Shown here piece by piece: positions 1 to 43,714 of a DNA stretch of 43,714 nucleotides (its first letter is position 1; each line of letters starts with the position of its first letter). A program made the position numbers and the translations under genes. The notes below the pieces were generated by a model. That model saw only the letters and a program-made list of their open reading frames with translations. It did not search any database and had not been told where the DNA came from. The stretch is from Tidjanibacter sp. (lineage in GTDB: Bacteria; Bacteroidota; Bacteroidia; Bacteroidales; Rikenellaceae). The stretch is from contig JAGBGK010000049.1 in assembly GCA_017936005.1 (NCBI GenBank), positions 1 to 43,714 on the forward strand, written 5' to 3'.

Positions 1-549
1 CAACCAGAGTTTGTTATCCCTGATGAGAGGGAATATCTCTTTGTAGGTTATGGCGTTTTGGTGTCCCACTATCACAAACTTTTTATCATACTTAATCAGT
101 TGGGCAACATACTCACGGAAGAGCGAGAATGGTGGATTGGTAACAACAATGTCGGCCTGTTTGAGCAGTTCGATACACTCGGCACTACGGAAGTCGCCAT
201 CCCCTTTGAGAGGTCGCACCTCTATTTCGCTCGCATCGGGCATATTGTTGCCATCTTTGTCGCCATCGTAGATTTGATAGACCGCCTGCTCGCTTGCGTT
301 CATCGAGAACAAATCAACATCTTGGCTCTTGTAGCAGGTGGCGATTACTCGTTTGAGCCCGAGGTCATTGAATTTTAATGTGAAATACTTGAAGAAGTTG
401 CTCACTCGTGGGTCATCGCAGTTGCAGAGTACTGTTTTGCCACGAAAGTGCTCTTTGTAGTGGACCAATTCACGCTCAATGTCGGCGAGTTGAGTGTAGA
501 ACTCATCCTTCTTGGCGGCTTTTGCAGCCGTCAGGGTAGTGTTTGCCAT
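1..549 (-). CDS. EcoRI-type adenine-specific DNA methyltransferase (partial, 5' part)
   Basis: The gene starts with ATG at 549 on the minus strand and runs off the left edge after 183 codons. The product opens with MANTTLTAAKAAKKDEFYTQ, continues with LCNCDDPRVSNFFKYF (residues 41-56) and has the catalytic amino-methyltransferase motif NPPFSLF at 138-144. The KKDEFYTQL..IE opening, the CNCDDP..SNFFKYF block and NPPF are the pattern of the EcoRI adenine methylase family, which transfers a methyl group from S-adenosylmethionine to N6 of adenine in duplex DNA. No restriction endonuclease is visible on this side, so it could be half of a restriction-modification pair continuing to the left or an orphan methylase. 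A strongly folded leader lies just upstream (583-705). Family assignment is firm; target sequence and partner are unknown. Confidence 0.85.
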   Translation of the reverse strand, partial: MANTTLTAAKAAKKDEFYTQLADIERELVHYKEHFRGKTVLCNCDDPRVSNFFKYFTLKFNDLGLKRVIATCYKSQDVDLFSMNASEQAVYQIYDGDKDGNNMPDASEIEVRPLKGDGDFRSAECIELLKQADIVVTNPPFSLFREYVAQLIKYDKKFVIVGHQNAITYKEIFPLIRDNKLWL

Positions 550-582
550 AGGGTTTGAGTGTTGTGCGTCTGCAATCCGCTC

Positions 583-706
583 AATCCTACGACCAAACAA
601 AAAAGGTGGACATATCTCGTCCACCCTTGCGGTCGTAGGAAACCGTGATAACAGACAAGAATGCCCACACAACGAGGGCATTCGCAACATCTGTTCCGGT
701 TATCAA
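583..706 (-). promoter_or_regulatory. Structured leader of the methyltransferase gene
   Basis: Two neighbouring stem-loops fill the region upstream of the methyltransferase start. The first pairs TCCTACGACC (585-594) with GGTCGTAGGA (631-640) and encloses GGTGGAC (605-611) paired with GTCCACC (619-625). The second pairs GAATGCCC (659-666) with GGGCATTC (676-683) and can extend outward through ACAGA/TCTGT and TGATAAC/GTTATCA. A T-run follows the inner stem of the first element on the minus strand. This suggests a structured 5' UTR, perhaps an attenuator; no known RNA family is claimed. Confidence 0.5.
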
Positions 707-832
707 TTTGAAATTTCCTACGTTTCAAGAGTTGGAACAAATAGCAAACGCTAATTAGTAAATATGTAAGTAGTTAGTTTTGTTTCTCTTTTTGCTCAAA
801 TGTTTTGTGTTTCCACAAAAATAGGCATTTAT

Positions 833-864
833 TTTGAATTTGTGGGTGGAGTTGAGTAACTTTG
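833..864 (+). promoter_or_regulatory. Promoter of folA
   Basis: TTTG at 833-836, a 20-base spacer and TAACTTTG at 857-864 match the Bacteroidetes primary-sigma consensus. Transcription would begin near 871, only about 11 bases before the ATG at 882, which rules out the ATG at 834 as the start. Confidence 0.8.
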
Positions 865-881
865 TCGAAAATTTGCAGAAG

Positions 882-1373
882 ATGAGCACAAAAATATCAA
901 TCATTGTGGCTGTGGCCCAAAATGGCGTTATCGGCACCGGAGGTACTATGCCTTGGCACATATCCGAGGACTTCCGACACTTCAAGGAGGTTACGCTCGG
1001 ACACTCGGTGGTGATGGGCCGCAAGACCTACGAGAGTATCGGCCGCCCACTACCCCGTAGGCGCAACATAGTCATCACACGCAACCCCGAATTGCGCATC
1101 GAAGGGTGCGAAATGGCCCCATCATTGGAGGGTGCGCTGGCAATGTGCGAGGGCGAAGAGGAGGTTTTTGTGATTGGCGGTGGCGAGATTTACCGCCAAG
1201 CGATGCCCCTTGCCAACAAACTGTACATAACGCACGTTGGCGTGAGCGTGGAGGGCGACACCCGCTTCCCCACCATTGACCCCGCTGTGTGGCAAGAGGT
1301 GAACAGGGAGGAGTTTGAGTGTGGTGCGGAGTTTGCGCACCCATTTGCCTTTGTGGACTACGAACGCAAGTAA
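882..1373 (+). CDS. folA: Dihydrofolate reductase
   Basis: The 163-residue product reduces dihydrofolate to tetrahydrofolate with NADPH in the cytoplasm, supplying one-carbon carriers for thymidylate, purine and methionine synthesis. The N-terminus MSTKISIIVAVAQNGVIG is followed by the substrate-site segment MPWHISEDFRHFK, the NADPH segment VVMGRKTYESIGRPLPRRRN and the glycine-rich EVFVIGGGEIY. Length is that of chromosomal DHFRs (about 160 residues). The ATG at 882 is chosen over the one at 834 because the promoter -7 box lies at 857-864 and because 882 gives the normal DHFR start. It forms a single-gene unit ended by the bidirectional terminator at 1391-1428. Confidence 0.95.
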   Translation: MSTKISIIVAVAQNGVIGTGGTMPWHISEDFRHFKEVTLGHSVVMGRKTYESIGRPLPRRRNIVITRNPELRIEGCEMAPSLEGALAMCEGEEEVFVIGGGEIYRQAMPLANKLYITHVGVSVEGDTRFPTIDPAVWQEVNREEFECGAEFAHPFAFVDYERK

Positions 1374-1390
1374 CCGATGAGAATAATGCA

Positions 1391-1428
1391 AAAACAAACG
1401 GAGGGTCAAATGACTCTCCGTTTGTTTT
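1391..1428. terminator. Bidirectional terminator between folA and tRNA-fMet
   Basis: A perfect 13-bp stem, AAAACAAACGGAG (1391-1403) with CTCCGTTTGTTTT (1416-1428), and a 12-base loop. A-rich and T-rich flanks let it end folA from the left and the tRNA transcript from the right. Confidence 0.85.
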
Positions 1429-1430
1429 AG

Positions 1431-1503
1431 TAGCGGGGGGAGGACTCGAACCTCCGGCCTCCGGGTTATGAGCCCGACGAGCTACCAACTGCTCTACCCC
1501 GCG
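1431..1503 (-). tRNA. Initiator tRNA-fMet (CAT)
   Basis: A 73-base cloverleaf is read on the minus strand: 7-bp acceptor, D arm GAGC/GCTC, anticodon arm with loop CTCATAA, and T arm GGAGG/CCTCC with loop TTCGAGT. Three hallmarks identify the initiator rather than the elongator tRNA-Met: C1 is not paired with position 72 (here T), the anticodon stem ends in three G:C pairs (GGG/CCC), and the D stem has an A11:T24 pair. CCA is not encoded. It delivers formyl-methionine to start codons. Confidence 0.93.
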
Positions 1504-1519
1504 ATGCGATTTGTGAGTG

Positions 1520-1550
1520 CAAAGGTAGGCATATTTTCCGATTTTGCAAA
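1520..1550 (-). promoter_or_regulatory. Promoter of tRNA-fMet
   Basis: On the minus strand TTTG (1550-1547), a 19-base spacer and TACCTTTG (1527-1520) precede the tRNA 5' end at 1503. Confidence 0.8.
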
Positions 1551-1626
1551 CTTTTTGTGCCTTTTTACTCTCGCATAAGAGACAAATAGGCGCTACCTTA
1601 TTGGCCCTCACCACCTTTACGCACAC

Positions 1627-1664
1627 AAAAAAAACGAGGCACCGTTTCACAATCGGATGCCCCG
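1627..1664 (-). terminator. Minus-strand terminator without an assigned gene
   Basis: On the minus strand the arms CGGGGCATCCG and CGGTGCCTCG pair with one mismatch and one bulge around a 9-base loop, followed directly by eight T residues (1634-1627). The secreted PHP gene already has its own terminator at 1919-1948, so this one implies a separate short transcript from about 1670-1900. Confidence 0.6.
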
Positions 1665-1721
1665 TTAACCCGTCGGAGGTAGATATTAAAGGGAGAAACA
1701 CTTCGAAGCCTCTCGCTAAAT

Positions 1722-1817
1722 TTAGCAAACACACGCACAATCAGCTTCTACTTGGGATGTACCCCCGACAGAAATCATAGTATATTTTGACGCATTTTGT
1801 GTGTCGTCTTCACTCAT
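1722..1817 (-). CDS. Possible 31-residue cysteine-ended peptide
   Basis: A short minus-strand frame starts at ATG 1817 and ends at TAA 1722, just before the palindrome GCTAAATTTAGC and the orphan terminator at 1627-1664. The peptide starts MSEDDTQNASKYTM, has a GGT segment and ends in CACVC. A weak promoter-like TAGGTTGT lies a few bases upstream, with TTTG 22 bases before it. The gap of about 500 bases between terminators needs some product, and this is the best small frame in it. No family is recognised. A leader-type or modified peptide is possible, but the region may instead be a small RNA. Confidence 0.25.
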   Translation of the reverse strand: MSEDDTQNASKYTMISVGGTSQVEADCACVC

Positions 1818-1918
1818 AAGATGCACAACCTACCCCAAAAGTTGCATCCTCCTGCAAAAAATCTTGATTTTTTTGAAAAGTTTATTGATAGCATAGTAAG
1901 ATTGGCCGCTTAGAGCAC

Positions 1919-1948
1919 AAAAAAGGTTGAGAAACTCCCAACCTTTTC
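1919..1948. terminator. Terminator of the secreted PHP gene
   Basis: AAAAGGTTG (1921-1929) pairs with CAACCTTTT (1939-1947); on the minus strand it is followed by a T-run. It ends the nrnA/PHP operon. Confidence 0.75.
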
Positions 1949-2014
1949 TGTGTGTCTGGTGCTTGGTGCACCTTATTTATATATTATCCCTTGATTGTGT
2001 ATAATCCCTTGTGG

Positions 2015-3178
2015 TTACTTCTGCACAGGGAGGGCAATGGTCAATTTCTTTTCCGCACCACACCAAGCATTCTCAACCGTCAGGGTAAGGCCTTTGGGCT
2101 GGATGGTGTAGTTCTGCGAAGCAGAGGGCAACAGGAGGGTTTCACGGCCACCCTTAGTTTTTAGCACAAAGGGTATCGAGCTCTTGTTCACAAGCCTAAC
2201 CAGCTGTGAGCCATTGTCGTTGGTGCGCACAACCTCCACATCCACACACGCCTCAAAGAGAGGGCGGAGCCACTTCTCCTCACCGGCCACGGTGCCATAG
2301 GAATATGCGATGGTGCGGTGGTCAAGGAGTGCCTCACGGATGGCCTCGTCGGTGAGTTCGTTGGCCAAAATCATCGTAAAGTTGCGAATCTCGTCGCCAT
2401 AGACCTCAGCAATGGTGCCGTGGATGTCGGTATTGGCCGACACAAAGAAGCCCAAATTGATGGCACGGTCAATGGCCTTGGGATAGAACTCGTTGTTGTT
2501 CATCACCTCAATACCGTCAATGAGGCCCTCGGAGTATATGCGATCCTCAAAGGCGTGGGTGTCGAGGCTCTTGCGACGCCAGCCGGGGTGGTTGTGCATA
2601 ATGATTGCGCCCTGTGCGCGTGCGTTACGGATGGCAACCTCGGGGTCTTTGTCATTGATGGTGTTGTTGTCGGTGGTAAAGAGTGCGTTAAAGTGGCCGT
2701 AGGTGGCAGGGTCGCGAGAAATCTCTATGCCACGAACAAGAAGCAAACCGGCCCTTTCGGCAGCCTTAACCGAGGAGTTGTGGGGCAGGTTGTAGTCAAT
2801 CTTGTCGCTCACAACGCCCCTGGGGTGTTTTTCACCCTCGGGGACGTGTCCTTTGAGGAAGGCAAGCATATCGTTGGCATACTTGCGACTCTCAAAGTGG
2901 TCCGTAATGGCCAAAATATCAAGACCATCGGCAAAAGCTTCCCTCACTCTCACCTCGGGCAGAACGTGTCCGTCGGAGTACATTGTGTGGGTGTGCAGGT
3001 CGGCCTTATAAACCTTGTAACCCTCCACGTTGGGAATGATAATCTCTTTGCGTGGCGACTGTTTTTTCACCACGGGGCGCAACATATCCACATTGCCTTC
3101 ATCCTGATAGTGATACTGTGCGCTTGCACCGAGTGCCGTACCCGCAACCATTGCGAGCAACAAGAGTACTTTTTTCAT
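2015..3178 (-). CDS. Secreted PHP-domain phosphodiesterase (Sb-PDE family)
   Basis: The 387-residue product begins with a clear signal peptide, MKKVLLLLAMVAGTALGASA, so it is exported to the periplasm. A PHP metal-dependent phosphoesterase domain follows: ADLHTHTMYSDG supplies the first metal-binding histidines, then LAITDHFE, the IIMHNHPGW segment and NTDIHG near the end of the domain. The C-terminal part is beta-rich. Sb-PDE family proteins of Bacteroidetes are predicted phosphodiesterases; the natural substrate is not known. The start at 3178 is chosen because it gives the signal peptide; the frame is open further upstream but that stretch overlaps nrnA. It lies 25 bases after nrnA and is probably co-transcribed with it. 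Confidence 0.85.
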   Translation of the reverse strand: MKKVLLLLAMVAGTALGASAQYHYQDEGNVDMLRPVVKKQSPRKEIIIPNVEGYKVYKADLHTHTMYSDGHVLPEVRVREAFADGLDILAITDHFESRKYANDMLAFLKGHVPEGEKHPRGVVSDKIDYNLPHNSSVKAAERAGLLLVRGIEISRDPATYGHFNALFTTDNNTINDKDPEVAIRNARAQGAIIMHNHPGWRRKSLDTHAFEDRIYSEGLIDGIEVMNNNEFYPKAIDRAINLGFFVSANTDIHGTIAEVYGDEIRNFTMILANELTDEAIREALLDHRTIAYSYGTVAGEEKWLRPLFEACVDVEVVRTNDNGSQLVRLVNKSSIPFVLKTKGGRETLLLPSASQNYTIQPKGLTLTVENAWCGAEKKLTIALPVQK

Positions 3179-3203
3179 TGGATATAGATTTTGTTGATTT
3201 TGA

Positions 3204-4238
3204 TTAATCTTTAAGGTCGCAGGTGGGGAGAAACTCTGCAACGGCTTTTTTGTAGTTCTCGATGGTTTCACGCAGCGACACAAACGACTTGCCGCCCGCA
3301 GCATTCTTGTGGCCACCGCCTCCAAAGTATTTCCTCGCAAAGACATTCACATCCACCTCGTCGCCACGAGAACGCAACGACACACGGATAAACTTCCTTG
3401 TCTCGGTAAACATAGCCGAAATCTTCACACCCACAATGGTCAACGGGTAGTTCACAAAACCCTCGCTATCACCGAGTTGAAAGTTGTGTTGGCGCATCTC
3501 CCTCTCCGATAGGCTCAAGTAGGCAGCCCTACCCTCTTCGAGGAGTTTCATCTTGTGGCACAGCGAATAGCCGAGCAACTTTACTCGGTCGGCCGTATAT
3601 GAGTCATAGACCGCTGTGTGAACTTTGGGTATGTTAAGGCCTCGCTCCAACAACACTGCCACGGCACGCATAAGGTCGGGGGTGAGTGTGCTGAACGCAA
3701 AATTGCCTGTGTCGGTCATAATGCCCGCATAGAGGTTCTCCGCAATGGACACCGAGATGGAATCAATGCCCACCATCTGCTCAATAATCTTATAGGTAAG
3801 GAAGGCTGTGGAGCAGAGGTCCGGGTATGAGAATTGTAGCGTGTAATCGTTGGGAGGCGAAAGGTGGTGGTCAACAAGGATGCGAGGAGCGGTGGTGTTG
3901 GCCTCTATTGCCTCGGTGAGGGTATCGAGTCGGTCAATCTTATTGAGGTCCATAATAAAAACCAACTCCGCAGCAGCAACCTTTTCAGCCGCCAACTCCT
4001 GACTCTCCTTGGCCACAACCACATTTTCGACACCTTGCATCCACCCCAAGAACGAAGGATAGCGATTGGGCACAAGGCACGACACCTCGTGGCCAAGACT
4101 CACAAGAACCTCGGCCCACGCCAACGAAGAGCCTATGGCGTCGCCATCAGGATTGGTGTGTGTAACAACTGCAATACGCTTTGGTGCGCCGGTCAAATAC
4201 TCTTTTAGAGTGGTTATTTTGTTCAAAAATTCTTCCAT
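3204..4238 (-). CDS. nrnA: DHH/DHHA1 phosphoesterase, NrnA-type oligoribonuclease/pAp phosphatase
   Basis: This 344-residue cytoplasmic protein has the DHH-domain motifs VVTHTNPDGDAIGSSLAW near residue 24, MDLNKID, and DHHLSP, followed by the DHHA1 substrate domain with its glycine-rich FGGGGHKNAAGG near the C-terminus. NrnA-type enzymes degrade very short RNAs (nanoRNA) and dephosphorylate 3'-phosphoadenosine 5'-phosphate using divalent metal ions. Length matches the family (about 310-345). It is first in a two-gene minus-strand operon with the secreted PHP protein. A TATCTTTG -7 box at 4254-4247 lies only nine bases upstream of the ATG, so the message is nearly leaderless. Confidence 0.88.
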   Translation of the reverse strand: MEEFLNKITTLKEYLTGAPKRIAVVTHTNPDGDAIGSSLAWAEVLVSLGHEVSCLVPNRYPSFLGWMQGVENVVVAKESQELAAEKVAAAELVFIMDLNKIDRLDTLTEAIEANTTAPRILVDHHLSPPNDYTLQFSYPDLCSTAFLTYKIIEQMVGIDSISVSIAENLYAGIMTDTGNFAFSTLTPDLMRAVAVLLERGLNIPKVHTAVYDSYTADRVKLLGYSLCHKMKLLEEGRAAYLSLSEREMRQHNFQLGDSEGFVNYPLTIVGVKISAMFTETRKFIRVSLRSRGDEVDVNVFARKYFGGGGHKNAAGGKSFVSLRETIENYKKAVAEFLPTCDLKD

Positions 4239-4246
4239 ATCGCAAA

Positions 4247-4254
4247 CAAAGATA
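4247..4254 (-). promoter_or_regulatory. -7 box of nrnA
   Basis: TATCTTTG on the minus strand, just upstream of the nrnA ATG (4238). No good TTTG is seen at the usual distance, so the -33 half is weak. Confidence 0.55.
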
Positions 4255-4284
4255 TAAAAAACATTTGGAAAACTGACATTTTGA

Positions 4285-4315
4285 TTGTGGAATTAAAAAA
4301 ATAGCTATACCTTTA
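4285..4315 (+). promoter_or_regulatory. Promoter of the EF-G2 gene
   Basis: TTG (4285-4287), a 20-base spacer and TACCTTTA (4308-4315), one base off the TAnnTTTG consensus. It leaves a leader of about 45 bases before the ATG at 4366. Confidence 0.65.
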
Positions 4316-4365
4316 TGAACTCTTTGAAGAGTAACAACCGAAAACTAACATAAAAACACTACACA

Positions 4366-6513
4366 ATGAAAACTTACCATGTTAACGATCTCCGCAACGT
4401 AGTTATCGTTGGCGGTGCGGGTGCAGGCAAGACCACTCTTGCCGAAGCTCTTGCTTTTGAAAGCAAAATTATCGACCGTAAAGGCTCCGTAGATGCAGGC
4501 AACACCCTGTCGGACAACACAGATTTGGAGCAGCAGCAGAAACGCAGCATCTACCCCACTGTTCTCTACACCGAGTTCCAGAACCACAAATTCAACTTCG
4601 TTGACGCTCCTGGCGTGGACGACCTCTGCGGTGGCGAATTTTCTGCCTTCAAGGTGTGCAACCTCGCAGCTCTCGTTATGAACCACAACGGTTTTGATGT
4701 TGGTAGCGAGATCCACAACCGCTACACTGCCGAGGCAAAGATGCCCGTTGTTGGTTTGGTTAGCCAGCTCGACCGTGAGAATGCAAACTGGGACCAGATT
4801 TACGACTCGCTGAAAAGCAACTCGCCCATTATGCCCGTAATCGTTCAGTACCCCGTAAACGCAGGTGCAGGCTTCGACTCCATCATTGACGTTTTGACAA
4901 TGAAGATGTACAAGGCCAAAGACGACAACGGTAATGTGGAGATTCTCGACATCCCCGCATCGGAGGCTGACCGTGCAGAGGAGTTCCACTCGGCTCTCTT
5001 GGAGGCTGCTGCCATCAACGACGAAGCCCTGATGGAGAAATTCTTTGAGACCAACGACCTTACTCCCGACGAAATCCGCCAGGGTTTGAGGGATGGCGTT
5101 GCAGGTCGCGACTTTATGCCCATCTTCTGCTGCTCGGCAAAGAAGAGCTTTGGTATCAAACGCTTCTTGGAGTTCATCATCAACGTACTTCCCAACCCCG
5201 CACAGGCAAAGGCTATGACCGATGTTGAGGGTAATGACGTTGTTGCAGACGAGAATAAACCCACATCTATCTTCGTATTCCGCAGTGCTGTTGAGCAGCA
5301 CGTTGGTGAGGTTAGCTACTTCCGCGTAGTTACAGGTAAGTTGACCGAGGGTATGGAGCTTACCAACCCCCGCAATGGCAACAAAGAGAAAATCTCGCAG
5401 ATTTTTGCTTGCGCAGGTAAGAACCGTATCAAAGTTAGCGAGATGTGTGCGGGCGACATCGGTTGCACCGTAAAACTCAAAGGCACCAAGGCTAACGACA
5501 CTCTGGGCGCAGGTGATGTTGCCGAGATTTCGGCCATCAAATTCCCTGCTCCTCGCTACCGTGCAGCCATCAAGGCCACCGACCAGAACAACGAGGAGAA
5601 GTTGGGCGAGATTCTCAACCGTATCAAACAGGAGGATTTGACCTACAAGGTAGAGTACTCGAAAGAGCTCAAACAGACCATCGTTCAGGGTCAGGGCGAA
5701 ACCCACATCAACCTACTGAAAACCCTTGTGGCTGCGCAGAAGATTGATGTTGAGTTCTCGGCTCCCAAGATTCCTTATCGTGAGACCATTACCAAAGTTG
5801 CTGCTGCCAACTACCGCCACAAGAAACAGTCGGGTGGTTCGGGCCAGTTCGGTGAGGTACATATGATTGTTGAGCCTTATTATGAGGGAATGCCCGAGCC
5901 CGGCAAGTATAAAGTTGACGGCAGGGACCTCATCGTGAACATCAAGGGCAAAGAGGAGTACACTCTCGATTGGGGTGGCAAACTCATCTACTGCAACGCT
6001 ATCGTTGGTGGTGCTATCGATGCTCGCTTTATGCCTGCAATTTTGAAGGGTATTAAGGATAAACTCAACGAGGGTCCTCTGACCGGTTCGTATGCTCGCG
6101 ACATCCGCGTTATCATCTACGATGGTAAGATGCACCCCGTAGATTCGAATGAGATTTCGTTCGTATTGGCTGCTCGTAACGCCTTCAAAGAGGCATTCCG
6201 CAATGCTGGTCCCAAGATTTTGGAGCCTATCTACGACGTACAGGTATTCGTTCCCAGCGAGAATATGGGTGATATCATGAGCGACCTCAATGGCCGTAGG
6301 GCAACCATTATGGGTATGAACGCCGAGGGTAAATACAGCCGCTTGGATGCCAAAGTGCCTCTGGCAGAGTTGTATCGCTACTCGACCACTCTGAGTGCAT
6401 TGACTCTTGGCCGTGCAAGCTACACCATGCAGTTTGCATCATACGAGCAGGTTCCTGCCGACGTTCAGGACAAACTTCTCAAAGCATACCAAGAGGAGGA
6501 GAAAGACGAGTAG
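4366..6513 (+). CDS. Elongation factor G paralogue, EF-G2 type with degenerate GTPase motifs
   Basis: The 715-residue protein has the five-domain EF-G layout: an N-terminal G domain, a domain II (TSIFVFRSAVEQHVGEVSYF), and a domain IV with IPYRETITK and HKKQSGGSGQFGEVH near residues 465-500. The G domain is unusual. P-loop GGAGAGKTT (16-24) is intact, but switch I lacks RGIT, the DTPGH motif is DAPGV (80-84; catalytic His replaced by Val), and the NKxD guanine motif is SQLD (133-136). These features match Bacteroides EF-G2, a paralogue reported to support translation while lacking GTPase activity and to matter during starvation and gut colonisation. It is therefore probably a second, slow or GTP-hydrolysis-independent translocase, not the main fusA. 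It stands alone with its own promoter and strong terminators. Confidence 0.88.
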   Translation: MKTYHVNDLRNVVIVGGAGAGKTTLAEALAFESKIIDRKGSVDAGNTLSDNTDLEQQQKRSIYPTVLYTEFQNHKFNFVDAPGVDDLCGGEFSAFKVCNLAALVMNHNGFDVGSEIHNRYTAEAKMPVVGLVSQLDRENANWDQIYDSLKSNSPIMPVIVQYPVNAGAGFDSIIDVLTMKMYKAKDDNGNVEILDIPASEADRAEEFHSALLEAAAINDEALMEKFFETNDLTPDEIRQGLRDGVAGRDFMPIFCCSAKKSFGIKRFLEFIINVLPNPAQAKAMTDVEGNDVVADENKPTSIFVFRSAVEQHVGEVSYFRVVTGKLTEGMELTNPRNGNKEKISQIFACAGKNRIKVSEMCAGDIGCTVKLKGTKANDTLGAGDVAEISAIKFPAPRYRAAIKATDQNNEEKLGEILNRIKQEDLTYKVEYSKELKQTIVQGQGETHINLLKTLVAAQKIDVEFSAPKIPYRETITKVAAANYRHKKQSGGSGQFGEVHMIVEPYYEGMPEPGKYKVDGRDLIVNIKGKEEYTLDWGGKLIYCNAIVGGAIDARFMPAILKGIKDKLNEGPLTGSYARDIRVIIYDGKMHPVDSNEISFVLAARNAFKEAFRNAGPKILEPIYDVQVFVPSENMGDIMSDLNGRRATIMGMNAEGKYSRLDAKVPLAELYRYSTTLSALTLGRASYTMQFASYEQVPADVQDKLLKAYQEEEKDE

Positions 6514-6527
6514 TCTTTGGATTCCTA

Positions 6528-6609
6528 TCGGGTGCTTGTGGCACCCGAATAGAGAAAGTGAGTGGATTTCTTCGCCCGACCATGGAGCGAGGAGTCCACT
6601 CTTTCTTTT
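6528..6609 (+). terminator. Double terminator after the EF-G2 gene
   Basis: A first hairpin pairs TCGGGTGC (6528-6535) with GCACCCGA (6541-6548). A second, longer one (6552-6609) pairs GAGTGGA with TCCACTC, has an inner CTTCGC/GCGAGG stem, and is followed by CTTTCTTTT. Confidence 0.7.
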
Positions 6610-6666
6610 ATTGAGCATATCACAAAAAAACGCAACCATATTATTAACCCCTTTATACGATGAGCA

Positions 6667-7386
6667 ATGAAAAGATTTTACCTTTTATTGTTGGGCCTGT
6701 TGCTGTTCGGAACCACCCTCACGGCACAAGATGTAATTGTTCGCAAAGACGGAACCACCATACTTGCCAAAGTAGAAAAGGTTGGGGAGAGCTCGATTGA
6801 GTATCGCAGGTGGGACAACCTTGAAGGCCCTACTTACAGCCTGCCGACAAGTGGCTTACAAGCCATTAACTACCAAAATGGTACGCGCGACACCTTCAAC
6901 ACCCCCGCACCGGCACCAGCACAAACAACCACTGCAACAACACCAGCCGTCGCCTCGGCACCACAATCCCATGACTCAAATTGGTATCGTGACGAGAAAT
7001 GGTTTGTAACAAACCAAGACCTTGTGGGTTTCCGTTTTGGCATCGACGACGAGGGCCTCATGGGTAATTTCACCTCCATACTCGTAGGTTGGAACCTTGG
7101 CAGATTCTTTTCTGCGGGCTTTGGTCTGGAATACTTCAACGATGTTTATTACGACAACGCGGTATTGAGTTTGTATGGCGACATCTGCTGGTATATGCTC
7201 GGCAAAAGAGTTGTTACCCCATTTTTCGATTTGCGCTTGGGCTTTTCGAGTTTAGACAGCCCCTACTTCCGAGAGGCTTTGGGTTTGGCCATCAAGAATG
7301 TAACTCTTTCTGTTGGTTTCGGAGCCGTTGACTTCGAGAAAAATCCGATGTTCGATGTGAGCCTCGGCTGGCACATTAGCTTCTAA
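6667..7386 (+). CDS. Secreted protein of unknown function with predicted beta-rich C-terminus
   Basis: The 239-residue product starts with a signal peptide (MKRFYLLLLGLLLFGTTLTA, then QD). Residues 22-70 form a small domain of the type DVIVRKDGTTILAKVEKVG...IEYRRW, common at the N-terminus of Bacteroidetes envelope proteins. A Pro/Thr/Ala-rich linker (about 79-100) follows. The C-terminal half alternates aromatic and small residues in strand-like runs and ends in ISF, as outer-membrane beta barrels do. A small outer-membrane or periplasmic protein is inferred; no function is known. It is a single-gene unit between terminators. Confidence 0.7.
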   Translation: MKRFYLLLLGLLLFGTTLTAQDVIVRKDGTTILAKVEKVGESSIEYRRWDNLEGPTYSLPTSGLQAINYQNGTRDTFNTPAPAPAQTTTATTPAVASAPQSHDSNWYRDEKWFVTNQDLVGFRFGIDDEGLMGNFTSILVGWNLGRFFSAGFGLEYFNDVYYDNAVLSLYGDICWYMLGKRVVTPFFDLRLGFSSLDSPYFREALGLAIKNVTLSVGFGAVDFEKNPMFDVSLGWHISF

Positions 7387-7439
7387 GAATCACAGCAACA
7401 AGCCTCCTCCGACCACAAAAAAACGTGAGTCGCCAAAGC

Positions 7440-7469
7440 AAAGCCACCCCGCAATGGAGGTGGCTTTTT
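7440..7469 (+). terminator. Terminator after the secreted protein gene
   Basis: AAAGCCACC (7440-7448) pairs with GGTGGCTTT (7459-7467), followed by Ts. Confidence 0.8.
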
Positions 7470-7521
7470 GTTGGACAGAGGTTGACAACAACCCACGCGT
7501 GTTAAAATAATAGGTATGGTG

Positions 7522-7553
7522 TTTGGAAAATCCAAACCAAATGCGTACTTTTG
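7522..7553 (+). promoter_or_regulatory. Promoter of lipA-lipB-recJ
   Basis: TTTG (7522-7525), a 20-base spacer and TACTTTTG (7546-7553). Transcription would start about 20 bases before the lipA ATG. Confidence 0.85.
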
Positions 7554-7580
7554 CGCTAATTGGAAAAATAGTATTTTTTA

Positions 7581-8474
7581 ATGCCTGTTCTGAATGACAA
7601 GGTAAGGCGACAAATCAAACCCGAATGGCTCAAAATCAAGCTCCACGACGGAGAGGGTTTTGCCGAGGTTGCACACATCGTTGAGGCGCACGGACTGCAC
7701 ACAATTTGTAGTAGCGGAAAGTGTCCAAACAAAGCAGAATGTTGGAGCAGAAGGACAGCCACTTTTATGATTTTGGGCAACATCTGCACCAGAGGATGTA
7801 AGTTCTGCGCAACACAAACGGGTAGGCCGCTACCTATCGAACCTAACGAACCCGAAAGGGTTGCCGAGTCCATTCGTCTAATGGGACTCCGCCACGCAGT
7901 AATCACCTCGGTGGACAGGGACGACCTGCCCGATGGTGGTGCCGAGCATTGGCGACAGGTTATTGAGGCTGTAAAAACTATTAATCCAACCACAACAGTA
8001 GAGGTACTCCTGCCCGACTTTGACGGCAGGGAAGAGCTTGTGGACCTTGTGATGAGCGCAAGGCCCCATATCGCAGGACACAATTTGGAAACCATCCGTA
8101 GGATTACCCCTCTGGTGCGTTCCAAAGCGCAGTACGACACCTCGCTCCGCACCCTAAGGCGCATTGCCGAGAGTGGCATACCTGCCAAGAGTGGCCTTAT
8201 GGTCGGCTTGGGCGAGAGTCACGAGGAGGTGTTGGAGGCCCTAGGCGACCTGCGAGAGGCTGGAGTCGAGATAGTAACCCTCGGACAGTACCTACGCCCT
8301 ACGGCCAAACACCTTGCAGTGGAGAAGTATGTCACCCCGGAGGAGTTTGACCAATGGAAGGAGGAGGCATTGGCGATGGGATTTAAGTATGTGGCAAGTG
8401 CGCCCCTTGTGAGGTCGTCCTACTTGGCCGACCAAGCAGTGGAGGCTTGCACGGGGGTAAGGACACAAGAGTAG
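7581..8474 (+). CDS. lipA: Lipoyl synthase
   Basis: LipA is a cytoplasmic radical-SAM enzyme that inserts two sulfur atoms at C6 and C8 of the protein-bound octanoyl group, making the lipoyl cofactor of 2-oxoacid dehydrogenases and the glycine cleavage system. The 297-residue product shows both iron-sulfur sites: the auxiliary cluster cysteines C43, C48 and C54 (CSSGKCPNKAEC) and the radical-SAM CxxxCxxC at 69-76 (CTRGCKFC). The C-terminal RSSY that contributes the serine ligand of the auxiliary cluster is present (VRSSYLADQ). It is first in the operon with lipB 14 bases downstream, so both late lipoate steps are made together. Confidence 0.97.
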   Translation: MPVLNDKVRRQIKPEWLKIKLHDGEGFAEVAHIVEAHGLHTICSSGKCPNKAECWSRRTATFMILGNICTRGCKFCATQTGRPLPIEPNEPERVAESIRLMGLRHAVITSVDRDDLPDGGAEHWRQVIEAVKTINPTTTVEVLLPDFDGREELVDLVMSARPHIAGHNLETIRRITPLVRSKAQYDTSLRTLRRIAESGIPAKSGLMVGLGESHEEVLEALGDLREAGVEIVTLGQYLRPTAKHLAVEKYVTPEEFDQWKEEALAMGFKYVASAPLVRSSYLADQAVEACTGVRTQE

Positions 8475-8488
8475 GTAACATTAGAGCT

Positions 8489-9196
8489 ATGGAATTGGAT
8501 GTGGTTGATATTGGCACGATGGCCTACGGCGAGTGCTGGGAGTTGCAACAGAGGCTTTTCGACCACGCCATAGCAGCAAAAGCGGGAGGAGTAAAGCCGC
8601 AACAAACGATGTTGTTGGTTGAGCACCCACCCGTATATACACTTGGGAAAAGTGGCAAAGAGAGCAATCTTTTGGTTGCAGAAGCGTTCTTAAAGAGTAT
8701 AGGTGCGGAGTTTTACCACATCGACCGAGGAGGTGATATAACTTTTCACGGCCCTGGTCAGGTGGTGGGTTATCCAATTTTGGACCTCGAACAGTTGGGC
8801 ATAGGGCTGAAAGCCTACATTGGTGCCATCGAGGGAGCCGTGATTGACACAATGGCCGAATGGGGCATAGTGTGTCAGACGGTGGAGGGAGCCGCAGGAG
8901 TGTGGATTGTTGAACAGGGAAGGCCGATGAGGAAGATTTGTGCCATCGGCGTTAGGAGTTCCCGCTGGGTAACAATGCACGGTTTTGCGCTCAATGTGAA
9001 TACAGACCTCCGATATTTCGGCCACATCAACCCTTGTGGCTTTACCGACCGCACAGCGACCTCTATGGAGGCCGAGCTCGGAGAGCGTGTGGACCTCGCA
9101 GTTGTCAAAGAGCGACTCGTGGCCCACTTGGCAGAGAAATTAGACGTTAATAAAATAAATACTAAAAGATTATGCCAATTGACAAACGTTGGGTAA
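8489..9196 (+). CDS. lipB: Octanoyl-[acyl carrier protein]:protein octanoyltransferase
   Basis: LipB moves octanoate from acyl carrier protein to the lipoyl-domain lysine, the step before LipA. The 235-residue product has the signature RGGDITFHGPGQ (residues 80-91), the conserved lysine in KICAIGVR (K149) and the catalytic cysteine in NPCGF (C183). The ATG at 8489 is preferred to an upstream start at 8447 because the latter would overlap lipA and add residues outside the domain. The 3' end overlaps the recJ start by 25 bases, which suggests translational coupling. Confidence 0.95.
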   Translation: MELDVVDIGTMAYGECWELQQRLFDHAIAAKAGGVKPQQTMLLVEHPPVYTLGKSGKESNLLVAEAFLKSIGAEFYHIDRGGDITFHGPGQVVGYPILDLEQLGIGLKAYIGAIEGAVIDTMAEWGIVCQTVEGAAGVWIVEQGRPMRKICAIGVRSSRWVTMHGFALNVNTDLRYFGHINPCGFTDRTATSMEAELGERVDLAVVKERLVAHLAEKLDVNKINTKRLCQLTNVG

Positions 9197-10932
9197 TCAA
9201 GGAACAGGGCGAGCCAGAGAAGGTGTTGAACCTCTCACAGAAGCTCAATATCCCCCCTGTCCTTGCCAACTTACTTGTTCAGAGAGGCATAGAGACTTAC
9301 GAAGAGGCCACAAGGTTCTTTAACCCGAGGCTGTCGGACCTCCACGACCCATTCCTGATGAAGGATATGGACAAGGCTGTGGAGCGAATCGATAGGGCTG
9401 TGCGCAATGGTGAGAAAATCATGGTGTATGGCGACTACGATGTAGATGGCTGTACGGCGGTGGCGCTGGTCTATACTTTCCTGCGCAGCCGAGGACACAA
9501 AAACCTCACCTTCTACATTCCCGACCGTTACACGGAGGGATATGGCGTGTCGATAGCTGGTATCGACTATGCCGAGCGTAAGGGTGTGGGGCTGATTATC
9601 GCACTCGATTGCGGTATCAAGGCCGTGGAGAAAGTCGCCTATGCCACAAGTAAAGGGATTGATTTCATCATTTGCGACCACCACCTACCGGGCGACGAGA
9701 TTCCCGCAGCGGTGGCTGTGTTGGACCCCAAGAGGGAGGACTGCCACTACCCGTTCGACGAACTGTCGGGCTGTGGCGTGGGCTTCAAACTCGTGCAGGG
9801 ATATGCCCAGAAGAAGGGTATCCCATTCAGCGAGGTGGAGAAATTGCTGGATTTGGTGGTGGTGAGTACCGCTGCCGACATCGTACCTCTCACGGGCGAA
9901 AACCGTATCTTGGCCTACTATGGCTTGCGTAAACTCAACGAGAATCCTCGCAAGGGACTCGCTTCGGTCATCCGCATCTGTAAGCTCGACAAGCACCAGA
10001 TCACCATCGACGACATTGTCTTCAAAATCGGCCCACGCATCAATGCCGCAGGCCGTATGAGGGTGGACCCCAACGACCCCGACGCGGCTCCTTCGGGTGG
10101 CCACAAGGCGGTGGAGATGCTTATCGAGATGGATGAGGAGGCGGCCGAGAGGGCTGGCGATGTGATTGACGAGTTCAACCAAAACCGCAAGAGTATCGAC
10201 CGCAACGTAACACAGGAGGCCCACGACATCATTGAGGGTAGCGAGGAGATGAAGAGCCACAAGAGCATCGTCATCTACAACCCCAAGTGGATGAAGGGCA
10301 TTGTGGGTATTGTCGCTTCGAGGTTGATTGAGACATACTATAAGCCCACGGTGGTTCTCACCATGAGCAACAACTTCGCAACCGGCTCGGCACGTAGCGT
10401 GGCAGGCTTCGACCTCTATCAAGCGGTGGAGTCGTGCTCCGACCTGCTGGAAAACTTTGGTGGCCACATGTACGCTGCCGGACTTACGATGAAACCGGAG
10501 AATGTGGAGGAGTTCACCCGTAGGTTCCACGCCTATGTTGAGGAGCACATCGACCCCACCCTACTTGTACCACAAGTGGAGATTGACTCGGAGTTGCTGT
10601 TTAGCGACATCACTCCTTCATTTAGGGCTGTGTTGTCGAGATTTCAACCCTTCGGCCCAGGCAACAATGCGCCTGTGTTTGCAACCAGGGGTGCAAGCAA
10701 TAGAGGTGATGCCAAACTTGTGGGTGCCGACTTTGAGCACATCAAGATGGACCTCACACAGAGGCAGAAACCAAACACCACCATTGGCGCCATCGCCTTC
10801 CAACAACCCACCCACTTCGATTGGATTCGTAACGGAAGGCCTGTGGATGTGTGCTACTCCATCGTGGAAAACCACTATCGAGGTGTCACCACTCCGCAGT
10901 TGAGAATCAAGGATATCAAGCCACTCCGATAG
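9172..10932 (+). CDS. recJ: Single-stranded-DNA-specific exonuclease RecJ
   Basis: RecJ degrades single-stranded DNA 5' to 3' in recombinational and mismatch repair, using two metal ions. The 586-residue product has the DHH core motifs YGDYDVDGCTAVALVY, ALDCGI, ICDHHLPG and the aspartate in VSTAADIVPL, then GPRINAAGRM and, in the DHHA1 part, GGHMYAAGLTM, followed by an OB-like C-terminal domain. Length matches the family (about 570-590). It starts inside lipB and shares the lipA promoter; no separate promoter is visible. The unit is closed by a strong terminator at 10988-11029. Confidence 0.96.
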   Translation: MPIDKRWVIKEQGEPEKVLNLSQKLNIPPVLANLLVQRGIETYEEATRFFNPRLSDLHDPFLMKDMDKAVERIDRAVRNGEKIMVYGDYDVDGCTAVALVYTFLRSRGHKNLTFYIPDRYTEGYGVSIAGIDYAERKGVGLIIALDCGIKAVEKVAYATSKGIDFIICDHHLPGDEIPAAVAVLDPKREDCHYPFDELSGCGVGFKLVQGYAQKKGIPFSEVEKLLDLVVVSTAADIVPLTGENRILAYYGLRKLNENPRKGLASVIRICKLDKHQITIDDIVFKIGPRINAAGRMRVDPNDPDAAPSGGHKAVEMLIEMDEEAAERAGDVIDEFNQNRKSIDRNVTQEAHDIIEGSEEMKSHKSIVIYNPKWMKGIVGIVASRLIETYYKPTVVLTMSNNFATGSARSVAGFDLYQAVESCSDLLENFGGHMYAAGLTMKPENVEEFTRRFHAYVEEHIDPTLLVPQVEIDSELLFSDITPSFRAVLSRFQPFGPGNNAPVFATRGASNRGDAKLVGADFEHIKMDLTQRQKPNTTIGAIAFQQPTHFDWIRNGRPVDVCYSIVENHYRGVTTPQLRIKDIKPLR

Positions 10933-10947
10933 ACGAGGCAAATAAGC

Positions 10948-11030
10948 GAGGGGGGGTATATATAAAAATAGGTATTCCCCCCCCCTCAAAAACAGAAAAG
11001 GCCTGCCAAAGCAGGCCTTTTCTGTTTTTT
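10948..11030 (+). terminator. Tandem hairpins and terminator after recJ
   Basis: A first hairpin has a G-run arm (10948-10956) facing a C-run arm (10977-10987). A second is a perfect 19-bp stem (10988-11006 with 11011-11029), loop CAAA, with T-rich right arm. The second is the main terminator. Confidence 0.9.
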
Positions 11031-11142
11031 GCAATATGCGCCCAAGAGGATAGCGACAACTTTTTGTTGGCCCAATTATACTAACCGTGTAAACTTTGCG
11101 TTATTTTTCTAACAACGTGGTACAACCTAATAAAATAATTAT

Positions 11143-11150
11143 TATCTTTG
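11143..11150 (+). promoter_or_regulatory. -7 box of the first outer-membrane barrel gene
   Basis: TATCTTTG; no convincing TTTG at the -33 distance. The leader would be about 28 bases. Confidence 0.6.
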
Positions 11151-11184
11151 AGGAAAACATTTAACCACTAAAAAACAAACAAAG

Positions 11185-11880
11185 ATGAAAAAACTTATCG
11201 TAACAGTAGCAACATTGGCGCTCTCGTTGGGTGCGTTTGCTCAAATCAACTTCGGTGTGAAAGCCGGTGGCAACCTATCAACCATCAGCGGAGTAACTTC
11301 CTCGGAAGAGGGCGGAAACTTGGAATGGGGAGGCGTTAATCTTGGCAGCGCCGATGTTTCGCAGTCTATGAAATTCGGATTCAACGTAGGTGCTTGGGCT
11401 GAGTATATGGTGATGCCTATGTTTGGCGTCCAAGTTGAGTTGAATTACTCGACTCAGGGTGTAAACGAGAAACTTGTTACATCAACAGATCTTTTTGGCG
11501 GCTCTTCTTCCACCACCAAAAAGACTTGGGCTGCAAACTACATCAACGTACCCATCTTGGCTAAATTCCACTTTGGCCCCATCCGTGCCTATGTAGGTCC
11601 CCAGCTGGGCTTTGCATTGGGCCTGAACACTACCACAGAGACCATCACCAGCGATAACACCAACATCAAGGAAGCTGTTGTTGACAACTTCAACACCTTC
11701 GACCTCTCGCTGGCGCTGGGCGCACAGTACAAGCTCACCGAGAACATTGGCGTTGATGCTCGCTACAACATCGGCCTGACCAATGTCTTCCCCGCAGTGA
11801 AAAACGACAAAGGCGAAGTTACCGCCGAGGCTTGGGGCAAGCAGGGCGTTGTCCAACTCGGCGTATTCTACGAGTTCTAA
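11185..11880 (+). CDS. Outer-membrane beta-barrel protein (OMP_b-brl_2 / porin-family type)
   Basis: The 231-residue product has a signal peptide (MKKLIVTVATLALSLGAFA, then Q) and then the typical opening INFGVKAGGNLSTISG, amphipathic strands such as NYINVPILAKFHFGPIRAYVGPQLGFALG, and a terminal aromatic strand ending FYEF. This is the PF13568-like small barrel of Bacteroidetes; the individual function is unknown, and membrane anchoring or small-solute passage is only inferred. It is followed by its own terminator and a related gene. Confidence 0.82.
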   Translation: MKKLIVTVATLALSLGAFAQINFGVKAGGNLSTISGVTSSEEGGNLEWGGVNLGSADVSQSMKFGFNVGAWAEYMVMPMFGVQVELNYSTQGVNEKLVTSTDLFGGSSSTTKKTWAANYINVPILAKFHFGPIRAYVGPQLGFALGLNTTTETITSDNTNIKEAVVDNFNTFDLSLALGAQYKLTENIGVDARYNIGLTNVFPAVKNDKGEVTAEAWGKQGVVQLGVFYEF

Positions 11881-11905
11881 TAGACAACTTGTTGCACAAC
11901 ACAGC

Positions 11906-11943
11906 AAAAACCCGAAGGCCGAGAGATGGCTTTCGGGTTTTTT
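11906..11943 (+). terminator. Terminator after the first barrel gene
   Basis: A 15-bp stem with one G-T pair, AAAAACCCGAAGGCC (11906-11920) with the T-rich arm 11928-11942. The -7 box of the next gene begins four bases after it. Confidence 0.85.
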
Positions 11944-11946
11944 GTG

Positions 11947-11954
11947 TATATTTG
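11947..11954 (+). promoter_or_regulatory. -7 box of the second barrel gene
   Basis: TATATTTG, directly behind the terminator; the -33 region falls in the hairpin and has no clear TTTG. Confidence 0.5.
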
Positions 11955-11981
11955 TAAGCGACAAACAACACCGTGTGTATT

Positions 11982-12638
11982 ATGAAAAAAATTGTATTGG
12001 CAGCATTGGCAATGGTATCGGCTCTTTTGTGGAGTAGCCCAACCTTCGGACAGGGTGCCTATTTTATTGTTAATGATGGCGTAAACATCTCCTCACTAAT
12101 CGGTTTGGAGGGCGTGAGTCCCAAAGTTGACTTGTATTCGGAGATTGGCATTGGCTGCAAATTCAATTCAACATTGGGTATGGAGCTCGGTGCGAGTTGG
12201 TCGGCACAAGGCGCAACGTATATAGACAAAGGCAGTCGTTATACCTACGACTATAACTACCTCAACATACCTCTATTGTTCACCATTTCTATCCCCAAGC
12301 ACATCACACTGCTTGTTGGCGCACAAGCTGGAGCCTTTCTGGACGCAACTTACGCCTACGAAATGCCCTCGGTGTTGGATGGCGGGACCGTTTTGGGAGA
12401 GGGTAAGTTCGACAAGAGCGAATTCCACCCTTGGGATTTTGGAGCAACGCTTGGCATTAGGTGCCTTATGGCTCCCAAACTCGGTTTGGGTATAGAAATG
12501 CGATACACTATGGGCGTTACCCAAACCCACAACGGTGTCTCGGATTCTCTTTCGGGCCGTCCACACATCTCCGTACCCGACAACCGCAATTCGGTTTTCA
12601 GAGTTGGTGTATTTATAAATCTTCCGAGCACAAAATAA
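11982..12638 (+). CDS. Outer-membrane beta-barrel protein, paralogue-like
   Basis: The 218-residue product starts with a signal peptide (MKKIVLAALAMVSALLWSSP...FG, then Q). It shares the strand pattern of its neighbour (YNYLNIPLLFTISIPKHITLLVGAQAGAFLD; GLGIEMRYTMGVTQ) and is probably also an OMP_b-brl_2 small barrel. The ATG at 11982 gives the cleaner signal peptide than 11973. Unlike the upstream gene it does not end in an aromatic residue (LPSTK). Function unknown. Confidence 0.78.
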   Translation: MKKIVLAALAMVSALLWSSPTFGQGAYFIVNDGVNISSLIGLEGVSPKVDLYSEIGIGCKFNSTLGMELGASWSAQGATYIDKGSRYTYDYNYLNIPLLFTISIPKHITLLVGAQAGAFLDATYAYEMPSVLDGGTVLGEGKFDKSEFHPWDFGATLGIRCLMAPKLGLGIEMRYTMGVTQTHNGVSDSLSGRPHISVPDNRNSVFRVGVFINLPSTK

Positions 12639-12668
12639 GGTATCTTTTAAGGTAATATTAAACACAAC

Positions 12669-12700
12669 AACCCCCTCAACCACAATTGATTGAGGGGGTT
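12669..12700. terminator. Bidirectional terminator between the barrel gene and corA
   Basis: An 11-bp stem, AACCCCCTCAA (12669-12679) with TTGAGGGGGTT (12690-12700), followed by TTATTTG. It serves the convergent genes on both sides. Confidence 0.8.
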
Positions 12701-12763
12701 TTATTTGAAATCAAAAATCAAGCCCGTTTTCCGCAGTTTATATTACCTTATTTCCACGGCAAT

Positions 12764-13714
12764 TCACCCCTTATTTTGGCGATTGAAGAAGAAATAGGTC
12801 GCACCCGAAAGGGCAACGATCAGTGCCATCGCCACCAGCCAGCCGTGCTGCCAATTGAGGAACGGCAACCACTTAAAGTTCATACCATAGATACTTGCTA
12901 CCAATGTGGCGGGCAGGAAAACCACCGATGCAAGGGTGAAAATCTTCGAGGTATTGTTCTGTTCAATGGTAATAAGTCCAAGTGCCGTATCCTGTAAGTA
13001 GTCCAGACGCTCAAAACTGAAATCGGCGTGAGAAATCAGTGAGTTCACATCCCTCATCATCAACTGCAAGCGAGGGTAAATATCGTTAGGAAAACGCTCG
13101 CTTCGCTGAATACCCGAGAGTATTCGCTGGCGGTCAAAGATGTTCTCCCTAATCGACATGGTCTGCTCTTGGAGGTTGTTGATACGAGTAATATCACCCT
13201 TATCAACGTGGCCATCCACCGAAATCTCCTTGCTCAATGCAGCAATCTGCTTGGAAACATTCTCCACCAAGTCGGCATCCGCATCAATCCTAACCTCCAA
13301 AATCGAAATCAGAAGGTGGTAACCGGTGGTGTACTGTCGGTTGTTCATCTGCAACCTCTTGGAGGCCTCATTGAAGGTGCGGAATTCAGCATTGCGAGTG
13401 GTAATCAGAAGGCCCTCGCTCACGATAAACGACACAGGCTCAACGGTAAAGCCGTCGGGCGAAGGGACAAAAAAGTTTGTGTTGGAAAAAATAGCACTCT
13501 CCGTCTCGGAGTATTTGGAGGTTGACTCAATCTCCTCGATTTGCTGTCGAGTAAGCAGGTTAATCTCCATGAAGTTCTCAACCGCCTTGCGCTCCTGGAT
13601 GGTGGGCGAGAGGAGGTCTATCCACAAAATGTCGTCGTAGCCGAGTTCATCAAAGAGTTTGATATCGGCCTCGCGCACTATTTTGTTGTATTGTTTCAGG
13701 TAAATTGTAATCAT
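12764..13714 (-). CDS. corA: CorA-family magnesium/divalent-cation channel
   Basis: The 316-residue inner-membrane protein has a long cytoplasmic N-terminal domain with helices, and two C-terminal membrane segments. The CorA selectivity motif YGMNF is at residues 276-280 at the end of the first segment (IFTLASVVFLPATLVASIYGMNF); the second runs about 291-311, followed by a short basic tail. CorA forms pentameric Mg2+ channels that open when internal Mg2+ is low. It is downstream of the shrunken MqnA-like gene by 100 bases. That gap contains a small inverted repeat TGTCC-GAAT-GGACA (13759-13772) but no clear -7 box. Confidence 0.93.
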   Translation of the reverse strand: MITIYLKQYNKIVREADIKLFDELGYDDILWIDLLSPTIQERKAVENFMEINLLTRQQIEEIESTSKYSETESAIFSNTNFFVPSPDGFTVEPVSFIVSEGLLITTRNAEFRTFNEASKRLQMNNRQYTTGYHLLISILEVRIDADADLVENVSKQIAALSKEISVDGHVDKGDITRINNLQEQTMSIRENIFDRQRILSGIQRSERFPNDIYPRLQLMMRDVNSLISHADFSFERLDYLQDTALGLITIEQNNTSKIFTLASVVFLPATLVASIYGMNFKWLPFLNWQHGWLVAMALIVALSGATYFFFNRQNKG

Positions 13715-13814
13715 CTTTGGGCTGTTCGGATTTAGAGGTGAACGTGTTTTCCTTAAATTGTCCGAATGGACAGCCGTCAGCGGGCGCTTACACCCCTGCG
13801 GCTCCTTATTTCAG

Positions 13815-14348
13815 TCAGCCCGGGTTGGCGTGGGCGGTAGCTTTTTTAAGCTTTTTCCAATACGCCTCCAACGCCTTATGTTTTTTTGCGTCAAACAAAT
13901 AGTCGATTTGAGTTGTGAGGAAAGTGTAGTCCTCGATTCGTGGACACTCATTGAGTACCATCAAGGCCTCGTAGATGCGCTCCACCCCGAGAGTCAGCGC
14001 AACCTCAACCGCATCCAACACCTCTGGCGAAGTACCCTCACGGGCCACCCACACGGCAGCTACGGGCGCCTCCACACCAACACCCCACTCTTCGGTAAGG
14101 CTGGCAGAAGAGCCCTTAACGGGTGCAATACAGAAGTCGGTAACGATTTTAGTGTCGGCAAGACCACACGCCACATCGGCCGACAGCAAGGCGATATCCA
14201 CCGTGCCGGCTACAAGTGCATCATAAGCCTCCTCTTGGGAAAGAAGTTGAATGTCGGCCTCAATGTTAGCGGCCGAGCGCAAGCCATAGACCAATGGCAC
14301 AGCGCTGAGCGTTGATGCTGCTGCAATTTTTACTGGAATAACCATCAT
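13815..14348 (-). CDS. MqnA-like protein lacking the central region
   Basis: The 177-residue protein resembles the two ends of MqnA (chorismate dehydratase of the futalosine menaquinone pathway). The start VKIAAASTLSAVPLVYGL followed by ALVAGTVDIALLSADVA corresponds to the N-terminal lobe, and KIVTDFCIAPV to the segment that ends it. The next residues, LTEEWG...VAAVWVAREG, correspond to the late domain, as do LGVERIYEAL and QIDYLFDAKKHKALEAYWKKL. About 80 residues of a normal 240-250-residue MqnA are therefore missing. The conserved Asn of the YxNTxP motif is Ser here (TLSAVP). I infer a non-catalytic or decaying relative. The open frame is intact and has its own -7 box (14419-14412). Confidence 0.55.
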   Translation of the reverse strand: MMVIPVKIAAASTLSAVPLVYGLRSAANIEADIQLLSQEEAYDALVAGTVDIALLSADVACGLADTKIVTDFCIAPVKGSSASLTEEWGVGVEAPVAAVWVAREGTSPEVLDAVEVALTLGVERIYEALMVLNECPRIEDYTFLTTQIDYLFDAKKHKALEAYWKKLKKATAHANPG

Positions 14349-14387
14349 CCATACTTGTTTTTGCCATTAGTTTAACTTCGTTTCGAT

Positions 14388-14419
14388 GTCGTATTTGCAC
14401 AATACGACCTACAAAAGTA
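14388..14419 (-). promoter_or_regulatory. -7 box and hairpin of the MqnA-like gene
   Basis: On the minus strand TACTTTTG (14419-14412) is followed directly by GTCGTATT-GTGCA-AATACGAC (14408-14388), an 8-bp perfect inverted repeat sitting at the predicted transcript start. It may be an operator or a 5' hairpin. Confidence 0.5.
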
Positions 14420-14529
14420 GAAATCTTTTTTGAAAGTTGAGCCACAAGAAGCAATTTTTTACACTTTCAACCCTCTCTTTTCCACCACACCACCACCGAG
14501 AAAGTAAAAAACACTCCCAAAACTTGGGC

Positions 14530-14566
14530 GAATAACTACGTTATTCCACATTTATTGCTACCTTTG
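14530..14566 (+). promoter_or_regulatory. -7 box and operator-like palindrome of the DPP III gene
   Basis: TACCTTTG at 14559-14566 is preceded by the inverted repeat GAATAAC-TAC-GTTATTC (14530-14546), which occupies the -33 region where a TTTG would be expected. This is the position of a regulator-binding site. Confidence 0.5.
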
Positions 14567-14599
14567 TTCCCAAATGGACAAATCTCAAACTTACAAACA

Positions 14600-16630
14600 A
14601 TGAAAAAAGTAACACTTTTAATCGCATCCGCAATGATTGCACTTTCAGCAACCTCCTGCGCAGAGCAGAAAGCCGACGATTTCCGCTGGCAAATCGACAA
14701 CTTCGACGACATTAAAGTTCTCCGCTACAAAGTACACGGATTTGAACAATTGAGCCTCGAACAGAAGGAGCTGATCTACTATCTCAACCAGGCAGCCATC
14801 AGCGGTAGGGACATTATGTTCGACCAGAACTTCAAATATAACCTCGCAATCCGCCGCACCCTCGAAGCAATCTACCAAAACTACCAGGGCGACAAGGAGT
14901 GTGCCGATTGGAAGGCCTTCGAGAAGTATTTGAAGAAGGTTTGGTTCGCAAATGGCATCCACCACCACTATAGTAACGACAAGTTCAAACCGGAGTTCTC
15001 GCAGGAATACTTTGAAAACGTGTTAGTTGCACAATGTGCTGCTACGATACCCAACGATGGCTTCTCCTCGCAGGCAGAGATGCTGAAAATCATCGTTCCC
15101 ACCATCTTCGACCCCGAACTTTATGCCTCAAAGTTGGTTCAGGCCGACGGTGTGGACGTGTTGAAAGAGTCCGCAATGAACTACTACGAGGGCGTGAGCC
15201 AAGCAGAGGCCGAGAAGTTCTATGCCAAGATGGCAAAGAAGAATGACCCCCGCCCCATTTCCTATGGCTTGAATAGCAAACTCGTAAAAGAGGGTGGCAA
15301 GATTTACGAAAAGACTTACAAGGTGGGAGGTATGTACTCCGGAGCCATCGAGCAGATTGTCTATTGGCTCGAAAAGGCCGCAGGCGTAGCTGCCGAGCCC
15401 CAGAAGTCGACCATTCTCACCCTTGTTGAATACTACAAAACCGGCGACCTCCGACTCTTTGATGAGTTCAATATTGCTTGGACCAAAGACACCGAAAGCT
15501 ACATCGACTATGTCAACGGTTTCACCGAGGACTACGGCGACCCCCTCGGTCGCAAGGGTGCTTGGGAGAGCATCGTAAACTTCAAAAACGACGAAGCAAC
15601 CCTCCGCACCAAGCTCCTCAGCGACAATGCACAGTGGTTTGAGGACCACGCGCCCATCAACCCCGCATACCGCAAGGCAGAGGTTAAGGGTGTGTCGGCC
15701 AAGGTTATCACCGCAGCAACCCTCGCAGGTGATGCCTACCCCGCAACCCCCATCGGCATCAACCTTCCCAATGCTGATTGGATTCGTAAGGAGCACGGCT
15801 CGAAGTCGGTAACCATTGACAACATCACCGAGGCCTATGCAGAGAGCGCAAGGGGTAATGGTTTCGACGAAGAGTTCATCCTGCGTAAAGAGGACCGCGA
15901 GCGCATCGCAAAATATGGTCGCTTGGGCGACAACCTCCACACCGACATCCACGAGTGTCTCGGTCACGGCTCGGGCCAGTTGGCTCCCGGCACCAAGGGT
16001 GGCGAGCTCAAACAATATGGCTCGGCTCTCGAAGAGACTCGTGCCGACCTGTTTGGTCTTTACTACATCGGCGACCCCAAACTCGTTGAAATCGGCCTTG
16101 TGCCCTCGTTCGAGGTGGCAAAAGCACAATATGCCGAGTATATCATGAATGGCATTATGACTCAGTTTACCCGAATCGAGTTGGGTAAAAACGTTGAGCA
16201 GTCGCACATGCGCAACCGCAAACTCATTGCAGAGTGGTGCTATGAGCACGGCAAGGCAGAGAATGTAATCGAGTGGGTTGTAGAGGATGGCAAGAGGTAC
16301 ATCGTTGTAAACAACTTCGAGCGTCTGCGTGAGCTCTTCGGCGAGATGCTCTACGAGATTCAGCGTATCAAATCGGAAGGCGACTTTGAGGCCGGCAGGG
16401 AGTTGATAGAGAAGTATGCTGTGAAGATTGATCCCGAGTTGCACAAGGAGGTTTTGGAGCGCTACGCTACCCTCAATATCCAACCCTATTCGGGCTTCAT
16501 CAACCCCATCTACACCCTTGTCGAGGAGGATGGCAAGGTTGTGGACGTGAAGATTGAGTATCCCGACAACTACATCGAGCAGATGCTCTACTACTCCAAC
16601 AACTACTCGTTCCTTCCCACACTTAACTAA
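14600..16630 (+). CDS. Dipeptidyl peptidase III-type metallopeptidase (M49), probable lipoprotein
   Basis: The 676-residue product has an N-terminal lipoprotein-type signal (MKKVTLLIASAMIALSATSC), so it is probably anchored in the envelope. The zinc motif HECLGH at residues 451-456 is the unusual HEXXGH of family M49, and the second metal motif EETRADLFGLYY starts at 478. M49 enzymes remove dipeptides from the N-terminus of short peptides. Length fits bacterial DPP III (about 670-710). It heads a two-gene group with an M23 peptidase 44 bases downstream, which suggests a role in peptide use or envelope turnover. Confidence 0.9.
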   Translation: MKKVTLLIASAMIALSATSCAEQKADDFRWQIDNFDDIKVLRYKVHGFEQLSLEQKELIYYLNQAAISGRDIMFDQNFKYNLAIRRTLEAIYQNYQGDKECADWKAFEKYLKKVWFANGIHHHYSNDKFKPEFSQEYFENVLVAQCAATIPNDGFSSQAEMLKIIVPTIFDPELYASKLVQADGVDVLKESAMNYYEGVSQAEAEKFYAKMAKKNDPRPISYGLNSKLVKEGGKIYEKTYKVGGMYSGAIEQIVYWLEKAAGVAAEPQKSTILTLVEYYKTGDLRLFDEFNIAWTKDTESYIDYVNGFTEDYGDPLGRKGAWESIVNFKNDEATLRTKLLSDNAQWFEDHAPINPAYRKAEVKGVSAKVITAATLAGDAYPATPIGINLPNADWIRKEHGSKSVTIDNITEAYAESARGNGFDEEFILRKEDRERIAKYGRLGDNLHTDIHECLGHGSGQLAPGTKGGELKQYGSALEETRADLFGLYYIGDPKLVEIGLVPSFEVAKAQYAEYIMNGIMTQFTRIELGKNVEQSHMRNRKLIAEWCYEHGKAENVIEWVVEDGKRYIVVNNFERLRELFGEMLYEIQRIKSEGDFEAGRELIEKYAVKIDPELHKEVLERYATLNIQPYSGFINPIYTLVEEDGKVVDVKIEYPDNYIEQMLYYSNNYSFLPTLN

Positions 16631-16674
16631 AAACAACCATTGGGTTACGCTGGTGTAGCCCACAAAATACGAAG

Positions 16675-18069
16675 ATGAAAACCATACGCATACTCAATAA
16701 GGAGATCCGCTGGGAGGTGCCCGTCATTGCGCTTTCGGCTGTGGTTGTGGCCATTGTTTGCATCCTCAAACTCGGAGGCAACAATAAAACCGACAGCACT
16801 GCACTGGCTCCAACCCCAAAGGTCGAACTGCTCTACGGCTATGATGTGAGCAAATATGAGGTTTTTCAAGGCAAGGTGGAGAGTGGTCAAACCCTCTCCC
16901 ATCTCCTTGAAGGCCACACTTCGCAGGTCAACATCAATCGTATCGCCACCGAGGCGAAACCCACATACAACTTCCGTAGCATCAAAGTGGGCGACAAATA
17001 TGCCATCTTCTCCGAGAGCGACTCGCTCGGAATGCACCTTCGACACTTTGTGTATGAAAAGGACAAGGAGAGCATGGTACACATTTCGCTTGATGCGGAG
17101 AGTGCCATCAGCGTGCGCACCGAGCAAAAGGAGGTTACTTACAAGCGCCGCAAGGTGTCGGGCACAATCAGCTCTTCGTTGTGGAATTGCTTGGTGGAGA
17201 ACAACATTCCTCCTGCGCTTGCAATTGAGATTGAAGACATATACGGATGGAGCGTAGACTTTTTTGCGCTTCACGAGGGCGACACCTTTACCACCATTTT
17301 CGACGAGAAATATGTGGATGGCGAAAGGGCCGGCATTGGTACTGTGTGGGGAAGTAAGTTCACCCACGCAGGCAAAGACTACTACGCTATTCCATTTGTG
17401 CAGGGTGGCAAGTTGAGCTATTGGGATGAGGACGGCAAGAGTATGCGTAAGCAGTTCCTCAAAGCACCATTGAAGTTCACGCGCATCAGCTCGAAGTTCT
17501 CCAACTCTCGTATGCACCCCATCTTGAAAATACGTCGCCCACACCACGGCGTAGACTACGCAGCCCCCAAAGGCACACCCGTTGTGGCCATTGCCGACGG
17601 TACGGTTACGGCCAAGTATTGGGATAAGAATGGTGGAGGTAATGTGTTGAAAATCAAACACACAAATGGCTATTCGAGTGCCTATCTGCACCTCAATGGC
17701 TATGTTAAAGGTATCAATGTAGGCACTCGTGTATCGCAGGGCCAGAAGATTTGTTTTGTGGGTAACACAGGACACTCCACCGGCCCACACTTGGACTTCC
17801 GTGTCTATAAGAATGGCAAGGCTATTGACCCCCTGAAAATACCCTCCAACCCCGTGGAGCCTATCAAAAAGGAGAATGCCGCTGCATTTGAGAACATCAA
17901 AACCAAGGTGTTGGCCGAATTGGCAGGCGAGGTACGCAAGAAGGAACAGGTTGGTCGTTATGACCTCTGGCCCGAAACCCGCTCCGAAATAAAACTTTCT
18001 CACACCGATTCGGTGCGAATGAAGATTGAAGAAGGTGCTCTTTGGCAGGCTCTCGAAAAGATCGATTAG
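16675..18069 (+). CDS. Membrane-anchored M23 (LytM-type) peptidase
   Basis: The 464-residue protein has one N-terminal membrane segment (about residues 14-34), a periplasmic OapA/LysM-like region (about 50-260) and a C-terminal M23 domain. The domain shows HHGVD (first zinc ligands H290 and D294), YLHL (catalytic H339) and PHLDF at 371-375. The last is notable: the canonical HxH is HxD here, so the third zinc ligand would be Asp. M23 enzymes cut peptidoglycan cross-bridges. The substitution may keep zinc binding, since Asp can be a ligand, and I judge the enzyme probably active. It lies in the DPP III transcription unit. Confidence 0.88.
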   Translation: MKTIRILNKEIRWEVPVIALSAVVVAIVCILKLGGNNKTDSTALAPTPKVELLYGYDVSKYEVFQGKVESGQTLSHLLEGHTSQVNINRIATEAKPTYNFRSIKVGDKYAIFSESDSLGMHLRHFVYEKDKESMVHISLDAESAISVRTEQKEVTYKRRKVSGTISSSLWNCLVENNIPPALAIEIEDIYGWSVDFFALHEGDTFTTIFDEKYVDGERAGIGTVWGSKFTHAGKDYYAIPFVQGGKLSYWDEDGKSMRKQFLKAPLKFTRISSKFSNSRMHPILKIRRPHHGVDYAAPKGTPVVAIADGTVTAKYWDKNGGGNVLKIKHTNGYSSAYLHLNGYVKGINVGTRVSQGQKICFVGNTGHSTGPHLDFRVYKNGKAIDPLKIPSNPVEPIKKENAAAFENIKTKVLAELAGEVRKKEQVGRYDLWPETRSEIKLSHTDSVRMKIEEGALWQALEKID

Positions 18070-18105
18070 GGTAACAGCCAACCGCCCGTAAAACGGCAAG
18101 GATAT

Positions 18106-18142
18106 TACCTTAAAACATACCTTAAAATTAACCTTATTTTTG
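18106..18142 (+). promoter_or_regulatory. Promoter region of ispD
   Basis: TATTTTTG at 18135-18142, nine bases before the ATG, so the leader is minimal. Two direct copies of TACCTTAAAA (18106-18115 and 18118-18127) lie just upstream in the -33 area; no TTTG is seen there. Confidence 0.5.
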
Positions 18143-18150
18143 CACACAAG

Positions 18151-18831
18151 ATGGACGTAAATGCCACAAGATTAGGAGTTATCATTGTCGCTGGCGGTGT
18201 CGGCAACAGAATGGGTGCCAAAGTACCCAAACAATTCCTTGAAATTGGGGGTAAAACCATCCTTGAACACACCCTTCGAGCCTTTCTTGACAAGGCCTCG
18301 GAAGTGGTTGTGGTACTCCCTTGTGACCAGCACGAAAGGTGGGGAGAGATTTGTGCGAAAAGAGGACTTGTGGGCAGCCATAAAGTTTGCTCGGGAGGAG
18401 CCACAAGGTTTGAATCGGTAAAGTGCGGATTGGCTGCGCTTGGCGAGTGTGACCTTGTTGCCGTACACGATGGCGTAAGACCGTTGGTGAGCGGGGAAAT
18501 GATTGACCGAGGTGTGGCTGTGGCAACCGAAACAGGAACGGCCATTCCTATTGTGGAAGCCGTAGACTCATTCAGGGTCTTCACAGAGAAGGGATTTGAA
18601 GTGATTGACCGCAGTAGATTGAGGGCAGTTCAAACGCCACAAATATTCCGTGCAGAGTTGTTACATCAAGCATACCAAACCGAACCAAATCCACGCTTTA
18701 CGGATGATGCAACGGTAGTGGAAGAACGACTTGGTATTACATTGGGATACTATGAGGGTGAACGCAGCAACCTGAAAATCACCACGCCCGACGACCTTAA
18801 GATAGCTGAAACTCTGCTGACAAAAGAATAA
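18151..18831 (+). CDS. ispD: 2-C-methyl-D-erythritol 4-phosphate cytidylyltransferase
   Basis: IspD joins CTP and methylerythritol 4-phosphate in the third step of the non-mevalonate isoprenoid pathway. The 226-residue product has the CTP-binding start LGVIIVAGGVGNRMGAKVPK, then AVHDGVRPLV, and the conserved QTPQIF and TDDATVVE segments. Length is normal. It is followed after five bases by a PH-domain membrane protein with no known link to the pathway. Confidence 0.95.
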   Translation: MDVNATRLGVIIVAGGVGNRMGAKVPKQFLEIGGKTILEHTLRAFLDKASEVVVVLPCDQHERWGEICAKRGLVGSHKVCSGGATRFESVKCGLAALGECDLVAVHDGVRPLVSGEMIDRGVAVATETGTAIPIVEAVDSFRVFTEKGFEVIDRSRLRAVQTPQIFRAELLHQAYQTEPNPRFTDDATVVEERLGITLGYYEGERSNLKITTPDDLKIAETLLTKE

Positions 18832-18836
18832 AAGCG

Positions 18837-19355
18837 ATGAAAATCACGTTCAGATATGGTAAGGCAGACAAACGCTCGTGGCTGACCACTCTCGCCGTGT
18901 TAGCAATAATTGGCGGAGGGTTGGCAATGTTGTTTGCCCGTGCAGAGGGCGCATACTACATTGCCGTGTGGGCCACAGCGTTGTGTGTGGCATTGGTAAC
19001 GCTATTGCTCTTCTCCAAACCCACCCGTATTATATTGGACAACGATACATTGGAGCTACGATGTGTGCTTGACACCACCATCCTACCCATCGACAGCATT
19101 GTGGATATTGTCTCTCTTGGAGATTGCGGTTTTGACCACAAGATACCCCTCTGTGGTTCGTGTGGATTTTTGGGCTACTTTGGACGCTACATTACACTCA
19201 AAGGCGGACACGTCTATCGTGTGTATGCCACAACCAGAAAACATTGTGTAGCCATCCACACCACCCGACGACGCTACCTAATTAGTTGCCGAAACGCCGA
19301 TCTGCTGGTATCGCTTGTGTTGGATACTCGCGCTCGCAACGCAAAGGAGAAGTAG
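18837..19355 (+). CDS. PH-domain-containing membrane protein
   Basis: The 172-residue protein has two membrane segments near the N-terminus (about 16-35 and 40-60), then a bacterial PH-like region: PTRIILDNDTLELRC, IVDIVSLGDCG, the aromatic GSCGFLGYFGRYITL and YLISCRNADLLV. The GFFGYFG-type motif is typical of small Bacteroidetes bPH proteins. Role unknown. It is cotranscribed with ispD by position only. Confidence 0.7.
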   Translation: MKITFRYGKADKRSWLTTLAVLAIIGGGLAMLFARAEGAYYIAVWATALCVALVTLLLFSKPTRIILDNDTLELRCVLDTTILPIDSIVDIVSLGDCGFDHKIPLCGSCGFLGYFGRYITLKGGHVYRVYATTRKHCVAIHTTRRRYLISCRNADLLVSLVLDTRARNAKEK

Positions 19356-19363
19356 TGTTAATG

Positions 19364-19395
19364 TTTGGAAATAAGAAAATTAAACGATAACTTTG
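19364..19395 (+). promoter_or_regulatory. Promoter of lpxK
   Basis: TTTG (19364-19367), a 20-base spacer and TAACTTTG (19388-19395), an exact consensus match. Confidence 0.85.
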
Positions 19396-19432
19396 TGGTT
19401 CTACCGAAGGTAAACTACTAAAATAGCACAAA

Positions 19433-20479
19433 ATGGGACTCTTAAAGGAGATAGTAGCAGGATTATATGGCGCAGGCGTTGCCGTGCGCAATAGGCTCTA
19501 CGACCTGAAGATTCTGCGCTCAAAGCAGTTTGACTTACCCGTAGTCTGTGTCGGTAATGTGGCCGTTGGAGGCACGGGCAAAACCCCAACCGTGGAGTTT
19601 ATTGTCAAAACTCTCTCTTCCCAGTACACCATTGCTGTTCTTTCAAGGGGCTACCGCAGACGCACCAAGGGCTACATCGAGGTCAAGGTAAACGACTCGT
19701 TCCTCAACGTTGGCGACGAGCCCAAACAAATCAAACGCAAGTTCCCAAACACGGTGGTCGTGGTGTGCGAAAACAGGGTTAAGGCCATCGAGCGCATTCA
19801 GGCGGAACACCCCGAGGTAAATCTTGTTGTTATGGACGATGGTTTCCAACACCGTAGCCTAACCCCCAAAGTGAGCATTGTATTGTCGGACTACAACACC
19901 CCACCATTCCGCAACAAGATGTTGCCCGCAGGCACACTGCGCGACGCTCCTTCGCAACTTTACAGAGCCAACATTCTGCTGATAACCAAGACCCCTAAGA
20001 CAATGTCGCCCATTGAGCGCAATATTGCACAAAAGGAGCTCAAGCCCTACCCCTACCAATCATTCTTCTTTACGGACATCAAGCAGGGTAATCCCAAGCC
20101 AATATTTTCGGACGTTGCTGCCGACACCGTTGTTCGTGGCAGCAAAGTTGTAGCACTTTCAGCAATAGCAAATCCCGAGCGTTTCCACGAAACCCTCGAA
20201 AGTAGGTTTGATGTGGTGGAAAAAATCACCTTTGGCGACCATCACACATACAAGGTGCGCGACATTAAGCACATCTCCGACGTTGTGAAGGCTCACGGCG
20301 AAAATACCATTGTCATCACCACCGAGAAGGATGGCGTAAAACTCACCTCGCGCAGATATATCCCCGAGGAGTTGCAACGCAGGCTCTTTGTGTTGCCCAT
20401 CGAAATCAACTTCCGAGATGGCAACGAAGCACAATTTATCGAAAAACTAAATTACGAGATAAAAACACCAAAGTTATGA
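19433..20479 (+). CDS. lpxK: Tetraacyldisaccharide 4'-kinase
   Basis: LpxK phosphorylates the 4' position of the lipid A disaccharide precursor at the inner membrane, using ATP, so the organism makes lipid A. The 348-residue protein has the P-loop GNVAVGGTGKTPTVEF near residue 42, LSRGYRRRTKG, and VMDDGFQHRSL (the conserved DDGFQH). The stop overlaps the next start as ATGA, which couples it to the first PNP gene. There is no metabolic link, so the overlap is probably just compact organisation. Confidence 0.96.
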   Translation: MGLLKEIVAGLYGAGVAVRNRLYDLKILRSKQFDLPVVCVGNVAVGGTGKTPTVEFIVKTLSSQYTIAVLSRGYRRRTKGYIEVKVNDSFLNVGDEPKQIKRKFPNTVVVVCENRVKAIERIQAEHPEVNLVVMDDGFQHRSLTPKVSIVLSDYNTPPFRNKMLPAGTLRDAPSQLYRANILLITKTPKTMSPIERNIAQKELKPYPYQSFFFTDIKQGNPKPIFSDVAADTVVRGSKVVALSAIANPERFHETLESRFDVVEKITFGDHHTYKVRDIKHISDVVKAHGENTIVITTEKDGVKLTSRRYIPEELQRRLFVLPIEINFRDGNEAQFIEKLNYEIKTPKL

Positions 20480-21279
20480 TTGAACGCATTAAAACATCGG
20501 CTGACTATATCCGTAGCAAAGTGGATTTTCAGCCCGAAGTGGGTATCATCCTCGGCACCGGACTCGGCGGCCTTGTGAACCACATCGACATCAAACATAC
20601 ACTCCCCTATGACGAAATACCTTCGTTCCCCGTATCAACCGTGGAGGGCCACGCAGGTAGGCTTATCTTTGGTCTTTTGGGAGGCAAGAAGGTGGTTGCT
20701 ATGCAGGGCAGGTTTCACTACTACGAGGGTTATGCTCCCGAACAAGTGGTTTTCCCCGTCAGGGTTATGAAGATGCTCGGCATCGAGAACTTGTTTGTTT
20801 CCAACGCTAGCGGAGGTATCAACTCTTCGTTCAGGGTGGGCGACCTGATGGTCATTACCGACCACATTAATCTCATTCCTAATGTGTTGATTGGTAAGAA
20901 CTACAACGAACTCGGCCCTCGCTTCCCCGATATGAGTGAGCCTTACAGCAAAGCTCTCACCGCTTTGGCTACCGATGTGGCAGCCGAAAAGGGTATCAAG
21001 TTGCAGTATGGTTGCTATGTGGGCACCACGGGTCCCACCTTTGAAACCCCCAAGGAGTATGGCTATTTCAAGGTGATTGGTGGTGATGCGGCAGGTATGT
21101 CGACCACTCCCGAGGTTATCGCTGCAAGGCATATGGGACTGCCCGTGTTTGGCATTTCGATTATCACCAATGCCGCTTTCAGCGGACAGAAATCCACCCA
21201 CGAGGAGGTACAACGAGAGGGCGCAAAGGCCGAGAAGAGAATGACGGCACTGATTGTCGGTATGCTCGAAAGGATGTAG
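20476..21279 (+). CDS. Purine nucleoside phosphorylase, 6-oxopurine type (copy 1)
   Basis: A 267-residue trimeric-type (PNP-I) phosphorylase that cleaves inosine and guanosine with phosphate for purine salvage. Phosphate-site segments are GTGLGGL (27-33), VEGHAG (57-61) and QGRFHYYEGY (77-86). Base-site residues are E190 in PTFETP and N232 in SIITNAA, and H242 in THEEV is the ribose 5'-OH contact. N232 aligns with Asn243 of human PNP, the residue that reads 6-oxopurines. The ATG overlaps the lpxK stop. A close paralogue follows 24 bases downstream. Confidence 0.93.
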   Translation: MIERIKTSADYIRSKVDFQPEVGIILGTGLGGLVNHIDIKHTLPYDEIPSFPVSTVEGHAGRLIFGLLGGKKVVAMQGRFHYYEGYAPEQVVFPVRVMKMLGIENLFVSNASGGINSSFRVGDLMVITDHINLIPNVLIGKNYNELGPRFPDMSEPYSKALTALATDVAAEKGIKLQYGCYVGTTGPTFETPKEYGYFKVIGGDAAGMSTTPEVIAARHMGLPVFGISIITNAAFSGQKSTHEEVQREGAKAEKRMTALIVGMLERM

Positions 21280-21303
21280 AATTGCAAAGAAAGAGAAGTG
21301 ATT

Positions 21304-22104
21304 ATGATGAACGCAATCAAGGCTTCGGCCGAATATATCAAAGGGCGCACAGCCTTTGAGCCAGAGGTGGGCATTATTCTCGGTACTGGTTTAGGCGGCT
21401 TAGTGGAGCACATTGAGATTGTAGAGGCTATCCCCTATTCCGAAATCCCCAACTTCCCTGTATCCACCGTGGAGGGCCACAGCGGTAAACTCATCTTCGG
21501 CCTCTTGGGAGGTAAGAAGGTGGTGGCGATGCAGGGTAGGTTCCACTACTACGAGGGCTACACCGCACAGCAGGTGGTCTTCCCCGTTAGGGTTATGAAG
21601 TTGTTGGGCATCAAATATCTGTTTGTGTCCAATGCCGCCGGCTCGATGAATTCCACATTCAGGGTGGGCGATGTGATGGTTATCAACGACCACATCAACC
21701 TCATTCCCAACCCATTGATTGGAAAGAACTTGGACGAGCTCGGTCCACGATTCCCTGCAATGAACGATGCCTATAATCACGAACTGATTGAGAAGGCAAC
21801 GGCTATTGCCGAGAGGGAGGGTATCAAACTTCAATATGGTTGCTATGTGGCGCTCACCGGCCCCACATTTGAAACCCCCAAGGAGTATATGTGGGTAAAG
21901 ATTATCGGTGGCGATGCTGTTGGTATGTCCACAGCACCCGAGGTCATTGCCGCAAGACACATGGATATCCCCGTGTTTGGCGTGTCGATTATCACCGACA
22001 CAATGGAGAACACCTGCATATCGCACGAGGAGGTACAAGCCAATGGCCGCCTGGCGGAGAAGAATATGACAAAATTATTTACAGAACTACTCAAAACACT
22101 ATAA
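21304..22104 (+). CDS. Purine nucleoside phosphorylase paralogue with Asn-to-Asp base-site change (copy 2)
   Basis: The 266-residue product is a tandem duplicate of copy 1 and aligns without gaps up to residue 231. All phosphate-site segments are kept (GTGLGGL, VEGHSG, QGRFHYYEGY), as are the base-site glutamate and the histidine of SHEEV. The segment SIITN of copy 1 is SIITD here (D232, codon GAC at 21997-21999), followed by TMEN. In human PNP, Asn243 to Asp reverses preference toward adenosine, and methylthioadenosine phosphorylases carry Asp at this place. I infer an adenosine or deoxyadenosine preference. The ATG at 21304 matches the copy 1 start; a GTG at 21298 is in frame but less likely. 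Confidence 0.88.
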   Translation: MMNAIKASAEYIKGRTAFEPEVGIILGTGLGGLVEHIEIVEAIPYSEIPNFPVSTVEGHSGKLIFGLLGGKKVVAMQGRFHYYEGYTAQQVVFPVRVMKLLGIKYLFVSNAAGSMNSTFRVGDVMVINDHINLIPNPLIGKNLDELGPRFPAMNDAYNHELIEKATAIAEREGIKLQYGCYVALTGPTFETPKEYMWVKIIGGDAVGMSTAPEVIAARHMDIPVFGVSIITDTMENTCISHEEVQANGRLAEKNMTKLFTELLKTL

Positions 22105-22110
22105 TAGACT

Positions 22111-22611
22111 ATGATTAACAAAGTTATTTTGGTGGGCAACGTGGGTATGGACCCCGAGGTGAGGACCCTCGAAACGGGTGTTAAGACCGCACGTGTCAGA
22201 CTCGCCACCACAGAGAAAATGTACAACCGAGAGACCCGTGAAAGCACCGATCACACCGAGTGGCACACCATAACCCTTTGGAGGGGCTTGGCAGATGTTG
22301 TGGATCGCTACGTTCGCAAGGGCTCGCAAATCTATATCGAGGGTCGCCTTCGCACCCGTGAGTGGACCGATCAGGCTGGCAACAAACGCTATTCGACAGA
22401 GATTTTAGCCGACGAGATGAAGTTGCTTGGCAGTCGTAGGGAGGGTGGCGAACAACCCGCCTACCAACAGCAGGGTAACGGCTTTGGTCAGGGTGGCTAT
22501 CAGCAACCCCAACAGCCTGCGCCTCAACCCGCATACGCACAGCCCGCACCCCAGCCTATGGCTGCTCCTGCTGCGGCCCCTGCCGACGACGTAGACGACC
22601 TGCCATTCTAA
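22111..22611 (+). CDS. ssb: Single-stranded DNA-binding protein
   Basis: SSB coats single-stranded DNA during replication and repair and recruits partners through its acidic tail. The 166-residue protein has the OB-fold start MINKVILVGNVGMDPEVRTL, WHTITLWRGLAD and GSQIYIEGRLRTREW. A Gln/Pro-rich linker (about 112-155) leads to the tail DDVDDLPF. It starts six bases after the second PNP gene and is followed by a strong terminator. Confidence 0.96.
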   Translation: MINKVILVGNVGMDPEVRTLETGVKTARVRLATTEKMYNRETRESTDHTEWHTITLWRGLADVVDRYVRKGSQIYIEGRLRTREWTDQAGNKRYSTEILADEMKLLGSRREGGEQPAYQQQGNGFGQGGYQQPQQPAPQPAYAQPAPQPMAAPAAAPADDVDDLPF

Positions 22612-22630
22612 CAAGGGACTAGTGTAAAAC

Positions 22631-22666
22631 AAAAACGCCTCTCCTAAAATTCGGAGAGGCGTTTTT
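22631..22666. terminator. Bidirectional terminator between ssb and the DUF456 gene
   Basis: A 14-bp perfect stem, AAAAACGCCTCTCC (22631-22644) with GGAGAGGCGTTTTT (22653-22666). Confidence 0.92.
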
Positions 22667-22682
22667 CGTGTCAATACACTCG

Positions 22683-23159
22683 TTAGAATACAAAGTGTAT
22701 GACCTTTATGGTGAGGTAAACCGAAGCCACAAGTTTGAGTCCCGTGCCACAAATGAAGGCTGCAAAAGAGCCAAAGGCCACCTTGAAGGCCCTTGCACTA
22801 TCGTTGCCATTCTGGGTGAGTTCGCCAATAAGCGCACCGAAGAAGGGGCCGAGGATAAGACCAAGTGGGCCCGCAAAAAAACCCACCACTATACCAATCA
22901 TTGAACCTCGGGTGGCAGCCTTGGAGCCACCAAAGCGTTTGGTCATCCACACGGGAAGGTAGGTGTCAACGAGGGTTACAACCACAGCAATAGCTGCCCA
23001 AACAATGAGGTCGTTGGTGGCAAAACCAGCTCCGGCCCATTGGCAAAGCAGGATTGCAACATAGCAAATGGGGGTACCGGGCAGAATGGGAACGACACAG
23101 CCGACCACGCCCACCACCGCACAAATGAGGGCCAAGATGCCCAAAAGAGTAATGTCCAT
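22683..23159 (-). CDS. DUF456 family membrane protein
   Basis: The 158-residue protein is almost entirely hydrophobic, with about four membrane segments. It has the family pattern GVVGCVVPILPGTPICY near the N-terminus, DTYLPVWMTKRFGGSKAATRGSMIG in the middle and GLILGPFFGALIGE. The function of DUF456 is unknown. It is transcribed alone from a good promoter (23219-23190) and ends at the shared ssb terminator. Confidence 0.85.
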   Translation of the reverse strand: MDITLLGILALICAVVGVVGCVVPILPGTPICYVAILLCQWAGAGFATNDLIVWAAIAVVVTLVDTYLPVWMTKRFGGSKAATRGSMIGIVVGFFAGPLGLILGPFFGALIGELTQNGNDSARAFKVAFGSFAAFICGTGLKLVASVYLTIKVIHFVF

Positions 23160-23189
23160 AATCTAAATTCAGTTGAGTTTTCGTCTCCA

Positions 23190-23219
23190 CAAAGATACCC
23201 ATAATTCGGAGTTGAACAA
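23190..23219 (-). promoter_or_regulatory. Promoter of the DUF456 gene
   Basis: On the minus strand TTG (23219-23217), a 19-base spacer and TATCTTTG (23197-23190). Confidence 0.75.
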
Positions 23220-23304
23220 GGTCGGGGTGCGTTTTTTTGTGGTCAAGATGTGGACGAAGGGAAAAGAATTTACAAAATTGTGTGGAGTTCTCACAGAAAA
23301 GTGT

Positions 23305-23312
23305 TAGCTTTG
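23305..23312 (+). promoter_or_regulatory. -7 box for the helical-repeat protein and ruvB
   Basis: TAGCTTTG. The -33 position holds only TGTG, so the match is partial. The leader would be about 130 bases. Confidence 0.45.
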
Positions 23313-23450
23313 AGGTGCGTTTGGGCATCGGATGTAAGTTGGCGGGCAAAACCCACCTCCAATGGCCACAGATGGGCTTTGGAGCACCATCGGAGGCCAT
23401 AAAACAACAACAGGATGGCGTAGCAATTGGCCACACAAAACAGCAAAACA

Positions 23451-25064
23451 ATGAGCACAAAAAAGTTGCACAAAAAAAACGAAAAACACGAAGCCGTATT
23501 CGACCTTGTCAAACTGATGAGCAAGGCCGAAAAACGCAACTTCAAGCTCTATGCCACAAGGCTCGATGGTAACGAGGATGCCAAATTCCTGAAACTCTTC
23601 ACGGCCCTCGACTCCCTCGAACAGTATGACGAGGCAAGGGTGCTATCGTTGTGTCCAGAAATAAGCAAACAGCAGCTCCCAAATCTCAAAGCACACCTCT
23701 ACAAACAGATTCTCACCTCGCTGCGACTGCTCAACGTACAACACTCTACCACCCTGCAAATACGAGAACAAATCGACTTTGTGAAGATTCTCTTCGACAA
23801 GGGACTCTACACCGAAGCCCAAAAGGTGCTCGAAAAGGTGGAAGCCAAAGCAAGAGCAACAGAACAGTGGTCGGCAGTGTTGGATATTGTGGACCTGCAA
23901 CGACAGTTGAAGGTGCTGAGTTTTTCGAGCGAGATGAGCCACGTTGCCGACAAGACCGCAAGGTCGTCGGGCGAGGTATCAACGATGGTCAACAACATCG
24001 CTTCCCTATCGCTCCTCTCGGTACAGTGCTATGCGCTCCACCAGAACATCGGCTTTGCACGCTCACAAAAGGACCTCGATAGGTTGCAAAACTTCTTCAA
24101 GCCCAAGATTGATGCCTACGAAGGCAAGGCGATGACCTTCACCGAAACCTTCTATTTCTACCAAGTGAAGGCGTGGTACTACTACATCAGCCACCGCACA
24201 ACACTCTCCTACCGCTATGCCCTCAAATGGGTTAACCACTTCAACACCCACCCCGAGATGAAGGAGGTGATGTATGACGGTTATATGCGTGGTTATGCAC
24301 ACGTTTTGGACGGTATGTACTTGATGCACAAGTACAAAGCCTTTGTGCGCACCCTCGAAGAATTTGAGCGTGAAACAAAAGAGATTGCCACCCTCAACGA
24401 TAACGCAGCGATGATTTCGCAACAGATTCTCTTTACCAGTCAGCTCAACAAGTGTATTATGGCCGGCACATATAAGGAGGGACTATGGTTGGTGAAAAAC
24501 ATCGACTCCTATCTGAAAAAATATGGTAACCGTCTGACTATCCACGAGAAGATGCCACTCTACTACAAGGTGGCAACACTCTACTTTGGCGACGGCAACT
24601 ACCACAAATGTATCGAATATCTCTCCTACATCATCTCTGTCAAGGACCACAACATTCGCAGGGATCTCCAATGCTATGCCCGAATGTTGAACCTTATGGC
24701 ACTCTATGATGCAGGGCTCGACTTTAATATCGACTATCAGATTCGCTCGGTCTATTCGTTCATTGTAAAGATGAGAGATATGACCGAGATGAAAGCCGTG
24801 TTGCTGTCGTTCTTCAAGAGCTTCGGCAATATCAACGCAATAGACCTCAAAAAAGAACTCAAAATACTCTACGAAAGACTCAAACCCTACGAAACACACC
24901 CCTACGAACGAAGGACGTTCTATTATATTGACATCCTCTCGTGGCTCGAAAGTAAGATTTCAGACAAGAGTATGGGCCAAATCGTGAGGGAAAAATTTGA
25001 GGCAGAGGAGGATGAACAAAACAAAAAGAACAAAACATGGTTCAATCGAGTATTCGGAATATAG
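23451..25064 (+). CDS. Conserved helical (TPR-like) protein of unknown function
   Basis: The 537-residue protein is predicted to be almost wholly alpha-helical, with paired helices resembling degenerate TPRs (for example [26 protein letters not shown], and [28 protein letters not shown]). There is no signal peptide, so it is probably cytoplasmic. The basic N-terminus [10 protein letters not shown] and the C-terminal [10 protein letters not shown] flank the repeats. The ATG at 23451 is chosen over an in-frame TTG at 23427. Its 3' end overlaps the ruvB start by 28 bases, so ruvB expression probably depends on it. No function is recognised. Confidence 0.75.
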
Positions 25065-26047
25065 AGAGCGATGTGGATTTTGAGAACAAAATCCGCCCGC
25101 AAGAGTTGGAGAGTTTCCACGGTCAAGACAAGATTGTGGACAACCTCCGTGTGTTTATCAAGGCGGCCCTAATGAGAGGGGAGTCGTTGGACCACGTCCT
25201 CTTCCACGGACCTCCGGGATTGGGCAAAACAACCCTTGCCAACATCGTGGCCAACGAGATGGGCACCACACTCAAAGTTACTAGCGGCCCCGTGTTGGAC
25301 AAACCTGGTGACTTGGCAGGTCTTCTCACAAACCTTTCGGAGGGCGACGTGCTTTTCATAGACGAAATCCACCGTCTGAGTCCCATCGTTGAGGAGTATC
25401 TCTACTCGGCAATGGAGGACTACAAAATCGACATCGTGTTGGACAAAGGCCCCTCGGCCCGTAGCATACAAATCGAACTTGCACCCTTTACGCTCATCGG
25501 CGCCACCACCCGTAGCGGCCTGTTAACCTCCCCACTAAGGGCAAGGTTTGGCATCACCTGCCACTTGGAGTACTACGACACCACTGTTTTGAGCGGCATT
25601 GTAAAACGCTCGGCACACATTTTGGGTATCGACATTGACGACCAAGCAGCCCACGAGGTTGCGTTGCGTAGTAGGGGTACGCCACGTATCGCCAACTCGC
25701 TCCTACGCAGGGTGAGGGACTTTGCTATGGTTATGGGCAATGGCAAGGTTGATTTGGCTATCACCCGCCACGCACTCGGCGCGCTTAACATCGACTCTCG
25801 AGGACTCGACCAGATGGATAACAAGATTTTGTTGGCCATTATCGAAAAGTTTGGCGGTGGCCCCGTGGGACTCAACACCATCGCTACGGCTGTGAGTGAG
25901 GAGGCAGGAACACTCGAAGAGGTCTATGAGCCATTCCTCATCAAAGAGGGTTTTCTCAAACGGACACCACGCGGTAGGGAGGTTACCGAACTCGCCTATT
26001 CACACCTCGGATTGAGCAAAAATCCCGAAAGTGGTGTACTATTTTAG
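25037..26047 (+). CDS. ruvB: Holliday junction branch-migration ATPase RuvB
   Basis: RuvB is the hexameric AAA+ motor that drives RuvA-bound Holliday junctions during recombinational repair. The 336-residue protein begins with the [11 protein letters not shown] segment, has Walker [10 protein letters not shown] (58-66), Walker [10 protein letters not shown], sensor 1 IGATTRSG, the arginine-finger region PLRARFGI, and a winged-helix C-terminus with FLKRTPRGR. Length is typical. It starts inside the upstream gene. Confidence 0.97.
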
Positions 26048-26172
26048 CATTATTTGGAGCAAAGAAAAACAAGGTTTCAAAAAAAACACTACCTTCGCAG
26101 GGCGAATGTGGTTTTCACTTGCAAAATGCAAAAAACAAATAACTCAAAATAAACCAAAATTATCAAAGCTCT

Positions 26173-27456
26173 ATGAATCAGAAAAAACAAAATTCAAGCG
26201 TACCGGCAATCATCGTGTGTATCTTGTTGTTCGGTATGATCTCGTTTGTCACCAACTTGGCTTCGCCTATGGGTGATGTTTTGAAAAACCAATTCAGCGT
26301 GCCCAACTGGATGGGTACTCTTGGTGTGTTTGCCAACTTCATTGCATACGCTTGTATGGGTCTTCCTGCAGGTAATATGCTCCAGAAGAAAGGATATAAA
26401 TTCACCGCATTGGCAGCCGTTGCTGTAGGTTTTGTAGGCGTTGGTATTCAGACCTTGTCGGGTGTTGCCGAGAGTTTTGCCATCTATCTGCTTGGTGCTT
26501 TCGTTGCAGGTTTCTCGATGTGTATGTTGAACGTTGTTGTTAACCCCCTTCTGAACAAACTCGGTGGCGGTGGCAACAAGGGTAACCAGCTCGTTCAGGT
26601 TGGTGGTTCGTTCAACTCGTTGATGGGTACCGCAGTAATCTTCCTTTCGGGTATTTTTGTTCCCAACATCCTTGAGGCTAGAATCAGCCAGGTGTTCCCC
26701 TTGATGGCTATCGCATTGGCTATCTTCGCTGTGGCATTTGTGGTTATCGCACTGACCAAAATCCCCGAGAACAAACCCGAGGCTGTTGTTGCTGGCGAGA
26801 AGGAGAAATATGGTCCTATGTCGTTCCGACACTTTGTGCTGGGCGCAGTTGCAATCTTCGTATACGTAGGTATCGAAGTAGGTATTCCCAACGTATTGCA
26901 GAAATGGTTGCAGAACGGTGGTCTTAATGTAGAGAGCGGTGCAGAGGCTATCGCAAGTACCGTAGCTGCAACCTACTGGCTGTTGATGCTTGTAGGTCGT
27001 TTGGTTGGTGCTGCCATTGGTAGCAAAGTGTCGGCAAAGGCAATGCTTTCGACCGTTTCCACCGTAGGCCTCGTTTTGGTATTGTGTGCTATCTTCCTCA
27101 ATCCTGCCAACACCGTGAACCTTCCCGTATTTATGGGTACCGCAGGTTTTGGTGTTGCAGAGGTTCCCGTGAACGCAGCACTGCTTGTTATCTGCGGTCT
27201 TTGCACTTCGGTTATGTGGGGTGGCATCTTCAACCTTGCAGTTGAGGGCCTTGGTAAGTACACCGAGAAGGCTTCGGGTATCTTTATGGCACTCGTTTGC
27301 GGTGGTGGTATTCTTCCTTTGTTGCAGAACGCCGTTGTTGATGCAGCCAGCAACTACCTTGTTAGCTACTGGGTAATCGTTGCTTGCCTTGTTTACCTGC
27401 TCTACTACGCACTCATTGGTAGCAAGAACGTGAACAAAAACATCCCTACCGAGTAA
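26173..27456 (+). CDS. MFS sugar transporter, FucP/GluP (FHS) family
   Basis: The 427-residue inner-membrane protein has about 12 hydrophobic segments. The start IIVCILLFGMISFVTNLASPMGDVLKNQF and the loop NVVVNPLLNKLGGGGNKGNQLVQVGGSFNSLMG are characteristic of the fucose/glucose/galactose:H+ symporter branch of the major facilitator superfamily. The substrate cannot be told from sequence; no sugar-catabolic genes are next to it. The 125 bases upstream contain only a weak -7-like TACCTTCG (26090-26097). A terminator follows. Confidence 0.88.
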   Translation: MNQKKQNSSVPAIIVCILLFGMISFVTNLASPMGDVLKNQFSVPNWMGTLGVFANFIAYACMGLPAGNMLQKKGYKFTALAAVAVGFVGVGIQTLSGVAESFAIYLLGAFVAGFSMCMLNVVVNPLLNKLGGGGNKGNQLVQVGGSFNSLMGTAVIFLSGIFVPNILEARISQVFPLMAIALAIFAVAFVVIALTKIPENKPEAVVAGEKEKYGPMSFRHFVLGAVAIFVYVGIEVGIPNVLQKWLQNGGLNVESGAEAIASTVAATYWLLMLVGRLVGAAIGSKVSAKAMLSTVSTVGLVLVLCAIFLNPANTVNLPVFMGTAGFGVAEVPVNAALLVICGLCTSVMWGGIFNLAVEGLGKYTEKASGIFMALVCGGGILPLLQNAVVDAASNYLVSYWVIVACLVYLLYYALIGSKNVNKNIPTE

Positions 27457-27479
27457 TCAGCCGGTAAAGACATCATAGC

Positions 27480-27515
27480 AAAAGCCCTGCTCCCCAATCG
27501 GAGTGGGGCTTTTTT
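27480..27515 (+). terminator. Terminator after the MFS gene
   Basis: The arm 27480-27493 (AAAAGCCC..CTCC) pairs with 27500-27513 (GGAG.GGGGCTTTT) and ends in a T-run. Confidence 0.8.
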
Positions 27516-27799
27516 GTGCCATTGGCTATTTTTTCGACCACTACCATATCGTAAGAGAGAAGTGGATGTGGTTTATGTACAGAACAAATGTTTTGAATGG
27601 CTGGCTTTTCGGGGAGTTGTGTTGACTCTCCGCAGGAGAGGCCGCCACGAAAGAAAACAACACCCTCAAACTCGTTTGAAAGGGTGTTGTTTACTTTTGG
27701 GGCGAGATGTCTGCCAAGACACTCACACCTCTCCGCAAGGGCTACACTAAAAATTTTTGGTGCAGCTTTTTATAAAAAGGTGCAAAAAGAAAATCACAA
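27516..27799. other. Intergenic region with two hairpins, no gene recognised
   Basis: No credible coding frame is seen. There is a small hairpin GGGGAGT/ACTCTCC near 27611-27631 and a strong 12-bp one, AAACAACACCCT (27655-27666) with AGGGTGTTGTTT (27681-27692). The latter probably ends the minus-strand DUF4924 transcript, although it is about 110 bases beyond the stop. Confidence 0.5.
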
Positions 27800-28354
27800 C
27801 TACTTGCCGAACAGGTCAACCTCGCCACGCTCCACTTGGAGGTAGGTTTGGGCAAGGAGGGCCACCACGGGCGAGATGAGCGACACCACGTCCTCGATGG
27901 CTCCGGCTTTGCTTTGGTCGCCTTTGATGCGGTAGAGCATTGCGGCATAGAGTGCACGGAAGCAGAGCTCAATGTCGCTAATGCCATCTCGGGCGATGAC
28001 GATACGCAAGCGTGGGAGCTCCTCTTTGAGGGGAGCCCAAAGGTTGCGATAGGCGGCACCGATGGGGAGTTCGAGGAGTTGAAGGTGTAGGTTTTCCAGG
28101 TCGCCTATGAGGTGCAACGTGTGGGCGAGGTGTCCACGCTCACTCTTGCCCTCCTCTTGTAGGAGCCCTGCAAGACTCATATACCACATAAACACCTGTT
28201 GTTTGGTCTGTTCATCGTAGTCGCTGTTTTGTACGAGCGAGGTGTATATGGCCTCGGGGCTAAACTTCAAGGCCCTCAAAAGATCCTCCAACTGCCAAAG
28301 GTAGAGGATGTATTCGGCGATGTTTTCTCTGCGTTTCTGCTGTGCAATGTACAT
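27800..28354 (-). CDS. DUF4924 family protein
   Basis: The 184-residue protein opens with MYIAQQKRRENIAEYILYLWQLEDLLRA, the characteristic start of DUF4924, a cytoplasmic helical family largely confined to Bacteroidetes and of unknown function. An in-frame ATG at 28378 lies inside the promoter -7 box (28383-28376), so it cannot be the start; 28354 is chosen. It is a single-gene unit. Confidence 0.82.
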   Translation of the reverse strand: MYIAQQKRRENIAEYILYLWQLEDLLRALKFSPEAIYTSLVQNSDYDEQTKQQVFMWYMSLAGLLQEEGKSERGHLAHTLHLIGDLENLHLQLLELPIGAAYRNLWAPLKEELPRLRIVIARDGISDIELCFRALYAAMLYRIKGDQSKAGAIEDVVSLISPVVALLAQTYLQVERGEVDLFGK

Positions 28355-28375
28355 ATCTCGGTCTTCTATTTTCGG

Positions 28376-28407
28376 CAAAGATACAACTAAATGGAGGTTT
28401 TACACAA
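28376..28407 (-). promoter_or_regulatory. Promoter of the DUF4924 gene
   Basis: On the minus strand TTG (28407-28405), a 21-base spacer and TATCTTTG (28383-28376). It decides the start of the gene. Confidence 0.7.
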
Positions 28408-28775
28408 CAAACCGAAGTTGCTTTTGCAAAATCTTTCATATATTTGTAGTGCCTAACTGCCTAATAGCATTGGGCGTACATATTTATTGATGAAAGTGTA
28501 TTAGCTTTTGTCCTTGAACGAAAATGTGGAAGTTTTCAGAACACAAGGTAAGCAACACACTCGTCACTCCGTATTGCATAGTATTTGGGGTGTTCTGCCC
28601 CATACTCATTCGATACGAGTGTGGGGTATGTTTATTTGTGTTCGGGTCATTCCACAACCTTCGTTCAGATAGACTAATCAACTCCACACTTTCTTTTTGC
28701 CCATAACCCACCGCATAGGAGTTGCTACGGTAATGTGATTTGGAACAAAATATGTTAAACCAAATTTATATTACT
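28408..28775 (+). promoter_or_regulatory. Long upstream region of the surface lipoprotein gene
   Basis: A plus-strand -7 box TATATTTG (28439-28446) with TTG 18 bases upstream would start a transcript near 28453, about 320 bases before the lipoprotein ATG. The leader includes a 10-bp stem (28598-28607 with 28617-28626, loop of nine bases) and no convincing coding frame. Either a long regulated leader or a separate small RNA is possible; no other promoter nearer to the gene was recognised. Confidence 0.4.
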
Positions 28776-31673
28776 ATGAAAAAACTACTCTACATTGTTC
28801 CCCTGCTGCTGGGAATGGCCCTCACTTCGTGCTACGATGAGGACATCGAGAAAATCAACAGCCGTTTAGATGCAATCGAAAACACCCAAATCGCAACCAT
28901 CAGTCAGCAAATCACCTCAATCAACAACTCCATTCTGCTCCTCAATGGCACCGACAAGGAGTTGAAGGACTACATCACCACCCTCGAAAAGGAGGCAGAG
29001 AATTTGCAGACCCAAATCACCACTACCAACACCAAGATTGACGAGGTGAAAACCGAGGTGCTCTCCACAATTTCTACTGAAAAGGCGAACATCCTTGCAG
29101 AGTTGGAGGCATTGAGGAATACCACCGCCGCTCGTTTGGAGGAAATCAATGCAACCATCGCCGAACTCAAAGCGGCAGATGGCGATATGAGTGCACAGAT
29201 TGAAGCACTTGAAGCGGAGGCAGCACAGTTGGAGGTAAAACTTGCCGAGACCAACACCAAAATCGACACCGTAAAGAGCGAACTCACCGAAACCATCAGC
29301 ACCGAGAAGGCAAATATCCTTGCAGAGTTGGAGGCGTTCAGGGCAACCGTAAATGGCGAGTTGGAGGCTATCAAAGCAGTGCTTGAAACTCTCAAAGCAA
29401 AAGATGCGGAGTTGGATGGTAAGATTGCCACTCTCCAAGAGTATGTAGATACCGAGTTGAAAGCAACCGAGGATTGGGCGACTGCCACCTTTGCCACTTT
29501 GGAGCAGTACAACGAGGTGGTTGCAACCATCGCCACCATCGAGGGTGCTATCGAGGGTCTGAACGAGAGCATTGCCGCCCTCGAAACCCGCATCAATGAG
29601 AAGATTGCCAAAGACATCGAAACCGCTTGCGCAACCCTCTCGGCAGACTTGCAGAAAGCAGTGGAGGACATCACTACCGCATACACCTCTGCCATCACCA
29701 CCGCAAAGGAAGAGATTACCACAGCCTACACCGCCAAGTTGGAAGGTGCAATCTCCGCCCTCGAAACCTCAATGAAGGAGTGGGTAAATGAGCAACTCAC
29801 CGCCTACTCAACCATCGTGAGTACCGAGGCAAAAATCACCGCCTTGCAGAGCGAGATGGATGGCAAACTTGCAGCGCAGAAAACCTACTTGGAGGCACTT
29901 GTGAATGCCCTTTCTTCTAGCGTTACCACCGACATTACCGCTATCAGAAAGCAGATTGAGGAAATTGAAGAGGCAATCACCAAGAACGCAGAGGAGATTG
30001 AGAAACTGCGTGGTGAACTTGCTGAGCAGAAAGAGGAACTCACCGAGGCATATACCGCTGCCATCGCTGCCGCTATTGCCGAGAGCGAGGGCAAGATGAG
30101 CGACAAACTCGCAGAGGAGATTGCTGCCATAAACGAGCGCATCGACAAATCGGACATCGCCGCCATTGAGGCACTCATTGCCAACTGCAAGGCACGAATG
30201 GAAACTGCCGAAGCAGACATTGTACAACTCAAAGCTAATGTGCTCCAACTGCAAGTGGATGTTGAAGAGTTGCAGGAGATTACCGAGAAACTCCTGGCGC
30301 AAATTCAGTCCATCACCTACATCCCCACCTACGATGACGGCAAAGCAACCATCGACTACCACACCAAACGAGGCACCCTCGACTTCCAAATCTCGCCCAA
30401 GAGCGCAATCAACGACTTGGAGAAGGTGTGGCAAACCGCACTCTCGGTGAAGGCTGTCGCTACCCAAACCCGTGCTGTGGACTTCATCAACCTCCCCATC
30501 ACAGCCTTTGAGGCAGATGCCACTAACGGAACTATCACCATCGAGGTTGACGGTTCGAACTTGGGGGATGCGTTCTTCACAGAAAAATCCACCGCCAGCG
30601 CCACCATCGAAGTGTCGGACGGCAACAACTGCCTAAACTCCGCATATCTCAACCTTACCGCCAACTTTATCATTCACTTTGAGGATAAAGAGGTGGAAAG
30701 ATTGTGTGTCTTGAATTGGGATACTGATGGTGATTTGAAACTTTCGTATGAGGAGGCTGCTGCGGTAACTAGTTTAGGAACCATTTTCCAAGAAACGGAA
30801 AAATATTATGGAACACGAATACAAAAATTTAATGAGCTACAGTATTTTATAAATATAACAGAAATTAGTGGGTTTGAGGGATGTGCGGAGTTGCTGGAAA
30901 TTATTCTTCCCAATAATTGTATCTCTATTGGGGACTCAGCATTCGCTGGTTGTAAGAGTCTTATTGGTATTACAATCCCCAATAATGTAGTGTCGATTGG
31001 AAATAGTGCGTTTTCCGGTTGCTCAAATCTAGCAAGTATCATCATCCCCAAGAGTGTCACTTCGTTTGGTAGAGATGCCTTCTATGGTTGCACGGGTGAG
31101 TTGACTATAAATTGTGATATTCCATCAGCATCATCCTCCGATTATAGGGTTTTCAGGGGGTGTAAATTTACCAAAGTGATTATTGGTGACAGCGTTGCTT
31201 TGATTGGCGCTTTTGCATTTTATGACTATAATTCTTCGCCAATTGCCAATGTGGTTGTAGGTAATGGAGTTACTTTGATTGGAAATAGGGCGTTTTCCGG
31301 TTGCTCAAATCTAGCAAGCATCACTATTCCCGATAGCGTCACTTCGATTGGAGAGTATGCGTTCTCTGGTTGCCCAAACCTTACGAGCGTAATTATTGGT
31401 AATGGTGTTGAAAATATTGAAGAGCGTGCATTTTCTGATTGTTCGAGCCTTGCAGTGGTGTATTGCAAACCCACTACACCTCCTGCTTTGTTTCGCTATT
31501 ATTTTTATTCATCATCAATTACGAGAGTCTTTCCTTTGAATTCTGGGATGGTAATATATGTGCCCGCTGATGCATACACATCATATAAACAATATACATC
31601 GACAGGCGATGGCACACTTCCCGATAATTGGGCTGAGTATAAATCATACATCAAACCTTACAATTTTGAGTAA
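28776..31673 (+). CDS. Large surface lipoprotein: coiled coil, beta domain, EF-hand loop and BspA-like leucine-rich repeats
   Basis: The 965-residue product has a lipoprotein signal ending LLGMALTSC. The mature start YDEDIEKINSRLDAIE resembles the N-terminal coiled-coil domain (DUF4988-like) of Bacteroidetes surface proteins. A very long coiled coil follows to about residue 510, with a 75-residue internal repeat (TNTKID...STEKANILAELEA twice). Residues about 513-635 are beta-rich. An EF-hand-like calcium loop, DTDGDLKLSYEE, sits at 649-660, and LRR_5 repeats (TIPDSVTSIGEYAFSGC) run from about 688 to 890. No type IX sorting domain is seen. BspA-like proteins bind host or microbial surfaces; adhesion is an inference. 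From about base 30,690 the DNA becomes AT-rich, unlike the first two thirds. Confidence 0.85.
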   Translation: MKKLLYIVPLLLGMALTSCYDEDIEKINSRLDAIENTQIATISQQITSINNSILLLNGTDKELKDYITTLEKEAENLQTQITTTNTKIDEVKTEVLSTISTEKANILAELEALRNTTAARLEEINATIAELKAADGDMSAQIEALEAEAAQLEVKLAETNTKIDTVKSELTETISTEKANILAELEAFRATVNGELEAIKAVLETLKAKDAELDGKIATLQEYVDTELKATEDWATATFATLEQYNEVVATIATIEGAIEGLNESIAALETRINEKIAKDIETACATLSADLQKAVEDITTAYTSAITTAKEEITTAYTAKLEGAISALETSMKEWVNEQLTAYSTIVSTEAKITALQSEMDGKLAAQKTYLEALVNALSSSVTTDITAIRKQIEEIEEAITKNAEEIEKLRGELAEQKEELTEAYTAAIAAAIAESEGKMSDKLAEEIAAINERIDKSDIAAIEALIANCKARMETAEADIVQLKANVLQLQVDVEELQEITEKLLAQIQSITYIPTYDDGKATIDYHTKRGTLDFQISPKSAINDLEKVWQTALSVKAVATQTRAVDFINLPITAFEADATNGTITIEVDGSNLGDAFFTEKSTASATIEVSDGNNCLNSAYLNLTANFIIHFEDKEVERLCVLNWDTDGDLKLSYEEAAAVTSLGTIFQETEKYYGTRIQKFNELQYFINITEISGFEGCAELLEIILPNNCISIGDSAFAGCKSLIGITIPNNVVSIGNSAFSGCSNLASIIIPKSVTSFGRDAFYGCTGELTINCDIPSASSSDYRVFRGCKFTKVIIGDSVALIGAFAFYDYNSSPIANVVVGNGVTLIGNRAFSGCSNLASITIPDSVTSIGEYAFSGCPNLTSVIIGNGVENIEERAFSDCSSLAVVYCKPTTPPALFRYYFYSSSITRVFPLNSGMVIYVPADAYTSYKQYTSTGDGTLPDNWAEYKSYIKPYNFE

Positions 31674-31738
31674 AACGCAACAATGGATTGGTAGTTTCAA
31701 AGAAAATTCAACAAAATTATTAACTAAATTTATGTGTT

Positions 31739-32005
31739 ATGGCAAGTACTATATCTTTGGCAAAGTTATGTGAAATGATGGATGATTGTTATGTCAAAAG
31801 CAAACAAGGAGAGAATGTAGAAATCCCTTATGTCGTGACCAAAAAAGGTGAAAAGATAACAGGTGATGTAAAGTTTGGATTCCCACAATTATCAAGACCT
31901 GATGGAAATTTACCCGTTGCTTTGATTATGAGAAAGCAAGTGGATTTCCAAAACATCCAGGAAATAAAGATTGGAGATGTTGAATATGAGATTGTCGAAG
32001 AGTAA
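31739..32005 (+). CDS. 88-residue protein of unknown function
   Basis: A small, probably cytoplasmic protein, MASTISLAKLCEMMDD...IEIKIGDVEYEIVEE, with alternating hydrophobic segments such as LPVALIMRKQVDF. It has no signal peptide and no recognised domain. It starts 65 bases after the lipoprotein stop, shares the AT-rich composition of the lipoprotein 3' region, and is closed by its own terminator, so it may have arrived together with that segment. It could be a small partner of the lipoprotein, but nothing in the sequence proves it. Confidence 0.65.
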   Translation: MASTISLAKLCEMMDDCYVKSKQGENVEIPYVVTKKGEKITGDVKFGFPQLSRPDGNLPVALIMRKQVDFQNIQEIKIGDVEYEIVEE

Positions 32006-32023
32006 TCTGTTAGATTAAATCGC

Positions 32024-32054
32024 AAGGGGGGAGGCTTACAACCTCCCCTTTTTT
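32024..32054 (+). terminator. Terminator after the 88-residue gene
   Basis: AAGGGGGGAGG (32024-32034) faces CCTCCCCTT (32042-32050), followed by TTTT. Confidence 0.85.
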
Positions 32055-32276
32055 CCGCCCATCTCTTGTTGGTGGGTATCTTTTTTAATACCCGAGAGTG
32101 TTGGAAGGGGAAGGGTGATAGGGACAATAGAGAGTTTAAGGAGCTTAGGGAGTGGTTGAAAAACACGGGTAACGAAAATGTTACCCGTGTTTTTTTAATT
32201 CACCCAACTCATTAAAGCACATCCACTTACCCATTGCAAAAGAGAAAAATCGGAGTGTGGGTGCAAAAAATTATAG
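32055..32276. other. Intergenic region with a second, orphan terminator
   Basis: About 100 bases without a gene (32055-32158) contain the small hairpin GGGTAT/ATACCC (32074-32093). They are followed by a strong terminator: AAACACGGGTAAC (32161-32173) with GTTACCCGTGTTT (32180-32192) and a T-run. Nothing obvious ends there apart from read-through from the left. Confidence 0.6.
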
Positions 32277-32317
32277 TACTATGTATTGCATAGTATTAAA
32301 TTATTTTCATATATTTG
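32277..32317 (+). promoter_or_regulatory. Promoter and candidate PadR operator of the pspC operon
   Basis: TTG (32286-32288), a 21-base spacer and TATATTTG (32310-32317). The inverted repeat TACTATG-TATTG-CATAGTA (32277-32295) covers the -33 element. A regulator bound there would block the promoter, and the operon itself encodes a PadR repressor. Confidence 0.65.
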
Positions 32318-32348
32318 CATTACAAAACACTCTAATACTTTTACAACA

Positions 32349-32837
32349 GTGAACACAACACTCAAAGTCAGAATCGGTCAAACCGTGTTTACAATCGAGG
32401 GCGATGCCCACAGAATCCTGAGCGACTATCTCGACGACATCGCCGCCAGGTGTGAAGAGTCGGCACGCAAAGAGGTGCTGGATGATGTGGAGATGCGCAT
32501 TGCCGACCTTTTCAGTGGTTGGCTTGGCAACCCCGCAAATGTGGTTGATACCTATATGGTACGTCGTGTGCAAGAGACCATCGGTCGTCCCGAGGATTTC
32601 GGAGAACTCAAAGAGCCCACCCGCAAGCCCGACGAGGAAAAGGAAGTAAAAAGGCTCTTGCGTAGTAGGAACGACAAGGTTATCGGCGGTGTGTGCGGAG
32701 GCGTGGCCAAGTTTGTCAACATCGACCCCACCCTATTGCGCATTGCAACCCTGTTGCTTGTTGTTTTCGGCGGTCTGAGCCTATGGCTTTACATCATTTT
32801 ATGGATTTTCCTCCCGATGGAAGAGAGGAGCAAATAG
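32349..32837 (+). CDS. PspC-domain membrane protein (long form)
   Basis: The 162-residue protein has a cytoplasmic N-terminal region (NTTLKVRIGQTVFTIEGDAHRILSDYLDDI...) of the type found in Bacteroidetes PspC proteins. A PspC domain follows: LLRSRNDKVIGGVCGGVAKFVNIDPTLLRIATLLLVVFGGLSLWLYIILWIFLP. PspC proteins are inner-membrane parts of envelope-stress responses. The start is GTG 32349: the upstream ATG at 32286 lies in the promoter, before the predicted transcript start. It is first in a six-gene operon ending with the terminator at 34892. Confidence 0.85.
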   Translation: MNTTLKVRIGQTVFTIEGDAHRILSDYLDDIAARCEESARKEVLDDVEMRIADLFSGWLGNPANVVDTYMVRRVQETIGRPEDFGELKEPTRKPDEEKEVKRLLRSRNDKVIGGVCGGVAKFVNIDPTLLRIATLLLVVFGGLSLWLYIILWIFLPMEERSK

Positions 32838-32855
32838 AAAAGAAAGGAGAAAGTT

Positions 32856-33014
32856 ATGACAGTTTGGCAAGTAATCTTAGCAATTATTTTTCCGCCGCTG
32901 GCCGTCATCAACCGAGGCTGTGGCTCGTTTCTGATTACCCTCTTGCTCACCGCCGCAGGGTGGGTGCCGGGTGTAATTGCGGCCCTTGTTATCCTCAACA
33001 AGAATGAGAAATAA
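32856..33014 (+). CDS. YqaE/Pmp3 family small membrane protein
   Basis: A 52-residue protein with two membrane helices. The pattern VILAIIFPPLAVINRGCGSFLITLLLTAAGWVPGVIAALVIL is the UPF0057/Pmp3 signature (ILAIxxPPLAV ... GxxPGxIxAL). Family members respond to salt, osmotic or membrane-potential stress in bacteria, plants and yeast. It sits between two PspC genes. Unusually for this phylum, an AAGGAGA sequence lies nine to fifteen bases upstream of its ATG. Confidence 0.88.
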   Translation: MTVWQVILAIIFPPLAVINRGCGSFLITLLLTAAGWVPGVIAALVILNKNEK

Positions 33015-33061
33015 CCCCCAACATCAACATAGAAACACAACTTAACTAACGGAACAAAATT

Positions 33062-33265
33062 ATGGAAGTGATGAACGAACAACCCAAGAAACTCTACCGC
33101 AGCAGCACAAATCGTATGCTCGGTGGTGTGTGTGCCGGCTTGGCAGAATATTGGAACTTGGACCCCACGCTTATTCGTGTAGTAATGGCTGTGGCGTTTT
33201 TCCTGCCCATACCGGTCATACTCCCCTACCTGATTATGTGGTTGATTATCCCCGAGCGCAAATAG
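33062..33265 (+). CDS. PspC-domain protein (short form)
   Basis: A 67-residue protein consisting of little more than one PspC domain: KKLYRSSTNRMLGGVCAGLAEYWNLDPTLIRVVMAVAFFLP.., then PYLIMWLIIP. It has one to two membrane segments in the inner membrane. It is downstream of the YqaE gene and six bases before the PadR gene. Confidence 0.9.
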   Translation: MEVMNEQPKKLYRSSTNRMLGGVCAGLAEYWNLDPTLIRVVMAVAFFLPIPVILPYLIMWLIIPERK

Positions 33266-33271
33266 TGGGTT

Positions 33272-33622
33272 ATGGTGATTGACATTGACAACGTAAAGGC
33301 GCAGATGCGTAAGGGAATATTGGAGTACTGCATCCTCTCCATACTCTCTCGCGAGGACTCCTATGCTCCGAAGATTATTGCGGAGTTGAAGGCCTCGGAG
33401 ATGATTGTGGTGGAGGGAACGCTCTACCCCATCCTCACACGCCTCAAAAACCAGGGCATACTCACCTATCGCTGGGAGGAGTCGCCCCAAGGCCCGCCAA
33501 GGAAGTACTACTCGCTGACGGCCGATGGGCGTGAAGCCCTGCGACAATTGGACGAGTCGTGGGATAGTCTGGTGGGCCAAATCAACCAAATTCGCAACCA
33601 TCAACCCGAAGAAAACCAATAA
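33272..33622 (+). CDS. PadR family transcriptional regulator
   Basis: A 116-residue winged-helix DNA-binding protein: QMRKGILEYCILSILSREDSYAPKIIAELK is the PadR N-terminal helix pair, VVEGTLYPILTRLKNQGILTYRWEES the recognition helix and wing, and PRKYYSLTADGREALRQL the dimerisation segment. It is short, without a long C-terminal effector domain (PadR-s2 type). It probably represses its own operon through the palindrome at 32277-32295. Confidence 0.93.
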   Translation: MVIDIDNVKAQMRKGILEYCILSILSREDSYAPKIIAELKASEMIVVEGTLYPILTRLKNQGILTYRWEESPQGPPRKYYSLTADGREALRQLDESWDSLVGQINQIRNHQPEENQ

Positions 33623-33637
33623 CATAGATTCTGAATT

Positions 33638-34489
33638 ATGGAGATTATCGAAGATGGTGGCACTACCACCAACCCAACCCCTGACAATAGGCCCCAACAG
33701 CCCGACACCAACACCCCACTCCACACCCTCGGACGCATCGTCATTGTGTGTGGCAAGATTCTTTTAGGGTGCTTTTTTGTGGGCTGGATAGTGGCCGCAC
33801 TCGCCATTCTGATTGGTTTCATTACCCTTATGGCTATGGGCACATTTGAGTCAAGTGTGATCGCCTTTGAGGGTATGTCGCCCATTGTTTTTGCCGGCCT
33901 TGTGTGTGCGGTCGTTGTGTTGTTTATGGGCATCGTGGGCGATGTTATACTCTCGTTGTTGCGTAGCAAACCTGTCAATCTGCGCAAACTTGCCATTGGA
34001 GCCGTTGTGTGGCTCATATTCTTTGTTTGGCTCTGCATTGGTGCCGTGCGTAATGCCGACAAGTGGGCCCTGTGGGGATACCAAGTGGAGGAGCGCCTCG
34101 AACAATGGGAAGAGAGCTTGGAGGCTTGGGAGGATAGGCTTGAAGAGAGTTTGGAGTTTGACGACGCCTTTTGGAATAACTTTGATACGTGGGACAACTC
34201 CACGACTTTCACTCTTGACGGTGTGGGCGATTTGGCTCGATGGGCAATATTGGAGGAGCGCATAGAACAACTCGAAGGTGTTGAGGATGAGGTCGAAAGA
34301 GTTCTTCTGAAAGACGGTAAAGTGATTATTAATGTAGAACACAGACTCAATGATGGAGAGTGCCTGCGCACCACAACGGTTGAACTCCCCCATCGCACAA
34401 TCACAACAACCACCTCTCTACCCCACCGTGGCACTTGTGGAGCAACCCCCAATGGCTCCAACAACCACAGCCAACAACCTACAAACTAA
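33638..34489 (+). CDS. Membrane protein of the pspC/padR operon
   Basis: The 283-residue protein has about four hydrophobic segments between residues 32 and 145 (VGWIVAALAILIGFITLMAMG; PIVFAGLVCAVVVLFMGIVGDVILSLL; LAIGAVVWLIFFVWLCIGAV). A very acidic, Trp/Glu-rich stretch follows (EERLEQWEESLEAWEDRLEE), then a C-terminal Thr/Asn-rich tail. No known family is recognised with confidence. Its place next to padR suggests a role in the same envelope response. Confidence 0.7.
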   Translation: MEIIEDGGTTTNPTPDNRPQQPDTNTPLHTLGRIVIVCGKILLGCFFVGWIVAALAILIGFITLMAMGTFESSVIAFEGMSPIVFAGLVCAVVVLFMGIVGDVILSLLRSKPVNLRKLAIGAVVWLIFFVWLCIGAVRNADKWALWGYQVEERLEQWEESLEAWEDRLEESLEFDDAFWNNFDTWDNSTTFTLDGVGDLARWAILEERIEQLEGVEDEVERVLLKDGKVIINVEHRLNDGECLRTTTVELPHRTITTTTSLPHRGTCGATPNGSNNHSQQPTN

Positions 34490-34501
34490 AAAGATACGAT
34501 T

Positions 34502-34864
34502 ATGGAAGTGATTAAAGAAGAGAAGAAAAAGGAGGTGAGTGATGTACGCCTCACCGCCTACCGCTTTGGTGGCGTGGCGATGATTGTGCTGGGCCTGTTG
34601 TGGCTGTGCTACAACAACGCTCTGCTGCCAATGAAGGTCTATGACATTGTGTTTTCGTGGCAGATGGGTGTGATGGTCGCCGGAGGGTGGCTGTTGGCAA
34701 CAAAGAATTGGCTCTCGGGAGGTATTGTTGTGGGCATCGGAGCCTTCTGTATGCTGATTGATGTGTTCAACATTCACATCTCGTTTACGGAGTTAGTATT
34801 GCCTCTTGCGCTCGTCGGAGCAGGTATAGCCTGCCTCTTTGTGAAACCCACAAAAGCAAACTAA
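34502..34864 (+). CDS. Small four-helix membrane protein of the pspC/padR operon
   Basis: A 120-residue inner-membrane protein with four closely packed hydrophobic segments (for example FGGVAMIVLGLLWLCYNN, GVMVAGGWLLATKNW, GIVVGIGAFCMLIDVF and LVLPLALVGAGIACLFV), resembling the membrane parts of LiaI/LiaF-like proteins. Those sit in cell-envelope stress modules of other bacteria; the match here is by pattern only. It is last in the operon. Confidence 0.68.
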   Translation: MEVIKEEKKKEVSDVRLTAYRFGGVAMIVLGLLWLCYNNALLPMKVYDIVFSWQMGVMVAGGWLLATKNWLSGGIVVGIGAFCMLIDVFNIHISFTELVLPLALVGAGIACLFVKPTKAN

Positions 34865-34891
34865 CCCCACCACGAAGTGGTGATTTTTGGG

Positions 34892-34926
34892 AAAAGAGTG
34901 TTTTTCGGTCAGAAAAACACTCTTTT
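34892..34926 (+). terminator. Terminator of the pspC/padR operon
   Basis: A perfect 15-bp stem (34892-34906 with 34912-34926), loop GGTCA, ending in Ts. A smaller hairpin, CCACCAC/GTGGTG, precedes it. Confidence 0.92.
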
Positions 34927-34952
34927 TGTATATACAATCTTCTTTTTATTGT

Positions 34953-34960
34953 TAATTTTG
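34953..34960 (+). promoter_or_regulatory. -7 box of pheS
   Basis: TAATTTTG, 23 bases before the ATG; TTTG lies 24 bases upstream, slightly too far. Confidence 0.55.
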
Positions 34961-34983
34961 TAGGTTAAAAAACTTATTAGACT

Positions 34984-36012
34984 ATGGCTTTAATCGAAAA
35001 AATCAACGACCTGCTTAATCGAATTGAAGAATTCACACCCGCCAACGCTGCCGAAATCGAGGATTTCCGTGTGAAAATCCTCGGCCGTAAGGGCGAGTTG
35101 AACGACATATTGGAGGAGTTCAAAACCGTACCCTCCGAGGAGAAACGAGTACTAGGCCAGAAAATCAACGCCGTGAAGACTCGTGCCAACGAGCGCATTG
35201 CCCAACTGAAAGAGGCCGCCGAGGAAGCTCCTACGGCTGCTGCCGAGAGTGGAGACCTCACTCGCCCCGCCTTCGAGGAGGAGTTGGGTTCGAGACACCC
35301 CATCTCGCTGGTGCGCAACGAGATTTGCGAAATCTTCTCTCGTCTGGGCTACACCGTAGCCGATGGCCCCGAGATTGAGGATGATTGGCACGTATTCTCT
35401 GCTCTGAACTTCGCACCCGAGCACCCCGCAAGGGATATGCAGGACACGTTCTTCATCGAGAAAAATCCCGATGTGTTGCTCCGCACCCACACAAGCTCAA
35501 TTCAGGTGCGTACTATGGAGCGTCAAAATCCTCCCATTCGTGTAATCTGCCCCGGCAGGGTATTCCGTAACGAGGCTATCTCGGCTCGTGCACACTGCAT
35601 CTTCCACCAGATTGAGGGCCTCTACATCGACGAGAAGGTATCCTTCGCCGATATGAAACAGTCGTTGCTCTACTTCGCAAAAGAGCTCTTTGGCGAGCAA
35701 ACCCAAATCCGTATGCGCCCCTCCTACTTCCCCTTCACCGAGCCTTCGGCCGAGGTGGATGTGTCGTGTAACCTCTGTGGTGGTAAGGGCTGCAATGTGT
35801 GCAAAGGCACCGGCTGGCTTGAAATTTTGGGTTGCGGTATGGTTGACCCCAACGTATTGGAGGCCAGCGGTATTGATAGCACCAAGTATAGCGGCTTTGC
35901 ATTTGGTATGGGTGTTGAACGTATCGCTATGTTGAAATTTGGCGTTAAGGATCTGAGGCTCTACTTTGAGAACGACCTCCGTTTCCTCTCCCAATTCGAC
36001 TCGGTACTCTAA
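34984..36012 (+). CDS. pheS: Phenylalanine-tRNA ligase alpha subunit
   Basis: PheS carries the class II catalytic core of the alpha2-beta2 phenylalanyl-tRNA synthetase. The 342-residue protein has an N-terminal coiled coil (about 1-90) that binds tRNA, then HPISLVRNEICEIFSRLGYTV, DTFFIEKNPDVLLRTHTS (motif 2 region), GRVFRNEAISARAHCIFHQIEG, and the motif 3 segment FAFGMGVERIAMLKFGV. A CNLCGGKGCNVCKGTGW cysteine segment near 265 is common in this phylum. The beta subunit gene is not in the window. Confidence 0.97.
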   Translation: MALIEKINDLLNRIEEFTPANAAEIEDFRVKILGRKGELNDILEEFKTVPSEEKRVLGQKINAVKTRANERIAQLKEAAEEAPTAAAESGDLTRPAFEEELGSRHPISLVRNEICEIFSRLGYTVADGPEIEDDWHVFSALNFAPEHPARDMQDTFFIEKNPDVLLRTHTSSIQVRTMERQNPPIRVICPGRVFRNEAISARAHCIFHQIEGLYIDEKVSFADMKQSLLYFAKELFGEQTQIRMRPSYFPFTEPSAEVDVSCNLCGGKGCNVCKGTGWLEILGCGMVDPNVLEASGIDSTKYSGFAFGMGVERIAMLKFGVKDLRLYFENDLRFLSQFDSVL

Positions 36013-36044
36013 AAAAACAGACCACACACACCAACAGTGTAAAT

Positions 36045-37790
36045 ATGAGATTTCTCAATACCGCCCTATGCTTACTTGCTGTTTTCCTGTTTGCCTCGTG
36101 CGCCAAGATGCCACAAAAGAGCAGGAACGAGGGGGGTATTGAAATTCCCGAAATATTCAACACCAACAACTCTCTGCGTGTAGCCTACCTCTACTCCGAA
36201 GGGGTAAAGGAGGCTGCCAAGAGTGGCGTACCCGTGGCCGGCATTCCCTATTGGAGTGAAATTCTAAAAATCGACTCCCTTCACGGCCCCACCAACCACA
36301 AGATGTCGGAACTTGGAGTGGATGCCAATCCACAACAAGCCCTTGCATACAGCAAGCGTGCGGTGAAGGCCGACACCACCAACGTTGAATTCCTCGGCCA
36401 ATATGCCTACACACAAGTGGCAACAGGTCAATATAAGGCCGCTCTTCAAACATTCAACAAGCTGCTCAAAAAAGACTCTCGCAACCCATATAACTATCGT
36501 ATGGCGGCAGCTCTCTATGCCAACGAAGGTATGCCTCATATGGCCATTTCCATCCTTGACTCAGCAGAGTATAAGTTGGGGCGCATTGAGGAATTGGCCT
36601 CCTACAAGCGTGCATTGTTGATGAGTGTGAGGAATTTCGATAGGGCCGTGAGCGAAACCCAATCTGCCATTGCAAACAACCCCTTCGACCATTCCAACTT
36701 CCGCTTCCTTGGTGAGATATATGCTCGCACAGGTAATGATTCTCTTGCTTTGGACAACTTCAATCGTGCGTTGGAATTGGCTCCGGAAGATGCAGAAAAC
36801 ATCTTGGCGGCAGGGGATTACCACCTATCTCGTGGTGACCAATCCGGCTATTTGGAGCTAATCAAAAAGCTCTTCTTGCTCGATAGAGTGCAGATGGAGG
36901 GTAAGTTGGAAATATATGACAAGTTGACCGGCAACATCGAGTTCTACCGCAAGAATTTCTATGCCATCAACACCCTGTGCTCCATTCTTCACATCAAATA
37001 TCCTGAATCCTACGAGGTTACATCTCGCTATGCCACACACCTCATAAGGGCAGGAGAGATTGACAAGGCTTTGGAGGTCTACAAAAAGGAGGTTGCAAAG
37101 GGCAACGCACCACTCGATGCACACCTTTCATTGGTGGAGATTGAGAGTTACCTCGGACAACGAGATGATATGTTCGCCCACCTGGACCAAGCCATAAAAC
37201 TCTTTCCCAACGAGGAGAATCTATATCTGCGTAAGGCTTTTGAATTGCAGCGTAGGGAGGAAGTGGGGACACAAAGCGACATTGTAGCCCTCTATAAGAA
37301 AGCCATAAAGGTTGCCGATAGTAACGAAGCAAAGAGCGATACTGCGGCCTCTTTGGGTGACTACTACCATTCTATCGGCAAGCCAAACAAGAGTTTTAGG
37401 TGGTATGCCAGCGCTCTCGAACTCAACCCCGACAACGCTTTGGTGCTCAACAATTGGGCCTACTTCTTGAGCGAATACAACCAAGACCTTGAAAGGGCCC
37501 TGAAGATGAGCGAGAGGGCATGTGAGCTAACTCCATCCAACCCCACCTATCTCGACACCCAAGCGTGGATTCTCCACCTTCTTGGGCGCACATCTGAGGC
37601 AAAAGTGATTATGCGACAAGCCATATCGCTTGACACCACAGGCGACGACACTCTCCTACTCCACTATGCCGAAATACTCGCTGCCGAGGGCGATACTTTC
37701 ATGGCAGAGATGTACTACAAAAGGGCTTTGGAAGCCGGAGGCGACAAGGAGTACATTGACAAGAAGATTAGCGAACTGAAAAATAAATAG
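36045..37790 (+). CDS. Tetratricopeptide-repeat lipoprotein
   Basis: The 581-residue product has a lipoprotein signal (LLAVFLFASC). The rest is helical TPR units, for example QALAYSKRAVKADTTNVEFLGQYAYTQVATGQYKAALQTFNKLLKKD and SLALDNFNRALELAPEDAENILAAGDYHLSRGD, continuing to the C-terminus. TPR proteins are scaffolds for protein complexes. It is six bases upstream of the EnvC-like gene, so a role in envelope or division complexes is likely. In many Bacteroidales a DUF4292 gene separates this pair; here they are adjacent. Confidence 0.85.
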   Translation: MRFLNTALCLLAVFLFASCAKMPQKSRNEGGIEIPEIFNTNNSLRVAYLYSEGVKEAAKSGVPVAGIPYWSEILKIDSLHGPTNHKMSELGVDANPQQALAYSKRAVKADTTNVEFLGQYAYTQVATGQYKAALQTFNKLLKKDSRNPYNYRMAAALYANEGMPHMAISILDSAEYKLGRIEELASYKRALLMSVRNFDRAVSETQSAIANNPFDHSNFRFLGEIYARTGNDSLALDNFNRALELAPEDAENILAAGDYHLSRGDQSGYLELIKKLFLLDRVQMEGKLEIYDKLTGNIEFYRKNFYAINTLCSILHIKYPESYEVTSRYATHLIRAGEIDKALEVYKKEVAKGNAPLDAHLSLVEIESYLGQRDDMFAHLDQAIKLFPNEENLYLRKAFELQRREEVGTQSDIVALYKKAIKVADSNEAKSDTAASLGDYYHSIGKPNKSFRWYASALELNPDNALVLNNWAYFLSEYNQDLERALKMSERACELTPSNPTYLDTQAWILHLLGRTSEAKVIMRQAISLDTTGDDTLLLHYAEILAAEGDTFMAEMYYKRALEAGGDKEYIDKKISELKNK

Positions 37791-37796
37791 CACGCA

Positions 37797-38984
37797 ATGA
37801 AACGTATTCTAACAACAATATTGGCCTTTTGTGTTGGGTTGGCAGCAGCCTTCGGGCAGTCGTCAATAGACCAACTTAATGCCGAAATCAAGCGTGCCGA
37901 AAAGGAGATTGCCAAGAACGAAAAACTACTCAAAGAGGTAACCAAGTCGAAGAAAACCAACCAAACGGAGATTAAACTCCTGCAAGTGAAAATCAACAAC
38001 CGCACAAAGGTTGTGGGTGGACTCAACAAGCAAATAACGCTCATTTCCAACGACATAAAACAAAAGGAAAGCGATATTGCAACAATGAACACCCAGATTG
38101 AAGCGCTCAAAAAAGAGTATGCCGAAATTGTGAGAGTGGCCTACAAAAACCAAAAAGTGGGCTCTCCCCTACTCTTCCTGTTCTCTTCTGACGACCTTAA
38201 TACTGCCACACGCAGACTCTCGTTTATGCGCCGCTACAACAACTCCATCAAACAAAAAGCCGCCGACGTTGAGCAATTGAAAAACGAGGTGGCAATCCAA
38301 GTGGAACTACTCGGCAAGCAACAACAAGAACTCGATAGCAAAAAATCTGCCCACCAAAAGGAACTCAACACACTTGATAAGGAACGCAAGGAGTTGCGGG
38401 CTGCGGGTAAGAGGCTCGATGCTAACGAGAAAAAAATCAGTAAAGAACTAAAAGCCAAACGCAACCAAAAACGTGCCGCACAACAAGCCTTGCAACGCAT
38501 AATCGACGAGGAAACACGCAAAACAAAGCGCAAGATGACTGATGCCGAGCGAAGAGCTATTACCGAACTAAACGGCAAATTTGACCAAAACAGAGGTAAA
38601 ATGTTGATGCCTGTAAATGGGGGTATCATCATAGAGCGCTATGGTAAACACAAGCACCCCACACAGAGGTATATCACGGTGGTAAACAAAGGTGTAAACA
38701 TCGCAGCGTCAAAGGGTTCGGAGGTCTTTGCCGTATTCGAGGGCGAGGTGGCAAGGGTTATGTTCATCAACGGACTCAACAACTGTGTGATGCTCAAACA
38801 CGGCGACTACTTCACAATATACTCCAACCTTGCATCTGTGGATGTAAAAGCTGGCCAGCACGTCGGCACCAATAGCCGTATTGGACGACTATCCGATGGT
38901 GATAACCCCGACGATCACCAGCTCCACTTCGAGGTGTGGTTCCACACAATGAACCAAGATCCGGAATTGTGGCTAGCACAATAA
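37797..38984 (+). CDS. EnvC-like murein hydrolase activator with degenerate LytM domain
   Basis: The 395-residue product has a signal peptide (MKRILTTILAFCVGLAAAFG, then Q), a long coiled coil (about 22-255) and a C-terminal LytM/M23-like domain (about 265-395). The zinc-site residues are mostly lost: HxGxD reads NKGVN (297-301), YxHL reads YSNL, and HLHFE reads QLHFE. Coiled coil plus dead LytM is the architecture of EnvC, which does not cut peptidoglycan but switches on amidases at the division site. I infer that role. It follows the TPR lipoprotein. Confidence 0.87.
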   Translation: MKRILTTILAFCVGLAAAFGQSSIDQLNAEIKRAEKEIAKNEKLLKEVTKSKKTNQTEIKLLQVKINNRTKVVGGLNKQITLISNDIKQKESDIATMNTQIEALKKEYAEIVRVAYKNQKVGSPLLFLFSSDDLNTATRRLSFMRRYNNSIKQKAADVEQLKNEVAIQVELLGKQQQELDSKKSAHQKELNTLDKERKELRAAGKRLDANEKKISKELKAKRNQKRAAQQALQRIIDEETRKTKRKMTDAERRAITELNGKFDQNRGKMLMPVNGGIIIERYGKHKHPTQRYITVVNKGVNIAASKGSEVFAVFEGEVARVMFINGLNNCVMLKHGDYFTIYSNLASVDVKAGQHVGTNSRIGRLSDGDNPDDHQLHFEVWFHTMNQDPELWLAQ

Positions 38985-39017
38985 GATTTTGACAAACATA
39001 TTAATACACAACAAATT

Positions 39018-39446
39018 ATGGCGGTACACTTCTACAACCAAGACACAGATTTCCTTCCCAAAGGCCGAGTAAAAATAAACCAATGGGTGAGGGATGCCAT
39101 ACACAATGAGGGCTACAAGGTGGGGGAGATTAACTACATCTTCTGCTCCTCGGCAAACCACATTGAGATGAACCGCCAATATGTGGGACACGACTACTAC
39201 ACCGACATCATCACCTTCGACTACTGCGACTTAGAGGGTAGGGGAGTGGTGAGTGGCGACATCTTCATCGACCACGAAACCGTGGACGACAACGCCAGGC
39301 AGCTCGGAACAGCCCCCAGAGAAGAGCTTTTAAGGGTGGTTATACACGGTATTATGCACCTTTGTGGCTACAAGGATAAGAGCGACGAAGAAGCGGCTCA
39401 AATGCGCCAAAAAGAGGATTTTTACCTCCAACGATTCCCACAATAG
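39018..39446 (+). CDS. ybeY: Endoribonuclease YbeY
   Basis: YbeY is a metal-dependent RNase needed for 16S rRNA 3'-end maturation and ribosome quality control. The 142-residue protein has YYTDIITFDYC, the ISGDIFIDHETV-like segment GDIFIDHETVDDN, and the motif VVIHGIMHLCGYKDK. Two metal-binding histidines are present (HGIMH); the third position of the usual HxxxHxxGxDH is shifted to KDK, which also occurs in other Bacteroidetes YbeY proteins. Confidence 0.9.
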   Translation: MAVHFYNQDTDFLPKGRVKINQWVRDAIHNEGYKVGEINYIFCSSANHIEMNRQYVGHDYYTDIITFDYCDLEGRGVVSGDIFIDHETVDDNARQLGTAPREELLRVVIHGIMHLCGYKDKSDEEAAQMRQKEDFYLQRFPQ

Positions 39447-39499
39447 GGGAGTGTAGGTTTTAGACAAAACACCACCCAAAAGAAGAGAAACGGAACACT

Positions 39500-41383
39500 A
39501 TGAGATTTAACTACGATGTGATAGTTATCGGTGGCGGCCACGCAGGTTGCGAGGCTGCGGCTGCGGCTGCCAACCTCGGAGCCGAGACGCTCCTCATTAC
39601 AATGGATATGACCAAATATGCCTCAATGTCGTGCAATCCGGCAGTGGGAGGCGTAGCCAAAGGTCAGATAGTCAGAGAGATAGATGCGCTCGGAGGACAG
39701 ATGGGTATCATCACAGACCTCAGTACCATACAGTTCCGTATGCTCAACCGCTCTAAGGGAGTCGCAATGTGGAGCCCAAGGGCGCAGTGCGATAAGGCCA
39801 AATTCTCGGCCTTGTGGCGCAAAACACTCGAAAACACCAACAACCTAAAATTGTGGCAAGACACTGTAAATCAGCTAATTGTAGAAGAAGTCGAGGGGCA
39901 ACATACGGTTGTTGGAGTAAAAACAATGCTCGGTGTTGAGTTCCGAGCAGGGGCCGTAATCCTCACCGCAGGCACCTTCTTGGGTGGCCTGATGCACGTT
40001 GGTCGCAATAGTGCCGAGGGAGGTAGGGCAGGGGATAGTGCCTCACACGGAGTTACCGAACAACTCGTTTCGCTTGGCTTTGAGGCGGGTAGGATGAAGA
40101 CAGGAACGCCCGTGAGAATTGACGCAAGATCGCTCGACCTCGAGCAGTTTGAGCGTCAGGAGGGCGACGAAAAACCACAAAAATTCTCATTCCTCTCGTC
40201 CATCACACCCGTAGAGGAACAAAAGCCTTGCTACCTGGTATATACTTCCTCGGAGGTACACGACACCCTACGAACAGGTTTTGACGATTCTCCTTTGTTT
40301 CAAGGCCTTATCAAAGGCATAGGCCCCCGATACTGCCCAAGCATTGAGGATAAATTGCGTACCTTTGCCGACAAGGATTTCCACCAGCTCTTCCTCGAAC
40401 CCGAGGGTGAAGACACCAATGAGTATTATCTCAACGGCTTCTCTTCGAGCCTACCGTGGCAGGTGCAAGTCAAAGCCCTATCGCAAATCAAGGGCTTTGA
40501 AAATGTGGACATCTATCGCCCCGGCTACGCCATTGAGTATGACTATTTCCCACCCACGCAACTCCACCACACCCTCGAAACAAAACTTGTAGAGAACCTC
40601 TATTTTGCTGGACAAGTCAACGGAACTACCGGATATGAAGAGGCTGCCGCACAGGGTTTAGTTGCCGGCGTGAATGCCGTTCGCAAGGGTAGGGGAGAGA
40701 GCCCCTTTGTACTTTCGAGGGACGAGGCCTACATTGGGGTATTGATTGACGACCTTGTAACCAAAGGTGTTGATGAGCCATACCGTATGTTCACAAGCCG
40801 AGCCGAGTATCGCATCCTTCTGCGACAAGACAATGCCGACTTGCGACTCACCCCCATTGCACAAAAAATAGGCCTTGCCACACCTGAAAGAATTGCAAAT
40901 TTTGAGCAAAAAAAATCGCTCGTAGAATCGCTTAAAAAATATGTGCAAAAGCAAGGGGTCGCTCCAAGCGAAATTTCACACTATTTAGAAAGTGTGAATT
41001 CCGCACAACTTTCGCAAAAAAGAAAACTCTCAGAGGTGTTAATCCGCAACGAAATTACACTTTTGGGACTGATTGAGAATTTTTCACCTCTAAAAAAATT
41101 TGTAGAGAAAAACAACATTGGAGACGATGTCATCGAACAAGTGGAAATTGAGATAAAATACAGCGGCTACATCGAGCGAGAGAGGGCCAATGCAGACAAA
41201 CTAAAAAGGCTCGAAGATATCAAAATTCCTGCTAATTTTGACTTCACCGCCATAACATCCATAACAATCGAGGCTCGCCAAAAACTATCTCGCATTCACC
41301 CAACCACCATCGGCCAAGCATCCCGCATACCAGGCGTGTCGCCTGCCGACATCAACATCCTCCTCATTCACTTCGGCCGATAG
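39500..41383 (+). CDS. mnmG: tRNA uridine-5-carboxymethylaminomethyl modification enzyme MnmG
   Basis: MnmG (GidA), with MnmE, installs the carboxymethylaminomethyl group on wobble U34 of several tRNAs, using FAD. The 627-residue protein has the FAD-binding start YDVIVIGGGHAGCEAAAAAANLG, the conserved SCNPAVGGVAKGQIVREIDALGG, the GRVGD-like GGRAGDSASHG, KTGTPVRID, QVNGTTGYEEAAAQG, and a helical C-terminal domain ending in LIHFGR. Length is normal. Convergent with glnS; two parS-like palindromes lie in the gap. Confidence 0.97.
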   Translation: MRFNYDVIVIGGGHAGCEAAAAAANLGAETLLITMDMTKYASMSCNPAVGGVAKGQIVREIDALGGQMGIITDLSTIQFRMLNRSKGVAMWSPRAQCDKAKFSALWRKTLENTNNLKLWQDTVNQLIVEEVEGQHTVVGVKTMLGVEFRAGAVILTAGTFLGGLMHVGRNSAEGGRAGDSASHGVTEQLVSLGFEAGRMKTGTPVRIDARSLDLEQFERQEGDEKPQKFSFLSSITPVEEQKPCYLVYTSSEVHDTLRTGFDDSPLFQGLIKGIGPRYCPSIEDKLRTFADKDFHQLFLEPEGEDTNEYYLNGFSSSLPWQVQVKALSQIKGFENVDIYRPGYAIEYDYFPPTQLHHTLETKLVENLYFAGQVNGTTGYEEAAAQGLVAGVNAVRKGRGESPFVLSRDEAYIGVLIDDLVTKGVDEPYRMFTSRAEYRILLRQDNADLRLTPIAQKIGLATPERIANFEQKKSLVESLKKYVQKQGVAPSEISHYLESVNSAQLSQKRKLSEVLIRNEITLLGLIENFSPLKKFVEKNNIGDDVIEQVEIEIKYSGYIERERANADKLKRLEDIKIPANFDFTAITSITIEARQKLSRIHPTTIGQASRIPGVSPADINILLIHFGR

Positions 41384-41424
41384 AGTAGGATACAAGGGCG
41401 AAAACACCCAAAAGCCGCCACTAA

Positions 41425-41440
41425 TGTTCCACGTGGAACA
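41425..41440. other. parS-like palindrome 1
   Basis: TGTTCCACGTGGAACA, a perfect 16-bp palindrome (20 bp counting the flanking AA/TT, 41423-41442). It fits the widely conserved parS consensus TGTTNCACGTGNAACA bound by ParB/Spo0J. Confidence 0.75.
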
Positions 41441-41479
41441 TTCTAAAACAAAAAAAACACAAGGGTAACATACAAACAA

Positions 41480-41509
41480 AAAAAGGAGGGGTAAATACCT
41501 CTCCTTTTT
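41480..41509. terminator. Bidirectional terminator between mnmG and glnS
   Basis: AAAAAGGAGGGGT (41480-41492) pairs with ACCTCTCCTTTTT (41497-41509) with one G-T pair and an AAAT loop. It lies between the two parS-like sites. Confidence 0.85.
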
Positions 41510-41513
41510 GCAT

Positions 41514-41529
41514 TGTTCCACGTGGAACA
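41514..41529. other. parS-like palindrome 2
   Basis: A second exact copy of TGTTCCACGTGGAACA, 89 bases from the first, immediately 3' of the glnS stop. Confidence 0.75.
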
Positions 41530-43212
41530 CTATTTCTTCTGCAACTTTGCCCAAGTGTCTTTGAGGGTGACAGTGCGGTTGAAAACAACCTTTTCGGCCG
41601 TACTATCTTTGTCAACGCAGAAGTAGCCAACTCGCTCAAATTGGAACTTATCACCAACCTTTGCCTCGCCAAGCGACCTCTCACAATAGGCGGTTTTCAC
41701 AACAAGCGAGTTGGGATTAAGATAATCAAGGAATGTTTTACCCTCCTCGACATCATCAGGACTCTCCTTTGCAAATAAATTGTCGTAGAGCCTAACCTCC
41801 GCCTCAACTGCATCGGCAGCCGACACCCAATGGATAACACCCTTAACCTTGCGGCCATCGGACGAACCACCACCTGCCGACTCGGGGTCGTAGGTGCAGT
41901 GCAACTCCACAATATTGCCCTCGGCATCCTTAACCACCTCCTCACATTTGATAAGATAGCCATACCTCAGGCGCACCTCGCCATCAGGGCGAAGGCGATA
42001 GTAACCCTTAGGAGGCTCCTCCATAAAGTCGGCACGCTCGATGTAAATTTCCCTACCAAAGGGCACCTCACGACGACCAGCAGCCTCATCCTCGGGGTTG
42101 TTGACACAACTGAAATTCTCGGTTTTACCCTCGGGATAGTTGGTAATAACCACCTTCAAGGGGTCAACAACAGCCATCCTACGCTCGGCGGTCTTGTTCA
42201 AATCCTCCCTCACGCAATACTCCAACAGCGAAAGGTCAATCACATTATCCCTCTTTGCAACACCAACCCTCTCGGCAAAAGCACGGATGGATGCAGGGGT
42301 GTAACCCTTACGACGAAGAGCGCAAATGGTGGGCATTCGGGGGTCGTCCCAACCCGTAACAAATTGTTCCTTAACGAGTTGCAGCAATTTGCGCTTACTC
42401 ATAACGGTATAAGTGAGGTTCAACCTTGCGAATTCGTATTGGTGGCTGGGGAAGATGTCCAACTCCTGAATAAACCAATCGTAAAGGGGGCGATGAACGT
42501 CAAATTCGAGCGTACAGATCGAGTGGGTGATACGCTCGATGGAGTCGCTCTGGCCGTGGGCATAGTCATACATCGGGTAGATGCACCACTTGTTGCCCGT
42601 ACGGTGGTGTTCGGTGTGGAGGATGCGATAGAGAATGGGGTCGCGGAAGAGCATATTGGGGTGTGCCATATCAATTTTGGCCCTCAACACCTTCTCTCCG
42701 TCGGCATATTTTCCTGCCTTCATCTCCTCAAACAGTTGGAGGTTTTCCTCAACCGAACGATTGCGCCAAGGACTCTCGGTGCCAGGCTGCTGGATGGTAC
42801 CACGTCCGAGGCGAATTTGCTCTTGTGTTTGGTCATCAACATAGGCTTTTTCCTTCTTAATCAAGGTGATAGCCCACTCATACAATTGGTCGAAGTAGTC
42901 CGAAGCATAACGCTCAACGGCCCACTCGAAGCCGAGCCACTTGATGTCCTCCTTGATGGAGTCAACATACTCGGTGTCCTCTTTCACGGGGTTTGTGTCG
43001 TCGAAACGCAGGTTGCACTTACCGCCATAGCGCTGTGCGAGTCCGAAGTTCAGACAGATACTTTTGGCGTGTCCGATGTGCAGATAGCCGTTAGGCTCGG
43101 GCGGGAAACGAGTTTGAATAGTGTTTCCGGTCTCGGCGATATAGTTTTCGATAATCTCCTCAATGAAGTTGAGCGAGCGTTCTTTTACGGGTTCAGCTGT
43201 TTTTACCTCCAT
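41530..43212 (-). CDS. glnS: Glutamine-tRNA ligase
   Basis: GlnRS charges tRNA-Gln directly with glutamine. The 560-residue protein has the class I motifs [19 protein letters not shown] (HIGH) and VMSKRK (KMSKS), the DDTNP motif, and the two C-terminal anticodon-binding beta barrels (for example [11 protein letters not shown]). The start at 43212 is chosen because a TATTTTTG -7 box lies at 43252-43245, over a more upstream in-frame ATG at 43245. GlnRS is of eukaryotic-like origin in bacteria but is standard in Bacteroidetes. Confidence 0.97.
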
Positions 43213-43244
43213 AAACCAACTAATGAATTTAGATTTAGAAAGCA

Positions 43245-43252
43245 CAAAAATA
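43245..43252 (-). promoter_or_regulatory. -7 box of glnS
   Basis: TATTTTTG on the minus strand; the upstream -33 area is occupied by a 7-bp tandem repeat (43260-43287). Confidence 0.55.
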
Positions 43253-43259
43253 ATAAATA

Positions 43260-43287
43260 GAATTGAGAATTGAGAATTGAGAATTGA
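43260..43287. repeat. Tandem repeat, 7-bp unit GAATTGA, four copies
   Basis: Four perfect head-to-tail copies, directly upstream of the glnS -7 box, covering roughly -20 to -45 of the promoter. Confidence 0.9.
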
Positions 43288-43327
43288 TAATTTTTGAATT
43301 TATGCTCAGATTGGGGGCTTTAATGAC

Positions 43328-43359
43328 AAGCGGTGCGCCCGAAGGCGCACCGCTTTTTT
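43328..43359. terminator. Strong hairpin in the glnS-queD gap
   Basis: A perfect 12-bp stem, AAGCGGTGCGCC (43328-43339) with GGCGCACCGCTT (43344-43355); loop CGAA on the plus strand and TTCG on the minus. The T-run is on the plus strand, although no plus-strand gene precedes it. Confidence 0.75.
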
Positions 43360-43374
43360 GACAGACCGCAAAAA

Positions 43375-43409
43375 AACTCTCGGGTATCTTTTTTTGTTAC
43401 CCGAGAGTT
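43375..43409 (-). terminator. Terminator of queD
   Basis: AACTCTCGGGTA (43375-43386) pairs with TACCCGAGAGTT (43398-43409); on the minus strand it is followed by a T-run. Confidence 0.8.
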
Positions 43410-43423
43410 CTTTTGTCTATTGT

Positions 43424-43451
43424 CGGTCGACGGTCGACGGTCGACGGTTGA
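43424..43451. repeat. Tandem repeat, 7-bp unit CGGTCGA, four copies
   Basis: Three exact copies and a fourth with one change (CGGTTGA), ending at the queD stop codon. Confidence 0.88.
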
Positions 43452-43452
43452 C

Positions 43453-43714
43453 TTAAAAAGTCAACTCCGCATAGGAGGTGGCTGTTTCGTGCAGGCGCAG
43501 TGTTTTGAGGCTCACCGAGAAGGGGAGTGCGGGAGCAATGAGGGCCGCAAAGTGGTGCAGCAGGTTCTCGCACGTAGGCTGCCAATCAACAACGTGTATC
43601 TTCGTAAAGTGGCGTTGCAGCACCTCCACAACCTCCTTGCTCTCCGGGGTGAGGCGTATCATAAACGAGTGGTCATAAGGCTTCACAACCACCTCATTAA
43701 CAGCCCTTTTCAGG
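43453..43714 (-). CDS. queD: 6-carboxytetrahydropterin synthase QueD family (partial, 3' part)
   Basis: The frame is open to the right edge, so the N-terminus is outside the window; 86 complete codons plus the stop are visible. The visible part starts LKRAVNEVVVKPYDHSFM, with the conserved DH of the zinc/active-site region, then the PTCENLLHHFA motif (PTxEN) and LHETATSYAEL, which carries the catalytic His and Glu. QueD converts dihydroneopterin triphosphate to 6-carboxytetrahydropterin in the queuosine/7-deazaguanine pathway. The related 6-pyruvoyltetrahydropterin synthase is the alternative name for the same fold. Confidence 0.88.
   Translation of the reverse strand, partial: LKRAVNEVVVKPYDHSFMIRLTPESKEVVEVLQRHFTKIHVVDWQPTCENLLHHFAALIAPALPFSVSLKTLRLHETATSYAELTF

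What the first reader, a model, noticed from the sequence alone, without database searches (positions are those of the whole stretch)
41423..41529. Two parS-like centromere sites beside mnmG
Two exact copies of the 16-bp palindrome TGTTCCACGTGGAACA lie 89 bases apart in the gap between the convergent genes mnmG and glnS. The sequence fits the general parS consensus TGTTNCACGTGNAACA of chromosomal ParABS systems. A convergent gap holds no promoter for a repressor to control, which favours a chromosome-segregation site. mnmG (gidA) is near the replication origin in many bacteria, so this may mark the origin-proximal part of the chromosome.
Basis: partly seen in the sequence, partly recalled or inferred. 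Interest (0 to 1): 0.75.

Follow-up and report, generated by a model that had tools for sequence, protein, structure and literature searches.

The report
Chromosome centromere sites beside mnmG gene
These two short palindromes are very likely the sites where a gut bacterium's segregation protein grips the chromosome near its replication start, and the same sites sit beside the same gene in most of the relatives examined.

Summary
Confirmed: two exact TGTTCCACGTGGAACA copies at 41425-41440 and 41514-41529, between convergent mnmG and glnS. They are the only consensus sites in the 1.97-Mb draft genome (0.0076 expected), which also encodes a chromosomal-type ParB with an adjacent ParA-like frame. 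Of 80 named mnmG loci not chosen for parS, 75 carry the parS core within 500 bp of mnmG; nine control palindromes gave 0 each. In one single-contig relative the GC-skew minimum lies about 7.5 kb from parS; four coarsely sampled genomes fit less tightly (5-279 kb).

No canonical SMC passed the cut-off in 11 of 11 genomes of the window's class. In relatives parS is often embedded in a terminator-like palindrome (10 of 29 and 9 of 34 full sites in two genera; 0.15 and 0.07 with shuffled flanks); the window's sites are not, but flank a separate terminator-like hairpin.

The sites are parS of a known kind; the mnmG anchoring and split arrangement are the notable part. ParB binding is untested.

The parts
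41425..41440 (.). parS site 1, TGTTCCACGTGGAACA, perfect 16-bp palindrome
41514..41529 (.). parS site 2, identical to site 1, abutting the glnS stop codon
41480..41509 (.). terminator-like hairpin between the two parS sites: A-run, G+C stem, T-run. The pattern scan calls it on the + strand only (for mnmG); that it also serves glnS on the - strand is inferred from its A-run and the fold
   Evidence: + strand 41485-41502; 3 terminator-like matches in 500 bp, 0.7 expected; folds of fragments that hold this hairpin and parts of the parS sites: z -6.0 on +, -3.7 on -
39500..41383 (+). mnmG (gidA), the gene beside which parS lies in most relatives examined
   Evidence: TIGR00136
41530..43245 (-). 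glnS, convergent neighbour
   Evidence: TIGR00440

Best explanation
The two palindromes are the chromosomal parS centromere of a ParABS system in a Rikenellaceae-like bacterium. ParB, made from a parAB pair elsewhere in the genome, binds each palindrome as a dimer, closes into a CTP-dependent clamp and slides onto the flanking DNA; ParA then moves the loaded origin region apart after replication. The sites lie in the convergent gap behind mnmG and glnS, with a terminator-like hairpin between them. Shown by computation: the sites, their uniqueness in the draft genome, a ParB with its CTP motif and the parS-type switch residues, the mnmG linkage, and the skew minimum beside parS in one relative. 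Inferred: ParB binding, clamp loading and segregation here, and that this genome's own origin is close by.
For: Consensus match and uniqueness. One ParB over cut-off in the own genome at G000:C15 (168 bits), with ParB_N and HTH_ParB domains, GERRWRA motif and R/G at the positions equivalent to Caulobacter R173/G201 (meaning of the residues from passages of PMC7383237), 45 bp downstream of a ParA-like frame with KGGVGKTT. Linkage: 30 of 30 loci from one family genus, chosen for having the exact site; 26 of 29 loci from the phylum draw, likewise chosen for the site; 75 of 80 named mnmG loci not chosen for parS; own genus 21 of 23 genomes beside mnmG, one-mismatch variants included, and one more beside glnS at a contig start; 5 of 5 sampled single-contig genomes. 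Near mnmG 157 core sites in 78 kb; farther out 17 in 1.26 Mb; nine control palindromes 0 each. Skew: G008 minimum 1.837 Mb, parS 1.8295 Mb.
Against: No binding data. The own ParB has D where Caulobacter has the parS-contacting N178 (all 19 relatives shown have N; 4 more were dropped because my motif search missed them) and K for S172. The own genome's origin cannot be placed. In four other single-contig genomes sampled at 110-215 kb steps, the best-fit origin was 5, 110, 276 and 279 kb from parS, and 4-11% of all positions scored at least as well as parS. Five of 80 mnmG loci lack a site within 500 bp: one is cut 298 bp after mnmG, one has sites 3.5-4.9 kb away, three have none in the DNA held. 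Two genomes of the class have their parS away from mnmG (26 kb off, and on another contig). 38 of 148 phylum genomes have no exact consensus site, and those were not checked for variants.
Confidence: 0.92

Rival explanations
1. The palindromes are operators of a transcription factor that happens to share the parS sequence.
For: They are short perfect palindromes, and some relatives also carry sites upstream of mnmG, where a promoter could lie (9 of 80 loci with upstream sites only, 41 with both).
Against: In the window they lie behind two convergent genes; there are only two in the draft genome; in different relatives sites lie upstream, downstream or on both sides of mnmG, which fits a place and not a promoter.
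Confidence: 0.04
2. They are only parts of transcription terminators of mnmG and glnS; the parS likeness is incidental.
For: parS RNA folds as a hairpin; in relatives the 16-mer sits inside a longer terminator-like stem in 10 of 29 and 9 of 34 full sites; the scan calls site 2 terminator-like on the + strand.
Against: A terminator needs no fixed sequence, yet the 16-mer recurs nearly unchanged while stems and spacing vary; in the window a separate terminator-like hairpin is present.
Confidence: 0.03
3. They are nucleoid-occlusion (Noc/NBS-type) sites and not parS.
For: Noc is a close ParB relative; solved Noc chains match the own ParB.
Against: The NBS consensus differs (TATTTCCCGGGAAATA, passage of PMC7383237); the own ParB has R and G at the switch positions, not Noc's Q and R; Noc sites would be many, not two (recalled).
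Confidence: 0.01

Closest known systems
Chromosomal parS of ParABS (Bacillus subtilis, Caulobacter, Pseudomonas)
   Same: 16-bp consensus, few clustered copies, chromosomal-type ParB and adjacent ParA-like frame in the genome, close to the skew minimum in one relative.
   Different: In the single-contig relatives examined parAB and (in the window's class) dnaA are far from parS; the sites lie beside mnmG; no canonical SMC over the cut-off in the genomes of that class tested. The usual closeness of parAB, parS and origin in those models is recalled.
parS of the two Bacteroidetes (Bacteroides caecimuris, Muribaculum intestinale) in the Hi-C study PMC10197239 (passages read)
   Same: Same phylum; over 12 gut species the authors used parS clusters plus GC skew to place the origin, noted that the origin does not systematically go with dnaA, and found no known condensin in three species, these two among them.
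   Different: The passages read do not mention mnmG, the distance to parAB, or terminators.
Ancestral origin gene cluster (parA, parB, gidA, gidB, dnaA and others; passage of PMC2099444)
   Same: mnmG is gidA, an origin-cluster gene, and here it keeps the parS sites.
   Different: parAB and, in the window's class, dnaA lie elsewhere; mnmG and parS stay together.

Membership tests
chromosomal parS / ParABS | 16-bp consensus TGTTNCACGTGNAACA | tested here: met
   two exact matches, the only two in the draft genome
chromosomal parS / ParABS | chromosomal-type ParB in the same genome | tested here: met
   TIGR00180 168 bits; ParB_N and HTH_ParB over cut-off, ParB_C just under its cut-off (23.5 against 23.8 bits). 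Relatives: 24 of 24 genomes, 10 of 12 (the two misses are drafts 82% and 90% complete)
chromosomal parS / ParABS | ParA gene beside parB | tested here: met
   frame with KGGVGKTT ending 45 bp before parB (read from the sequence, no family search run on it)
chromosomal parS / ParABS | parS-type DNA-contact residues and CTP motif | tested here: met
   R and G at the 173 and 201 equivalents, GERRWRA present; but D at 178 and K at 172 in the own ParB
chromosomal parS / ParABS | sites close to the replication origin | tested here: inconclusive
   about 7.5 kb in G008; 5-279 kb in four coarsely sampled genomes; own genome not mappable
chromosomal parS / ParABS | parAB near parS (usual, not strictly defining) | tested here: not met
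   0.4-1.4 Mb apart in 9 of 9 single-contig relatives. Own genome: on different contigs, so the distance is not known
chromosomal parS / ParABS | ParB binding, CTP clamp closure and segregation | not testable with these tools
   needs ChIP-seq, biochemistry and imaging
ParB-parS loading of Smc-ScpAB | canonical SMC in the genome | tested here: not met
   TIGR02168: best own match 29 bits against a cut-off of 567; 0 of 11 genomes of the window's class over the cut-off (all have weak matches, at most 31.6 bits); 2 of 2 genomes of another class over it. ScpA, ScpB and MksB were not searched; the own genome is 88.8% complete
Noc/NBS | NBS consensus and Q/K/K/R switch residues | tested here: not met

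The most novel reading that the evidence does not exclude
Across the Bacteroidota the centromere is anchored to one housekeeping gene, mnmG, as the surviving remnant of an ancestral gidA-parAB-oriC cluster, while parAB and, in the window's class, dnaA have moved far away. In that class it works without canonical SMC, and in some genera the parS palindrome has merged with the terminator behind mnmG into one element that both stops RNA polymerase and loads ParB.
Probability: 0.5. Interest if true: 0.65.

Novelty: new member of a known kind. Interest (0 to 1): 0.5.

Why it matters
If right, mnmG is a ready marker for the centromere and the likely origin in Bacteroidota, including fragmented metagenome assemblies in which dnaA would mislead. 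It also offers a group in which ParB-parS can be studied apart from canonical SMC and from a linked parAB, which makes the question of what ParB-parS does without condensin testable. The terminator-parS composites raise a concrete question about transcription through ParB loading sites.

Tried and rejected
Exact consensus counts as the measure of parS presence: rejected, because genomes without the exact 16-mer carry near variants in the same place. Of the 51 family genomes without the exact 16-mer I searched 21; 20 had an mnmG match, and 19 of these 20 have a site with at most one mismatch (the two N positions not counted) whose nearest copy lies within 520 bp of mnmG; the twentieth, L325, has one 901 bp away; G109, 59% complete, gave no mnmG match.

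A fixed spacing between sites: rejected; 27 neighbouring pairs lie 36-240 bp apart with no evident helical phase.

ParB co-evolution with the asymmetric variant sites: not supported. No column of the DNA-binding domain separates 5 ParBs of asymmetric-site genomes from 17 others when both genera are taken together. Within g22 alone a few do (for example A against S just before the 178 position), but that A is common in own-genus ParBs of standard-site genomes. One of the 17 rows (L151) was a wrong-frame translation, seven pieces were partial, and 5 is few.

DnaA-box clusters: none of at least 3 TTWTNCACA in 600 bp, in 400 kb of G008 or in the window.

The 977-aa coiled-coil frame at 28740-31670 as an SMC: rejected; by Pfam it holds BspA-type leucine-rich repeats.

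Papers: eight library searches bearing on parS in Bacteroidota, mnmG/gidA or terminators listed no title on parS-mnmG linkage. I read passages of six papers (PMC10197239, PMC2099444, PMC2768785, PMC7383237, PMC7022226, PMC13342612); a look into PMC7203096 found no passage in the part held; all others I saw only as listings. Livny 2007, the main parS survey, is not held, so it may already report part of this.

Full report
OBSERVATION. Two exact 16-bp palindromes TGTTCCACGTGGAACA lie at 41425-41440 and 41514-41529. mnmG ends at 41383 on the + strand and glnS occupies 41530-43245 on the - strand. The second site touches the glnS stop codon. A hairpin with an A-run before and a T-run after it lies between them at 41480-41509; the scan calls it terminator-like on the + strand only. 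In the own genome (1,971,499 bases, 80 contigs, 88.8% complete) these are the only two consensus matches, with 0.0076 expected from the window's base composition; nothing else comes within two mismatches.

PROTEIN SIDE. The own genome has one ParB over the TIGR00180 cut-off, on contig C15, 45 bp downstream of a frame that reads as ParA (KGGVGKTT). It carries ParB_N and HTH_ParB, matches solved ParB chains such as 4umk and 6t1f, has the GERRWRA motif, and has R and G at the positions equivalent to Caulobacter R173 and G201, which go with parS and not NBS binding in PMC7383237 (passages). It differs at two other contact positions (K for S172, D for N178); all 19 relatives shown keep N178, and 4 more were dropped because my motif search missed them.

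ORGANISM. The closest named mnmG loci are MAGs labelled Tidjanibacter sp. (L071, 89% protein identity in the best segment) and Rikenellaceae bacterium (L067, 82%). The family is therefore probably Rikenellaceae, an inference from those labels.

LINKAGE. Own genus: 17 of 23 genomes hold the parS core. Of the 17 loci cut out, the own one included, 16 show MnmG and 16 show GlnS in the fetched DNA; the one without MnmG (G103) has its site beside glnS at a contig start. Of the six genomes without the core, five carry one-mismatch variants beside mnmG and one (59% complete) has no mnmG match. Family: 99 of 150 genomes have the exact 16-mer, 1-4 copies each; in 30 of 30 loci, all from genus g22 and chosen for the exact site, mnmG lies within the 1.5-kb flank. 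Of 20 family genomes without the exact 16-mer in which mnmG was found (the five just named among them), 19 have a near-match beside mnmG. Phylum draw (genomes at least 95% complete): 110 of 148 have the consensus; of 29 loci examined, 26 from the window's class and 3 from another class, 26 have mnmG in the 1.5-kb flank, including all 3 of the other class. Of the three without, one is at a contig start, one has mnmG about 26 kb away on the same contig, and one has it on another contig. Outside the class the linkage thus rests on 4 genomes examined (these 3 and G200). Not chosen for parS: of 80 named mnmG loci, 41 have core sites on both sides within 500 bp, 9 upstream only, 25 downstream only, 5 none. 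There are 157 sites in 78,477 bp near mnmG, 1 in 148,582 bp inside it and 17 in 1,262,500 bp farther out; the whole set should hold 0.05 by base composition, and nine control palindromes gave 0 each. The 80 are the best of 588 matches, those most like the window's MnmG, so they are not an even sample of the phylum.

ORIGIN. The reading that the skew turns from minus to plus at the origin is standard (recalled). Single-contig relative G008: the cumulative GC-skew minimum at 1.837 Mb falls at the lowest-GC 300-bp stretch of the 50 kb scanned, about 7.5 kb from parS. In 3 of 11 named loci looked at (L067, L068, L070, all Rikenellaceae or Alistipes by label) an AT-rich gap lies between homologues of the same two genes about 5-6 kb past parS, with the locus's skew minimum within about 2 kb of it; the closest relative L071 and the others do not show this arrangement in the DNA held. 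This is a candidate origin; no DnaA-box cluster was found, and the window's contig ends 2.2 kb past parS. Coarser sampling, with parS beside mnmG in every case: best-fit origin 279 kb (G057), 276 kb (G205), 5 kb (G243) and 110 kb (G200) from parS; the share of positions scoring at least as well as parS was 10.4%, 8.4%, 4.1% and 10.7%, and 3.3% for G008. These agree with an origin-side location but do not pin it.

SPLIT SYSTEM. In 9 of 9 single-contig relatives for which I located both, parB lies far from parS: 1.07 (G008), 1.30 (G049), 1.38 (G057), 0.76 (G087), 0.88 (G205), 1.17 (G266), 1.29 (G243), 0.40 (G200) and 0.40 Mb (G254) (positions; five of these also computed). Two of the nine (G049, G087) have a second, larger ParB-like protein, not counted here. 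dnaA is 0.75-1.4 Mb away in the seven of the window's class and about 7 kb away in G200 of another class (for G254 the genome length is known only rounded, so its distance is not given). No canonical SMC reached the cut-off in 11 of 11 genomes of the window's class, the own one included, although all have weak matches of at most 31.6 bits; both genomes of another class reached it (13 genomes; Polaribacter, named, is counted in the class by recall). A published Hi-C study likewise reported no known condensin in its two Bacteroidetes and, over its 12 species, origins that do not systematically go with dnaA (PMC10197239, passages).

TERMINATOR COMPOSITES. In relatives the 16-mer is often extended by perfectly complementary arms of at least 5 bp, often G+C-rich inside with A/T runs outside: 10 of 29 full sites in the own genus, 9 of 34 in g22, 3 of 42 in the phylum loci, 9 of 109 in the named loci; shuffled flanks give means of 0.15, 0.07, 0.21 and 0.47. 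The three I folded (L175, L180, L184) each form one long hairpin. That these terminate transcription is an inference from form. Most sites lack such arms, the window's own two among them; its terminator-like hairpin is separate.

VARIANT SITES. Five own-genus genomes and two g22 genomes carry sites altered in one half of the core (TGTTCC[T/C]CGTGGAACA or its complement). In these seven genomes this pattern occurs only beside mnmG (the other five genomes examined have the standard site). No ParB DNA-binding residue tracked the change over both genera.

MECHANISM. ParB nucleates at parS, closes as a CTP clamp and spreads, and ParA moves the complex; this is established for ParABS elsewhere (recalled, and in the abstract of PMC8367383 as listed) and inferred here. 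The convergent, terminator-bearing gap would keep RNA polymerase away from the loading sites; this is a hypothesis. Without canonical SMC, the segregation role would rest on ParA or on an unrecognised condensin.

VERDICT. The sites are parS of the known kind. The anchoring beside mnmG, the distance to parAB, and the terminator composites are the notable part. I found none of these in the listings and passages seen, but the main survey (Livny 2007) was not readable.

Noticed in passing
L175, L176, L178-L180, L183-L185, L189, L191; g22 loci L008, L010, L013, L016, L020, L021, L024, L028, L035: parS 16-mer embedded at the apex of a longer, often terminator-like palindrome.
   Followed up: partly
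G053, G092, G094, G096, G105, G046, G123, beside mnmG: Asymmetric parS variants with one altered half of the core; G046 and G123 each have four copies in one orientation. No ParB change was found to go with them over both genera.
   Followed up: partly
L317 4001, L319 3999, L323 4021, L325 4279, L332 3075 and 3626: A recurring parS-like TGTTCCACGTGGAGCA, mostly about 600-900 bp downstream of mnmG in g22 genomes; possibly inside a neighbouring gene.
   Followed up: no
L224 16969-17352 (G008 about 1.837 Mb); matching gaps in L067, L068, L070: AT-rich gap at or near the GC-skew minimum, 5-7 kb past parS: a candidate replication origin without recognisable DnaA-box clusters.
   Followed up: partly
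window 28740-31673: 977-aa protein with coiled coil and BspA-type leucine-rich repeats.
   Followed up: no
G200:C1:416677-420188: The SMC match is split into two frames, one with 2 TGA stops inside, so the gene looks broken or misassembled there.
   Followed up: no
L170-L174: Second ParB-like proteins in frames of 616-744 aa in G087, G299, G037 and G049, possibly of mobile elements.
   Followed up: no
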